Of a DNA stretch of 64,000 bases, positions 1 through 64,000 are shown piece after piece; the stretch's first letter is position 1; every line of letters begins with the position of its first letter. A program made the translations under genes and the position numbers. The notes below the pieces were generated by a model, which was given only the letters and a program-made list of their open reading frames with translations, had not been told where the DNA came from and made no database searches. This DNA is from Thelonectria olida (taxonomy: Eukaryota; Ascomycota; Sordariomycetes; Hypocreales; Nectriaceae): positions 3,906,001-3,970,000 of the forward strand of contig JAGPYM010000001.1 in NCBI GenBank assembly GCA_020736575.1, in the 5' to 3' direction.

Positions 1-1100
1 CGACTGGCCAAGAGATGCGAAGAGTGTAGGGGCATAGTAGATGAAAGCGTTCACTCCAGAGAATTGCTGGAAGAACAAAATGCCGCAACCCACAGCGGTT
101 CGGCGTCGGGTCTGTGGGTTGAAGAGATCGAGCCAGGTGACAATCTCAAGCTTAAGTCCGTGGACACCAGGGTGGCGGCGCTCAGTAATCGTCTTCTGGA
201 ATTGCGCGTCCGCAACGATTCCACGGTACTCGGTCTGAACACGACTATCGGTGGTGGGGAGGCGGCGAAGCTTAGCCAAACTGTTGAGAGAATCCTCGTT
301 GCGACCGACTAGAGCAAGCCATCGTGGAGAGTATGGGAAGAAGTTGATGCCAACGCCGACGATAGTGGCGGAGACCATCTGGAGACCAAAGGGAAGACGG
401 AACGAGACCTCGCCGGCCATGTCGCGGGTTCCGTAGGTAATCCAAAAGGATATAACAACACCGAGGACAATAGAAACAGATTCGAGGACAAGAAGGGTAC
501 CGCGGAGGTTAGGAGGGGCGATTTCGCTAATGTAGAGAGGAGCGCCCTATTGATAGTTTGTCAGTCACTATGTGAAGCATCTGTAGAACGATGGAAAAGA
601 CTTACCATGGCAAGGGTGCCGACTCCAATCCCACCAATTGTTCGCCCGACGACGAGCATTGGGTAATTGACAGCAGCCGTCTGAATAATAGCTCCGATAT
701 TGAAAATAACGACAACAACGACCAAGGCCCTCTTTCGAGAGATCTTGTCGGCCAACCAGGGCATCATGAAGCAGCCAATGAAGGCACCAAATTCTAGCAT
801 ACCAGTCATCAAGCCCTTCCCGAAGCCAGTTTCGGCATAGGGAAAGGCAGAGTGGAACTGAGGCATGACATTGATGATGGAAATGACGCCCTGATCGTAG
901 CCAAAAGAGAAGCCGCCAAAGGAGGCCAGAAAGGCGGCAGCCAGGACGAAGGGTGACTGTACAACACCAGCGAAGCCGCTGGGGCCGTATGAGACATCTT
1001 CGGCAAGATGGACGGGAAGCTCAGCGACGTCGATATTCTCGACAGTGCCGTCCTCCTCGTCGGAGAAGTGCTTCTCGTCCTTGGACTTGTAGTCGGCCAT
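1..1100 (-). CDS. MFS sugar transporter, 5' part (runs off window)
   Basis: This is a plasma-membrane sugar or quinate-type permease of the major facilitator superfamily. Its 3' end lies beyond the left edge. The ATG at 1100 starts MADYKSKDEK; the frame is open further upstream, but only this start gives the usual short acidic cytosolic tail. One intron (547-605, GTAAGT...ATAG) separates a 495-nt first exon from a second exon that is open to base 1, so about 347 residues are visible. Family signatures are seen in order: GGFSFGYDQG in the first membrane segment, GRTIGGIGVG, SEIAPPNLRG after the intron, YSPRWL (the PESPRWL position), and QQFSGVNAFIYYAP near the edge. About seven of the expected twelve membrane helices are present. 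The substrate cannot be told from the sequence. No disruption is seen in the visible part. Confidence 0.9.
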
Positions 1101-4100
1101 GGTTGGGTTTGACTCTATCGTGGTTGGAGTAGTGGTCGAATGGTCTCGTACAGACAGTTGGGGTAATGTCCCATGAGAGGAAGCAAGTAAAGAGCAAAAC
1201 AATGCAAGAATGGACAACAGCAAGAACAATGCGCTTGAAGCTTGGGCTAGATGATGAAGCCAGAGGCTGTAGGTATGATGTCTGGAATGGAAGGGAAACG
1301 CCAGTTGAGGATTGGGAGGATCACGACCTTTTATAAGAAAACCAAGGAGAGGCAAGGGACGGGCATCAACCCCCTCAGTCAGTGAGGTTAGGGGCAAGAT
1401 AGCGTGGTCAAGAAGGGCGCCATGGCGATGTTGTTGCCCTGCTCCCCCACACAAGAAACGAGACGGATGCTTGTCCCCGCAAGTCAGGACACCCCCAGAA
1501 TTCCCCAGACGCCCCCCCCCAGACAAATTCTCCTCTCTTTACCAATGGCCAGGCTTTCTGGCATGCGTCGGGGGTTTGAAGGAGGGGCTGGGTTACCCTT
1601 GCTACAGAAGATGACGAAGAAGTTGAATGACGCCACGGGCCGTGAGGGGGCGCGGCTGCGAATTCTCTCGTCTGGCATTGGCCATTCCCAACTCTCAAGA
1701 CCATCCCAGCCCAAGCCTTGGCCTTAATTGTGCTGCCGGCTCGGCCTTTGTAGTATGGGTATGGGTCTTCTCGACAAGGGCTCCTCCCGGCGCCCCGTAT
1801 CCGTAGTAATCTGGAAAGAGAGCCTGGAGAAAGGGAAGAGAGCAAAGAATTGGAGAATACGACGAAAAATCCTGGAGAGACGCGCGGGGATTGCGGGGTT
1901 TAATCCACCCCCGACTCCTTGCTGCAAACGTCCGCCCGTCGTCCGGTACGTAATTGCTTGTGCCCCGATTCGATGATGATTCTGCTCATTTTGTGGATTT
2001 TCCTTTCGACTTGCTTGCAAAGATGACGTCCCGTAGTTACCCGGTAAAGGGAGAAGGGGAAAGGGGTGTTGTTGAAATGCCTCCTCCAAGTAAGTATTCA
2101 CGGATGGCACCACCGTTGAGAGCCAGCCATTCGTAAAGAGTTCAGGCCTCAAACACAGGGACCAGGCAACTAGCCATTGGGGTAATACCAAGTTCTGCTT
2201 CAAGTACAGTACATACATTGGCCTTCTCCATGTGTTTGTATGCCTCAGTCTCACATCTTCCTTGTTGCAGCATCTTCCCTGACTCGCGTGCGGCCGTTTA
2301 CCGCCTCGTAAGAGCCACTCTTCCAACCGTTCTTTATATTCTTTCCTGTCATCCATCGGGCGATTCTTCGTACCAACACAACTCCGGGGTTCCCGCAGGG
2401 AATGTTCATCCACGACCCAGAACTTGTGTCTTTGCTACCCCACCTCAAGACTGCGCGCGCTCTCCAAAAGACTCGCCCTCAAAGAGCAAGCGTCGCTCAA
2501 GCCTACCAAACAAGGGCATGGCCTAAGCTCTCTAGCTTTGCCACGTTTCGCCGCCAAGTTGAGCGGCTTTTCCATTTGCCAGGGGGAAGCCGATTGGGAC
2601 ATGGGATGGGCAAAATGGCTCTTGGATCTTTTGCCTCCGCGGCTTCAGATCACACTATGCCCGAAAGCCATCAAGCCTCGTTTGCTACGCTAACTCAGCA
2701 ATAGCAGATGATCGACTTCAGACCTCAATGACCAGGGGCGTCAAGCCCAGAAAGGGAATCTGACACTGATCCCAGGACTCGCCCTTCAGGGCCTCTTTCA
2801 GTTGAGCACACCAACAACATCCTTCCGGGCCGAATCCTACATTCCCTTTGCATGATCCAGTTGTCGTACAACATGTAAAGATGCCTTCTTTCCCCGAGAC
2901 CCTCTCTTTGCCCACGGCACCTTCCCATCCTGGCAACTACCGCTTAGCTATCAACATCGAGAGCAACGTTCGTGGTGGACTTAGGGGCGTGTTAGAGTCA
3001 CCAATCACCTCATACGCCAAGCGTCTCTGCACCAACGACTATGAGATGTTGAAGTAATTATCTCGCCTAAAGTGACTCTGCAGTGATTAATTCTTGTATC
3101 TGGGGAGGAACGTGGACTGAGGCATGTGTTAGTTGCAGAATTAAAAGAGGTATGCGCTTCTTGCCAAGTCTTCTTGGTGCAACATCCATTAATGAACATA
3201 CTTTGAGACTCCCGTGATCATGCAGTTGTTGGTAATCTGGATAGGGAGATAAAGAGGAAGAACCCTAAACGAACGGTTCAGTCAGGGATAGCCTGACAGA
3301 GAAAGGCTGTGATTTTGGGGTAAAGATTGAGGTCGGAATTGCAATAGTGTCGACTTCATGCAGAAGTTCTATACCCTCCTTGACCACTTCATGAAGATAT
3401 TCTCTATAGTAGTGGATTTGCCGCAGAATGTAGAGCATTTTTACTACGATTATAAACTCAGTTCACATTAAAGCATCGCTGTTCTCTCCATAGAATGAGG
3501 AATCAACTTGACCTCTAGTACATAATATGACATGATAGCCGCCAGTTGAGTGATGGCTCTGGCGGCGAGAGAAGAATCCTTCTATCTTTGGACATAGATC
3601 TACCCGTGATCAGCTACGCATACATTTGTTCACAGCCAGTTTCCCCTCATTAGGCAATGCAAGATACGAGTACTTAATTGAGCGGGATATCCAGGAATCA
3701 CCATTCAACGAGACCTTCGTTCCTCGAATTAGAGCCTGCAAAATACCCTACAGCCTGGAAACTTGAGATATTCATCTGACATATTGTGTCTTCTCCATGT
3801 TTCGTACTCTGAATTGGGCAAGTCTGAAGAACTGCCAAACTTGACTACAGAACCGAGCCATTTACTATCACTAGGATTTCCTATCTCCCTGAGACTTTTG
3901 TCATAAAACCATGATTCTCTTTCCGGAGGTGTGTAGCTAACTCTCAAAGCTACCCAAACACCAAGATCACAGACCCATGCCTCCCCTTAGGCACCCAAAT
4001 TGTCTCCCCGGCTTCCCCGATTCCTTTCCCCGGATACTTTCATGGATGATGCTCTGGAGAAAAATAGCTGTCAAGGGGGGCGTGGAGGCCTGATTCCCGG

Positions 4101-6975
4101 CTGTTTGGACAACCATGTGGTGGCTCGGCATGCCGGAGCTGAGAAGTGGCCAGTGAGCGTGCATACATCCTGATTAGACAGTTCATATGTGCAGTTTCAA
4201 CAACGGAGCAGACGGGAACAAGCATCCAAACGGTTCTCTCGACGTCGTCCTTGATAGGGTCCACATCGGTGAGGTCAGGAGAATGGGTCAGCTGACGAGA
4301 CCGCCTTTTGATACACGTTCAGTTGAACCTGGGACCCATACCAGACGAACCGTTGCGTGATGGTAACGGTGATCACCATCGGCGAGCAGTCCGGGTACTT
4401 CAAACCCAAGCCGGAAACCAAACCGAACACTGGAGGAAATTTGTTTCACACGCTGCGAACTTGTGAATCGATCATGGAACATGGATAATGATGATGAGCA
4501 CGCATGGATCAAGGAGTGCGGGCGAAGATGCCAGAACAAGGAATGCCATGGGGCGCGATCATCGGTGTGGGACACGCCCAACGACGCCCCATCGAAATGT
4601 TAAACTGCAAAGTTTCCTGTCCTAGCTTGAAGAGGAAGTGTGCGGCGCGAATTGTCGAATTGGAGTAGGCAGGGGTGCAGAGGCTCGGACGGTTGGGGTA
4701 ACGGTGCGTCGGCTTGACTCGCGTTGGGACCTGGGGTTGTTTTCACTCATGGCCCTTGGTCCTTTCTTTGGCTTGTTGGTCATCTAGAACCCACGGCTTC
4801 TGGTTGATGGGTGTATTCTTTGCGATCGAGGAATTGCCCGTTGGCTTTGTTTGTCAAGGATGTTATTACCGCCGTCACCAGCTGACATCTATCTCCTCAT
4901 GGCCATTCCACCATCCCAGTTCTCACGGAGGGGTATTATTCACTGGTCAACTCTTCTGTGCACTCGTACTTTTCATCACAGCGAGGCCTTCCATCTCTAT
5001 CTCCACATGACGTCCGCATGGGACTTACACCACTGTGAGTTTGAGTTGAGTCACTTTTATGGCATGGATATCTCTTCCTCCTTTTGCCCCTCCCACACCA
5101 ACTCTTCGTTAGTGGCTTCATTACCCAACCCCAATGCCCAACTTGAAGCCGGGGACGTGCGGGGAACTCGACCAAAGCCTCCGCTCTCTGCACTAGAATG
5201 CCTCGGACTCATAGTTTCCTGTCATCGAAGAATCCAATCAAGTCGATTTCGGGCTCGGAGCTCCCTAGGGCAAGTAGCACGGTTACATTTCAAGGCGGGT
5301 TTTTGCTTACATAGACTCGGGCCAATGTTGCAGTGGTGGTGTGGGCTACTTCGCATTGTTTTGCCCTGCCTTACATTGCCGCCCATGTTGCCCGCCGAGC
5401 CTGTGATCGGGGCAGGTGCTGGATTGTGCAAAGATGAGTTATACAATGCAGTGAAGCCGAGGCCCCTGTTGACCGCCTGAATTTGGAGCGACGGCTCCCC
5501 CTTGATGGAAATGCTTGTTCATCCCGACGCGAAACCTTTCATTTGCCTTGCTCTCGCCCCGGTCTTGACTCCATCCTCCAAAACAAAATGTGCGAATGAC
5601 ATCATAATTATCATCAATAGCACTAGGATCATGACCAAACGGTAGTTGGAGAATCGCTGCTCGTGAGCAAAATCTCCGTGATTGGGGCTGTCGACAGATC
5701 AGCCCATAGCCACTCCTCCTGTTCCCGACTCCTCACACCTCATTTTCTCTCTGTGCGGAGTAACCTTGCTCACACCGTTAACACACCCGCCTGTTCTTGA
5801 CTCCTGGTTCATATGGCCTGCCTGTCCGAGTACTGTACATCCTCTCCAAGTGACACACTCGCAGGGTTGGCCTTGGGCAATCAGCTCATTGTCCTGGGAG
5901 CGGAAAAGGCGCGACGCCACGATGACGATCTCTCAGCCTCTGCCGCCGGACACCATCTGTTTGAATCGCGATAGAGCATCGGCTCGTCGATGGATAGTTA
6001 CAGCGAGCCACACTCGTCAAACACTAGTCACCTGTCACTGTCGGGATAAAAATCGACGCCAATGAAGCTGTGCCGATATGTCGCAAATGACAATACCATG
6101 GGAAATGGGAAATGGGCTTTGTTCAATTCGGCATTTCTCAGTCTCGGATTTCTCGCCGGCCGTTGCCATTTTCAGGTGTCAATGTGTGCACCATCTTCTT
6201 GTGCCAGATTTGATGGCATCGCCCCTTGTTCCTTGTTGCATGGGCTCCCATGGCTCACAGAGCCGTCCGTAGTTACCAGGTCAGCCAATGCTCCTAAGGG
6301 GTGGGAGCATGGGACCATGAGTCGACAACGCCATCAATTGTTGCATAAGAATGCCGAACTTTCAGGACCCTGGGTTGGGCACCTGTGTCAAGGTATTTGG
6401 GGCAAAGGTCTCATTTTTTAATAGCCTCTCAAATTATTTTTCTCATTGTCATCATCATCACTTACTCTCGACAACAGACCATCTTTCCCGCCTACCGGCT
6501 CCCCGGGTGGATGCTGATGGATGTGCCAAGTCCCAAAAATCCTTCATCTCACTCCTCGTTCACGCACGCACTCGGCAGATATTGCCATTCTCGTCGAATC
6601 AGGAAACTACCATGACCTTTGCATTAGAAACGAATACGTTGAAAGACGAGGAGAAATAAATATCTGGATAAACAAGAGTAAATATGCAGAAAGTCAGGAG
6701 TTAAAGCAGAGAAATAGAGACCGCTGGAACTAACAAGATAAAGTCAATAAATAAGGATAATATGGAAGCAACTCGAGCAAGCAGGGAGTCCGAATTCTCC
6801 GAGATAAGGACGACATCTCGAAATGCGGGTTAGCGCAAACTCGCGTTCCCCAGATTCCGGGATCATTCCAGCCCCTCCTCTCTTCCCCTTCTATTCGTAC
6901 TTCGTAGACATTCCCACACGTTTCTCTCATTGGGCTCAATGGCCGTTTCCTAGAGCTAAGCTCACCGTATACGAT
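1101..6975. other. Gene-free stretch, 5.9 kb
   Basis: No convincing gene was found on either strand. The longest open frames (1724-2413 minus, 4851-5480 plus) have no recognisable domain, no plausible intron-joined continuation and random-looking composition. The first ~300 nt hold the transporter promoter and leader. A C-run lies near 1510-1520. No tRNA, repeat array or transposon end was recognised. Confidence 0.5.
1328..1335 (-). promoter_or_regulatory. TATA box of the sugar transporter
   Basis: TATAAAAG reads on the minus strand about 230 nt before the transporter ATG at 1100. This is a plausible core promoter with a long 5' leader. The position fits; function is inferred. Confidence 0.4.
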
Positions 6976-8703
6976 ATGGACTCGGAGGCACCCGTTCAGC
7001 CCGCAACGGCGAGACAACGCTCTCGTCTTGGTCCGTCACAAGACCCCAACAATCTTCACGAACAAGCCTCCTAACTATAAGTCCAGGCTGTTATACATGT
7101 AAGTTTCGCAAGGTCAAATGCGAAGCAGCTTCGCGACAGTCAGAAACAACCAATGGGGCTCCATCTGGTTGCTCCAACCGCAAACGACTTGGCTTCCAAT
7201 GTCGATGGTCTGCGGGAGAGCAGTTTGCACCACCCCCAAAACGCAGAAGAACTATTGGCCGTTGCTGTAGACGAATGAGGAGGCCGACGATCCAGGTCCG
7301 GCCGACATCGAACAACCTCATGTGGCGCCCCCGTCTGCCCCTGAGGGCATCCCCGTGAGCCATGGTCTGGACGCTCTGTCTGGCCACTCCTCAGGCCCCT
7401 CTTCATACATCCTGGACGACTTCTTCGTCGATTCCGATGTAGGCCTGCTGTCTGGCCCTCTAGACCTAAGCCTAGCAGGCGAAGGGCTGGAATTCATCCC
7501 TCTGCCGATGGTAGATCCATCGGTGCTGCTCCCATCTCTGAGTCGACGGAAGCTGTCCAGTCTTTGGAATGGCCGCCAATCCGGATTCCTGCCATGACCC
7601 GGGATCAGTTGACAACTGGCAACCATGATGATGGATCGCTCGAATCAAGTAGCGACATGTATCCCTCTGTCAATGACGACAATCGGCAGTTGATCCAGCA
7701 TTATCTGGAGGTCATGAAGGGCTACTCAAAAGTCGACGAACGGTCCAAGGATGCCAACAACTTGTTTATATCAGCCTTCTCCCAGTCTCTCCTTTTCCCA
7801 CCACTATTCTACGCCATTCTCGCCTTCTCAGCTTCCCACATGTCAATCCAGGATGAATCATACGTCGCCCAAGCAACAAACTTTGACCGTCTCGCAACAG
7901 AATCGTTCGAGACATTCAAGCGAGACCACCAAGCAGAAGTTGAGGGTCTCCTATCAGCCTTGTTCGTCCGTATCAAAAAGGTCCATGTCATGGGAGGTAG
8001 TGCCGACTCCTTTCTGGCTCTCATCTCAGCTGCTTCTGATATCGTCGCAACCGAGCATGGCGCTGCAACTTTGCAGCCTCCCACTGCCTTGGCCAGACGC
8101 ATCATCCTCCGACTCGCCATTCTGGATTCCTGGGCCGCCTGCTATCGCCTGGATGGTGGTGCCCTCATATCCCGGCTGAAGAAAATTCCGTCATTGGCGT
8201 TCATCTTTGACTCCAAAATTGACGGGGCGGAATCCTTGGGAGCCGTCGTCAACTTGCTTCGTGCCAATATGCTTCGTATGCACGTCGCCAGATGGAAAGC
8301 GAATTCATTGGCTCGCCTCCGCTTCGGACAGATCAAGTCAAGTCTCTCTATGCGATATTAAGAGCGAGATCGATCGATGGGAACGGCAGATGGATAGGGA
8401 GCCAAATACGACGGCTCGGGCGAAGAGGGTGCGCTTGGTTCGACAGCCTACAGTTCTTTCGCGGTCCTCTCTGCACTCCATTCGGCCTTGTTGTATCTCT
8501 ACCACATATATGTGAGTTTTCTTCCTCCGACCCCTCATCCGCTCTCTCTATTGACCGCAAAGAAGCCTCTGCCATCCATCAGGCAGGATGTCTCCATCTC
8601 CACAATCCTCCTACCAGCTCCAAGTCTACCGTATTACCTCGCGAGCTGGTTCACCGTCGTTAATATTACCTTCTTCCCTTTTCCTAGCCGGCCTACTAAC
8701 TGA
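6976..8703 (+). pseudogene. Decayed Zn2Cys6 transcription factor (ARCA-like)
   Basis: This is the remains of a fungal nuclear regulator. An ATG at 6976 opens a typical N-terminus (MDSEAPVQPATARQRSRLG) that stops at 7072. The zinc cluster follows in another frame at 7089-7190: PGCYTCKFRKVKC, then CSNRKRLGFQC. The family form is CSNCKRL, so one zinc-binding Cys has become Arg (CGC). The linker (7322-7597), the alpha-helical regulatory domain (about 7590-8360, including a DNRQLIQHYLEVMKGY stretch), the DRWERQMDREP segment (8350-8440) and the LHSALLYLYHIYV segment (8470-8515) each lie in a different frame from their neighbour. No GT-AG pair would explain the shifts. At least three frame breaks plus the lost Cys make a functional product very unlikely. 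The 3' end is approximate. Confidence 0.75.
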
Positions 8704-9637
8704 CGACCCAATCCAGCGTGATTAGGTTTTAAAAGTCTTCGCAAAAGGCGAGCAGTAGGGGGATAACCACTTGAAGCCAAGCCCAAGTGTTAGGGTGGGA
8801 CATAGTAGATGAGGTTATTATTAAGTCGCGATTACATAGAGGGTTACAATCACATAAAGTTTACAGATTAAGAAGTTTATTTACCCTTCACGCGCTCCTG
8901 AAGTTAATACTCACGTTAAGACGCTCGCATTATTAAATTATACTCACTTGGGGGTTAGTTAAGTTAAGTTTGTTATAAGGAGCTGAGGGCGGGTCAGGCG
9001 CCGAGGGCGCGCCAAGCTTTTGCCGTGCCCTTAGTAGCTGTATGCGATGCAGTCTCGCAACGAGTTGCAAGAATTGGTTGATCTTTTTGGCCCTGCCGGA
9101 TTGGTCTATTAGCGGGTTCAGTCACATCGCGCTGACCCTTATATAACCAGCTCTATTAATATATAATAAAATGCTCTTTAACCTCCTTAACTAGCAGGCC
9201 CTAATAGAACTTATAAATAAAGGAAAAACTGACCCTACAGCTTATAAATATATGATTTATAAAAACATCCTTGCAGTTAGTCAACAAATAACTCGGCAAG
9301 CACACCCACCTTCAGGTATCCAAGGGCTCAATCTAACACTCACGATCGCCCCGTTCCATAGTGGCCCAATCTATAGGTAATCACAAAACACCTCTCGGGT
9401 CTTAAAAGATACGAATCTCCTTTTCAGTCGGGCAATTTAAAAAACTCCTCCTCTCGGTCGCAATTAGCAGTAGAGATCAAACTCTCGTTTGATATTCGGC
9501 TCACTTCCTGTTTGCAGAAGGTACAGATGATTAGTACACTCACCAAGTGAGAATGGATGAAAGACCTCTGGTCAAGTTGCTTCGAGCGATCTATAAAAAA
9601 GTTTTAAAAAAACTTAACGGCCTCTGGCTAATAGAGG
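8704..9637. other. AT-rich stretch without genes
   Basis: This is rich in TA and in TTAAGTTAAG-like words, with stops in all frames. It looks like an old degraded repeat, or non-coding DNA at the left border of the virus-like island. A TATA-bearing control region at 9638-9853 points leftwards into it, so a decayed viral gene might be expected here, but no protein similarity could be recognised on the minus strand. The exact left border of the island is not visible. Confidence 0.4.
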
Positions 9638-9853
9638 GGGGCGTCCCGCCTTCTTTATACTCCCACTCGGTCCAACAGGCTGCAGTCCCTGCAGATGTAT
9701 AAACCTCTGGTTCCTATAGAAGTGGATCACCTCATATCCTCGATAATACGAACGGATTGACTCCGCTTCGCTCCGTTACTCTCCCAAGTCTACGCTCTAG
9801 TCATACTTCCTTCCAGCTTATCATGCACTGGTCCCCCGGTTTCCCAGTTTCCT
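9638..9853 (-). repeat. Left copy of a virus-like control region
   Basis: This ~200-bp block aligns by eye, in the same orientation and nearly without gaps, with 14563-14770. Shared elements in order are: a GGGCRTC start; a minus-strand TATA (GTATAAAG at 9653-9660); a 6-bp hairpin CTGCAG-TCC-CTGCAG at 9680-9694; GGTTCCTA; AACGGATT; a CTCCGCTTCGCTCCG word at 9761-9775; CTTCCTTCCA; and ACTGGTCCCCCGGTTTCCC from 9827. I judge identity at roughly 70%; it was not computed. It may be the intergenic or common region of a circular ssDNA virus, here driving leftward transcription. Confidence 0.6.
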
Positions 9854-10433
9854 CTATATACCAAAGTTAAAGGAACCCCTTCAGTCCGGTGCTCGCTTCG
9901 CTCTCACCTCCCCTGTGGGATATAGGGGAAACATTACCCTCGCGCCTTGGGCTTCACTCTATTACATTTCGTGTGAAAAGTGAAGCTATTCGCATTCACA
10001 TGTCCGCTCACTACGTTCGCTCCCGCATTAAAATGAAAAAGATTCTCTTTTCATGTGGAGGGTCGTCCCTTCGGTCCGTAGACCTCACTGCCGTTCGGAA
10101 CCTGCGGTGTTCACTTCGTTCACGACCTTCAGCTACGCTGCGCGTGGCCTTTTTTAAAGGAACTCTACTTATCTTTTGTTCATTCTTACCTCACCCATTT
10201 AGGCTACTTTATGGTGGTGGGGTGAGGCTACGGCATCTACGCAAAAGAGGATCACGATAATGAAATATGGTGTTGATAGCAAATCACAAATCAATTCAAT
10301 CTACCTTCATCACTTCGCTCCCAATCTAACGCGAGTAATCAAGATGGCTCGCTTTTAAAAGGTCGCTCGCTCTTATCTACAACTAAAAACTAAAACTAAA
10401 ACTGAAAACAAACTGTTCTAAAAGAATTAACCA
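9854..10433. other. Non-coding part of the virus-like island
   Basis: This lies between the left control region and the 3' end of the capsid-like gene. It is packed with short TCGCT/TTCGC words: GCTCGCTTCGCTCTC near 9891, GCTCACTACGTTCGCT at 10006-10021 (exact match to 14841-14856), GTTCACTTCGTTCACG near 10112 and GCTACGCTGCGCG near 10132. A CTAAAA-type A-rich run lies at about 10380-10415, next to the capsid-like stop codon. A 123-codon open frame (9889-10260, plus) is a by-product of these words and resembles nothing I know. Confidence 0.4.
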
Positions 10434-11185
10434 CTACTTCACGCGAATATAAATATTCGCATGAACATTCTTCATCCAACCTGTCTGATAAGGCCCCACA
10501 TTGCCTTTGGTCTCAACCCAAGTCTTTATACCACAGAGGATCATGTAGCGATCCCCGACAACTTGACCAAACTCATTACAAACGGGCACCTCTTTGTCAA
10601 TCTTCCAATAGGCGCGCAAAGACTCGTCGATATAGCTCCCCGCTGCATTGCCACTGCCTGAACCAACAGGGCGCTTCAAAAGATCCCACTTGGCCACACC
10701 AGAGTGAGAACCTTGCGACTTCTTATTCAAGAAACTGTCACCAGTTGGAAGAATGCCCTTCTTCGCCTTGGCACCGAACAAACTTCTGTTATCGACACTC
10801 TCGAAAGCTGCCTGGCCAATAATACCAGCCAAACCCTCGGCCTCACTAAGAGACCAAAACGAATCAACATGGTCCCCCTTTTGACCAGGAATGGGTTGTT
10901 TACCGGCAATAGAAAACTGGGCGCCATTGGCAAGTCCCATGTCATTGAGCTGACCCGACGGCACAGGAACACAAACCGCAAAAGCTTCCATAGGTCCACT
11001 ATGAAAAATGTCCAAATCCAAGGACACACCGGCGATATACACCGCACCCGCAGGGCCCTTCACATTAACAGGATGAGTTGCGACTCCGCGCACATGATCC
11101 CGAACAACCTCGGACACTGGGGCTACCCAGTAATACCTACGCGCTTCACTCCCCCAATCGTGAAGCTTGACAGGATCAGGACTAC

Positions 11186-11193
11186 CTGTAACC
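11186..11193 (+). repeat. hAT target-site duplication, left copy
   Basis: CTGTAACC directly precedes the left terminal inverted repeat and is identical to the 8 bases after the right end. Eight-bp duplications are the hallmark of hAT insertion. Confidence 0.95.
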
Positions 11194-11218
11194 CATACCT
11201 GGGCGTTTGAGTTAACTC
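11194..11218 (+). repeat. hAT left terminal inverted repeat
   Basis: The 25-bp end starts CATACCTGGGCG. It pairs with 14231-14255 with two mismatches and runs into AACTCATGAG subterminal palindromes. Confidence 0.9.
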
Positions 11219-11396
11219 ATGAGTTTCGACCCTTTTAACTCACTCATATGAGTTACGGCCTAGCCATAACTCACTCATGAGTTTAACTCAGACTCATGAG
11301 TCAACTCACCTATAATGATCATGTGACATCGCCAGCTTCCCAAATAGGAAGTTGGTGATAAGAATCTATGGTATTGAAGTGCAGAAAATCGCCGCG

Positions 11397-13669
11397 CTAT
11401 TCAATATCACTAATTTCTATATCAATATCATCATTAGCAATGTCCGGATCACATACTAGCCCCAGCCCACCGTGCCGAGTCCCGACAATATGCCCATTCC
11501 GCATCCAGTTGCCGAGACACTCAACTTCCTGCAGCCGCTCGCACGTCATCGACAGCCGGTCCCATGATGCGGTCCTACGAGCGCCTGAGAAGGTCCTTTC
11601 TGGCTCTGCCGACTGAGGGCTTATCGAGAGTATATCGATGGCCATACGGCTAAGGCGTGGAAACTGCCGTCGTTGTTCAATGCGACACCACCACTCCAGA
11701 GGTTTGCAATCGATCTTGACAGCCGGAGAATTAATAAATGCGTCTAGGTTATCGCCATCGGTTGAAAGAGCCGTCTCGACCTCCATCTCCTGTAGCAATA
11801 GCTGTAGCTGCGAAGGCGGCTTCCCCGGCGCAGCTGGCATATCCTCCGGAGTAGTTTCTATGTCTCCATCGATATTGGTATTGTATTCCTCCTCCCATAT
11901 TTGCCGGGCTCCCACAATCGCTGGATTAATCCACGCACTCTTCCAGTTCTTATCCAAGTATGCTTTTCGACAGCGTGGATCGAGAAGAAGAGCGGCGACG
12001 TAAACGGGAGCCTCATCAGACATAGAGTAGTATTTATCGAGTACAAACCATCCCATCTCGATAGAATGGAGCATACGGCTATCATGGAACTCCGGGGTCG
12101 AGTAGTGTATCTAACAAATTAGTTAAAGGCTGTCTCTTTAACGGAGATAGACCTTACCTTCGCTTTCTCAAAGTGGCTGAGAAGACCATCCATCAGCCGC
12201 AGCGTACTGCAGAGGCTCGCTTTATCGCCTTCTGTTATCAAAGTTGCCTCGGTAAAGGGCTGGAGGAAAGTATGCGTTTTCGACAGTATATCCCAGTCGG
12301 CGCCTGATAGAAGATGAGCACAGCCGATGTCCTTGTCATGGTCTACCATAAACTGGACGATCTGTGCCTTCTTATCGAGGGCGACACTGATAACTTTATA
12401 CCATGAGGACCACCGTGTTGCGTTATCGATCCCGAGACTGCGACCCACAGCTTCGCGCCAGTTATCACTATGGATTGGAGAGCTTCCAATCCAGACTGCG
12501 AGATGGTGGAGCTTCTGGAGAGCATTAATGCCTTCCCATCCGCTAAATTCTAATTGCTGAGTAGTCCTCTCTCTCGTCGGAGGTCTCTGCTGTCTCCCCT
12601 GGTTCTCCTCTGATGTGTGATCCACCGTGGTATCGGGTCCTGAAAGCGTATTCTCATTCAGAGCAGTAGAGAAGGTTTCGATAGACTGCGCACCAGCGGC
12701 GTTGCCGGCGGCATTAAGGGCAGCGCGTAAAGCTTCTTTCGAGCGCGCGAGAAGGAAAGCTTGAAGGGAAAGGTTAATAATATGGCCGAAACAGCGGACA
12801 CGGCGGCGGACAGGATCGAAGATTATCTAGACGAAACTCAGCTGGCACAGCCATAGAAATTTATCTTTACTTACTCCTCGCCCGTGAAGTAGCTTCTTTG
12901 ATAAAGCTTCTAGGCAGGTATTGTTCGAGGATGCGTTATCCCCAGTATGATAACCCACGCGTCGAATTTCGAATCGCCCCAAGACATCAGCGATCAGGCC
13001 GGCCTGGGACTCGCCAGAGTGGTCTTTTCGACACTCTAGCAGACCTAGAAGCGCCTTTCGAAGTTTATAGCCCTTATCGACCCACTGTCCGCATACTGCA
13101 AGCATACCATGTCGGTGTGGTGATGTCCAGAGATCAGATGAGAGGTGAATCATCGAAATGGCAGATTGAAGGGACTCGGCCAACTGAGCAGCGTAGAACT
13201 CATAGCTAGCTGAGATGTAGCGCATCACTGTACGTCGGGAGGTAATCAGACTATCCTCGATGGCAGGATTACATGCTAGTGCTAGGTCCTTTATCTCATC
13301 CCACTCAACCATCGAAAAGGCCACTCTGCGACGTGTGAGAAGGCTGATAAGAGCTTCGATGTAAGCCTGTCGATTGAAGGCATTCCGTAATGCCGCTTCG
13401 GATGGCGTAGTCGATGATGTGATATATACGTCGAGCGATTGCTGAGATTGATTCTGCCGGCTAGAGAGCCCGATCAGATATGGATGATTATTCCTTATGT
13501 GGCGCCGCGCATTGCCCTTATAGCCATCCTTCCATGGCTTCGCCGTACAGTATAAGCAGACATATAAAGTGCGAGGCTTCGCCTTCTCTCTGGTGAAAAA
13601 TCTCTCAATATCGATGAAGTCGGGGGCGGAAGAGGGTGTCCTCGGTACAGACGAAGTTTCGGATGCCAT
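11397..13669 (-). CDS. hAT family transposase
   Basis: This is the cut-and-paste transposase of the surrounding element. It has three exons, 12875-13669, 12158-12826 and 11397-12110, with introns of 48 and 47 nt (GTAAGT...TCTAG; GTAAGG...GTTAG). The reading frame is continuous for 725 aa. Domains in order are: a BED-type zinc finger near residues 35-65 (CLYC...ARRHIRNNHPYL); the RNase H-like core with the first acidic residue in LSSDLWTS and the second in YHTGDNASSN; RCFGHIINL after intron 1; NATRWSSWYKV; and the C-terminal hAT dimerisation region (LEWW..., SISPQSAEPERTFSGARR). All key family residues I can check are present, so the enzyme may be functional. It is transcribed in the same direction as the gene it interrupts. 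Confidence 0.93.
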
Positions 13670-14230
13670 GGCGATGGCTTGATGGTATAGATAATGGATC
13701 GAGGCGATGAAGAGTCTGCCGATAAATCGTACTAGAAACTGCAGTAGCTACTCGGAAGACTTTTTTTACCTTAAGATTCTTGTCAATTTCTGATGGATCT
13801 GGATCATAGGGATAGAAGCTCTTGATTCTCTATCTAATGAGTGGAAACAGGTCGGTTTCTTATACATAAGATGAATTGGTCCTCCGGGGCCGTTGTGTTT
13901 AAGAACTTGCTTTTTGGGAGACATAGGTGATACCAACCACTGACGGGAAGTCCGGACTTCCGGGCTGCCGGTCTGAACTGCCTGTCTGAACTGCTGGAAG
14001 ACCTTCCTTCCGGTTTGATCAAATGTATGACCCTTTGGTCTGTTGGATGTGATAATTCTGAATATAGAGGGGTTGCGATAGATTAGATTAGATTATAGAG
14101 CGGGCTAATCAGACGCCAGGAACGCCGTTGTGAGTTTATGAGTTAACTCATGAGTTAGCAGCGATAACTCAGACTCAACTCATATGAGTTTTATGAGTTA
14201 GAGTTATGAGTTAACTCATGAGTTAGGTTT

Positions 14231-14255
14231 GAGTTAACTAAAATGCCCAGGTATG
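14231..14255 (-). repeat. hAT right terminal inverted repeat
   Basis: Read on the minus strand it begins CATACCTGGGCA. The first 11 bases are identical to the left end, and 23 of 25 match overall. Confidence 0.9.
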
Positions 14256-14263
14256 CTGTAACC
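14256..14263 (+). repeat. hAT target-site duplication, right copy
   Basis: CTGTAACC is identical to 11186-11193 and directly abuts the right inverted repeat. Confidence 0.95.
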
Positions 14264-14562
14264 TGAATGGAACGAGACTCCCCATACTTTTGGGTCATCA
14301 CAAGATTGCGAAGATCCCTCTGGGAGACCTTAGCTATGGAGTCGGTCTTCTTCACCGACTTCTTCTTCACTCCTCCCTTCTTTGTCGTGCGTGGCTTCCT
14401 CCGTGGCCCATAGGAAAGATAGGTCTTCGGACCCGAGCGATACTCACGGTCTCCAGAATAGGGTCGACTCCGTCTAGAATAATACGCCATGTCTCTGACC
14501 TGTGCAAAAGGTGACTGAACGAGAACAACTGCTTCCAGCAAGTTGAAAGGAAAAAAGAGGCC

Positions 14563-14770
14563 GGGCATCTCTGCCCTTTTATACTCATCCTGGGGTTGCG
14601 GTCCCCGCAAACGTAGGCACACCTTGTTCCTACGATTATGGATCCCCACCTTCGGTCGTGTGGTACCACAACGGAATTACGTCGCTCCGCTCGTCCATTC
14701 TCTTAGTACCAACTCTCTCCTTCCACTCGCCCTCGTTCTATGGACTGGTTTCCCGGTTTCCCGGTTTCCC
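14563..14770 (-). repeat. Right copy of the virus-like control region
   Basis: This is the counterpart of 9638-9853 and lies just upstream of the capsid-like gene. It carries the TATA box (14576-14583), a hairpin TTGCGG-TCC-CCGCAA at 14596-14610, a GTCGCTCCGCTCG word near 14681, and ACTGGTTTCCCGGTTTCCC from 14744. Compared with the left hairpin, two stem base pairs differ by compensating changes (C-G to T-A, A-T to G-C) while the TCC loop is unchanged. This suggests the structure is selected. Confidence 0.6.
14576..14583 (-). promoter_or_regulatory. TATA box of the capsid-like gene
   Basis: TATAAAAG on the minus strand lies 86 nt upstream of the ATG at 14490. The left control-region copy has a matching TATAAAG at 9653-9659, so the element is conserved between the copies. 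Confidence 0.5.
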
Positions 14771-14879
14771 TCATCACTCGGCTATCTATACTCCTATATC
14801 GTTCTATGGCCTCGCTGCGCTTAATATATAGGGATCACAAGCTCACTACGTTCGCTGTCGGTCACTGCACTCGATCCTT

Positions 14880-15710
14880 CACCAGTCGCTTTGTTATTTA
14901 ATTTCTTCCATGTGATGTTGATCGTGAGACAAGGGAAAATCCCCATCACGGCAAACCAGATGCCCAAGAGCCGAACATTGCTCTTCTCACAGTCCTCAAT
15001 AGCTGCAAGGAGCAAGTACTCTACCCCTCCCATATCCGAACGGGCTGCGATGACAAAGCCACGGTGGCCGAATCGATCGGAGAAGAAGGCCGCAGCGATG
15101 CAGAGGCAGAATGACACCGCATAGGGAGGCGCCGTCAGGCCCTGAGCAATAATGCTGGAATATCCAAGTTTTGGACGATGGTGGGGAGGAAGTTGGCGAG
15201 CCCAGCAAAAGAATAGTTGCAACAAAAATGGATGGCTGCGTGGACATAGGGTTGGTAGTCGCCGAGGCCTGCTGTCACTTGTTTCTAGTTGAGTTTGCTC
15301 TTGGCCGTCGTGTCTCTCGTGGCGAGTCGAGCAACAGATGCTTCCTTTTCCTCTTCGCTGAACAACTTGGCGGCTTGAGGAGAGTCGGGGAGCAAGAAGT
15401 AAACAAAAGGGCAACGATAATGGTTGGGGCACCCTCTAAGCTCCTTGTTAGGGACAACAGATGAGACTTGCGCGTGGATGCATTGCTACTCACCGATGAG
15501 CAAAATCAGCCTCCAAAGCCCGATTGAGGCGTTGGCTTTGGATATGCCGTACACGAGCGACGCCGCAAATCAATTTGCGAGAGGAGTTTCCAAAGCAACG
15601 TGGTGGTCCATTCGAAGAGTTAGCTCTGGATTCTTTGAAACTACTTTGACATGTGTTCGCCTGATGAACGTCCGCCTTGTCGGCGATTTCGAGGTTTGTC
15701 ATCATTTGGG
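14880..15710 (-). pseudogene. Truncated Dal5-type MFS permease remnant
   Basis: This is the remains of an allantoate/anthranilate-type (Dal5 family) permease. Clear segments are ASIGLWRLILLI near 15530, an apparent intron starting GTGAGTAGC, then LEGAPTIIVALLF, LLPDSPQAAKLFSEEEK, YSFAGLANFLPTIVQ, LGYSSIIAQGLTAPPY, FFSDRFGHRGF and GIWFAVMGIFPCLTINITW. These lie in different frames with at least two in-frame stops (TAG after AKSKLN near 15290, TGA within the exon near 15570). Family similarity ends abruptly near 14880, exactly where the virus-like island begins, and the last membrane helices are missing. This suggests the island inserted into, or recombined with, this gene. The 5' limit is approximate. 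Confidence 0.75.
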
Positions 15711-16231
15711 GTAAAAATAAAGAAGATCTGCATGTTTGCAGAAGAGAGGCAAGTTGATGCCGAAGGACTGGCTGTTCTTAAACGGGGTGCCTCATGCGCA
15801 TTTTATGTAGCAACTACCAGGTCAGTCGCCCGTGCAACATGGCGATAGATGAAAGTAACAAGATAACCGCAGGCTTTCCGAATGACACGCAACATGAGCT
15901 TGACAACTCACTTTTTCTATCCGCTGCCCCGCAAACCATCCCCATTCATCAATCATCTATACCCTGGATTTGAATACCAAGCCTCGGAAGAGATTCCATT
16001 TCTGTTACGATTGGGCTTTTACGGCTTCAGTAGTCGGTTCATTTCATTCGTGGTGTAATCCAAACTTCTTGACTCGGGTGCAGATGTGCCAACCCGCCTA
16101 TAGCTTAATTACAACTAATAATTCAATTCTGACGACTAACGTAAATACTCTATCCATGAACTGCCTTATGCTATCCAAAGACTGAAGGTAAACCTATCTA
16201 TGATACAAGTTGCGTGTTTCTCTTACAATCC
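15711..16231. other. Intergenic, no gene seen
   Basis: No open frame or RNA gene is recognised here. It may include further unrecognisable 5' remains of the adjacent permease pseudogene, and the 3' flank of the next gene. Confidence 0.4.
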
Positions 16232-17053
16232 CTAAAGCATCACCGCGGCACCGCCAACGAGGGCAGCAGCGCCGGCCAAGAGAACTTGCAGTGTAGCGGC
16301 CGGTCCTGCAGCGTTGTCGCTGTTGGTGGTGGTGGACTGTTCACCGGTCACTGACGGAGTCGACGATTCTGCAGCGGTAGTTCCCAGCGTAGTCTCGGAG
16401 GCTTCAGAAGTCTGGGAGCTCGCCGTTTCAACTGTCGTGGTGCCACTAGCCGTCTTCGTCGTGGATTCACCGGTCTCGGAAGCACCAGTTGCGGAACCGG
16501 TAGATGTCGCAGTGCTTGCTTCATCGCCTAGCTTGTCGGCACCTGCTGTAACCGTCACGATGAGCGGAGTTGAGGTAAGACCGGTGACGGTGGTTGAAAG
16601 GGTGACTATGCTGTTCGTGCCCGAAATCGACTGGTCTACGACTGCGGTACAGTCGGCGAGATCCTTAGTAAGCTGCAAACGACAGTTCAAGCTGTTAGAG
16701 CTGCATGGTGGATGCATGTGTTAGCAAGCCGTTGAACGGACTCTGTGAACCAGATTGGGAATGACTGACGCAGTAATGCTCTGGCCAGTCTCTTCTGCCT
16801 CAAAAACAGTCGTGTAGGTATATGCCAATGTGGTGGGACCAAATGTGAGCAACAGGCCATCAGGCATGCCGCATTCATCCTCCTCGGCTGTGTCTGGACA
16901 ATTGAGCGCATAGGTAGTGACAGTATCCTTGACGCCAACAACGGATGCTTCAAGTCCATCTTCACTGTACGCGGGGAAATAGACCGTGACAGTAGTCTGC
17001 GCGGCGGCGGCAGCAACGCTGCAGAAGGCGAAGAGAGGTAGTCGTTGAAGCAT
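16232..17053 (-). CDS. GPI-anchored Ser/Thr-rich surface protein, paralog 1
   Basis: This is a predicted cell-wall or plasma-membrane GPI protein of 250 aa. The two exons are 16770-17053 and 16232-16700. The 69-nt intron uses GTCAGT...GCAG and is placed at the same phase (2) as in its paralog at 37538. MLQRLPLFAFCSVAAAAAQ is a signal peptide. The mature N-terminal domain has the pattern TTVTVYFPAY...EASVVGVKDTVTTYALNCP with conserved cysteines. Then follow a Ser/Thr/Ala-rich stalk (about residues 150-220) and a GPI signal (SDNAAGPAATLQVLLAGAAA, ending GGAAVML). Function is unknown; the domain layout suggests wall structure, adhesion or host contact. The ATG at 17053 is the only start with a signal peptide. 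Confidence 0.8.
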
Positions 17054-17896
17054 GGTGGTTGATTTTTGCTTGTTTGTGATTTGGTATTGAGGAACAATAG
17101 CGGTTAAACGAGGACTCGAGGAGTGCTGCCCAGTTAAGTAGGAATGAGTGCGAGGGTGGCAATAGCACGGTTTTATTAAAGTCGCAGCCAAGCACCAAGA
17201 CAGGCCATGCAACGAGCCCCAGGGGCTGTCCCTATATAATGACGTTTGGAGTCAACAAGTGGAGAAGATGCAATGGTGAAACAAGAAAGGCGGAGCAAGG
17301 TGGTTGGTATTCGTACTTCGTATATCCGTAGGGCTGGCGTTGATGCGTCCTAAGGGAGTGCATTTGAACCCATGATGTACGAAGTAAGCCTCTCCGTTGA
17401 CTCTTCATTATGGTCATTTTGGCTCATTCTTTGCAGAAACTACCTTGTCTTCCTACCCAACTTTCGGAATTTAGAAGGAGTTGGCCCCTGTTAATTTCGC
17501 ATGATCTGCGAATACATTATGGCGGAGTCCTGAGTGCACTGCCCGGTCGACATGGTTGAACCAACAAACACCAGCTCAACGGCCTACGTAATAGTGCTGG
17601 CACGTCACGAAGGATCGTTTCCACCAAGCAGCCCATGTTTACCGATCTGGCAATGGCCGACATGTGTGCCTTGCTTAACTTATGGGGAAGCCTGTCGGAA
17701 TAAGATAGAACTGAAAGACTTCAAAACCAAACCTCCAGCCACCAGGTCCGAGTTCACCATGGACCCTATTTAAACAAAGACTATGATTGGTTGCATGTGA
17801 CCAGGGTGCAAACGCGCCACAGCATGACCAGAAACCCGAGGATAGACTGGAATCCTTCATTCCAGAATCCTCAAGTTGCCCACTACAGTCGACTTC
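17054..17896. other. Divergent intergenic region
   Basis: This holds the 5' flanks of the GPI protein (minus) and the HET protein (plus). TATA-like CTATATAATG is at about 17232. No gene is seen. Confidence 0.4.
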
Positions 17897-20140
17897 ATGC
17901 GCCTCATCAACGTTGACAATTACCGCGTCGAGGAATTCCCGAGCAATGAAGCCCCGCCGTATGCCATACTCTCCCACACCTGGGGCATCGAGGAAGTGAC
18001 GTTGAAGGATCTCGAGGCCGGCGACTGGAAGGATCGCCAAGACAAGAGAGAGGGCCATGAGAAGATAACCGGTTGCTGCGCTGCCGCTGCCGCTGAGGGT
18101 TTCGGCTACGCATGGATTGACACCTGTTGCATTGACAAGACGTCCAGCGCAGAGCTCTCCGAGGCCATCAATTCCATGTTTCGCTGGTATCATGAAAGCG
18201 CTATATGCTATGCCTACCTGAGAGACGTGGACAGCGCGCAGGACCCCAATAGTCCAGACTCCGACTTCTCCAAGAGCAGGTGGTTTACTCGTGGCTGGAC
18301 TCTTCAGGAGCTGCTTGCCCCGACGGAAATTGTATTCCTCGGGCGCGACTGGGGCGAGATTGGTACCAAGAACACGCTGCAGGGCGCCATCACCAAGATC
18401 ACGCGGATAAGCAGCGCGGCGTTGGAGGACCGGAGCTTCACCAACTATAGCGTTGCGCAGAAGATGTCGTGGGCCGCAGGCCGATGCACTACGAGGCCTG
18501 AGGACGAGGCCTACTGCTTGCTGGGGTTGTTCGATGTTAACATGCCGCTGCTCTATGGGGAGGGCCAAGGGGCGTTCTTCCGATTGCAAGAGGAGATCAT
18601 GAAGCGAACAGATGACGAAAGCATTTTTGCGTGGTCTCATCCAACTGATGAGCAGTCGCACGTCCATCTAACAGGCTTGCTCGCCTCGTCACCAAATCTG
18701 TTCAGAGACTCATCAGATGTTACCATGGTGGTGGATAATGCGAAAAAGGCTGTGTCGAGGGGACTGGATTCATCCGAGAGCTATGTGAACGCTTTCGAGC
18801 TCGTCCGACAGCTTGTCCGAGTGAGACTCCCGATTCTCGGCCCTCTGAAGGGGATGGAGTTGATTGCTAGGGGACCAGTGCCGGACTTGTGCAGTTTCTC
18901 GCACGCTGACCCGGAAACCGAGAGTCCTCTACAGCTTGATCATGTGAAGGCATCTGGCCCCGACGTCAAGCCTACGCCGAGCATCAGCGTTCCCGAAGGA
19001 GAGTCGCCTAGAATACCGGGTCCTTCAATAGACTGGGTCTTGGGAGACGATGATCTTCAGGCATCGCAGAGCAACGAGGCGCCAAGACCGCAACTTTGCC
19101 TCGATCCGTCCGACGGGGAGGATTCTATTGAGCTTGTGACTAAAATAGAGGAGGAAGAGGGTAACCAGGGGTTCTTTGGTGAAGACGCGATTGGCGCACT
19201 CAGCGATCAGCAGGAAGCCGGGGAAAAGGATGGTCCACGTTCGAAGTGGCGATGGTACATTTACGAGCCTGTTGTTGCAGTCCCGCTAATGTGCACCATT
19301 GATGAAAAGCCTCTTGCGCTACTACTCTCCAGAGGTTCATTTCGCTCGAGGGAAGAAAGCGTTTTATACAGGCTGCACTCGCCGTCCCTTGTCTGCATCC
19401 AGGACTTTTCCCACTTCACCGAGATGTTGTCGCCGCTCCGGACCACATACGTTTACGCCTCTACCAAATACAACCACGAGATTGAGTCGTCAAAGCCTGT
19501 TACCTCAGAGGTACGCATCGGACCAATGCTTGACATGGGATATGCTTTGCTTGAGGAGCAAGGGTTTGATTGGGCGTTTGATCCAAAGGAGAAGAAGTTG
19601 GTCAAGATTCGTGACCGCCACCAGTCGCGTAGTCACATGATCGTCTTCCGCCATCGAACGCAAGACACGCAAAACTACCCCTCCATCTTCATGCTGGTAA
19701 GCTTCAGTGAGCCTCGCGTTGGCATCCTCCGCGGCTCGTTGATCCCTGTGCTTGGCAGTAACGTCTGGCGCGCTCAAATGGGCAATCAGAGCCGAGCCGA
19801 GTTTGCAATGGGCATCAATGGAAAGGCCATCATATTGAAGGAGAGGAAACTGGCAAGAGTCAAGTATTTAAGTGTGTCAATCGAGCCGCGAGCGTCGACA
19901 GTACGTGGCGCGGATATTACTCCCGTCTTGCGTGGACTGGGAGCCCTGAACATGAGGCTGCAGCGGATTTGGAGCACTTTGGAGGAGAAGAATGAGCATT
20001 CTAGCTTGGACGCTGCAGGGCGCGATGTACAAGCACGAGATGACAGAGGTGCTCTTTCAGTTCAGACTGCCGAAGAGCCCTCTGTGGCACTCGAAACGCA
20101 GGACAGAGATCAGAACAGACAACAACTAGGCAGGGGATGA
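17897..20140 (+). CDS. HET-domain (heterokaryon incompatibility) protein
   Basis: This is a single-exon protein of 747 aa. The ATG at 17897 gives the standard HET start MRLINVDNYRVEEF. The HET domain occupies about residues 1-230 with its diagnostic blocks YAILSHTWG (22-30), GYAWIDTCCIDKTSSAELSEA, CYAYLRDV and SRWFTRGWTLQELLAP. These are followed by EDEAYCLLGLFDVNMPLLYGEG, typical of the HET-D/HET-E group. There is no NACHT or WD40 part. The rest is an uncharacterised C-terminal region with an acidic, low-complexity stretch around 390-450. HET proteins trigger cell death on fusion with an unlike strain. The specificity partner cannot be read from the sequence. The frame is intact. Confidence 0.9.
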   Translation: MRLINVDNYRVEEFPSNEAPPYAILSHTWGIEEVTLKDLEAGDWKDRQDKREGHEKITGCCAAAAAEGFGYAWIDTCCIDKTSSAELSEAINSMFRWYHESAICYAYLRDVDSAQDPNSPDSDFSKSRWFTRGWTLQELLAPTEIVFLGRDWGEIGTKNTLQGAITKITRISSAALEDRSFTNYSVAQKMSWAAGRCTTRPEDEAYCLLGLFDVNMPLLYGEGQGAFFRLQEEIMKRTDDESIFAWSHPTDEQSHVHLTGLLASSPNLFRDSSDVTMVVDNAKKAVSRGLDSSESYVNAFELVRQLVRVRLPILGPLKGMELIARGPVPDLCSFSHADPETESPLQLDHVKASGPDVKPTPSISVPEGESPRIPGPSIDWVLGDDDLQASQSNEAPRPQLCLDPSDGEDSIELVTKIEEEEGNQGFFGEDAIGALSDQQEAGEKDGPRSKWRWYIYEPVVAVPLMCTIDEKPLALLLSRGSFRSREESVLYRLHSPSLVCIQDFSHFTEMLSPLRTTYVYASTKYNHEIESSKPVTSEVRIGPMLDMGYALLEEQGFDWAFDPKEKKLVKIRDRHQSRSHMIVFRHRTQDTQNYPSIFMLVSFSEPRVGILRGSLIPVLGSNVWRAQMGNQSRAEFAMGINGKAIILKERKLARVKYLSVSIEPRASTVRGADITPVLRGLGALNMRLQRIWSTLEEKNEHSSLDAAGRDVQARDDRGALSVQTAEEPSVALETQDRDQNRQQLGRG

Positions 20141-21294
20141 GGCCTCGACAGTTAGAGAGGGCATAGTCGCATTGTTCTTGTGGAATTGGTCTTGTTTGTG
20201 GAGTCAGGGCAAGGTTGATCCTGAGGAGTTGGTTTGTTGGCTGTGTTGCAAGGATCGCGTTCCGCCAGTGACTCGCCCGTCGATCGCTGTGGAATCTATC
20301 AGGGCACAACATTATAAAGTCATGGCTTCCATACTTGCATCCACTATGCAGCATTCTAAACTTGGCTTCCAAACTTGGTTTCGAGCCTACCACTTGTAGC
20401 CAACCACACCGAGGCTGCAGACCATCCACCCATACGACCACAGCACCATGGAATCGGATCCGTTGACCCCAGACGAGAAGATTATTTTTATAAATGGGTC
20501 GGGGTTGGAGGATATAAGCCGCCCGTAAAGAGCACATGGACGAAGGCACCATCACGTTGGCTCTCCCGACTAAAGATTAAGCATGACTTGGGGAAAAGGG
20601 TTAATTAAAAGCTCCAGTTTATGCTTAATAAGAGGAAGTATTAATACCAAGAATCGTGTCTGACATTTGACTACTTCCTTCAAGTTGCCAAGATGCCTGA
20701 AGATGCTATCCAGGAAACATCTGAAACATGGCAATTTACCACATTACGACAATGGAGGTCTTCACTCCGAAATGGGTGGCACCTGCGCAGCCGATTGTGT
20801 TAAATCCCATCTATCATAGTGGTCGTTCGTGCTCGGGAGGGTTTTCTCCAGATTTTCCACCAACTGCCAGCCACCCCGGAAACAAATGCACCAATGGTGA
20901 TGGGACGAGCTCATGCACCACGTTACATTCGGTTCTTGGATGGCCTGCGTTTTGAATCAATATACAGTTTTATCCGTATTCGGCGTCTTACGGCTCCCGG
21001 GCAACTTTAATTCCCCGTTTGGCATGTCAAAATGGCCTTGAATAGAAAGTCTAAGATGACTTCATGTATTGGACGTGTGTTGTAATGGCATGAACCCATC
21101 ATGACAGAGGAGAACCCTGGTCTGCAGATTGGCGGAGCGAATATACGAATTAGAAATCTATAAAAGCCTGGCTCATCTCTTCCTTTCCGTCGACTTGACT
21201 ACTGGTAGCAGACAAGGATCATCGGCATCTCATCTTCTTCACTTCACTCTCTGAAACATTCCTCCTTTTTTTCTCTTCTATAGCTCTTCTCATC
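20141..21294. other. Intergenic, pectate lyase promoter side
   Basis: There is no gene. The right end carries a TATA box at 21159-21166 and a CT-rich leader before the pectate lyase ATG. Confidence 0.45.
21159..21166 (+). promoter_or_regulatory. TATA box of pectate lyase gene
   Basis: TATAAAAG lies 129 nt upstream of the ATG and is followed by a pyrimidine-rich stretch typical of well-expressed fungal genes. Confidence 0.5.
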
Positions 21295-22391
21295 ATGAAG
21301 CTTTGCTCCGTCCTTGCCACCTTCCTGGCCACCCTGGCCGTCAGCTCTCCCGTTGAGCGGGACGCTCTTCTTAAGCGTCAGGCTTCAGAGGCTTGCTCCG
21401 TGGGCTACTGCACTCAGAACGGAGGCACGACTGGTGGCGCTGCTGGCAAAACCATCACCGTAACCTCGATTGATGCTCTCATCGAGGCCGCAACGCAGGA
21501 CGGACCACTCACTATCATCGTGTCGGGCCAGCTCACTGGAGACACTCGTGTTCGCCCTACGTCTGACAAGACCATCATTGGCGCCTCTGGTAGCTGTATG
21601 TTCTACATTCCGTGAAAGCCTGCCTCTAAAGCGAGGGTTCTGACCTTTATAGCCATTACTGGAGTTGGGTTCTACGTCCGCCGCCAGTCGAACGTCATCC
21701 TCCGCAATCTCAAGATTGCCAAGGTTGATGCCTCCAATGGCGACGCCATTGGAATCGATGAGTCTACCAACGTTTGGGTGGACCATTGCGACTTGTCTGG
21801 AGACTTGAGCCTCGGCAAGGACGACCTTGACGGTCTGCTCGATATCTCCCATGGTGCTGACTGGATCACGGTCTCAAACACCTACTTCCACGACCACGTA
21901 TGTCAAATCAACGGATTAATATGTGAAACTGAAGATTCTAGCGCTAACCACACTCTCGACAATAGTGGAAGGCGTCTCTGATCGGCCACTCCGATAACAA
22001 CGCTAAACAGGACACGGGCAAACTCCACGTCACCTATGCCAACAACTACTGGAAGAATGTCAACAGCCGACAGCCTCTCATTCGCTTTGCCACCGTCCAC
22101 CTCATCAACAACTACTGGGATGGCATCATCCTCTCTGGCGTCAACACCCGAATGGGAGCCCAGGTCCTGGTCCAGAGCTCTGTCTTTGCCAACTCCGCCG
22201 AACGCGCCATCTTCTTTGCCGACTCCAAGGTGACTGGATATGCTGTTGTTGAGGACGTTAACCTTGGTGGCTCCGTTAACTCGGCCCCTCTTGGTACGCT
22301 GACCTCTGCCTCGCTCCCCTACAAGATCACTGCCCTAGGATCTGGCAAGGTCGCTGGCATTATTCCCGGAACTGCCGGACAGAAGCTTTAA
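21295..22391 (+). CDS. Secreted pectate lyase, polysaccharide lyase family 1
   Basis: This extracellular enzyme cleaves polygalacturonate in plant cell walls by Ca2+-dependent beta-elimination. The three exons are 21295-21595, 21653-21897 and 21966-22391, with introns of 57 and 68 nt (GTATGT...TATAG; GTATGT...AATAG). The protein has 323 aa, normal for fungal PL1. MKLCSVLATFLATLAVSS is the signal peptide, followed by a probable KR-type processing site (LLKR). Family motifs are seen: TIIGASGSSITGVGFYVR, NVWVDHCDLSGD, DGLLDISHGADWITVS, and NSRQPLIRFATVHLINNYWD, which carries the catalytic Arg. No defects are seen. It supports a plant-associated lifestyle. Confidence 0.95.
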
Positions 22392-23116
22392 ACGGCTTCA
22401 GGTTAGACTTAACATTCAGCTTTCTAGCTTCATTCAAGCTTCGTGGATACTCCTTTGAGTATTCAGGAGTGTAGTTTCCATAGTAAATAAGCCGCTTTTA
22501 CAACTCGAATCTTAGCCTGTTGGCTCATAAGTGAAGCATGGTGACTTGCAGCCTTGATGAAAGTAGACTCTGTATAGCCTTACGGATCTTGCAAGGTCGC
22601 ATGGCTTTAGGGCACTTCCATTTGATATCCCTCACTATCTTGGTTTTGTGACATGTGTTTGCAGGATGAGAACTTACGCTCTTTTGACTGGGCTTTATGG
22701 ATCTATCTGTGGAGCTCAGCTAATGAGTGACGCAGGTGCTCACATAGGCTAGGCTATTTGTGAACCCAGGGGGTAATCAGATCAAAGGGACGCCGATATC
22801 AGTTGATCCCAACTACCGCATTGTCGGGGCTTGGACAGTTCGGGCGAAAACATACACACAAATGCTTGTTACTAGTACAAGTGCTGAAGGTTCGGTATTC
22901 GTGTTCGTACCCAACCATGGGCTTGGTTAAATCCTCAGGCTCTCCAGAGTATTAAAATGCCATGCTCGAAGAGACGAGGCTCAATCAGTTCCCGCAGGGC
23001 GAAATATGTGCTAGAATAATAAATGTACTTTGATCCCAATCTAAGCACCAAGAGGCCCTGTTGCTGATGTAACACAGTGCCGCTTTTGCTTACTTGGTGG
23101 GCGTCAGATGTGCGTA
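22392..23116. other. Convergent 3' intergenic region
   Basis: This lies between two convergent genes. No gene or structured element is recognised. Confidence 0.4.
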
Positions 23117-23940
23117 TTAGAGCTTTTGTTGTACAACCTTGTTAAGCACAATATCATCCACGCCAACCTCGATCGTAACCTTCTTCTGATCCGTGCAGCG
23201 AAGTCTCAGGGTAAACGTTCCATCCTGATAAGGAAAGCTAAAGCCGGAATAACTGTAGGTCGAATACTGCCCCAACACAGAGGTATTGATCGGCCATGAT
23301 TTGAAGACGTCCCCACCGAAAAGAGCTTGCATTTCACATGTTGCGGTGCCCAAATTGGGAGTGCCGAACACAGCCAACTTGAAGGATAAGCGGTACAGCC
23401 TCGATGTGTTGAGGCCGTTGAGGGTCTGGTTTAGTTGGTTACCGCCGGATGCAAAGGTATCGTCGACGACGTATTGGCTGCTTCTGTTAGCAAGGTGTAA
23501 TACACCATTGTCGCATCGAGGAGGGCTCACGCATAGTGATCCGGTGATGCAGACTTCGATCGGTCCTTTCGAATGACCACGGTCCTCTGCGCCCAGACTG
23601 CAAGATCGTCGTCTTCAAAATTGCCGTTATCGATGAAGTTCTCGAGGGTGGGCTCGGGAGTGGGAGTGGGGGTTGTTGGGGTCTGGATTGGGGTCGTGGG
23701 AGTCTCGATAGGGGTTGATGGAGTCTCGATAGGGGTTGATGGAGTCTCGATTGGGGTCGTTGGCGTCTCTGTCGGCGTCACGATTGGAGTCTCAGTCGTC
23801 GAGGATGAGGAAGATGTCGAGGTTGGTGTTTCGGTCGGGGTGGAAAGCGATGTCGTCGAGGATGAGATACGGCATGGGCCGGCGTTGGCTGCCGGCAACA
23901 GCACAGCGCCGAGGACGGTACAAACAGAGAACCAGCGCAT
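23117..23940 (-). CDS. Secreted protein with Thr/Pro repeat linker and jelly-roll-like module
   Basis: This is a predicted extracellular protein of 256 aa. The exons are 23531-23940 and 23117-23477, with a 53-nt intron (GTGAGC...GCAG). MRWFSVCTVLGAVLLPAANA is the signal peptide. A Ser/Thr stretch and a linker of repeated TPIETPS/TPIETPT units follow (about residues 35-90). The C-terminal domain starts NFIDNGNFEDDDLAVW and ends VEVGVDDIVLNK-like. This GNFE...VDDI frame is that of carbohydrate-binding-module-like jelly rolls common in fungal secreted proteins. No catalytic domain is attached, so a wall-binding, adhesin or effector role is inferred. A TATA-like TATATAC lies about 107 nt upstream (24047-24053). 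It is transcribed away from the GH47 gene. Confidence 0.8.
23672..23765 (-). repeat. 21-bp tandem repeat coding for TPIETPS units
   Basis: At least two perfect copies and flanking imperfect copies of a 21-bp unit (GAGTCTCGATAGGGGTTGAT plus G on the plus strand) encode 7-residue Thr/Pro/Ile/Glu units in the linker of the secreted protein. Copy number probably varies between strains. Confidence 0.8.
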
Positions 23941-24559
23941 ACTGGCAATTAACGAGCGTGAGATAATTATATACTGGCGAGATAATGAGAGGATCGCGCA
24001 AAGAGAGAAAAAAAAAAACTGTCAATGGCCGGCGGCTTTGAGGCCGGTATATACTCGCTCTTCAGAGTCAGCCAGGCGCAAACAATCAGTCGATCCGCAA
24101 GTTAGGCCCTAGACTAAAATCCCAGCTGCCACTGCTAGCAGAGATGATTAACGGGGCACAAATCAATAGTTCTGTAAGTCAAGCGCGAAATCAGTCATCT
24201 CCTTTGTCCGGATAACGACTGGATTGCGATCCGCGCAAACAAGCAAACTCGTCAGGGGTGTCGCCAGGCTTGACGGGTCGAGCTATCGAGGCGCCACACG
24301 CCCGCCATCCCAAATCCAGACTAAAATCCGGCTCGCCACGCCCGTCTCTTCCAAGATTTAACGTGTTGCTAAGGCTGAGTGGAGTTAATCAGGGGAAATC
24401 GACGATCGGGCGAAACCCTCCGCACTTGGAGGCGAGACAGGGTCTGCTTCGACCTTTTTCAATTCCGTCAACGTCCTCACTCCTTACCAAGATATACTCT
24501 CTGAGCCTCCTACAAAGCACTCACTCGTGTCTCACTGTACGTTGGTGTTCCGAAAAGAC
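23941..24559. other. Divergent promoter region
   Basis: This 619-bp region is shared upstream by the secreted repeat protein (minus) and the GH47 mannosidase (plus). It contains the TATATAC at 24047-24053 and an A-run at 24009-24018. No gene. Confidence 0.45.
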
Positions 24560-26373
24560 ATGAGGAGCCCGGTAGCTCGGGCCATCCTGTGGCTGGGAGG
24601 TGCAGTTGTTTTATTCCACGTCGCTACCTCCTTATACGGAATTCGCTCGGCACATCGGGAGGACCTCGTTAAATCCAGATGGGATGGCGAGAGAGCAGCT
24701 GCCATCAAAGAGGTTTTTCGATTCTCGTGGGACAGTTATGAGAAATACGCCGCCCCCCACGACACGTTGCGTCCGGTCGATCAGTCATACGAGGATGATC
24801 GGTGAGTTTCTTCTCGTCTTGTTCAAAGACAGGCCAGACTGACCACCATGATAGCAATGGGTGGGGCGCGACGGCTGTGGATGGACTCAGCACTGCTATC
24901 ATTATGAACCAAGGCGACATCGTCGATAAGATCCTCCGGCAGATTGCCATGACCGACTTTACTGTGACTACGGTAGACAATCAAGCTATTTCGCTATTTG
25001 AGACGACCATTCGTTATATGGGAGGCTTGCTTTCAGGTATCACCGTTTCCCTGACAACTGTGTCAAACCTCGTGCTGCGTTGAACCGACTGACCATGTTT
25101 ATGCAGGCTACGATTTGCTCTCGGGCCCCTTCAAGAAACTGGTAAAAGAACCCCGTTTGAGAGAAATACTGCTGGAAAAGGCCATAGATCTCGCCGACAG
25201 GCTCAGCATTGCCTTTGACACGCCAAGCGGAGTCCCAGACGATGAAGTCGTCTTTAACCCAAAGCTACGGCAATGGGGCAACCCCGATAACTCTATCACA
25301 TGTATCGGCACGCTCGTACTCGAATGGACTCGGCTGAGTGACTTGACCGGAAATGCCACGTACGGTGCTCTCGCGCAGAGGGCCCAAGCACATCTGATCC
25401 GCCCCAAGCCTCTCGACGACTTCAGACTGCCTGGTCTTGTGGGTACCTACGTTCGGCTGAAAGATGGAGAGTTTGAGGATTATCAGGCCGGCTGGGGCGG
25501 CGGCTCGGATAGCTACTACGAGTACCTCATCAAGATGTATCAGTACGACCCTGTGGAGTTTGCCGAGTACAAGGACAGCTGGGTTTTGGCGGCCGAGTCA
25601 TCGATGCAATATCTAGCATCATCGCCAACGTCCCGGAAGGATCTGACTTTTCTGGGCGAGTTTCGGGGAAACGCGACTGTTCCCATGTCTAGCCACTGTG
25701 AGTTCTTCCCAATTTTAGCAACCCTTAGTTATCCATCAGTCGCATTGTCTAATCGTCGTGGGATGGAACAGTGGCCAGCGTCTGCGGCGGCTCTTTTATC
25801 CTTGGTGGCCTGCTCCTCCAAAACCAGACCTTTGTCGACTTTGGCCTCGAACTTTCCAAGTCCTATTACGAGGTTTACCGCCAAAGCCCATCCGGAATCG
25901 GTCCCGAAACCTTTCGCTGGGTCGACGATCACCAAGAGCTCACCAAAGCCTCAACTAACCGGCCGCCACCAACTAAGTGGCAGTTCTTCTATCGCAAAAG
26001 CGGCTTCTGGCCTACCGACTCTGAATACATCCTCCGACCCGAGACAATCGAGAGTCTCTACTACGCGTATCGCGCCACAGGCGACCAGAAGTGGCAGCTG
26101 ATGGCGTGGGAGGCTTTTGAGGTGCTCAACGAGATGACTCGCGTCGAGGGAGGCTTTGGAGGGCTACATAATGTGATGAGGAAAAAGGAGGACAACGAGA
26201 AAGAGGGATGGCAGCGGATTGATAAGATGGAGAGTTTCTGGCTTGCCGAGACGCTGAAGTACTTGTATCTGATGTTTTCGGAGGATGCGGACTACCAAAT
26301 GAAGAGTGACGGACGGATGAAGTATGTGTTGAATACGGAGGCACACCCGTTAAGGATACGGCAGTCATCGTAA
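24560..26373 (+). CDS. Alpha-1,2-mannosidase, glycoside hydrolase family 47
   Basis: This is a class I mannosidase that trims alpha-1,2-linked mannose from N-glycans in the ER or Golgi (inverting, Ca2+-dependent). The four exons are 24560-24801, 24855-25036, 25107-25697 and 25772-26373, with introns of 53, 70 and 74 nt. The protein has 538 aa, normal for fungal GH47. A signal anchor ([20 protein letters not shown], residues 8-27) makes it a type II membrane protein. Motifs in order are: [89 protein letters not shown]; and the terminal VLNTEAHPL, whose Thr binds the catalytic Ca2+ in the family. The ATG at 24560 was chosen because it leads directly into the anchor. Confidence 0.93.
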
Positions 26374-26519
26374 TGGTAGATTGTGATGAAATTCAAGCCC
26401 CAAGTTTACTAGATCTTGACTCCAGATGTGAAGGCTTCTGCTTTTCATGAGTCCATGATGAGCCCAGCAAGCTTGTTGGAAGCGGGGGAGACCTGATGGA
26501 ATCCAGCAGTCTCATCCTC

Positions 26520-28671
26520 CTAGATCAGATGTCCCTTGATCTGTTCCGTCTCCTTCTCCAGTCCAACTCCAATCAAGGCCTGCCCCTCGGATTCCTGCCC
26601 CGTGAAACCATATCGAACCCTCAAATCCTTCTTCATCATTGTCAAATCCGTCCCTCCTATTCGACCCGTCTCTGGCGGCATGTCGATAAACTTGGAGTCG
26701 CGAACAGCCGTCGATACATACCCAAGCACTTCAGGCCCGTTGGCCAGGTGGTTGAAGAAGACGCTGAGAATGCCCCCGATGAGTAAGACCACAGTAGACG
26801 CGAGACAGAGCCAGATCCATAGCCGAGACACGGAATACACCTCGACGAGACGGCTGACGTTTGCTGGTGTAGTCGTGTTCCATGATATCTCGGTGTTGTT
26901 GACGCCGCTGCTGAGTGAGTCGGCAGACATTTGGGATATAAGTAGATATGTGTTGAGCACCTGGCTCAGCCGATGGCTAAACAGCTCGTCATCCACGTCT
27001 CTGAAGAAACCGTTAGGTGGGCTGCCCACCGTGATGCTGCCAATGTCCGGGTCGTTTAGGTACTGTAGAGCGATGCTTGGGTGGACGGACCCTTCGAGCG
27101 TCGTTGCCAGGGGCACATCTCTAGATATGTAGCGAAACACATCCGGGAAGGAGAAGAAGGATATCTCTTCCGGCGGATGGTTCAGAAGCGAGGATCGTTG
27201 GGCAGTGACGCTGCAGTTCTGCTGGTCCGCATATGTTGCTCGCGAACAGATGACGCGCGATTCAACGTATCTTTGAGCCACGTCGCAGTAAGCCGTCACG
27301 CTCCTCAACGACCCGTGATAATCGTAGCCGATGCGTGTATGGAAGAAGAGCTTCGTCGGCCCAGCTTCGATTCCTGTCTCGTTCTCGAATAAGACGGGCC
27401 TTGTGAGCATCGACCCGTACCATTCGTTGTCTAATCTGCCGTCCACGAGTGTTCTGTTGCTCCACATGGGGTCGACGAACCGGTTCAGTGCGATGCCCCA
27501 GGAATTTATGGATCCTCTCGAGACGTTGAAGCCGTGCCAAGTGCCATTATCAAAGTCTGTTGCATCCCAGCCTGGCCAGTCAAAGAGGCCGTCGTCGGGG
27601 AAGTCGCTGGTGCTGGTAATGTTGGAGCATTCAAGGTCGATGTAGCTTGATTCAAGAGAAAAGGTAGTGTTTCCCAGCGCGACATTCGTGACGGGAATAC
27701 CAACAAAAGCAGCGTAATGCTCCAGTTTCGGACTCCAAGACATGTTCTGCCAGCCCGTCATTGCAGTTGAGGCGAGTCGGGGAATCTTGACGTTGCCCCA
27801 AAGATCCATCGGATCCGTCTTGGTCTTCTCTGGAGAAAGGACGGCGGCGGTGAACAACATCCTGAAGAAAGCCAACAGGCCCTCCAAGTCTTCTATACCG
27901 GATCCCTGAGGGTCACGGTTCGCAGGTTCACTCGGAGCGTCCGTGTCAAAGTAGACGATGCTCGACGGTTCGAATCGGGGCTCAAGACGGGAGTCGAGCA
28001 TGCGGAGCAAAGACTGCCCCCCGAGAGGCGAAAAGGCCCAGACGAGGACCAGCGAGATGCCCAAAAGGTTGAACGCCCGGAGCTGGTACTGGGTGGCAAG
28101 AGTCCCGCCCACGGTTTGGCTTCCCATTAATTGTTCCAGCGAGCCCAGCGTGGCACCCTTCTCTAGCTTCCAGCGTGCGATTTTGAAGAGGAGGCGGCCG
28201 ATGACTGATGCGAAAAGGATGGGAAACAGGGTACCGAGCTATCATGGTTAATCCTCTGTTCAGATCATGCTATGTCGCAGCTTTGATGGAACATACACCG
28301 GTCATCAAGCTCCGCCATGTCAATGTTGCAAGCGTCTCTTTATCGACAGCATGACCGTCAAGCGAAGAGACCCGAATGGTAAAAACAACAAAAGCGAGCG
28401 GCAGAGCAATCGCGGCCAGGTTTGTCAGAATTGTCGTGAAACTGTGCCTCTCGTTCTGAAATGCGAGGTTCCGTCTGTCAGAGCCCTTGATATGGTCGCA
28501 TGACTCTGCGCTGTCCTGGGGATTTATTTGGCCGCTGGTGCGTAGATTGTTCGGCTCCGAAGAGCTCGTCGACGAGGACTGTTCGAGGTCATTGGGATCA
28601 TCAAGATCATTAGGCTGGAGGACATGATAGTCGGCTGAGGTGTTGAGTGGCGTTTCAGCTGTGTGAGCCAT
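26520..28671 (-). CDS. Uncharacterised 4-TM membrane protein with large glycosylated ectodomain
   Basis: The exons are 28297-28671 and 26520-28238, with a 58-nt intron (GTATGT...GATAG). The product is 697 aa from the ATG at 28671 (MAHTAETPLN); an in-frame ATG at 28740 would add 23 residues. An acidic Ser-rich cytosolic N-terminus precedes TM1 (LTNLAAIALPLAFVVFTI). TM2 starts at LGTLFPILFASVIG, TM3 is LLGISLVLVWAFSPLGG, and a ~400-residue loop with many N-x-S/T sites (NMS, NTT, NIT, NGT, NVS, NRT, NET, NCS) follows. The last helix is LWIWLCLASTVVLLIGGILS, with a short cytosolic tail. The family is widespread in filamentous ascomycetes but has no known function that I can name. It is convergent with the GH47 gene (146 bp apart). 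Confidence 0.8.
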
Positions 28672-29225
28672 ACTATCGGCTTCTGTGAGGGTCTGAACAA
28701 CGAAGAATGAGGGGCACTCCTCAAGTTTTAATGTAAGCATAACAGGAAAAATATTTCCAGCCTCGTATTTATCATCTTTCGCTGATCAATGCAGCAAGTA
28801 AGCGACCTTTGTGTTACTACGTGAAACCCGTCGGGCTTGGCAGCAGCTAGTCCTGCATGATGCGAGGCGTTTTCCTCCCAAATGGTGACTTGTTGAGAAT
28901 AAAAAAAAGAAAGTGGCAAGCTCTCAGGATGATTTCTTTTAGATGACAGCTTGCAATATTTGGTGTTAATAGAGTCTTCATCAAGTTAAAGGGCCAGGCC
29001 TTCTGGCCCAGAGAAGTCACGTGCCCGACAAGAATTACTGAGCAGACTGGACAAGTTGCCCAAGCAGTATCTAATCAATTAAGCGAGGGTAGATTGTGGC
29101 TTAGCATAGTGTGGCGGAGGCCACATGGCGCAATGCAAGACAGAGCCCCGATCCTACGATAACCGTGAAATGCTGCGTGCGCGTCATATAGCGAGATAAG
29201 GAAATCCCAAAGTTAAGTAACTAAG
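28672..29225. other. Intergenic, no gene seen
   Basis: This is the 5' flank of the 4-TM protein and the 3' side of the permease pseudogene, with short A-runs. Nothing else is recognised. Confidence 0.4.
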
Positions 29226-30501
29226 TTATTTATAAAGCAAAAATCCAATTCTTTGCAGTCTTTCAGATATTCTTCTTACTCTCTCATAATCATCTCCAAA
29301 AGCAGCACGAAGGCCATCCTGTGCATAGAGAACCCTATTCCTCGCACAGCCGTGGCAAAGAAGAAGATGGTTTGGGGATCTCGCAAAGCCTCCTAGAACT
29401 GCTTCCATTTCCAGTGATCATCAGAAGTGACGGCCTGATTCTCTCTGACTCTCTCGATCGCGACCTTCCTCTCGCGTTTGCTGAGCCACCTGGCATTTGC
29501 CTGGTTGTCGGGCATGAAGTACATAAGAACAGCGAGAAGGCGAGGCTAAGAGAGCCGAAGAACAAGAAAAAGATATTCCAGGTCGCAATGGTGCCGTTGA
29601 CTAAAAGGACGTCAGAAAGGACATGGATAGAAGGAAGCAAGAAAACCGACTGGATCCCCACGCGTAGGTTAGAATACCACCAATGAAGTTTCCAATCTGC
29701 ATTACTGTGAGCACAAAGGCAAGAAGGGGGATTAGCTCAAAGCTTACCGGTGTACTTCCTAGCCAGAAGGCCGTCCTGAATACCTGCTCTCGTCGTGTCC
29801 ACCAGTTGCTTGTTACAATGACGAATACTGGACCGATGATGATTTCAACAAGTCCGAGGAAAAAGCGTGCGGCCATGATGCTTCCAAAATTGAAACACAA
29901 GGCTGTTTGCTGTTAGAGTAGTTCAACGTTGCGGTAGGGGTTTTGGCATAAGAGTGAATAAAGCAATGCTAGACCATAGACAAACGGCGGCCGAAATGAA
30001 CTTGCCAACATGCTGAGGCCAGCGCTGCACAAGCCGGGCCCAGGACATGGAACCGACCATGTATCCAAAGTAGAAGATGCTGTAGTTATGAGCGGAATCC
30101 GGTAGAATCTCCATCCTAGGCTGCTCACCTTCCGAGCAAACTGTAGTTTGACCCTTTCAGGTGAAGTGCCTCTTTGATTCCGAAGATTGAAGCGTAGTTC
30201 AGAATGGTCTTATCCAGAACTACAACTATATCAGAAGTCATTCATAAATCAAAGGTAGCGCCTGTTAACTTACGGAGAAGACGTAACAACCGCACATGAG
30301 AGGCAAGAGGATAAAGCCAATCTTCCTCTTCACCTGTCGGTTTTCTTCGTTCGGGTACGAGATGGGCTCGGACTGGCCGTAAACCTGCATGCCAGATATC
30401 TCGAAATGAGTGCCACTCTCAACATTGGTGTTTATCTTGTCATCCTTGAATAGCTCGTAACCGCCAAGTTCGGCACTGCTCTGGTTCAGGGTCTTGTCCA
30501 T
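29226..30501 (-). pseudogene. Dal5-type MFS permease pseudogene, C-terminally broken
   Basis: The start is intact: the ATG at 30501 gives MDKTLNQSSAELGGYELF. It is followed by the first membrane segment (KIGFILLPLMCGCYVFS), FLDKTILNYASIFGIKEALH, IFYFGYMVGSMSWARLVQ, MAARFFLGLVEIIIGPVF, WWTRREQVFRTAFWLGSTP and NFIGGILTYAWGS, separated by plausible introns. After NIFFLFFGSLSLAF the frame slips by one base (near 29530). It continues as VLMYFMPDNQANARWLS and then hits TAG in WKWKQF*EALRDPQT near 29400. A further in-frame stop follows within MIMRE*. Dal5 permeases normally continue for ~180 residues with the second half of the helices, and these are missing or unreadable. Substrate class by family: allantoate, ureidosuccinate or other organic anions. 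It is divergent from a broken hydrolase gene. Confidence 0.75.
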
Positions 30502-30888
30502 TGCGCACGTCAACTGATAAAGGCAACGCGTGGCTCGGAGAACGCAGGGTGAATTGGTAACGCGGAGAGAAGGCTGAAGAAGCACAACAAGAGGTCTGAG
30601 AAAACAAGGTGGATTTCCTCTCGTAGTATAAAGAGGTCATATATGTTGGAGGCCATTTCGGACTTTTGTATCAAGCGCAGGAACGTTATCGACAGGCTGA
30701 GTTAATCGAGCCGACAATGTCGAACCGACTATGTCGGCTAACCTGGCCACTTGGCCTTGTCGGAATCTGAATTACATCTATCGGTTGCCGTGTAACTCGG
30801 CGAATAGGCCAGATAGGGGTTATATAGTTCTTGCTTTTCTTCATGGAGATTACTTTTCCATCTTAAAATTAACACCATCACACTCAAT
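30502..30888. other. Divergent promoter region of two pseudogenes
   Basis: This 387-bp region lies between the permease (minus) and hydrolase (plus) starts, a layout typical of co-regulated uptake and catabolism genes. It has repeated GTCGG words (e.g. 30711-30760). No gene. Confidence 0.4.
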
Positions 30889-32324
30889 ATGGCAATTGAC
30901 AAACTCCTACCTGGCGTTGAACGCATCTCAACGCCAACCGCCGTACCTCTCCCCGAGACGGATACTTCTCGCACAGTGGTCATTGAACCATATCATGTTG
31001 ATCTTCTCCCCGAGTATAGCTATGTCAGCCGAGAATACCTGATCAGTGGTGTTGCAGCTGGAGAGTCTTACTGCACCAGAATTCTTCTTCGCTGCCCTGC
31101 CGATGCCACCAAGTTCACCGGCTTCGTGGTTGAAGAGCCCTCACATTTATGGGGTGGAACGAGTATCTGGCGTCATATCAATCGCTGGTTGATGTGCAAT
31201 GGTAAGTCTCTCGTGAATAATCCCGGCTTGAAGCTGACCCTTTGGCATAAGCCATGCATGGCTGGAAGTTGATTCTCAAGCACCATCTGCGCTCGAGAAG
31301 ATCAAGAACGTCGACCCGGAGCGGTACAAAGATATGCACTTCATGCCAGTCCCTCTTTCGAGCGAATTCCAAGAAAACATTCCTTTCGTTGCCGAGGTGG
31401 CCCGCTATAGTACAATCTCCAGAGATTCTATCCGCCGCCTCTTATGTGCTACGATCGGGCCAGCTTGGCCTCAAGGCCACACGGATCGTTCTCAGTGGGT
31501 TGTCTCAGACTGGAGGCTTGACTCGGCGCTTTGTCACCCATTCGGTACGTCATCTAAGACTTCCAGGCGTCGCCGTGCCATTCGAGGGTTACATTCCATG
31601 TTAGTCTGGTGGAGCCGCACTGCCGGACCTCCCTGGGGTGAAGGTCATTGAGCTTCTCGGAGAGGCAGAATTTCCATCGGTCAGATTTCCATGCGGCGTA
31701 AGTGGTCAACAGAAGGCTACAACACATCGACGACCAGATAGTGATTCATTTCGACTTTACGAAGTTGCAGGTAAGCCTCATCGTGGATCTAGGTATGCTT
31801 CAGCACTGGACATGGAACGGTGATCTGTAGCCAAGCTGCAAGGCGGTGCACAATGGAGCAGTTTCTCCAACTCCTTCATTTACCATGCTGTGTTTGAAGC
31901 CATGGAGAGGTGGACCGGTGAAGGGGTATCCCCTCCACCCAGTGTTACGATCCAAACAATTGGCTCGACGGATGAAATCGTGCGGGACGAACACGGCAAA
32001 GCTGTTGGAGGAGTAAGAATTGTTCATACCGATGATCTTTTGTTTAGAATTGTTGTGGCTACATCAAAAGGGAGGCTGAAATGGTATTGGAGTACGGTAT
32101 ATTCTTTGAGCTTTGGCATGCAAAACCACTGGCTAACAGTTTGGATGCGAATAGGATCCGAAGTACCATTCGACCAAGATAAACTGCAGTCAGTCTATGG
32201 GTCAGTCGCCCAGTACCGGCTCCTCACCGGAAAGGCCATCCAGGACCAAGTAAATGCTGGCTTCCTCCTTCCTGGGGACGCGGAGACTCGGCGACTCGAA
32301 ACAATTGAGACGGTAACTTTTTAA
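30889..32324 (+). pseudogene. Alpha/beta-hydrolase-domain protein (PF20091-like), disrupted
   Basis: The ATG at 30889 starts MAIDKLLPGVERISTPTAV and the family-like segments VSREYLISGVAAGESY and FTGFVVEEPSHLWGG. Later parts are LEVDSQAPSALEKIKNVDPE, GQLGLKATRIVLSGLSQTGG (the nucleophile-elbow region), GGAALPDLPGVKVIELLGE, RRPDSDSFRLYEVAG and AQWSSFSNSFIYHAVFEAME, ending ETIETVTF. Damage: a frame slip between ISRDSIRRLL and the SGLSQTGG block near 31440; TAG in IPC*SGG at 31613 where a Gln codon is expected; and TGA in DMER*SVAK at 31821 where Trp is expected. A second slip after the first intron is likely. The two stops are C-to-T or G-to-A type changes. A late intron (GTATAT...AATAG, about 32096-32153) looks intact. 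The substrate is unknown. Confidence 0.7.
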
Positions 32325-34939
32325 GGCATTGAAGTGTGAAGCGTGAGCTTTAGGTCTAGATGTTGGGAAGACGAGTGCTCAGGCGAGAGATTCGTTTGCC
32401 CCAGAGTTACATAGTATTAGGGAGATGGAAGGTCTTTTACATCCATCGGCAGTAGTATATGATCAGTAAATGAATCTTTTCAACACACCAGTTCCCCAAG
32501 TCAAAATTAGCGACTATGAACTCCATTTAAATGCTTTCCTGGTTCAAGTTATTAACGAGAGTGTTTTGTCCAGCTTACTTGACGAGAGGGACGGGATAAG
32601 AGAAGCACGCAACCTCAGACTCTGATGTTTCCTCCCCAATGCTCTGAAAATAATGACTCATACAGGCTCCCAGCTTAGAGACTAATGAATAAGTCGGAAG
32701 GTCTAGAATCACGGTCGCCAGGTATCATCTATGCCATCTCGTACACGCCCGCAAGCTGCTGTCGGCGTGTCATTTTCACACAACGAGTTTGAGTGGACTT
32801 GCAGATCTCTCACCATCTATGGCTTACCTCTTCTATCCATAATCCTTTAGATGCCTTGGCAAAGACCGGACAACCGGCAGCGAGGTTGCAAAGGTCTTGC
32901 AAGGACCATTCTAGACCACCTTGTCAAGACACTGAAGCGAGGTATAGGACAGATCACTCTTCCTATTTTGGCATTCCGCCGCTGTATATAATAGCTTGCT
33001 TCTGAAACCAGGGCTGCTGCACCTTTGGACTGAATAATGAAGCTTCCACCTAAAGTGCGCCTCTTCACTACAGTCAAGTGACATTCTATGCTACCCCAGA
33101 GCGGGGTGAGATGTATGTGATGTATATCTTCTCAAGAATGCGGGTAAACCGTAAACCCTGCAAGTCTGGTTCCTGAGTCGTCCCCTCATCCATAGGAGTG
33201 TGAGGTATCCTGCAGGAACTAACCAAATCATTGAAGATCAACTTAATCCTGCTGTCTTTACAATGGTAGGCAATCATCGCATCCGGGAGAATCAGCCACG
33301 AGATGATGATGAGAGCTCCAACGACATGGCTACAGCCTAGCTCAGACGGTGAATAGGAATCGACCGTTTTCGGTCTCGACAACCATACCTCGACAAGTGA
33401 TTTCTCATTGTGAACAGCCATGGGAGAGCTAACTATGCTCCCCTCCAATCCCCGTTGTCCCAAGCCGAAAATGGCGTTAAGGTTGTTGAAGCCTTCATGA
33501 CTCAGGGGGGGATCTACACCGGCAAGTTGGACACGCCCTTCCAGAAGCTGAAAGCCGGGGAGAAAGCAAAGCTTGGCCAAAAGTTGCACTTGCAGATGAA
33601 CCACCAGCCACTCAGCTCTCCGAGGACTGCTTCCTTGAAAGGTGGCGTCGTTACATGAAATTATCCCCATCGCCTAGCGTCGTTTTTAGGATGAAGACAT
33701 CCTACACCGCGGGTAATCACTACTAAGCTAAATCCTTGGAATCAAAAAAGGTTTCGGCCAGTGTTTCCCGCATAAGCTGCAGCGTTTCAACAGTGCTACT
33801 TTGCTGGTGAACAAGGCATCAGAAACCCGCAACAGGCTGCATGGTCGATCCTTGGAAAAATGAGGTGCTGGGAAGGGTGGAAGGCAATGAAAATAACATT
33901 CAGGCAACCTGTGGAGGACGCTCACAGACAGCGGTAAGACACATGGCAGAGAGCATGGATGGCTACTAACTAGAACTTGCCATAGACGTGCCTTTCCCGC
34001 CACTGAGCTTGCGCCTGAGCTGGACGCCTCGATGATGCTCCCCGGCGTCTAGAAGCAGCCGCAATGCAACGTCGTTCTTCGACGCACATGCACCTCCAAG
34101 CCATCTTCTCCTGAGCCTCCAACTAACATGTGCGTCGTCAAAGAGCAGAAGGTGTCTTCAAACCCGCGAACTGGGTCCGTTCCCGACATCGCGGCTGCCA
34201 CGGCACGGGTCATGACCCGTTGGTCTAGCCCCAGCCATCGGCATCTTCCTCATCAATCCCTCGCCCAAGCCCGCGGCAAGCCATCTCATTACCCCGCACG
34301 CGATCAATGCGCCAACGGCTTCATGGCGTTAGTGCGAGCATCAAGCGTCAAGTTTCTCGATGTCTACAGGACCATGACAAGGAGGGTGGTAATGGCCACT
34401 GGGTCATCCTCGAGACATTCTACATGGGTCGGAGTTGTGGCGTCGAGCGTGACTCGCGTCGACTGTGTCCATCACGGGTCGAGAAGGGGCTCCTTGCGTC
34501 TCCGTGGCCGCCTTCTCCAGCTGCGTCTCAGTTGTGGCCATGGCAAAAGCAAAACCTGGAGGAGCAGCTCTCGATGAGAAGCTGGGTTGGCAGGCAACGC
34601 AGGGAACATGCCGGAGCACTAGTCAAGCCGGTTCCCAAGCTTCACCGCTAGGTGCTTTCCGAACGCACCGTTGCGTCCAGCTGCGATCGCTTCGTTACCC
34701 CCGGACAGTTAACCTCTTGCAGAGTTTCCGCAGATCATTTGCCTCTAGCTGCTCTTTAGGGCTCGCCTCGCTCTACAACTGAATACTAGTTAGCCCGCCG
34801 ACGCTTTATTAAGGTGCTCGTTCCTACCTTCTCCCCTCGCCACACTTCCAACAATTACATTTACTCGACGTCCTCGCTTCACAGCATCAACAATCTTTGC
34901 TCACACTATGTGAACCTCGCCGCCTTTCCTCCCTCCTCG
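32325..34939. other. Intergenic, 2.6 kb
   Basis: No gene is supported. Two overlapping open frames at 33086-33670 (minus) and 33410-33658 (plus) were considered and not called. The 3' end flanks the 7-TM gene, with a CT-rich leader. Confidence 0.4.
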
Positions 34940-36139
34940 ATGATTACTCTCCTGAGCCCTCATTACAAACCCCTGGAAGTAACCCAACATGACCTCATCA
35001 TCGCCTCAATTGCCTGGGGGTTCACCATCGGCTTCGGCTGGCTGACGACATGGACGGCCCTGAAGCAGAGTGTTCAGATCTGGCGGCGACGTGGCCGGGC
35101 CGTTCTTCGCAGCACGTACGTTTGGATGATCTGGTTGGAGATCTTGGTTTGCCTCATCTTTGGCATCATCTGTTACTTGCATCTACAGCACATGATCCCG
35201 CCGAGGTTAGTACTTCCGGTACTCTTATTAGTTTGGGGAAAATTTTGCTGACGTCTTGGCGCTGCAGCTTTGCCTTTTATTTTACCATTGGTATGATCTC
35301 TCCCACCGTATTTTGGCTACCTATGCAATACTAACATCGGGTCGCTACAGTGACTACATGGGCGCTTCAGGTACGCATCACCAACTCACGCACGATGAAT
35401 CTTCAAATAACACGACGTCTTCAAGGTGCAATTTCTCCTGCAAATTATCGTCAACAGATGCTCGATTCTTCTCACAGACCAGAAAAAGGCGTACCGTCTC
35501 AAGGTCGGCATAGCAACCATAATTACCGCAGTCAACATCTCCGTTTACTGCATCTGGATCCCCGCCCGACTTCAGATATCACACCGATTTGTCTGGATTA
35601 ACGAATGGTGGGATCGATGCGAGAAGGTCATCTATCTTATTGTCGACGGGATGCTCAACTTCTACTTTATCCACATCGTCCGAGTCAACCTCGTCGTCCA
35701 TGGCCTAACCAAGTACAAGAAGCTGGTCCATTTTAACATGTTTATTATTGGATTTTCGCTCAGCATGGATGTTCTTATCATCTCAATGATGAGCTTGAAG
35801 AACACTTTTGTGTAGGTTCTTGCCCCCTGCGCCCAAAAGCCACAGCTAATCGTCGACTGTAGCTACATGCAGTTCCACCCCCTCGCGTACATTGTCAAAC
35901 TCAACATCGAAATGTCAATGGCCGACCTCATTGGAAAGATTGCTCGGAACAAGAGCTGCGGAATCATTGCGGAGGGCACATTCTCCAATTCGCTTGCAAC
36001 AGACACAACCAACGTGGACAGCCAGCGATCAATAACGGAGTCAAGAAGGAGGACATTTACTGGCGACGAAATACAACTCAAACCCTTATCGAAGGTCTTC
36101 TCCTTTCCGAGAAGGAGGAACTCTTGTGGAGTGGTGTAA
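34940..36139 (+). CDS. Seven-transmembrane fungal membrane protein
   Basis: This is an integral membrane protein of 323 aa, built from five exons: 34940-35205, 35268-35290, 35351-35370, 35426-35811 and 35863-36139. Two micro-exons of 23 and 20 nt are required to keep the frame, and all splice sites are GT-AG. Seven hydrophobic segments are seen: IIASIAWGFTIGFGWLTTW; WLEILVCLIFGIICYL; SFAFYFTIVTTWALQVQFLL; GIATIITAVNISVYCIWIP; VIYLIVDGMLNFYFIHIV; NMFIIGFSLSMDVLIIS; and YMQFHPLAYIVKL. A ~90-residue polar Ser/Arg-rich cytosolic tail follows. The layout resembles the uncharacterised fungal 7-TM/rhodopsin-like or PTH11-adjacent groups, but no CFEM domain is present. Function is not assigned. Confidence 0.75.
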
Positions 36140-37537
36140 GGCGTACAGGCAACGGGAATATCTGAACAGGCCCAACCATTGTTTATGTAGATGAAGTGCA
36201 CTGAGCGCACAGAAAGTAGCGGCTCACATAACGGCAGCGGGAGTTTGTAATTTGTGACGAGTCGTGGCGATACCATCTTCTGTTACATGCAAGAAATAAG
36301 ATATTAATAGGAATAGAGACTCCAGGTTCGGTTTCTACTGTGCATCAGCACGAGATAACATGGGTGCAGGGCCATAGGAGAATCTGTTTCAAGATGGCCG
36401 TGTCTATCAAGCATCCTGACTCGAATTTCGTACCAAGCGCCCTAATCATAATACAATCTCAAGTGCCTGCTTCCTTACTACCCTCTTTACTTTAGTTGAT
36501 TTCTTTATTTATTTGTTCCATCTCCTTTAGTTACTTTTACTTTATTCCCCTCATGTTTTTTCTTTCGTGCGGTCGCCCATTTCATTTCAAACTCATTTTA
36601 CCTCTTTGCTCTATTTATATGACCCTATTTTATCTCATACATTTGAAAGCTCTATTATGGCTCATCGGCATTGATTTTTACTAACCTCGACGTTTTTTGT
36701 TCATTAAGAAAGGAAAACGAATGCGCCCGTGAGGTCGCCGGTCACTCGAGGCGTTTAGCTGTGCCATTTAACACTGGGTTTCGGACCTTGCTTTTGTCTA
36801 CGAACATTTTGACGCGAAAGACTTTCGGGTTAGCTTCAATGTCGCGTAGAAGCATTTTGTTCACACGGAATGGGTGGATACTGTAAACATTGGAGTGCTC
36901 GTGAATCTTGAGCTAGGTCTCGAAGTAATATCGCAAGCAGCGTTGATATAAGGGTGCTACAAGCATCCATTTAATTAGTCGGTAGGTGCATGAGTAGTAG
37001 CTTCATAAGATTGAATCAAACCCGAACGTATGACACTGGAGACAATCGGAGTCGTTCATAGAAGCGGGAAGAGGACGATCGAGAACATGGTGACCCTTAT
37101 GAAGACCCGAGTCAACCGGCACTCGTCGAGGATGACGGATTGAACGAGGTATACCATGCCCAGTTGCGTCTGAAACCCTCATTAAACTCATTATGAAGGT
37201 TACTCACACACTCTAGTCATCGCTTCTTTCGATTATCACGCTGTGAATGTTTAGACCACGGTCCCGGACTGCTCTTCATACGGGCAGGGACTTTAGCGAG
37301 TAGTAAAATACGTACAACGGTATTACTCTTGGCCGTTGTGAATCACATAGTGAGCGAAGCCTATTCTTAGCAGGGCTGACAAATATTCCAATCTGTAGGA
37401 ACCGTCTTTTGACAAGTCCGATAGTCTCATTGTTCTGTACTAAATCTACATCTCGACTATTGCTTATCCCTCTGCGATCCATTCATGTCCTTCCAAGTAT
37501 ACATCAGTGCCCTTTGCGTCGAATCTGTTTGACTCTA
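36140..37537. other. Intergenic, 1.4 kb
   Basis: T-rich near 36490-36620. No gene, RNA or repeat is recognised. Confidence 0.4.
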
Positions 37538-38248
37538 TTATAGCATGATAGCAGCCCCGCCAAACAGAGCAGCTACACCTGCTGCCACAACGTGCTGAGT
37601 GATAGCAGGGCCTGCAGCGTTGTCGGTAGAGCTGGTCTGGGCAGCAGAATCGGACCCAGTGGTAGCCGCGGAAGTCTTCGTAGTCGTCGATTCGGCGGCT
37701 TTGAGCTTTTCGACGCCTGCCGTAACTCTGACGGTGGCCGTGCTCATTTTGTAACCGGAGAACCACTCCTCGGTGCTCCATGTTTTCGTCACTGTCGTAG
37801 AGGCACCTATTATGTGGTTTGTTCTTTGTCCTGTACAGTATGCACTCTCCTTCGTCGTGTGCAAATCACAGTTGACCTTGTACGTGCTAACAACGGGCAT
37901 GGCGCGTCAGTAATTGCTAGTTGTTAACTTGGGCGCAATAGACAGGACTTACAGGCTTGTCGTATTATCTATCCTCAGTGTCGTCGACGAAGTGTAGGCC
38001 ATTGTGGTTGGGTTGCCAGTGAAAAGTTGCGATCCGCTGTTGAGGTCACATGAGTCTGTCGTCACCGTTGTGTTGGACGGACAGTGCAGCATCATGGTGG
38101 TGACTGAGTTGTTCACGCCAATCACCGACGCATCCAGCGTTGGGAAGATGAATCCGACATAAGTGATCTCGACGGTTGTCTGTGCTGAGGAGGCGGCGGC
38201 GGCGGTAGCGGCACCGACGAGGGCGAGGAAAGGGATAGTTGGAAGCAT
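37538..38248 (-). CDS. GPI-anchored surface protein, paralog 2
   Basis: This is a paralog of the gene at 16232-17053. The exons are 37953-38248 and 37538-37886. The 66-nt intron (GTAAGT...GTTAG) sits at the same phase and the equivalent place. The product is 214 aa. The signal peptide (MLPTIPFLALVGAATAAAAS) is followed by AQTTVEITYVGFIFPTLDAS and VIGVNNSVTTMMLHCP, matching AQTTVTVYFPAYSEDGLEAS and VVGVKDTVTTYALNCP in paralog 1. Then come a conserved Cys region (KVNCDLHTTKESAYC), a Thr/Ser-rich stalk shorter than in paralog 1, and a GPI signal (STDNAAGPAITQHVVAAG, ending GGAAIML) almost the same as paralog 1. Function is unknown; a cell-wall or surface location is inferred. Confidence 0.82.
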
Positions 38249-39070
38249 TTTGGTTGGATTCTGCCGATAGATGCGAGTCGAGGCTTTTACCAAAATCAAG
38301 CAATCAGAGCAATAAGGAAATGAAGTCTCTTGAAGGAGTGGAAACGGAACGGATCTTATGGGCGAAGCCAACGTAGTGCAGACCCTCGAGCTTGCAGGGT
38401 CCTGGCCAGCCCCTGTTCCCATGTGGAGAGAAAGTACAGATGAAACAATTGAAGTGCTCCGTAAATACACAGCCCGGTTGGAGCTACAGTTGGTGCACCT
38501 TGCAGGATGCATCATCCCTTCATCAACCAACCCGAGATTCACGAAATGTTGGATTCAAACGAAGCGCCCCAGAGTCCATGTTCTGTTCGTCTCCTGTTGC
38601 CCGAAAGAAATGTCCTTCAATAACCTGCTGAGATATTGGCTGCGGTGGTCCTGGTGTAGCCGAGAGAGAATTCCTGGGTCACCGCAACGTATATAGAAAC
38701 ACCGATGGAGCCAACGGACACGAGCGCGATGGCCTATAGGAATAGGATCCGTTTCAGCCAACGCAGCTTGCATGCAGGGGCCAACATCATTTGCTATTTC
38801 CACGAAGCTCTGAGCTTTCTTCACATCCAGTCAAGGTCGGCGGCAATTGCTCAAAGGTGGTTGTTCACAACTCTCATCGGATGATGCATTCGTAACTCGG
38901 TGGACACAAAGCAGCCCTGAGAATCATTCGACCTTCGCTAACCAGGGTTCTCTTCAGCACAGCGGCCATGGTTACGCACAGCAATTATTCGTCGTTGCAT
39001 TCTGCGGTTTCCATTATAATTACCTATTGGGTACTTCTCGCAAGGGCCCAACACTGGCCACTTACTCTAA
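38249..39070. other. Intergenic between GPI protein and NLR-like gene
   Basis: No gene is recognised. It includes the promoter of the GPI gene and the 3' flank of the NLR-like gene. Confidence 0.4.
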
Positions 39071-42000
39071 TCAAGGATGAAACGTGGCTGCGGAGGGGTC
39101 TAATTGTACATTCCCACGCCTCTTCCTCTCTACTGGCTCTTCGGCAAACTCGAAAATGCACACTCGTCCTGAGGGGAGGCCGAGAACGACTTGCTGGCCC
39201 CTAATAAGGCTTGACTGAGGCCGGTAATCGGGCGGCAGCCAAAGAAGCTTCTCTGACTCCCAACAGAGCCAGTGTTCATCTTGACTCAATCCATATCCTC
39301 TCGTAGTCAACGGAAACATGGGCTCCCCGGGTGGTTGCCCTGATCCCGCCCTTGGGGGGACATCGACCTCACCAAAGTCAGTAACAAGGCGCGAGCCACA
39401 GGCGTTGAAGGCGATGCTTTCCGTCCGTCGTGCCCGGATATCAACCATGCCAAAACACGCACCGCTGATGACGTCCCAGAATTCTATGTAGCCCTTGAAT
39501 GTGGTTGATGCCAAAACATATCCATCGGGCGAGAATGCCATGAAGTCACATGAATCGTCGTCGGCAACATCAAACTTCTGTTTCCATTTCCCCATGTTCA
39601 AATCCCAGAGCACAATCCCGCCACTCCCGCAGCCTAATGCAAGTAACTTGTTATCGGCCGAAAATGCCACGGTCTCAAACCGCATGTCGTTGTCCCTAAT
39701 CGCATGCAGTCTCTTCCACGAGAGCGTGTCCCAAAGCTCGGCCACCCCATTATGGAGTGATGCTAGAGTCTCTCCACTGGGTGAGAATGCCAGCATCAAG
39801 ACGGAGAATGAATTCGAGGAATCCTGAATACAAGGAGGCAGCTCCTGTATTTGTCTTTCCGAGACTAAATCCCAAACTCGCGCCATTGCTCCACCTCCTT
39901 GTCGTTCTATTGACGCTAGAATGTCCTTGTTGGCTGGGGAGAAAACGATGTGCCGAAATGGTTTTTGGTGGCTGCGGCTGAGCATAGCTGTGTTCCGTCC
40001 TGTTTTCGAATCCCAAATCCCAATTCGGCCATCGGCTCCAAGCGAAGCAACTCGTTGTCCATCTTGTGAGAGAGTGACCATTTCGACCGCGCCTCCATGT
40101 TTCTCGTCGTGCCATTTGACACCTTCTGCTGAAGGACCTGAATCCCACAGTCGCACCGTGCCGTTTGTTGAAACTGTGGCGATGGTGTTGCCATCAGGTG
40201 AAAATGCGAGACTTCGATCGGCTAGCCTAGAGATATCAAATGCTCTCAGTTCTGTGGCCGTGGTGACATCCCAGAGGCGAACGGTATCAGTGTCTGTTGA
40301 CGCAATTCTTAGGCCGTCTCGTGAAAAGGCTATGGCCACAACTTCAAAAAAGTGACCTTCCAGCACATGTAATTCCTCGCAGTTTCTAGCATGGTAGATT
40401 CGAAAGCTGATCCCCGTAGTGACTGCGAGCAACATACTGTCTGGAGAGAACAAGACTCTCCCCCTTAATCCGTCCGCCTTAAATCTGTTGAGCTGCTGAT
40501 TTGATATTAGATTGTATGTCCCAAGTGTTGCGTCTTCTGCCCTTGACGCCAACGATTCGCCATCCCAGGAGAAGGAGACCATTGTGACCGTGGCATTGGG
40601 TTGGTGCCCTTGGAACTTGTGCGTCAACCGGCTGTTAGGAACGTCGAAAACCAACACAGTACCATCCTCCAAACCACATGCAAGCAACTTCGCATCACGT
40701 GAGAACTCGAGACAAGCAGCTTTGTATCGCCCAAATATCTGCCTCCTCTCTCCTGTCGATGGATCCCACACTATTATGGTGTCGTTGATCGTCCAGGCAA
40801 ACAGATTTCCGCTTGGAGAAATACAAAAGACTCCCAGCTCATAGAGTTGCCCTCTTGCCTGCATGGCTTCGTTTTCCGGTACAATTATGTCCCACTTGGC
40901 CTGTATCGTTTGAATCAGTTCCCCCGTCTTCGGATTCCAACGTTGAACATTGCCATCGATTGAAGCTGTGATGAGGTCCTTGCCGTCTGGCGAGAAGAAA
41001 ATCCTGTCAAAATGTAGCTCTCTGTCATTGCCTTGTTCCATGACACACAGGCATGCATCCCACGCGCCCCTAGGAATTGGTGGCTGTTGAATCCATTCGG
41101 GCATGCATTTCTCTGAGAGTCTTCTGACGATGCTGGTCTTTGGCGCGAAGGCTATGGCCGAGGTATAGAGCTGGAGCGGATACCTATCGACAATTGAAGC
41201 GTATGTAAGCGCGAACCGGCCTGCATCATGCAGGAAACGGGATGCCTCTGCTCCATTGTTTGGCTGAGACATTTGTTAGTAATTCTGCATACATAGTCAA
41301 GAAGTGAACACCCACACAGACGATAGATTGCAGGGTGTTGACCATGGTGGTGCTTTCGACCGCCCTCCCCAAGATGCTCAGTGCCTCGAGCCAAAACAGA
41401 AAGTTGCCTCTGAGGAAGTCATAAGCTTGGTGGCTATCGGTGATTTGGACGCCGCTTTCCTTCAAGTGATGGGGCCAGTAGAGGCATGCGTATCGAACTT
41501 CATCTGGTAGCTTTGAATCAATGACCGTCTGGAGAATTGTCGCTCGTGGAGTCCCGGGCCGTTTTAGCTCGCATATATCCTGCTTCAAGTGTCCGCTGTA
41601 CAACAAAAGCTCTAGACATCTATTTGCCAGCCTCTCGTTCGTTTCCTTTTCGTCAACCCAGAAGGGGTTGGCATCGCGCTTGCTTGAGTCGATAAGAAAG
41701 TCGCGGAAAGATAGATGGAACATTCTCACGGGGAGTTGAGAGGAAGCCGGCACACTTAGGACGGAGTGAAAGGAGCGAAGCATGCCATCTATGACACGCC
41801 CAGCAACACCGAGCAATAAGGACAAGCTCGGGATCGACAGTGGCTCAGCCAGGAGAACAATGGTACCAACGATGGCGCGAAAGTTAACCAAGAATGTTCG
41901 TTTGGCCTTCTCGGATCGACCGACAAGCAGCTGGTCAAGGGAAGGGCGATAGGTTGCGCCCAGTTTTTCCACTTCCGACTGTTCCGCCATGAAACCATAC

Positions 42001-43455
42001 TCGAGAATATGCTCAAGCTGACTCTTGGGATCTGACAAGGGATCTTGGATAAACCGACAAATGGTGGCTGCGAAAATGAAAAGGGGAGTGGCCATTTGGA
42101 CGAGTGAATCGACCGTTTCTTTCCCGGGCCAAACAGTGCTCAGCTGGCTCTCTGGAGGTACCTGACTGTTGTAATCGCTCCTGATTTGTCCCAACCGGCC
42201 ATGCAGGAACTCGAATATGTCATGCTCTATCACCGGCTTCGGTATTTCGTGCAGGAGGAGATCGCGATATTTGCCTTGGATGCTCCGAAATCCAAGCCGA
42301 ATGGGAAGCTCAGGCCGGCTGGTCACAAATGCCTTCAGCTTGATCGAGGTTAGGGGTTTCAGGAGTGACAAGAGCTGGACAATGCGCTTAACTTCGTCTA
42401 ACTTGTCGCATTCATCCAGCGCGTCAATGACAATAACCAGCATGCGCACGTTGGTCTGGCTGCTATCCATCTCGCGAAGTGGATTTAGGATGAGGTTATT
42501 GAACTGCTCTCCGACGGATTTGTGAGGGATGCTTGGATCATAGTCAATGGCTTTGTTGAGCAATAGTGCAAGATGGGGAATTCGATGTGAAAGTTGGGTA
42601 GCAATTGTGGTGAATAGGCGAGATGCGTTACCTCGATCTCGCTCACCTCTCTTGAAGAAGAAGCTGGCCGCGAGGCATCCTTCCTCGGCAAACGATTCGG
42701 CCATCGTCCGCGAAATAGTCGACTTGCCTGTCCCTGCCATACCATTCAGCCAGAATATGGTTTCGGTATCGGCTTCGGCTGCCCATGCACTGATCGCTTG
42801 CCGAAGCTCGACTCGGGTGCCGGGGTGACATCGTGCGTCATCTTCGTTTGAGTGAGAGTCAAATGCCGCATCTATAGCTACTGGGAGCCTGGATATGTTT
42901 ACTGCCTGCCGAATGCGTTGGACATGCGAGCTAATCATGGTTTTAGTCACGGAAGGGCGATGTTTAGTTATGAAGCATCACAGCTCAGGATCATGCAACG
43001 TACTAGGTACTAATATGAAGTGCCGTGTTGTCAACAATCAAGGCTGCAGAGAGGGTAGACCGGTGCCTGTCCAGATTGCGGATGATGTTGTCGACGTCTT
43101 TGCTTTCGAACGGCCACTTGATAGCGCGAATCCCAAAGCGACTCATGGCCTTTCGAGGGTTTCCAACGTTGAGCTTCTCCTCCATCTTCATGATCAACTT
43201 CCGCAGATCAGAGCAGGCGTCATCAAGCGCTCCCTGCAATTGCACGGCTGTTTGAAGCCGGGCACCACCTGGGCCGTCGAGAAGCTTCCGCGCCTCCAGA
43301 AGAACAACATCGAGGCTGCCTAACTCATTCTGTAGGCGTTTGATGTCGGACTTGGCATTCTTGACGGCCTTGGAGTATTCGACGCAGAGGGATGCGATTT
43401 TGGCCGAAAGCTCGACCACGGCGATAATATTTGCAGCCAAGGATAGGCCGTCCAT
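39071..43455 (-). CDS. NACHT-WD40 NOD-like receptor protein
   Basis: This is a fungal NLR of the STAND class with 1,419 aa. The exons are 43004-43455, 41316-42930 and 39071-41263; the introns are 73 nt (GTACGT...ATTAG) and 52 nt (GTGGGT...CTCAG). The N-terminal ~150 residues (MDGLSLAANIIAVVELSAKI...) form a helical domain like the SesA/HeLo-like N-termini of fungal NLRs. The NACHT ATPase follows with Walker A GMAGTGKST (214-222) and Walker B LVIVIDALDEC (315-325). From about residue 760 there are roughly twelve degenerate WD40 repeats (e.g. FSPDGNTIATVSTNGTVRLW). The C-terminal cap (LLWLPPDYRP, LGLPSGRVCIFEF) is usual for this group. The repeats differ clearly from each other, unlike the near-identical repeats of the fast-evolving HET-E/D type. 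The role in nonself recognition or cell death is by family. Confidence 0.9.
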
Positions 43456-44156
43456 TCTAATGAAGACGAAAGAAGGATAATGAACAAGGATGAGAAGTTG
43501 ATGAGGGGTTTTCCGCTCTTCGAGAGGCTGAGGGACCGATTTTCAGCTGCATATGTAAGTAGCGTCCACTGCGCAGACGAAGCCGCATCAGATTCGCACA
43601 GGTTAAATTCGGTCCGGACTATTTGAATGAGCTAACGAGGAAGAGACGTCTTATTTATGAAGAGCAAATGTGGCAGTTATATGTGCAAATATACAAGCAC
43701 GTGTGTGAGATTTACCCAGTTGGTGTAAGCGTAGTTGCCTAACAAGACTTCCGCCCCCAACCAATAACAGTGACGCAGGCTAACACTTCCACTCTTGAGT
43801 AAGTTGATCTTATGTGAAGAGGCCAAGGTCGGAGTTTCTCCTTGGACATGCAATCTGCACCTCGGTATTTATAAACAATAATACTTCTCAGTTAAGCTGA
43901 GTCCAAATATCAAGCGGAGTTTTTGCCCCCCCCGAAAACACACACACGGCTCAAATGAGTCTCGTAGAATTACTTTGCTGTAAGGTTGGATACTAATACG
44001 TGCTGTATTTACTTCTTGTATTAAGTAGTTAGGTAGTAGCTAACATTAACGCCTCCACTCTCATCTACAACTTGCGCCGTCGCTATCACCTTTCCCAAAT
44101 ATGCCCTGGTGTAAAACTATTATGCAAATAAAAAAATCATGAAAGAAAAAACCATG
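43456..44156. other. Intergenic, NLR promoter
   Basis: This is the 5' flank of the NLR-like gene and 3' flank of the DUF2156 gene. It has a C-run at 43927-43935 followed by a short CA repeat. No gene. Confidence 0.4.
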
Positions 44157-45464
44157 CTATTCACTCCCTCTATCTTTCTCGGGGCGCCTCTCCCTTAAGG
44201 TTCGTACATCTGACAAAGAAAAGAATGAACTCATTTTGAGATTTGCAATGTGCATTAGAGCGGTGGACTGCTGGACTTGGAACAAGCCGCTTGGGATGGC
44301 GATGTACAAGTCTGAGCTCTTCGAATCGTCGGGTCGGAACTTGTTGAAGTATGCCGCCTTGCCATCTACCGGCACAGCTTGCATGACGCGGCGGTAACCC
44401 TTTTGCGTGAGCCACGCTTGGATGCCCGACTGGCCCCTGATTTCTTGGAGGTCCGAGAATGGCTCGTATCCGAGGCTGAGATAGTCGATGCCCGTTCGGG
44501 AGAGGAGCTTCATGGCGGCAATGACAAGGAGGTCGCTCACGCCGCGAGGCGCCGAAGATGATGCTATGCATGGGTCGAGATGGAAGCCGCCGTTCGCGCC
44601 GAGGCTTCGAAGTGTTGCCAGACCGTTGGCGCATCCATTCCGATCCTTGGTGTAGAGGAAGCAGGTCTTGTCTGGGTGCGAGAAGAGGTCGTAGACGGTG
44701 ACAAAGGCCTGCGAGCTTGTTCCGTGCTTGCAATTACGCTCCTCGCGCCAACAGTCGTAGAGTCGCTGTAGCTCAACCTCGAGCGCCAGCTCTCTGCTGG
44801 TGGAGCTCGGGCTGTATAAGTGAATGGTGAGGCCGCCGCGCTTTGGGTCGAGGAGTTGTCGGGTTTGGCTGAGCATCCGCTTCCCAGCACCCTTGCGAAG
44901 AACAGGATTTGAGATCGGGTTGACGATTCGTTCGCGGCCGAAACGGAATGTGGCCCAGCCAAGATCTCGGACATACTTGGCAAAGGTTTCGCTGACGCCC
45001 ATGAATGCAATCTTGAGGCCTTTTTCGGCTCTGTATTGGCGTAGCTCCTCCAGCAGCGGACTGAACTGCTCTGGCGCACAGAGAGGGTCTCCGGTGACGA
45101 TGAGTGTGCGGTTTTTCACCTTGTACACGATTGCGCCGTGGCCGTGCTGGCTTGTGAAGACTTGATAGCTCGGATCGAGGATCCCCATATGGGCGGTTCG
45201 ACTGTGTTGCTGATAGGCATCGTAAAAGTCTTCTTGAAACCTGGATCCGCATTCGGTTTCTGACGAGGACGGTACGAGAGAGGCAACGTAGCCGCTGGAG
45301 GAGAGGGGGGGCGTGCTAGTCCCGTGTTTATCATGAAAGTGGATGGGAAGGCCGTCGATGTCAGGGAGCGCTTCAACGACTGAGCAGACGCTGGAGATGA
45401 GGCCGCATCTCGTTGAAGGATTGCGGATGGTGATTGAAGATTTCGGTGTTGAAAGAGTTGACAT
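44157..45464 (-). CDS. DUF2156 aminoacyl-tRNA-dependent transferase (ErgS/LPG-synthase-like)
   Basis: This is an uninterrupted 435-aa protein that starts MSTLSTPKSSITIRN (ATG at 45464). It matches the C-terminal catalytic domain of bacterial phosphatidylglycerol lysyltransferase (DUF2156, twin-GNAT fold). Seen are GAIVYKVKNRTLIVTGDPLC, KIAFMGVSETFAKYVRDLGW, KGAGKRMLSQTRQLL, EVELQRLYDCWREER, the GFHLDP...APRGVSDLLVIAAMKLL block, IDYLSLGYEPFSD, and AYFNKFRPDD near the end. Fungal members transfer an amino acid from tRNA to a membrane lipid: the ErdS fusion aspartylates ergosterol, and free-standing ErgS proteins glycylate it. No tRNA-synthetase domain is fused here, so it is of the free-standing (ErgS) type; the actual substrate is inference. 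A TATA-like TATATAGG lies about 105 nt upstream. Confidence 0.8.
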   Translation of the reverse strand: MSTLSTPKSSITIRNPSTRCGLISSVCSVVEALPDIDGLPIHFHDKHGTSTPPLSSSGYVASLVPSSSETECGSRFQEDFYDAYQQHSRTAHMGILDPSYQVFTSQHGHGAIVYKVKNRTLIVTGDPLCAPEQFSPLLEELRQYRAEKGLKIAFMGVSETFAKYVRDLGWATFRFGRERIVNPISNPVLRKGAGKRMLSQTRQLLDPKRGGLTIHLYSPSSTSRELALEVELQRLYDCWREERNCKHGTSSQAFVTVYDLFSHPDKTCFLYTKDRNGCANGLATLRSLGANGGFHLDPCIASSSAPRGVSDLLVIAAMKLLSRTGIDYLSLGYEPFSDLQEIRGQSGIQAWLTQKGYRRVMQAVPVDGKAAYFNKFRPDDSKSSDLYIAIPSGLFQVQQSTALMHIANLKMSSFFSLSDVRTLRERRPEKDRGSE

Positions 45465-47077
45465 TTCTTGAGAATAGTTGATCTTGACGGGGGATAATGC
45501 TCAATGTCTCGGGGTAGTTGGTCTGAGGGTGAAGGCACTTGTTCAACATGTCAAGCACAACCGCATCCCTATATAATAGCGGGGTGGACCAGACTAAATG
45601 GAAAGTATGAACGGCCTCCAACTCAAAGTCAAAAGCAAGCCCCTACCCCATCTTGCAGAGAGGGCTGTACGGCATGACCAAGTGGCCTTGACGGTCTGGA
45701 CCGACTCCTGGAACATCGGAAGTCCCGTTCATGACCACCAGCTTTCCTGATCGGTATTCGATGGTTTCAGCTCATAGTAAGGGGCGGTGTCGACTGGGCA
45801 AATGCTGCACGAAGGGGGCATCAAAAGACGGGGTGCTATACTGCTGGCGCGGGACTTGTGAATAGAGAGGTTCCTGGTCTGACAACGGAAGTTCAAAACT
45901 ATGGTACTTTGGCGTCGTCATCACACCACAGCCGCAGACGCTAATTCGTTAAACGCAATGGCTGCCAAGCTTCATGATCTAGCCTTGATACGAAATTTAC
46001 GAAAAATACGTGCCAATCCGGGAACACTGCCGAGGACGAGTGCAAGCCCTACAAATTGCCGAGCGAGCCAATGGAGAGACATGGCACAGACTGGCCCTTT
46101 CTTGAGAGGGCGGCCGTGCAACACTTTGGGAGTTATTTGCCGGCTCGTTCATTCCGGAAATGGGCGCTACGGCTTTAACAACGTTGATGTTGACGCCATG
46201 AGAGCGAGTGAGGCGAGCCGAGTAACCGATTATTCGCAGCAGCCCCACAGACCATTTACGACACAGCCTGTGAATACACGACGAGTTTGGGCCGTGTGCC
46301 GAGTATCTTACGAGCTGGCGGAAGTAATAAAGATTAAAAGGGCCCCGCGGACTGCGCCTTGGCAGCATTGACTTTAAGCTGGGATATTCCTCATTCCATA
46401 CGGGACATGTATACTTCATCGGACTGGTGCGTCACAAATCGCATCTTGTCGTATAGGTAAAGGACGTCCACTAAATGAATGGGATGAAAGACTGTGCAAT
46501 GACCTAACCATAAACAACTGGGTGCAGAGTAAAATCCGGCTTGAATCATGCCCATTTCACAGCTAGCCACAACCTCTTAGTCGCATCATTGTTTGCGATG
46601 ACGATGAGGCGCTGGGACGACGGTGAAGCCGGATTACGCGTCGCATAAGGCTGAGCTCTAGAGGCGCCATTCTTAGGATGAGAGCTGGAGAAGACATTGG
46701 TCGAGTGAGTTGTTCCTTTTTCAACCTCTTGTGCCTGGACACGGTATTCCTTGGCGCGTCGCGAGAACAAGGATTGAGTGCATCTAGAGCAACCCCCCAT
46801 TATTTATCCAGGCTCCAACTCTCTCCAAGTTGTCTTCACTACTATGGCCTGCGAAGACTCAGCAACATATTCACCTTGGAATTTTCATCGACTCAATTCA
46901 TGATAATAGGCTGACGTTGCAATGTACTTCGTACCAATTTATATTCTCTATATGATCATCCATCTGCGAACCCATCAATGATGTGTTTTCGTCTTTTTTT
47001 ACCCTATCCCTTGCTTAAAATAGTTCGCATTTCCATATAAACACCTACCAATGAATCAATCCATTTCCTTCAACAAC
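45465..47077. other. Intergenic, 1.6 kb
   Basis: No gene is recognised on either strand; the open frames around 45901-46419 look random. It contains the promoter of the DUF2156 gene and the 3' flank of the purine gene. Confidence 0.45.
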
Positions 47078-50000
47078 TCAACCAACCCACTTGCGGGCAT
47101 TCAAGAACAGCTGAAACCAAGGTCCAAACTGGCCCCACTGAGCAAGCTGGTCATCCGGCTTCCACGAGCCAACGTCGGCCATGATGGTTCGCTCGGGGTG
47201 AGGCATCATAGCAACCACACGACCGTCCTTGCTCTTCACACCGGCAACACCCTGGGGGCTACCATTGGGGTTGAAGGGATACTTCTCCGTGACAGTACCG
47301 TAGTTGTCGGTATAGCGAAGGGGGATGAGGCCATCTTGGTTAAGAGACGTCAGGTCGCCGCTAGAGGAGAACTCTGCGCGGCCTTCGCCGTGAGACACGA
47401 CGATGGGGAACGAAGAGCCGTTCATGCCAGAGAAGAAGACAGAGTTGTCCGACTTATCCTCAATGGTGACCAAAGAGAATCGACCCTCAAACTGCGAGCT
47501 TGCGTTCTCGACTGGAATTTAGTTAGCAAAGTAGCACATATGGTGATGGAATTGCGAGAACAACGCACCAAAGGTCGGCCAATGCTCAGCTCCCGGGATG
47601 AGTTCCTTGACTATATCTCACAATTAGCAATCACACTCAAGATACTCAGGTTGGGTAGAAGCATACGTCTAGTTAGCATTTGGCAACCGTTGCAAACACC
47701 AAACGAGAAGGTGTCGGGTCGTTTGAAGAAAGCCTCGAAAGTATTGCGTGCGCCCTCGTGCATGAGAATAGACTGCGCCCAGCCATTGCCAGCGCCAAGA
47801 ACATCACTGTGAAGATGGTGTAAGTGATTGCCCATGAACAGTTTAAAGCAGGCACAAAGTTGTACTCACCCGTACGAGAAGCCACCGCAGGCAGCCAGAC
47901 CACGGAATCCGTCCAAGGAGAATCCGTCCAGGATGTCAGACATGTGGACGTCAACCGCATCGAAGCCAGCAGCACGGAAAGCGAAAGCCATTTCGGCATG
48001 ACCATTCACACCTTGTTCTCTCAGGATGGCGACTATTGGAGGTTAGGTAATATCTTCTACTGCGTCGTTCAGCACGTCTTACCTCTTGGCTTGTAAACGA
48101 GGCTCTTCAAGCTGGTGAGAGCGGGAAGGCCAACATCCGCAGGGTTGAACTTCAGCTTGTAGTGGAGACCAGGATCCTTAGAATCGAGAATGGCGTCGAA
48201 CTCAGACTGTGCACACTCTGGGTTGTCACGCAACCTCTGCATCTCGTAGGAAGTGTTGGACCACCATTGTTGCATCTGAGCCCGGGCCAAATCAAGAACA
48301 GTCTGCGCCTTGTACTTGACAGTGAGGGACTGCTTGGACGTAGGCTTGATGTACCCAACAGTCTTCAGCAGACCCGGAGGAGGGCCACAAGTGGCGAAGC
48401 ATCGCTTGAACTTGGTCTCATCACCCCTTCGGATCTGGAATACGGCGCCGAGCTCCTCGTTGAAGAGGGTATCAAGCACCTTGTCGTCAGACTCAGCAAT
48501 ATTGTCAAGAGAAAGCTCAGCTGCACATCGACCGGCAAACATCATCTCAGCAACAGTGGTGAGCAGACCTCCGTCTGAACGGTCATGGTAAGCTAGGACA
48601 ATATCCTCCTGGGAAAACGGTCAGTAATCAATTAACATATATGCATAGGTACATACCTGGTGCAATTGCCACAAAGCGTCAAAGAAGTCGCGGATCACCT
48701 CGGCATCGCGGACGTCAGGGGCCTCGTTACCAATCTGGCCAAGACACTGAGCCAAGGCGGAACCACCCATGGCCTTGAAACCTTGAGCAAGGTCAACGAA
48801 GATGAGGATGCTCTCGCCAACCTCTTCAATCCGACGAAGCTGGGGTGTCCAGGTGCTGCGGACGTTCTCCACCAGACTGAATGCAGATATGACAAGGGAA
48901 ACTGGAGCAGTAACCGTCCTGGACTCCGAGGTTTCCTTATCCTTCCAGGAGGCCTTCATGGAGAGCGAATCCTTACCAACAGGAATAGAAACACCAAGCT
49001 GGGGGCAAAGTTCCATTCCAATGGCCTCGACAGCCTCATAAAGCGCAGCACCCTCGCCAGGGTGGCCAACGGCGGCCATCCAGTTGGCAGAGAGCTTAAC
49101 GCGTGTGAGATCTCCATTCACCTTACCAGGCTTGATATCAGCAGCGCCAAGATTCATCAAACTCTCAGCGACAGCCATTCGTGCCGAAGCAGCGGCAGAA
49201 ATGAGCGCAAGAGTCGGCTTCTCTCCCCTAATCGATAGTCAGCAATAATCCCGTGACGATAATACAGGTACTCACATAGCCATAGCCTCACCGCGGTGAG
49301 ACTTCTCGTCAATGCTGAAGCTGGTCAAGGTAACCGCGACATCGGCGACGGGAGTCTGCCAAGGGCCGACAAGCTGATCGCGAACTGACAAACCACCAAC
49401 AGTACGATCTCCAATGGTGATGAGGAAATTCTTGGATCCAACAGAGGGAAGCTTGAAAACGAGCTCTGTGGCTTTCGTCACCATCTCATTAAGGCCGGAA
49501 GCGTTGTATTGCTCTGTGAGGCTCCTGACGGCGTCGAAAGGACGCAGGGTCTTCTGGACCTTTTGAACATCCTTGGAAATTCTACGTCCAGGAGGGAAGA
49601 GGACGTCCATGGGAAGGTTGATGGGGTCGATGGGGGGTTGCACGGTAGGCTCACGGTCAGTCAGGACCAGTCTGGCAACGCCATTCTCGTCCTTAGAAAT
49701 AGCATTTCCGACGACCGAGAATCCGCAGCGCTCACGTCGGCAGATGCTTGTGAATCGGTTCAGGCCATCGCGGTTGACCAGAAGGACTAGGTTGAAGGGT
49801 TAGCATACAGCATGAGATTGATCAAGTTCTTAACACACCATATCGCTCCTGAGACTCATTACACCAGATCTACAGAAGATGTTAGCAAATTGTCGGTATT
49901 TCAAGGTTGTTCGTTAATACCTGCAGAGGAGACATGGAGTTATCGGCACTCTCAACCTGTCGGAGCTCAAACTTGCCACCGAATCCAGCATCCTTGACAA

Positions 50001-52019
50001 GCTCTGCGATGAGTTAGTATGCGACTTCTCATGGTTTCGTCAATAAAAGTAGTGGTATAATCTCACCTGGAAGAGCGTTGGAAAGACCGCCAGCACCAAC
50101 ATCGTGAATGAAGGCGATGGGGCTTTCAGGGCCCAGGGCAACACAGGTGTTAATGACCATCTGGGCGCGACGTTCCATCTCGGGGTTTCCACGTTGCACG
50201 CTGTCGAAGTCGAGATCGGCAGTAGCTTCGGTACCAGTGTTGGAAGAAGCCGCACCTCCTCCTGTTCAAATGGTTAGCATCTATTACGAGGATCAAAATG
50301 GACGCACTGACCGAGTCCGATGAGCATGGCAGGGCCACCAAGAACAATGACCTAGGATTCAATCAGTCAGTTACTCCATACCAAACAAGTTCAATAAACG
50401 ACCACTTGCGCCTATGTTTCATCGCGAGGAAGTTTGATGAAAGAACGCCATGGAATAAGGGTACTTACGTGGGCGCCATCTTCGACATGGCTCTCCTCCT
50501 TGAGAGCATGTTGGGGTCGAACACTTCCGATACCACCAGCAATCTAGCATTCGGTCAGCGACAAGTGTAATGTTTGTAAATCGCGGATTGGCTGACCATG
50601 ATGGGCTTATGGTAACCTCGGTATTCGGGAGCTTCAGACTCGGCCTCGTTGGTGAGGAGTGTCCTGAAGGTTCCGGTAAGAGCCGGGCGACCAAATTCGT
50701 TATTGAACCGGGCAGAACCGATTGGGGCCTCGAGCATGATATCGAGACTGGAAGCGTAATGGGCGGGTCGGCCAATATCGACCTCCCAGGGCTGCTTGTT
50801 ACCGGGGATCAGAAGATCGGACACCCAGAAACCGCAAAGACCAGCCTTGGGCGCAGAACCTCGTCCAACAGCGCCTTCGTCACGAATCTCGCCTCCACTA
50901 CCTGTGGCAGCACCAGGGAAAGGAGAAATAGCAGTCGGGTGGTTGTGGGTTTCGACCTTGATGAGAGGCTGGACGACCTCTTTGGTCAACTTCCAGCTGC
51001 CAGTGGAATAATCGGGAGCCCAGTAGTGTCCTTCAACGCCGTCAAGGCTAGAATCCGCGATTAGCAAGTGGTTTCATACTCGTGTCCCCGGGTCACTGGA
51101 TCGGGAACCCAATTGATAATCTACGGTGGGACAGTTGGAGAATTTGGGCACACTTACACGGCAGCGTTGTCGGAGTAGGCGCTCACAACATATTCGGGGT
51201 TCTTCTTGTGCGTGTTCTTGATCATACCAAAGAGACTGTTCTCCTGGCTCACGCCATCAATCGTCCAGGCAGCATTGAAGACGTGGTGGCGACAATGCTC
51301 CGAGTTGACCTGGGCAAACATGAAGAGCTCGACATCGTTCTGCGCAATGCATCGTTAGTGCTTGACTGGTGGGGCTTGACAGATATGGCGCATACGGGAG
51401 ATCGCCCGAGAGCAGCGTACTGCTTGACAAGATACTCCATGTTGGGCTGGTCAAGGCCAAGACCAGCTTTCTTGTTGTGCTCCTGAAGTGCGACGAGGGG
51501 GCCACGTCCGTCGGAAAAGATGTCAACAACTTCGAGAGCGTGTCGGGCACCGTGGGCGAAAACATTGTCGAGAATAGGGGGCGAGGTGCTCAAGAGCTCG
51601 GTCATACGATCGTAAACGATATCGCGGAAAGTCAAGTCCTGCTCTCCCTTGTATTCCTCCTCGAATTGGATGTTGAGAACTCGGCCGCGTTCGATGCGCT
51701 GGACGGTCTTAAGACCGCAGACGAGGGCAATGTTGGAGGCCTTAGAGCTCCATGGAGAAACATTGCGAGGGGTGATGAAGATCTGGACGCTCTTGCCATC
51801 GGTTTCGGTCGAGATCGCGGAGGCGGGCTGATCAATTGCGCGGAGTAGATGCTTGACCTTGTCAAGGACGGACGGGTCTTCGGTCTCGTGCTCGACGTAG
51901 TATTGCCAGTAGCCTGAGAGATTGGCAACCTTGGCGGCACCCTGATCATTGATGCGCTGCACGAGCTTCTGCAGCTCCGAGGCCGTGAAGCACGACTCGC
52001 CGACCAGAACCTGGTGCAT
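47078..52019 (-). CDS. ADE6: Phosphoribosylformylglycinamidine synthase (FGAM synthase)
   Basis: This is the fourth step of de novo purine synthesis: FGAR + glutamine + ATP to FGAM. It is cytosolic and belongs to the large single-chain PurL type. I resolve 15 exons and 14 introns of 48-117 nt; the exon lengths sum to 4,068 nt, giving 1,355 aa, the usual fungal length. It starts [16 protein letters not shown]. Seen are [29 protein letters not shown] linker sequence, [20 protein letters not shown] (ATP/FGAR site), [48 protein letters not shown] and YHDRSDGG. The C-terminal glutamine amidotransferase has the nucleophile Cys1189 in GVCNGCQ and the His/Glu pair in HPERT (1316-1318). Two introns begin with the less common GTCAGC and GTCAGT. 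No defect is seen. This is a conserved housekeeping gene beside an accessory block. Confidence 0.96.
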
Positions 52020-55000
52020 GGTGAACAGTTGCTACGCTGAGCGTCGGCTTCAAAGGCGCTTTGACGTCTTCGTTGATGCGATGAGTCTCAGTTGCGGATG
52101 AAAAAATCCATGGCGGGGTGACAAGAAGCCGCGGGGTCATCGGATTAATTTTGCTCCGTCGAAACAAAAATCGGTTTTCTTTGACATCAATCAGAATCCC
52201 AATTCATGGATCAATATTTGATAAGGCTTCAATTCCTTTCTGTAACTTTCTTTTTCTATCCGTATCGAGTTCCTTTTTCATATTCATGGCTCATGTTGAC
52301 CTTGAATTGCTTTCCATTCATGATTGTCTCACGTGTTGCTGCGGGGTGATTAACTGCGTGGGGCCGTCAATAAGTCCCCGGACACTTTGTGGGTGCGTCC
52401 CCGGAACACGGTTGGCTACCTTCCCTTGCTGTAACTAACGAGCCGCTTCGGCATCTCCCTCGAACTATTCATCTCTTTTTAATGTATTCCCCTCTGTGAA
52501 CTCTGGACTTGGGGGTCTAAGGATTTATAGCATGTTGCTAACTTATCGAGTTGCAGGACCGGCAATTGAAACGTCGCTGTTGTCTGCTCACGCGTGTAAT
52601 CAGTCATGAGAGGTTCTCCGGCTCGCATACTTAGAGAACTTACTTGAGCTTTTTAAAAGGCTCCTGATTTTGGAAGAGGACCCGAGAACTAGTTTGATAG
52701 AAAATATCTAGATTGGGGTTCGTACTTTCTAGTTTGCGTTGCGAAACGCTTGTTCTAGTGACAGGTATAGGGTGGTCAATTGGTCACCGCGAGGACTAAG
52801 TCGGCATGGATTGCGGCTTGTTTCTCAGTGAGATTGTGGTGTTCATTATCAGAAGTCTATTTTTTGGAGAGTTTCATGGGCATAATCACGCGTAATCACC
52901 TTGGGCGGAGTTATTGACGCTGTTGTGTTAAGTGCAGGTATCAAGGCAAAGGTTCCCAACCAGCTTCTGAGCTAAAGCATCGAAATAAACCGGCTTGTTG
53001 AGGGAACCTTTGGCCGGACAAAAAAGGCCCCGTATTTATCGACGTTTACTGGAGAAAGAGTTGTCTTGCTCCGTCGTCCGACGGGCTGGCCCCAGCAGAA
53101 TGTACAGGGGCTGTCTCGCTCCCTGAATGCCAAGTTGAAGAAGACTGCAGTCTCTACCACCTGTTGGCCGTTCTGACAGCTGTGTGACGGTATCCGGAAT
53201 GGTTGTTTTATCTGTCCATGATGATCAATTGCCTAAATCTGGCTATTGTGATGAATGATGGCGAAGTTGCGTCCTTTTGCTGACATTGAATAGTGCTGAG
53301 CCAAACCCCGCGACTGCATTCAAGCTCGTTCGACACTCTGGGACGTACTGTCTTTTCTTACGCAATCAAGAATTGGTTTGTCTGGTCCAATACTTTCGGA
53401 GGACCCTCTGTGTGTTTAGAATATTTTACTGGAATACGATCGAGGGTATTTCACGGAAAGATTCGAAACTTTCACGTTGAATACAAAAATTGTGAACCAA
53501 AATAGAATCTTAGAGCGCGATGAGAAATCTATTCTCACTCAAGACAAAACTTCCTTGAAGCTGGACAAAACACCGAGGGTGCTGCCGCGGTGTGCTTCGT
53601 CCACTCGGAGCAAGACTGGGACGGTAGTCATGACTTCAACACCGAGTCCGTTCTGGACGAACGAAGGAAGAGCAAGTCAGCATTCCTCTGACACTACCAG
53701 ATAGTTAGACTGTCTCAATCTGACCCCTAACTTCAAGCCCGCCCTCCCTCTTGACACCTCACTCCTCTCATAGGGGCTTTCATGGACCCAAGTAAGACCG
53801 ACGTTTGAACTGCTTGATGAAGGCGGAGCTGAGAGGGAAGGGCGATAACGCCCAGCTCTAGTAGCAAGCTTTTATACTTTGAGGGAGCGGCGGCGTGCTA
53901 TTCTACGATGTATTCTATTTGGCTTTCGATATTGCTGAAGTCACATCGGAGCATCTGCTCCCAAAGGAAACGCTATCTATCCCAGGAGCCATCATTGGAC
54001 CTGAAGTCATGTTCGTAGAATACGCAAGTGCCTGCGCTCGCCTTGCGTCGGCTAACTAGGAAGATGAGTCGAGACTGGGTGCACGGTTTGTTCATGAACT
54101 TAGACCGTCAGATTCAGGCAACCGGAGAAGAGCTAAGTGATCAATATCCGACACCGGCCACTGGAAGTTGAGCCCCTGGCTGTTTGAACAAGTTGCGGGC
54201 GCAATGCACTCGTTGATGACAAGATGGTCCTGGCGGCCTTGATTCAGCAGATGGAGGGAGAGGAGTTGGTAGAGGGGAGACGTGGGGGTTCAAATATGGG
54301 GTGTCGCTATATGGTGAGCTCGGGGTTATGTTGGTCAGGATTGAGAGTCACGAACGGACGGTCTACGGTGAAGACGAAGCGCTTATGCAGATCGCCCCGG
54401 CCATGAAGGCATCTTGAAACACATCAGTACTATCTTGCGTCTCTGATCTAGATCCCTGGAGTGTTCGGGAATTACGACGTCAGCTTCTCCTGGCGAGAGA
54501 AAAAGTCTTCTCCACCAGCTCGATCGACTATCAATCACGGCCTGTCCGTTGCAACTTGGTGGTGTGGAAAGTTGGGGGAGATGAGCGATTGAGATTTTTT
54601 TTCTGAAAGCCGCTCGTAGCCGCTCGTTTGCATTCCTCCGGATTAGTTAGTCGACAAGGTCTGCAAGGGGGCGGGCGCGGGAGTTAGGCTGGCGGCTGGT
54701 TTGGCGATAGCGCCTCAACTTATTTTGAACGTCTTTGCGACTTGGAGAATGCAGATTGTGTGCCATTGGACGAACTGGTTGGACAGCGAATTTCGCGAGA
54801 ATTAGGCCGGCTCTCCTATTTCCCCTGTCTCAGAATGGCCCAAGGAGTAACCACCAGAGCCATACTCCGGCTGCTACGCTGCATGGAGTGGTCTTCATTG
54901 TTGGAGGTACGGGGCCGTCATGAGTCAGTGTCAGAAGGAAGCATGGTTGATGAGCCAAGCCAGTTATTATGACAATAATCGATTAAAACAAGCCAGATAT

Positions 55001-58000
55001 GTCAAGATATTTATTTAAGCAAGCATTTAAAATCTTAGATACCACCTCAGGTGCTTAACACGCAGAGTTGGGACCTTGATACATATGGCATTCAATGACC
55101 AAGACATTCAGAGATGCGTGAGCGCAGCGAATCTAGGAGTAATTAATGGGAATTATTTTAACTATAACGAACTCCTTCTTTCCATGGAAAATGCATGGTA
55201 AATGGTAATCGTCAAGTTCTCGCAAAAAATCATTGCACACCCGACTAGACCGATGCCGTGCTCATGTCACTCTGTTGCATCACGGCTTTCTTACGCCTCG
55301 AGTTGCGCCGACATTGTTGATATGCTATCAAGATGATAATTGATAATCCTAACCCAAATTATCAGCTACAACCCATGTGCACCTACAGTCTTACGTTTTG
55401 TGCATGAGCTGAGGATGGGCTGGTTTTATGTGCGACAAGCGAGGTCAACCCAGATGTGCGGCATCACGACTATCGTCTGCGCCAAGCTCCTGGAGTCACG
55501 GGGCGCAATCTTTCGACCCGGGGAAACGGCCAGATGGCCAGATGAATGCTACGACGGGGTTCAAGCATCGACCGACCGTATCGGACCAAAGGAAGGCTAT
55601 TAGGCGGAGAGTGAGATTCACGTTATGTAACAGAAACGCTTCCCCAGATACCAAGAGCGCAGAGGCGAGGAGCAATGCGTGATCCCCCAGAGTCGACAGG
55701 AGGAAGGATGGGGCGGTGGATGTAGATGAGACCACTCGTATCTAGATCAGCGCAATAGCAGCGGATGACCATAGCTGTGCTTGGCGAACGATGGAGACCT
55801 AGAGGCGGTTGGACTTCGTGGGGACTTGGATGCGCGACGAAGGAAGACTGTTGAGGAGCAACGAGAGCCGAAGATAGGGAAGGCAAAACTGAGCAAGTTG
55901 AGCAATGAAGGAACGACTAGCTTTTTGTTTAGTCCGCGCCGCAGCAATCTGTTATCACTGCAGAAGCATGGGCTGAGGCGCTGCATCGCGGACAAGGGCC
56001 GAGGACAAAGATGGTTGGGATATCGGTCCATCTCCACCTCATCCGGCTGGGCACGCTTGGGCATTGATAAGCAAGTTGTGAGCCAACAGCTTACAGGGAA
56101 CGAGCGCACAAATTGCCCGTGCTGGTCGTCGTCAAATGCAATGATACGATGAGAGAGTGGCCGTTGATACAACAGGCCGATGCAGGTAGGTAGGGCGCGC
56201 AAGGCGTGATGTACGGGTCGTGGTCGAGCTGGACGCTCTCGTTAAGCAAAGGGCGCGCACCAAATGGATCAACGTTAGGGCGCAGTTGAGTAGCTGAGCT
56301 TCGGGCGTCGAGCGAGCCGCGCTGGCCTCTCCACATGAGCGCGTCGCAGTCAGCTATTCGTGCACGCAAGGTGCAAGGGCATGAGTTGAACGTCCAGCTT
56401 GGCCGCCACACCGCAGTGGAGCAAAAGGAAAGGACAATCCGGACTCTGCTAGCATGCGACTAACAATGCAGACATTGTTGGACCTTGCTGAGCCGAGAGA
56501 CTAGAAGACACGAGGAAGCTGGCATGGAATCTTCTTGTAGCTGATGAGGCCCAGACTTGGTTAGCCGCGGCCAAAGTCGCTGCTTTGATCGAGTTTAGCG
56601 GCGGCTCGCGCTGCAAGGCCCGGTGGCAAGGGTGAATGGCGATGATGAAATGGCTTCCCTCGTGGCTTAGCATCTAGCCACCAACACGGCAAATCCGTTT
56701 TCCTCGGCAGGACGCGAGAGCATGATTGAGGCTCTCATCTGTCTCAGCAAGATGGACAGATGGAACCGCTCGCTCGCAGCTGAAATGGAGACGGCCAAAG
56801 CTTGACCTTGTCGGACGGAACCGATGCGGTGAGATGGAACGGGGCCGTGGAGGCCTGGAGAAACCTGGCTGGCATTGTCCACCACGTGCGTCTGGCGGCG
56901 AGTTTTGAGTGACAGATTGGCTTTTGTCATGGCGCCTCCATCTTCAGATGCAGCAAATGGGCAAACAAGCAGAAACGAAGCATTACGTACAGTCTTCATT
57001 TCTGCATCTTGCTGCTGGGGTCGTATTTCCCGAGTTTGACGAAAAAGGCAACTAAAGAGCAAAAAAAAAACCCGACAAGCGAGCCGCCTCTTCGTGCCCT
57101 CCATGTCGCCACCACCATCAAACAAGCCGTGTCTTGCCATCCGCGCCCTAGTGGTTGATTACCCGTTGGCACTGAAAACTCTTTCTCAAACAAATCCCGA
57201 GCGTTGTTTCCCTGTGGCGTGACGCCTGCCGTGTGTCGGACATGTCCTGGCTGGCCTCCATCTTGGCATGCCCATGAAGCCAACCACGAGCGACGGCTCT
57301 ATCAATCGTCAAGCTGATCACAATGCCCGTTGGATAGACTCCGCTCTGTGAATCATCACGCTCTGTCACAAAGAGCTCGCAGCCCTGTCCATAACCCAAG
57401 AAGCGGCTCTTCAGGCCCATGACGCCCTGCAACGACACCTTCCTCTCGGTCCAATCCCCACTGCCTATCGCACACAGCGTCGCTGTGTCCCCGAGCGACT
57501 TCTGGAACGTTACCTCTTCGGGCCTAAGCTGCCCAATTTTTGTTCTCCACGCGCTCCTTTGCCCTGGCTTAGTGCCTCCAAGGTTCTCGAGATGCCCCTG
57601 CGACTAGAGGGAGCTGGTGGAGTTGAACCTCTGCCGTCCCGCTGGAAACCGGGCTTGATCATCAACTGTGAGGCAGAACGGCCCGTTGCTGATGATTTGG
57701 AGCTGTGAAATTGTGTCTGAGGAACTCGTCTCGACCGGCTTCCCTCGGCCTTCTCCAATTCTCAAGGACCCCTTGCTCCTCACGTCCCTCTGCCCCCCAG
57801 CGCCGATAGATGATGCGCGACCTCAGCCCGCGGCGGTCTCACCGGAGTCGCAGCACCCCTGCGGACCGAGCTCTAGATCGTGTCTTTTTTCCTAGAAGGA
57901 AATGTGTAGACGATAACTCGTTACCAGTAAGCAGCGCTTGAAGCATCACGATAATCACATATGTTGCTAGGCAAAGTGTTTTTGTCGCCGGTGTTCGGAT

Positions 58001-58965
58001 ATCCAACGAGTCTGTCAGACTGAAGGGCTGTGCGTCAGGATGGCTGACTCTTGGCAACGCATCTGGAACCACGTCGCAAGGTCTTACCGTGAGCAGACAA
58101 ATCACACGAGGCCAAGACCAATCTCAGTTGTCATTCCCATCACCAAACACATGTTCGCTTCGCATGAGGCCTGACTGCGATCGATGGAGCAGGAAGGGAT
58201 TGCTGTTGGTGTGCCCTGGTCTCCGCACCTCCCCCAGTTCAGCACGACGTCGCCATCTATCGCCATTCCTGCGGAACTTCCCCAAATCCCACTTTGGAGG
58301 CTCCAATTTAGACTCCTCTTCAACGTTTTTTCCCTTATCAGCCCCGCTGTTGATTCTTCGGGTATCATTGTCGTTTAGACATGGACGTTTGAAAGGGTAT
58401 TCGCCGTTGATCAGTGATTGCGTTGCAATAAGAAGGCGCCGATGTCTCCGTATGACACCCTGTGTTGCATCCTCTTCCCAGTTTCTCCAAGACAACCAAC
58501 TGAACCAACATCTTACCCCTAACATTTATTAGCTGAGGAAAAGACAATCTCTTCCCCTTCCCTTGTCCCCCGCCTTGCTGCTCTTCCCATTAGGTAACCG
58601 CAAGCTGTCAGTCATTGTTACCTACCACAACGGTCTAAACTCGCCCCCTTCGCCAAGAAGCCCGACAGGACATCCCCGAAAGAAACGAGTCACGGCCGTG
58701 CCCGCTTCATTCCCCTCTTCGCTGCCCCGGGTTTCTTCCCCGCCTTTCCCCAAACCGGCAAGCAATTTTCGGGGATCCCTTCTGCATCCGCCTCCGCTTG
58801 GCCCCGTCCATTGGCAACCTTTTTACATGAACGAGGATAAATACCCATAGTCCTCCCACTTTGTCGACCCCTCCTGTTCCTCTTCTATCCTGTCATCCGA
58901 CTTTGGTCTTCTCCTCTCGGCTTTCCCATTGAGAAACAAGTTCCACACCGAAACCCGTCGACATC
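52020..58965. other. Gene-free stretch, 6.9 kb, between ADE6 and permease
   Basis: This is the divergent interval between the purine gene and the amino-acid permease. No frame over ~150 codons has coding character, and no domain, transposon end, tRNA or tandem repeat was recognised. The last ~400 nt (58560-58965) are strongly CT-rich on the plus strand, like leaders of highly expressed fungal genes, and end at the permease ATG. The rest is unexplained. Confidence 0.5.
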
Positions 58966-60851
58966 ATGGGTGAAAAGGAAGAATACGTCGCCCAGGGCGG
59001 CAATGCCTACGACAACCAGGAGGCTGCCTCGGTGCAAGGCCAGACGACCGAGTACAACTTGGCCAACTCTCACGACCAGCTTGAGCGAGGTCTCAAGAGT
59101 AGACACATCCAGTTCTTGGCTCTTGGTATGTTGTCCTCAACCCAGGCCATCCACAACTCGACAATGAACAAACAAGAACAAACCAACATGACTAACAACG
59201 CACTCTCACAGGTGGTGCCATCGGTACTGGTCTCTTCATCGGATCTGGCGCGATTCTCGCCCGAACAGGCCCGGCGCCTCTCTTCATGGCATATCTCTCT
59301 ATGATGGCGCTCGTCTGGGTAATTATGAACGTACTGGCAGAAATGGTTACGTACCTTCCCATGCGAGGTGAGTTCCCCACGACATGGCGATACCCTCACA
59401 ACACGAAAAGCTAACCTCCAACCTCCACGCAGGCATCACCGTCCCATACTTCACCGGCCGCTTCGTCGATCCCAGTCTCGCCTTCGCTGCTGGATGGAAT
59501 TATTGGTATGTTCATGTGACTGTGTTCTTTTGCCCTTATATGTGCCGGCACCTTGCCCTTGATGGAGTAGACAGCTGACACAATGACCCCCAGGTATGCG
59601 TATGCAATGCTCGTCGGAGCCGAAGCCGTCGCTGCCGGAATCATCATAGATTACTGGCAGCCGCCAGTTTCGATCGGACTCTGGATCGCCATCGTCCTCG
59701 TGGTGATGCTTCTGCTCAATATCATCGCCGTCTCCTTCTTCGGTGAGGCCGAGTTCTGGTTCGCCTCTATCAAGCTGATTACCATCTGCGGTCTCATCAT
59801 GGTCTCTATTGTTCTCTTTTTCGGAGGCGGCCCCGACCAGACTGGTGTCCGAGGATTTCACTACTGGAAGGATCCCGGTGCCTTTGTCGAGTTCAAGGCA
59901 AAAGGCTCGACTGGAAAATTCCTCTCTTACTGGAGTGCCTTTATCAGCGCCGGATTCGCATTCATTACTTCCCCCGAACTCATTGCCATCTCTGCCGGTG
60001 AAACCGTCGCCCCTCGCCGAAACATTCCCAAGGCTGCCCGACGATTCATCTACCGACTCGCCATCTTCTACGGCGTCTCTTCCCTGCTGATTGGCACTAT
60101 GGTTCCTTCCAACGATAAGAAGCTTCTTGGTGCTTCTGATGCTTCGGCCTCGCCCTTTGTCATTGGTATCCAGAACGCCGGCATCCCCATTCTCAACCAC
60201 ATCATCAACGGCGCTGTCCTGACGTCGGCATGGTCTGCGGGTAACTCGTTCCTCTACTCTGGAAGCCGTGTTCTTTACTCTATGGCTCTCAACAACCAGG
60301 CACCTAAGTGGTTCCGCATTACCAACAAGCGTGGTGTTCCGTGGGTTGCTGTCCTCTTTACTTGGGCGTTTGGTCTGCTCGCCTTCCTCAACGTCTCCAA
60401 CTCTGGTGCTACCGTTTTCAACTGGTTCGTCAACATTTCAACCATCTCCGGTTTCATTGCCTGGATCGTCGTTATGATCACCTACCTCCGCTTCCGAAAG
60501 GCTATGGTGTTTAACAACATGCTCGAATCTCTCCCTTACCGAACTCCTCTCCAGCCCTACGCTACTTGGTTCGTTCTCCTCATCATTACCATCCTTACTC
60601 TCACAAACGGATTCGCCATCTTTACGCATGGCAGTTGGGACACGAAGAGCTTTATTGCTGCTTACATTACTATCCCCATTTTCCTCGTCCTCTACCTGGG
60701 CCACAAGCTTTGGTTCCGCACGCCTCTCTGCATTCCGGTCCAGAACATTGACGTCATCACTGGAAAGCGTGAGATGGACGAGCTCGAGGCCATGGACGTG
60801 CCTCCGGTTGCCAGAAACTGGCTCGAGAAGATTTGGTTCTGGTTGGCATAA
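58966..60851 (+). CDS. Amino-acid permease, APC superfamily (YAT type)
   Basis: This is a plasma-membrane amino acid/proton symporter of 548 aa. The four exons are 58966-59125, 59212-59367, 59433-59505 and 59594-60851, with introns of 86, 65 and 88 nt at usual YAT positions. An acidic N-terminal tail is followed by GLKSRHIQFLALGGAIGTG and LFIGSG, the family signature at the first helix. Further family signatures are EMVTYLPMRG, YFTGRFVDPSLAFAAGWNYW, FWFASIKLITICGLI, SAGFAFITSPELIAISAGE (substrate region), APRRNIPKA, SAWSAGNSFLYSGSRVLYSM and VNISTISGFIAWIVVMITYL. About twelve helices are present. The C-terminus ends NWLEKIWFWLA, with the conserved aromatic ending that permeases use for trafficking. 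Amino acid specificity (general versus proline or dicarboxylic) is not decidable here. Confidence 0.94.
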
Positions 60852-61376
60852 GTTGGTGGATTACTAAGATTTATGCGGATATATAGGAGAGGACAGTCAG
60901 TCCTTTAGAGCAGTTGTGTGATACCCTTAAGATGTATATAATATGAGATGCATTACATGTATACTTTCCAACCGCATTGTGTGCACCTTTGCTCGAATGA
61001 CTGGAAAACTTGACCGTTTGTTGCTTGTCCAGACATTTAGGGGAGGCGCATGCCGGGCTGTAAGCCAGCGTTGGATATTGAGGTTAGATAAAACAGCGAT
61101 ATCATGTCGTTCTGATACTAAGAACTGATAACCAATTCCAAAGCGGCTTATACCAATGCTGATACTTAAGACGAATGTCTCTTATATTTTCTTACAGTAT
61201 CTACTACGCCAACCCTAACTTTGGCCAGCGTCAAACTCCATTAATGACGAACGGTCACTAAATGAAGGAGATGTTCTCAGAGAAGCTGATAGCTTGCCTA
61301 TCATTGTCAAATAGCCGATAATCTAGGCAAACAATGGAGGTCGATACAGGCCAAACCCTGGCCTTGGATGGCTTGC
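60852..61376. other. Convergent 3' intergenic region
   Basis: This lies between the convergent permease and monooxygenase genes. No gene is seen. Confidence 0.45.
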
Positions 61377-63273
61377 CTATATCCACCACTTCTCATGGTA
61401 CTCCCTCAAATCAACCTTCTTTTCTAACGCCCCTACTTCCAACCACGGCGTAAGATCCAAATCAATGCCTTCCACCCCCTCAGATGCGAGCACATCCCTG
61501 GTCGTCCAGCCATTTCCCAGCCACGCGAACCTATTTCCCTGCGGGTTCCAGTACGTGAACTCAAAATCCTCCCATCTGGGATCTTTCCGGACGAGGTTCA
61601 CATGCGCGCCGCTGCCAGGCCAGAGGCCGTGGACGCGACCGCCCTTGATGCCGCCGTTGTACCAAGAACTGCAGTGCTCGCTCATCACAGTGCTCGGGAA
61701 AAACGACTCACAGTAGGCGCGAAAGTCTCGAGTTGCGGCCGCTGTCGGTGCTAGGCTTCTGATTCCCTGCGTAGATGCCTTGCGAAGAATCTTGGCGACG
61801 TACGTCAATTGGTTTTCGACCGAGTGACATAGAGTGCCCGCCAGTCCGGTCGAGTTGGCGCCCAAGACGGTCAAGAAGTTGGGGACTTCGGGAGCCGCCA
61901 TGCCCAAGTATGTGTCCGGAAAGCCGGGGTTGCCTCCGGGTCGCCATGCTGTTTGGAGATCGACTCCCTTGTGAATTACGGGGAATTGTGTGCTAAAAGT
62001 CACATCATGCCCAGTGCTGCAGATGACTGCATCGACTTCGCGATGTGTGCCTGTGCTCATTAGCCCCATGATGCTCGCGATGGGAAGAATGTTGTTGCTA
62101 TACCATCTGCAGTACGAATGCCTGTTTCTGTGAACTCTGCAATATGGTCCGTTACGTAGGTCAGATTTTCCGCGAGGAGAGCCTCCAAATAGCCTGGACC
62201 GGGAGTCAACCGTCGACAATTGGGTGGAAAGTCGGGAACTATCTCGCTGGCCAGCTGAGAATCACCGCCGAGACGCTTTGTCATCAGCGCCGTGATTGTC
62301 TCCCTTGCCTCGATGTTCTTCTTTCCATCCTTGAAGATTCCGCCAAAGCGGCTGAACAATCGTGACTCCAGTGTCTTGCGAAACTTGAGATATTCTTCAG
62401 GGCTTGTTCGAGCTTTGTCAATGTTGTCGGCGACCAATTCAGCAAGATCCTCTCCTCCAATGGGGGCCGCTACCCAGGTTTTATTACGAGCATAGTGGTC
62501 GACGTGGGCGGCCACCTTTTGCAGCTGAGGAACGACCTGAATGCCAGATGCACCGTTGCCGATGACGGCTATCCGTTTACCTGTGGGGTCAAAGTTTGGA
62601 TCCCAATTCGAGGTGTGTCGAAGATGACCCTTGAAGTCTTTGATCCCAGGATAATCGGGCAGTCTTGGATCACTGAAGTGACCTGTGGCTGTAATGAGAA
62701 AGTTGGCTTCATCAACAAACTCGCCTTTGTCTGACTGGACTGTGACAAGCCATTTGCCTTTTCCCTCAGACCATTCTGCTGACACAATATTAGATCTTGT
62801 GCGAACGTATTTGCGCACGTTGTAGTCGTCAGCAACCTTTTCCCAATACGCCTGGATCTCGGCGCCCTGAGCATATGCTTCCGTCCACGAAGGCGAAGGC
62901 GCAAACGTTGACTGGTAAGCGTGTGCCGGAACGTCGCATCGGACCCCAGGATACACATTGGAATGCCAGACGCCTCCCTGGATGATGTCAGTCGATGTAA
63001 AAAAGAGATAGGATTGGTAGTCCTTACAATATCGTCGTTCCTCTCATAAATCACGAGGTCAATCCCCGGGACTTTTGCTGGCAATAAGATACCCGCGGTA
63101 ATTCCGCTGATTCCTCCTCCGGCGACGATGACTCGGAAAGGAGGACGCTCATCGATGGGGTGGTCTTCAAGGGCCAGGGCCGGGAAGACTGTTCTCAACT
63201 GCTGATGGAACGGCGTCTTCCCCAATACTGGTTTCTCATAATCTGGAGAAGGAGAGATTGCTGACGGAGCCAT
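61377..63273 (-). CDS. FAD/NADPH monooxygenase of Baeyer-Villiger type
   Basis: This is a flavoprotein monooxygenase of 597 aa. The exons are 63028-63273, 62104-62977 and 61377-62050, with introns of 50 and 53 nt. The ATG at 63273 gives MAPSAISPSPDYEKP. The FAD-binding Rossmann motif is AGGGISG (51-57). GGVWHSNVYPGVRCDVPAHAY follows intron 1. The Baeyer-Villiger fingerprint is FKGHLRHTSNWD (197-208), and the NADPH-binding motif is IGNGASG (221-227). CSTGHDV and a C-terminal WNPQGNRFAW block complete the fold. It would insert oxygen next to a ketone, or oxygenate a heteroatom, in a small molecule. Such enzymes serve in detoxification or secondary metabolism, but no biosynthetic backbone gene is visible nearby. 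Confidence 0.93.
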
Positions 63274-64000
63274 TTTGATGCAGGATCTAGCATAGGTATA
63301 GTTTTCGATAGAGTTCACTTGACTCTTTGCCTGGATTGGCGGCTATACATAAACCTCCAAGCGGCACGACTTGCGGTATCGGGGCGGCTTAGATCTCGGG
63401 TCTCCCACAGATAAGCCGGTTGCAATTCCCGTCCCTACATATTAGTAATTGGATTCAGCCAATATGCGGCGTCTATATCTATGGCACAATTTGCACACCA
63501 TTTGCGTCAATCGTTGCGAATTTCCTACATACAGTCTCCAGTCCAATGCCTACGGGGGTGTAGCACGCCAATGCGGGGAAATGTGTCGTAGCTTTTGTAC
63601 CTGATGAGTTAGAGAGGGAGCCTCAAAACGGTCGATATCTCTTGAGAGTGTTGAACTAGTTGTTACATGATTGGAAATTGAAAGGACAGGAAAATGCCGC
63701 TCTTAATAGAGAAATAAGGTACGCGCTGGTTTGCAGTGCCTATTGATCTGACTGCCCTCTGCCAGTGAGTTAGGGCCAACTCCCGAGGGCACATCCAGCT
63801 GCGTAGCAACCCGTGTTGCCCGATGGAATGATTGCTGCAATCCTGCGCGGTTGTGTGCAGACCACGAGCTTTTTGCTCTTCCGTTCATCGAATTGGATGA
63901 ACTGTAACAGCTTTTGGTTGACTTGTCGCAGCCCGTGTCACCAACTACGATGGTGAGCTGGAGAGTGTTAGTTAATTTACCTATGTACACTGAAATGAAT
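63274..64000. other. Right-edge intergenic region
   Basis: This is the promoter side of the monooxygenase. A 95-codon open frame at 63703-63990 (minus) has no recognisable domain and was not called. Nothing else is seen before the edge. Confidence 0.4.

What the first reader, a model, noticed from the sequence alone, without database searches (positions are those of the whole stretch)
10434..14490. Endogenous capsid-like gene of circular ssDNA virus type, cut in two by a hAT transposon
Seen: two gene halves on the minus strand flank a transposon with perfect 8-bp duplications. With one duplication copy counted once they total 987 nt, exactly 329 codons, with no stop. The N-terminus is an Arg/Lys/Tyr/Ser-rich arm and the remainder is beta-rich. 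Known: genomovirus coat proteins are ~300-330 aa with such an arm, and genomoviruses and tripartite relatives infect fungi, including Fusarium. Inferred: a relative integrated here and its coat-like frame was still whole when the hAT landed. That implies recent integration or selection on the gene.
Basis: partly seen in the sequence, partly recalled or inferred. Interest (0 to 1): 0.88.

Follow-up and report, generated by a model that had tools for sequence, protein, structure and literature searches.

The report
Capsid-like gene split by hAT transposon
A fungal chromosome carries what looks like one leftover segment of a small circular DNA virus of fungi, a capsid-type gene between two copies of a virus-like control region, later broken by a jumping gene; the viral origin is likely but not proven, because the protein matches nothing found so far.

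Summary
A hAT element (11194-14255, 3062 bp, CTGTAACC on both sides) splits a minus-strand gene into a 227-nt 5' part and a 760-nt 3' part, 987 nt with the stop, in frame across the break. The hAT is young: 20 copies identical over 3062 bp (this one included), 17 of 20 with perfect 8-bp duplications. New here: the gene lies between two directly repeated control regions (9630-9962, 14553-14875; alignment score 127 against at most 70 in 300 shuffles). Both carry tandem GGTTTCCC-type iterons, an array found nowhere else in 52.5 Mb, a perfect hairpin with two compensatory differences, and a TATA box. The repeat unit without the hAT is 1.77-1.85 kb with one ORF, like the capsid segment of the mycovirus BcssDV1 (1.69 kb, CP 327 aa). 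I read it as a capsid-only segment of a circular ssDNA (CRESS-type) mycovirus. Against: the 3' part matches no protein in the collections searched, no usable fold, no canonical nonanucleotide, no Rep found (controls silent). Membership in Genomoviridae is not shown; nor is a Fusarium host. In the survey section that I read, endogenous ssDNA-virus genes of fungi were all Rep.

The parts
14264..14490 (-). 5' part of the capsid-like gene (75 codons + 2 nt): Arg/Lys/Tyr/Ser-rich arm
   Evidence: single match in the genome
10434..11193 (-). 3' part of the capsid-like gene (1 nt + 252 codons + stop TAG)
   Evidence: single match in the genome; no homologue found
11194..14255 (-). hAT transposon with transposase frames on the minus strand
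   Evidence: 26-nt TIRs; Dimer_Tnp_hAT 6.1e-14; 20 identical genome copies including this one
11186..11193 (.). target-site duplication, left copy (CTGTAACC)
14256..14263 (.). target-site duplication, right copy (CTGTAACC)
14553..14875 (.). control region, right copy, upstream of the gene: TATAAAA (minus strand) at 14577-14583, hairpin 14596-14610, three 8-bp iterons 14747-14770
9630..9962 (.). control region, left copy: TATAAA (minus strand) starting at 9659, hairpin 9680-9694, iterons at 9838 (exact) and 9846 (AGTTTCCT)
9963..10433 (.). non-coding spacer 3' of the gene, with the 16-mer GCTCACTACGTTCGCT (10006-10021) that recurs at 14841-14856

Best explanation
This is the integrated remnant of one segment of a circular, Rep-replicated (CRESS-type) ssDNA mycovirus: a single-ORF, capsid-coding circle of about 1.8 kb that entered the chromosome with somewhat more than one unit length, so that a control region flanks the gene on each side. 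In the virus, the control region would serve as promoter (TATA 93 nt before the ATG) and as Rep-binding origin (tandem iterons plus hairpin); the protein would package ssDNA with its basic arm. In the present genome it is broken: after integration a hAT element inserted in codon 76 and split the gene. Shown: the hAT insertion, the repeated control regions, the uniqueness of the iteron array, the youth of the hAT. Inferred: viral origin, the integration itself, capsid function, replication role of the control region. The two control regions probably came from different segments or variants, because they differ by 22% or more while the gene has no stop or frameshift apart from the hAT.
For: Control regions are homologous: SW 127, shuffle mean 43.6, max 70 of 300; 300 other window segments max 56; reverse complement 23; 225 of 287 ungapped columns identical. 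GGTTTCCCNGTTTCC has 3 matches in 52.5 Mb, at two places, both in this element; the backward control has 0. A perfect 6-3-6 hairpin sits at the same place in both copies (9680, 14596) with 2 of 6 pairs changed on both sides and none broken (weak with two sequences: 123 of 500 shuffles reach it, 0 of 6 slides do). Four of the window's 13 perfect 6-3-6 hairpins lie in the element's 1.28 kb of non-coding DNA. Unit length by iteron spacing 4917-3070=1847, by 16-mer spacing 1765. BcssDV1: segments of 1669-1707 nt, one ORF each, CP 327 aa, common regions of about 260 and 38 nt in its segments. Basic arm. If the control regions had been identical at entry and decayed neutrally, and the gene likewise, 5.1 stops would be expected in the two gene pieces (P of none 0.006).
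Against: No detectable similarity of the 3' piece to any protein searched, nor a Gemini_coat match in the genome. Structure prediction unusable. No TAATRTTAY nonamer in the element; the two BcssDV1 nonamers match only with 1 or 2 mismatches, no chance level computed. No Rep family match (controls silent). The control regions are 78% identical with 82 gap columns, or 67% (141 of 211) under a stricter gap cost, whereas BcssDV1 L-CRs are reported above 85.7% within the species. The BcssDV1 paper says that its CP lacks a nuclear localisation signal, unlike the Lys/Arg-rich arm here. No frame over 62 codons follows the left control region.
Confidence: 0.6

Rival explanations
1. A host orphan gene whose neighbour was a tandem duplicate: the left control region is the promoter of a paralogue whose coding part is gone, and the 8-bp repeats are transcription-factor sites.
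For: Both copies are promoter-like, with a TATA box and the same orientation; duplicated promoters diverge faster than coding sequence, and orphan genes are common in fungi (both recalled).
Against: No trace of a paralogous frame left of 9630 and no second copy in the genome; the 3' piece has no relative in 5.8 billion proteins including named fungal ones; the iteron array is absent from the rest of the genome, which is odd for a host regulatory site.
Confidence: 0.22
2. Remnant of another kind of extrachromosomal replicon (a fungal circular plasmid or an undescribed DNA virus that is not of CRESS type).
For: Unit-length repeats, iterons and hairpins suit any iteron-controlled circle; canonical CRESS nonamer and Rep not found.
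Against: The basic, Tyr/Ser-rich arm is capsid-like, and size and one-ORF layout match a segment of an ssDNA mycovirus.
Confidence: 0.13
3. The control-region pair and open frame are a chance assembly of sequence, with no common origin.
For: The 5' piece alone is not longer than chance (59 of 500 shuffles).
Against: SW score far above shuffles and window controls; 3' frame reached by 0 of 500 shuffles; iteron array unique in the genome.
Confidence: 0.03

Closest known systems
[quoted passage not shown]
   Same: One ORF per circle; capsid of 327 aa against 328 codons here; segment 1690 nt against a unit of 1.77-1.85 kb; common regions shared between segments; proposed origin in a stem-loop.
Fusarium graminearum gemytripvirus 1 (FgGMTV1; passages of PMC11708013)
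   Same: Multipartite circular ssDNA mycovirus with a separate capsid segment, DNA-B.
   Different: Not compared by sequence; the host here is not shown to be Fusarium.
Endogenous SsHADV-1-like Rep sequences of fungi (PMC3198968: section 6 and passages)
   Same: ssDNA-virus sequences integrated in fungal genomes.
   Different: In that survey all fungal copies are Rep (302 Rep and 3 capsid overall, capsids only in tobacco and sloth). Here there is a capsid-like gene and no Rep was found.
hAT transposons
   Same: 8-bp TSD, short TIRs, Dimer_Tnp_hAT domain.
   Different: Ordinary member; remarkable only for its very recent spread.

Membership tests
Genomoviridae | Rep with HUH endonuclease and SF3 helicase | tested here: inconclusive
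   PF00799 and PF02407: no match in the genome at E<=10, but no control genome rang either
Genomoviridae | Capsid protein related to known genomovirus capsids | tested here: inconclusive
   3' piece: no hit in 5.8 billion proteins (nr and uniref among the sources) and no significant one in Pfam/PHROGs. Such a search can miss true members: the BcssDV1 CP shares only 12.2% and 13.2% identity with those of FgGV1 and SsHADV1. Viral contigs gave nothing for a genomovirus Rep motif either
Genomoviridae | Nonanucleotide of TAATATTAT type in a stem-loop | tested here: not met
   No TAATRTTAY in the element; the only window match, at 8661, lies outside (best near-matches). BcssDV1, placed in the family, lacks this type too
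CRESS-DNA virus (in general) | Iterons and a stem-loop in a non-coding control region | tested here: met
   Tandem GGTTTCCC and a shared hairpin in both copies; function not tested
CRESS-DNA virus (in general) | Single jelly-roll capsid | tested here: inconclusive
   AlphaFold2 without relatives, 3' piece only, pLDDT 29
   22 K+R in 75 residues; 328 codons by addition of the piece lengths
hAT superfamily | 8-bp TSD, TIRs, transposase with hAT dimerisation domain | tested here: met

The most novel reading that the evidence does not exclude
A capsid segment of an undescribed multipartite ssDNA mycovirus lineage, whose capsid is unlike any protein found in the collections searched, integrated alone, without Rep, into a fungal chromosome, with two non-identical common regions that record recombination between segments; it stayed open until a very recent hAT burst broke it, which may mean that the host had used it.
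Probability: 0.35. Interest if true: 0.7.

Novelty: new variant of a known kind. Interest (0 to 1): 0.5.

Why it matters
Integrated ssDNA-virus genes in fungi are known as Rep genes in the survey read here; capsid genes differ so much that similarity searches rarely find them. A capsid-type segment recognised by its control regions would give a way to find such elements and their free viruses by iteron array and hairpin rather than by protein. It would also add to the multipartite ssDNA mycoviruses, of which the papers seen here describe two (FgGMTV1, BcssDV1), and give a case, older than a hAT burst, of a virus segment kept open in a fungal genome.

Tried and rejected
Rejected: canonical nonamer as origin. 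RIP as the main cause of the divergence between control regions: 29 transitions and 33 transversions; but the dinucleotide indices of both control regions (TA/AT 1.12 and 1.05; (CA+TG)/(AC+GT) 0.92 and 0.87) and of the left flank lean the RIP way, while the 3' gene piece (0.67; 1.27) does not, so some RIP is not excluded. Other elements of the family in the genome: the 15-mer CTCACTACGTTCGCT with up to one mismatch has 9 matches, but its backward control has 7, so it is not specific. Two exact matches are this element; of the other seven (one exact, six with a mismatch) six (L120-L125) were aligned to the control regions: scores 48-74, against 832 and 1788 for the element's own two loci; the C104 match got no locus and was not inspected. 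A cellular family for the 3' piece: DUF6420 at E 0.12, 12.7 bits against a cut-off of 25, and phrog_26018 at E 0.043, are taken as chance. Rfam: nothing in 8000-16000.

Led nowhere: AlphaFold2 of the 3' piece alone, so no fold search was run. Iteron pattern in viral contigs: 85 stretches, 80 listed, on contigs of 4 to 112 kb; tblastn of the two pieces against all 114 loci then held, these 85 included, hit only the window's own loci. A genomovirus Rep-motif pattern found nothing in viral contigs, so that collection may lack such viruses and its silence on the capsid means little. A recalled motif for the missing end of the neighbouring transporter found only one unrelated-looking match, at 46593. 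Papers: endogenous ssDNA-virus capsid genes in fungi were sought; no such report in the rows listed (one search listed 20 of 685). Searches were listings on ssDNA mycoviruses. PMC9603141 (passages) cites a further work on endogenous elements in fungal genomes that I did not see. The Science Advances paper on FgGMTV1 is not held.

Full report
What is there. Reading the window around 10434-14490 gives two minus-strand open frames on either side of a transposon. The transposon runs from 11194 to 14255, 3062 bp. Its ends are 26-nt inverted repeats, 92% complementary, and CTGTAACC stands on both sides. It encodes a hAT dimerisation domain (E 6.1e-14). The genome in which the window lies (52.5 Mb, 165 contigs) holds 20 copies, this one included, over the full 3062 bp at 100%, one full-length copy at 98%, one nearly full-length at 98%, and shorter diverged matches (counts there are lower bounds). 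The sequence was found letter for letter in all 20 loci; in 17 of the 20 the 8 bp on the two sides are identical, in three they differ, which suggests later rearrangement at those three. The insertion in this gene is therefore real and recent.

The gene. The 5' piece is 227 nt and the 3' piece 760 nt, 987 nt together including the stop; the frame fits across the break. The 3' open frame is longer than in any of 500 shuffles, the 5' one by itself is not (59 of 500). The first 75 residues hold 22 Lys/Arg and 5 Asp/Glu. TATAAAA begins 93 nt upstream of the ATG. Each piece has a single match in the genome, itself. I kept the pieces apart throughout.

No relatives found. Pfam up to E 10 gives only a weak match to DUF6420 for the 3' piece and nothing for the 5' piece; PHROGs gives one match at E 0.043 for the 3' piece and none for the 5' piece. 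The other searches used the 3' piece only: the PDB gave nothing; the collection of 5.8 billion proteins returned only the window's own copy, for the whole 3' piece (597 candidates, E<=1) and for its last 103 residues with denser words (4 candidates, E<=10). As a control I searched the neighbouring HET gene: the collection holds named fungal proteins, with ncbi, nr and uniref among the sources, so the silence is not for lack of fungi. It is a word-based search and can miss distant relatives. The viral contig collection was silent, but also for a genomovirus Rep motif taken from a published table, so it may not hold such viruses. Structure prediction without relatives failed (pLDDT 29) and its strands are not used as evidence.

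The control regions. The new observation is that the gene lies between two directly repeated, homologous non-coding regions, 9630-9962 and 14553-14875. Their local alignment scores 127 against a shuffle mean of 43.6 (max 70 of 300), 56 at most for 300 other window segments, and 23 for the reverse complement. 225 of 287 ungapped columns agree, with 82 gap columns; under a stricter gap cost 141 of 211 agree, score 68 against at most 34 in 300 window segments. Inside are three tandem GGTTTCCC units on the right; on the left one exact unit and AGTTTCCT after it. GGTTTCCCNGTTTCC has three matches in the genome, at two places, both here, and the backward control none; single GGTTTCC words do occur elsewhere. 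At the same relative place in both copies stands a perfect 6-bp hairpin with a TCC loop; two of its six pairs differ between the copies and both differences are compensatory. With only two sequences this is suggestive, not proof: 123 of 500 shuffles reach it. Each copy has a TATA box in the direction of the gene. A 16-mer, GCTCACTACGTTCGCT, recurs in both; as a 15-mer with one mismatch allowed it is not specific in the genome (9 matches, backward control 7).

Size and layout. The distance between the iteron arrays is 4917; less 3062 for the hAT and 8 for one TSD copy it is 1847; by the 16-mer it is 1765. That is a unit of about 1.8 kb with one gene. BcssDV1, a tetrasegmented ssDNA virus of Botrytis, has circles of 1669-1707 nt with one ORF each, a capsid of 327 aa, and common regions of about 260 and 38 nt in its segments (PMC10731770, results part 1 of 3). 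The resemblance in layout is close. It is not a membership test: the BcssDV1 protein is not held here, its nonamers are matched only with one or two mismatches, the canonical one is absent, and its capsid is said to lack a nuclear localisation signal, unlike the basic arm here.

Mechanism. I infer a capsid segment of a CRESS-type mycovirus that integrated with both ends in the control region. The sequence to the right of about 14895 reads like the 3' part of a decayed transporter gene (my reading from recalled motifs; Pfam gives no hit; a regular expression for the missing end found nothing convincing in the window). To the left of about 9570 no frame over 62 codons follows the left control region; further left is AT-rich DNA with a dispersed repeat (28 matches including itself). 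So the junctions are probably near 9570 and 14895, but neither is proven. Why do the two control regions differ by 22% or more? If they had been identical at entry and drifted, each lineage would have taken about 0.127 changes per site, and the two gene pieces, drifting alike, should carry about 5.1 stops (P of none 0.006) and many frameshifts (about 40 by the loose alignment, surely an overestimate). They carry none apart from the hAT. Either the two regions were already different, as expected of a junction between two segments or variants, or the gene was under selection, or the non-coding DNA drifted much faster. The first needs least. RIP is not the main cause (29 transitions, 33 transversions), though the dinucleotide indices of the control regions lean that way.

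Rep. No match to PF00799 or PF02407, nor to the coat family PF00844, in the genome at E up to 10, but in none of these searches did a control genome ring, so absence is not shown.

Known work. In the survey section that I read (PMC3198968, section 6, and passages) 305 endogenous circular ssDNA virus matches in eukaryotes comprised 302 Rep and 3 capsid genes; all fungal ones were Rep. Searches of the paper library for endogenous ssDNA-virus capsid genes in fungi showed no such report in the rows listed; most subscription papers are not in that library, and a later work cited in PMC9603141 (passages) was not seen. If the reading is right, this is a new variant of a known kind: an endogenous ssDNA-virus element in a fungus, but capsid-only and flanked by two common regions.

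Verdict. Observation confirmed; viral-capsid interpretation likely (0.6) on anatomy, not established by homology or structure; a Fusarium host is not shown.

Noticed in passing
11194-14255: The hAT family has 20 copies identical over 3062 bp (this one included) plus two at 98%, which points to a very recent burst; 3 of the 20 lack matching flanks, which suggests rearrangement through copies.
   Followed up: partly
8964-9146: Part of a short dispersed repeat next to the left end of the element: 27 other places in the genome, 69-88% identical, many covering only its last 70 bp.
   Followed up: no
14896-15780: Reads by eye as a frameshifted transporter gene of the allantoate permease type (recalled motifs) on the minus strand, ending abruptly at the element; Pfam gives no match for two of its frames.
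   Followed up: partly
17846-20140: HET-domain gene (PF06985); closest relative 85% in an unnamed metagenome; the only entry named Fusarium among the 120 listed matches 51% over 41% of the query.
   Followed up: partly
9560-10433: Non-coding DNA enriched on the + strand only in TTCGCTC/TTCGTTC words (5 in 874 nt; 13 on the + strand of the whole window; 0 in the right control region), perhaps small hairpins of the replicon.
   Followed up: partly
9500-9560: On the minus strand just past the left control region stand GTGAGT, TACTAAT and CAG in intron-like order, inside a stretch of about 59 open codons without ATG; may be chance.
   Followed up: no
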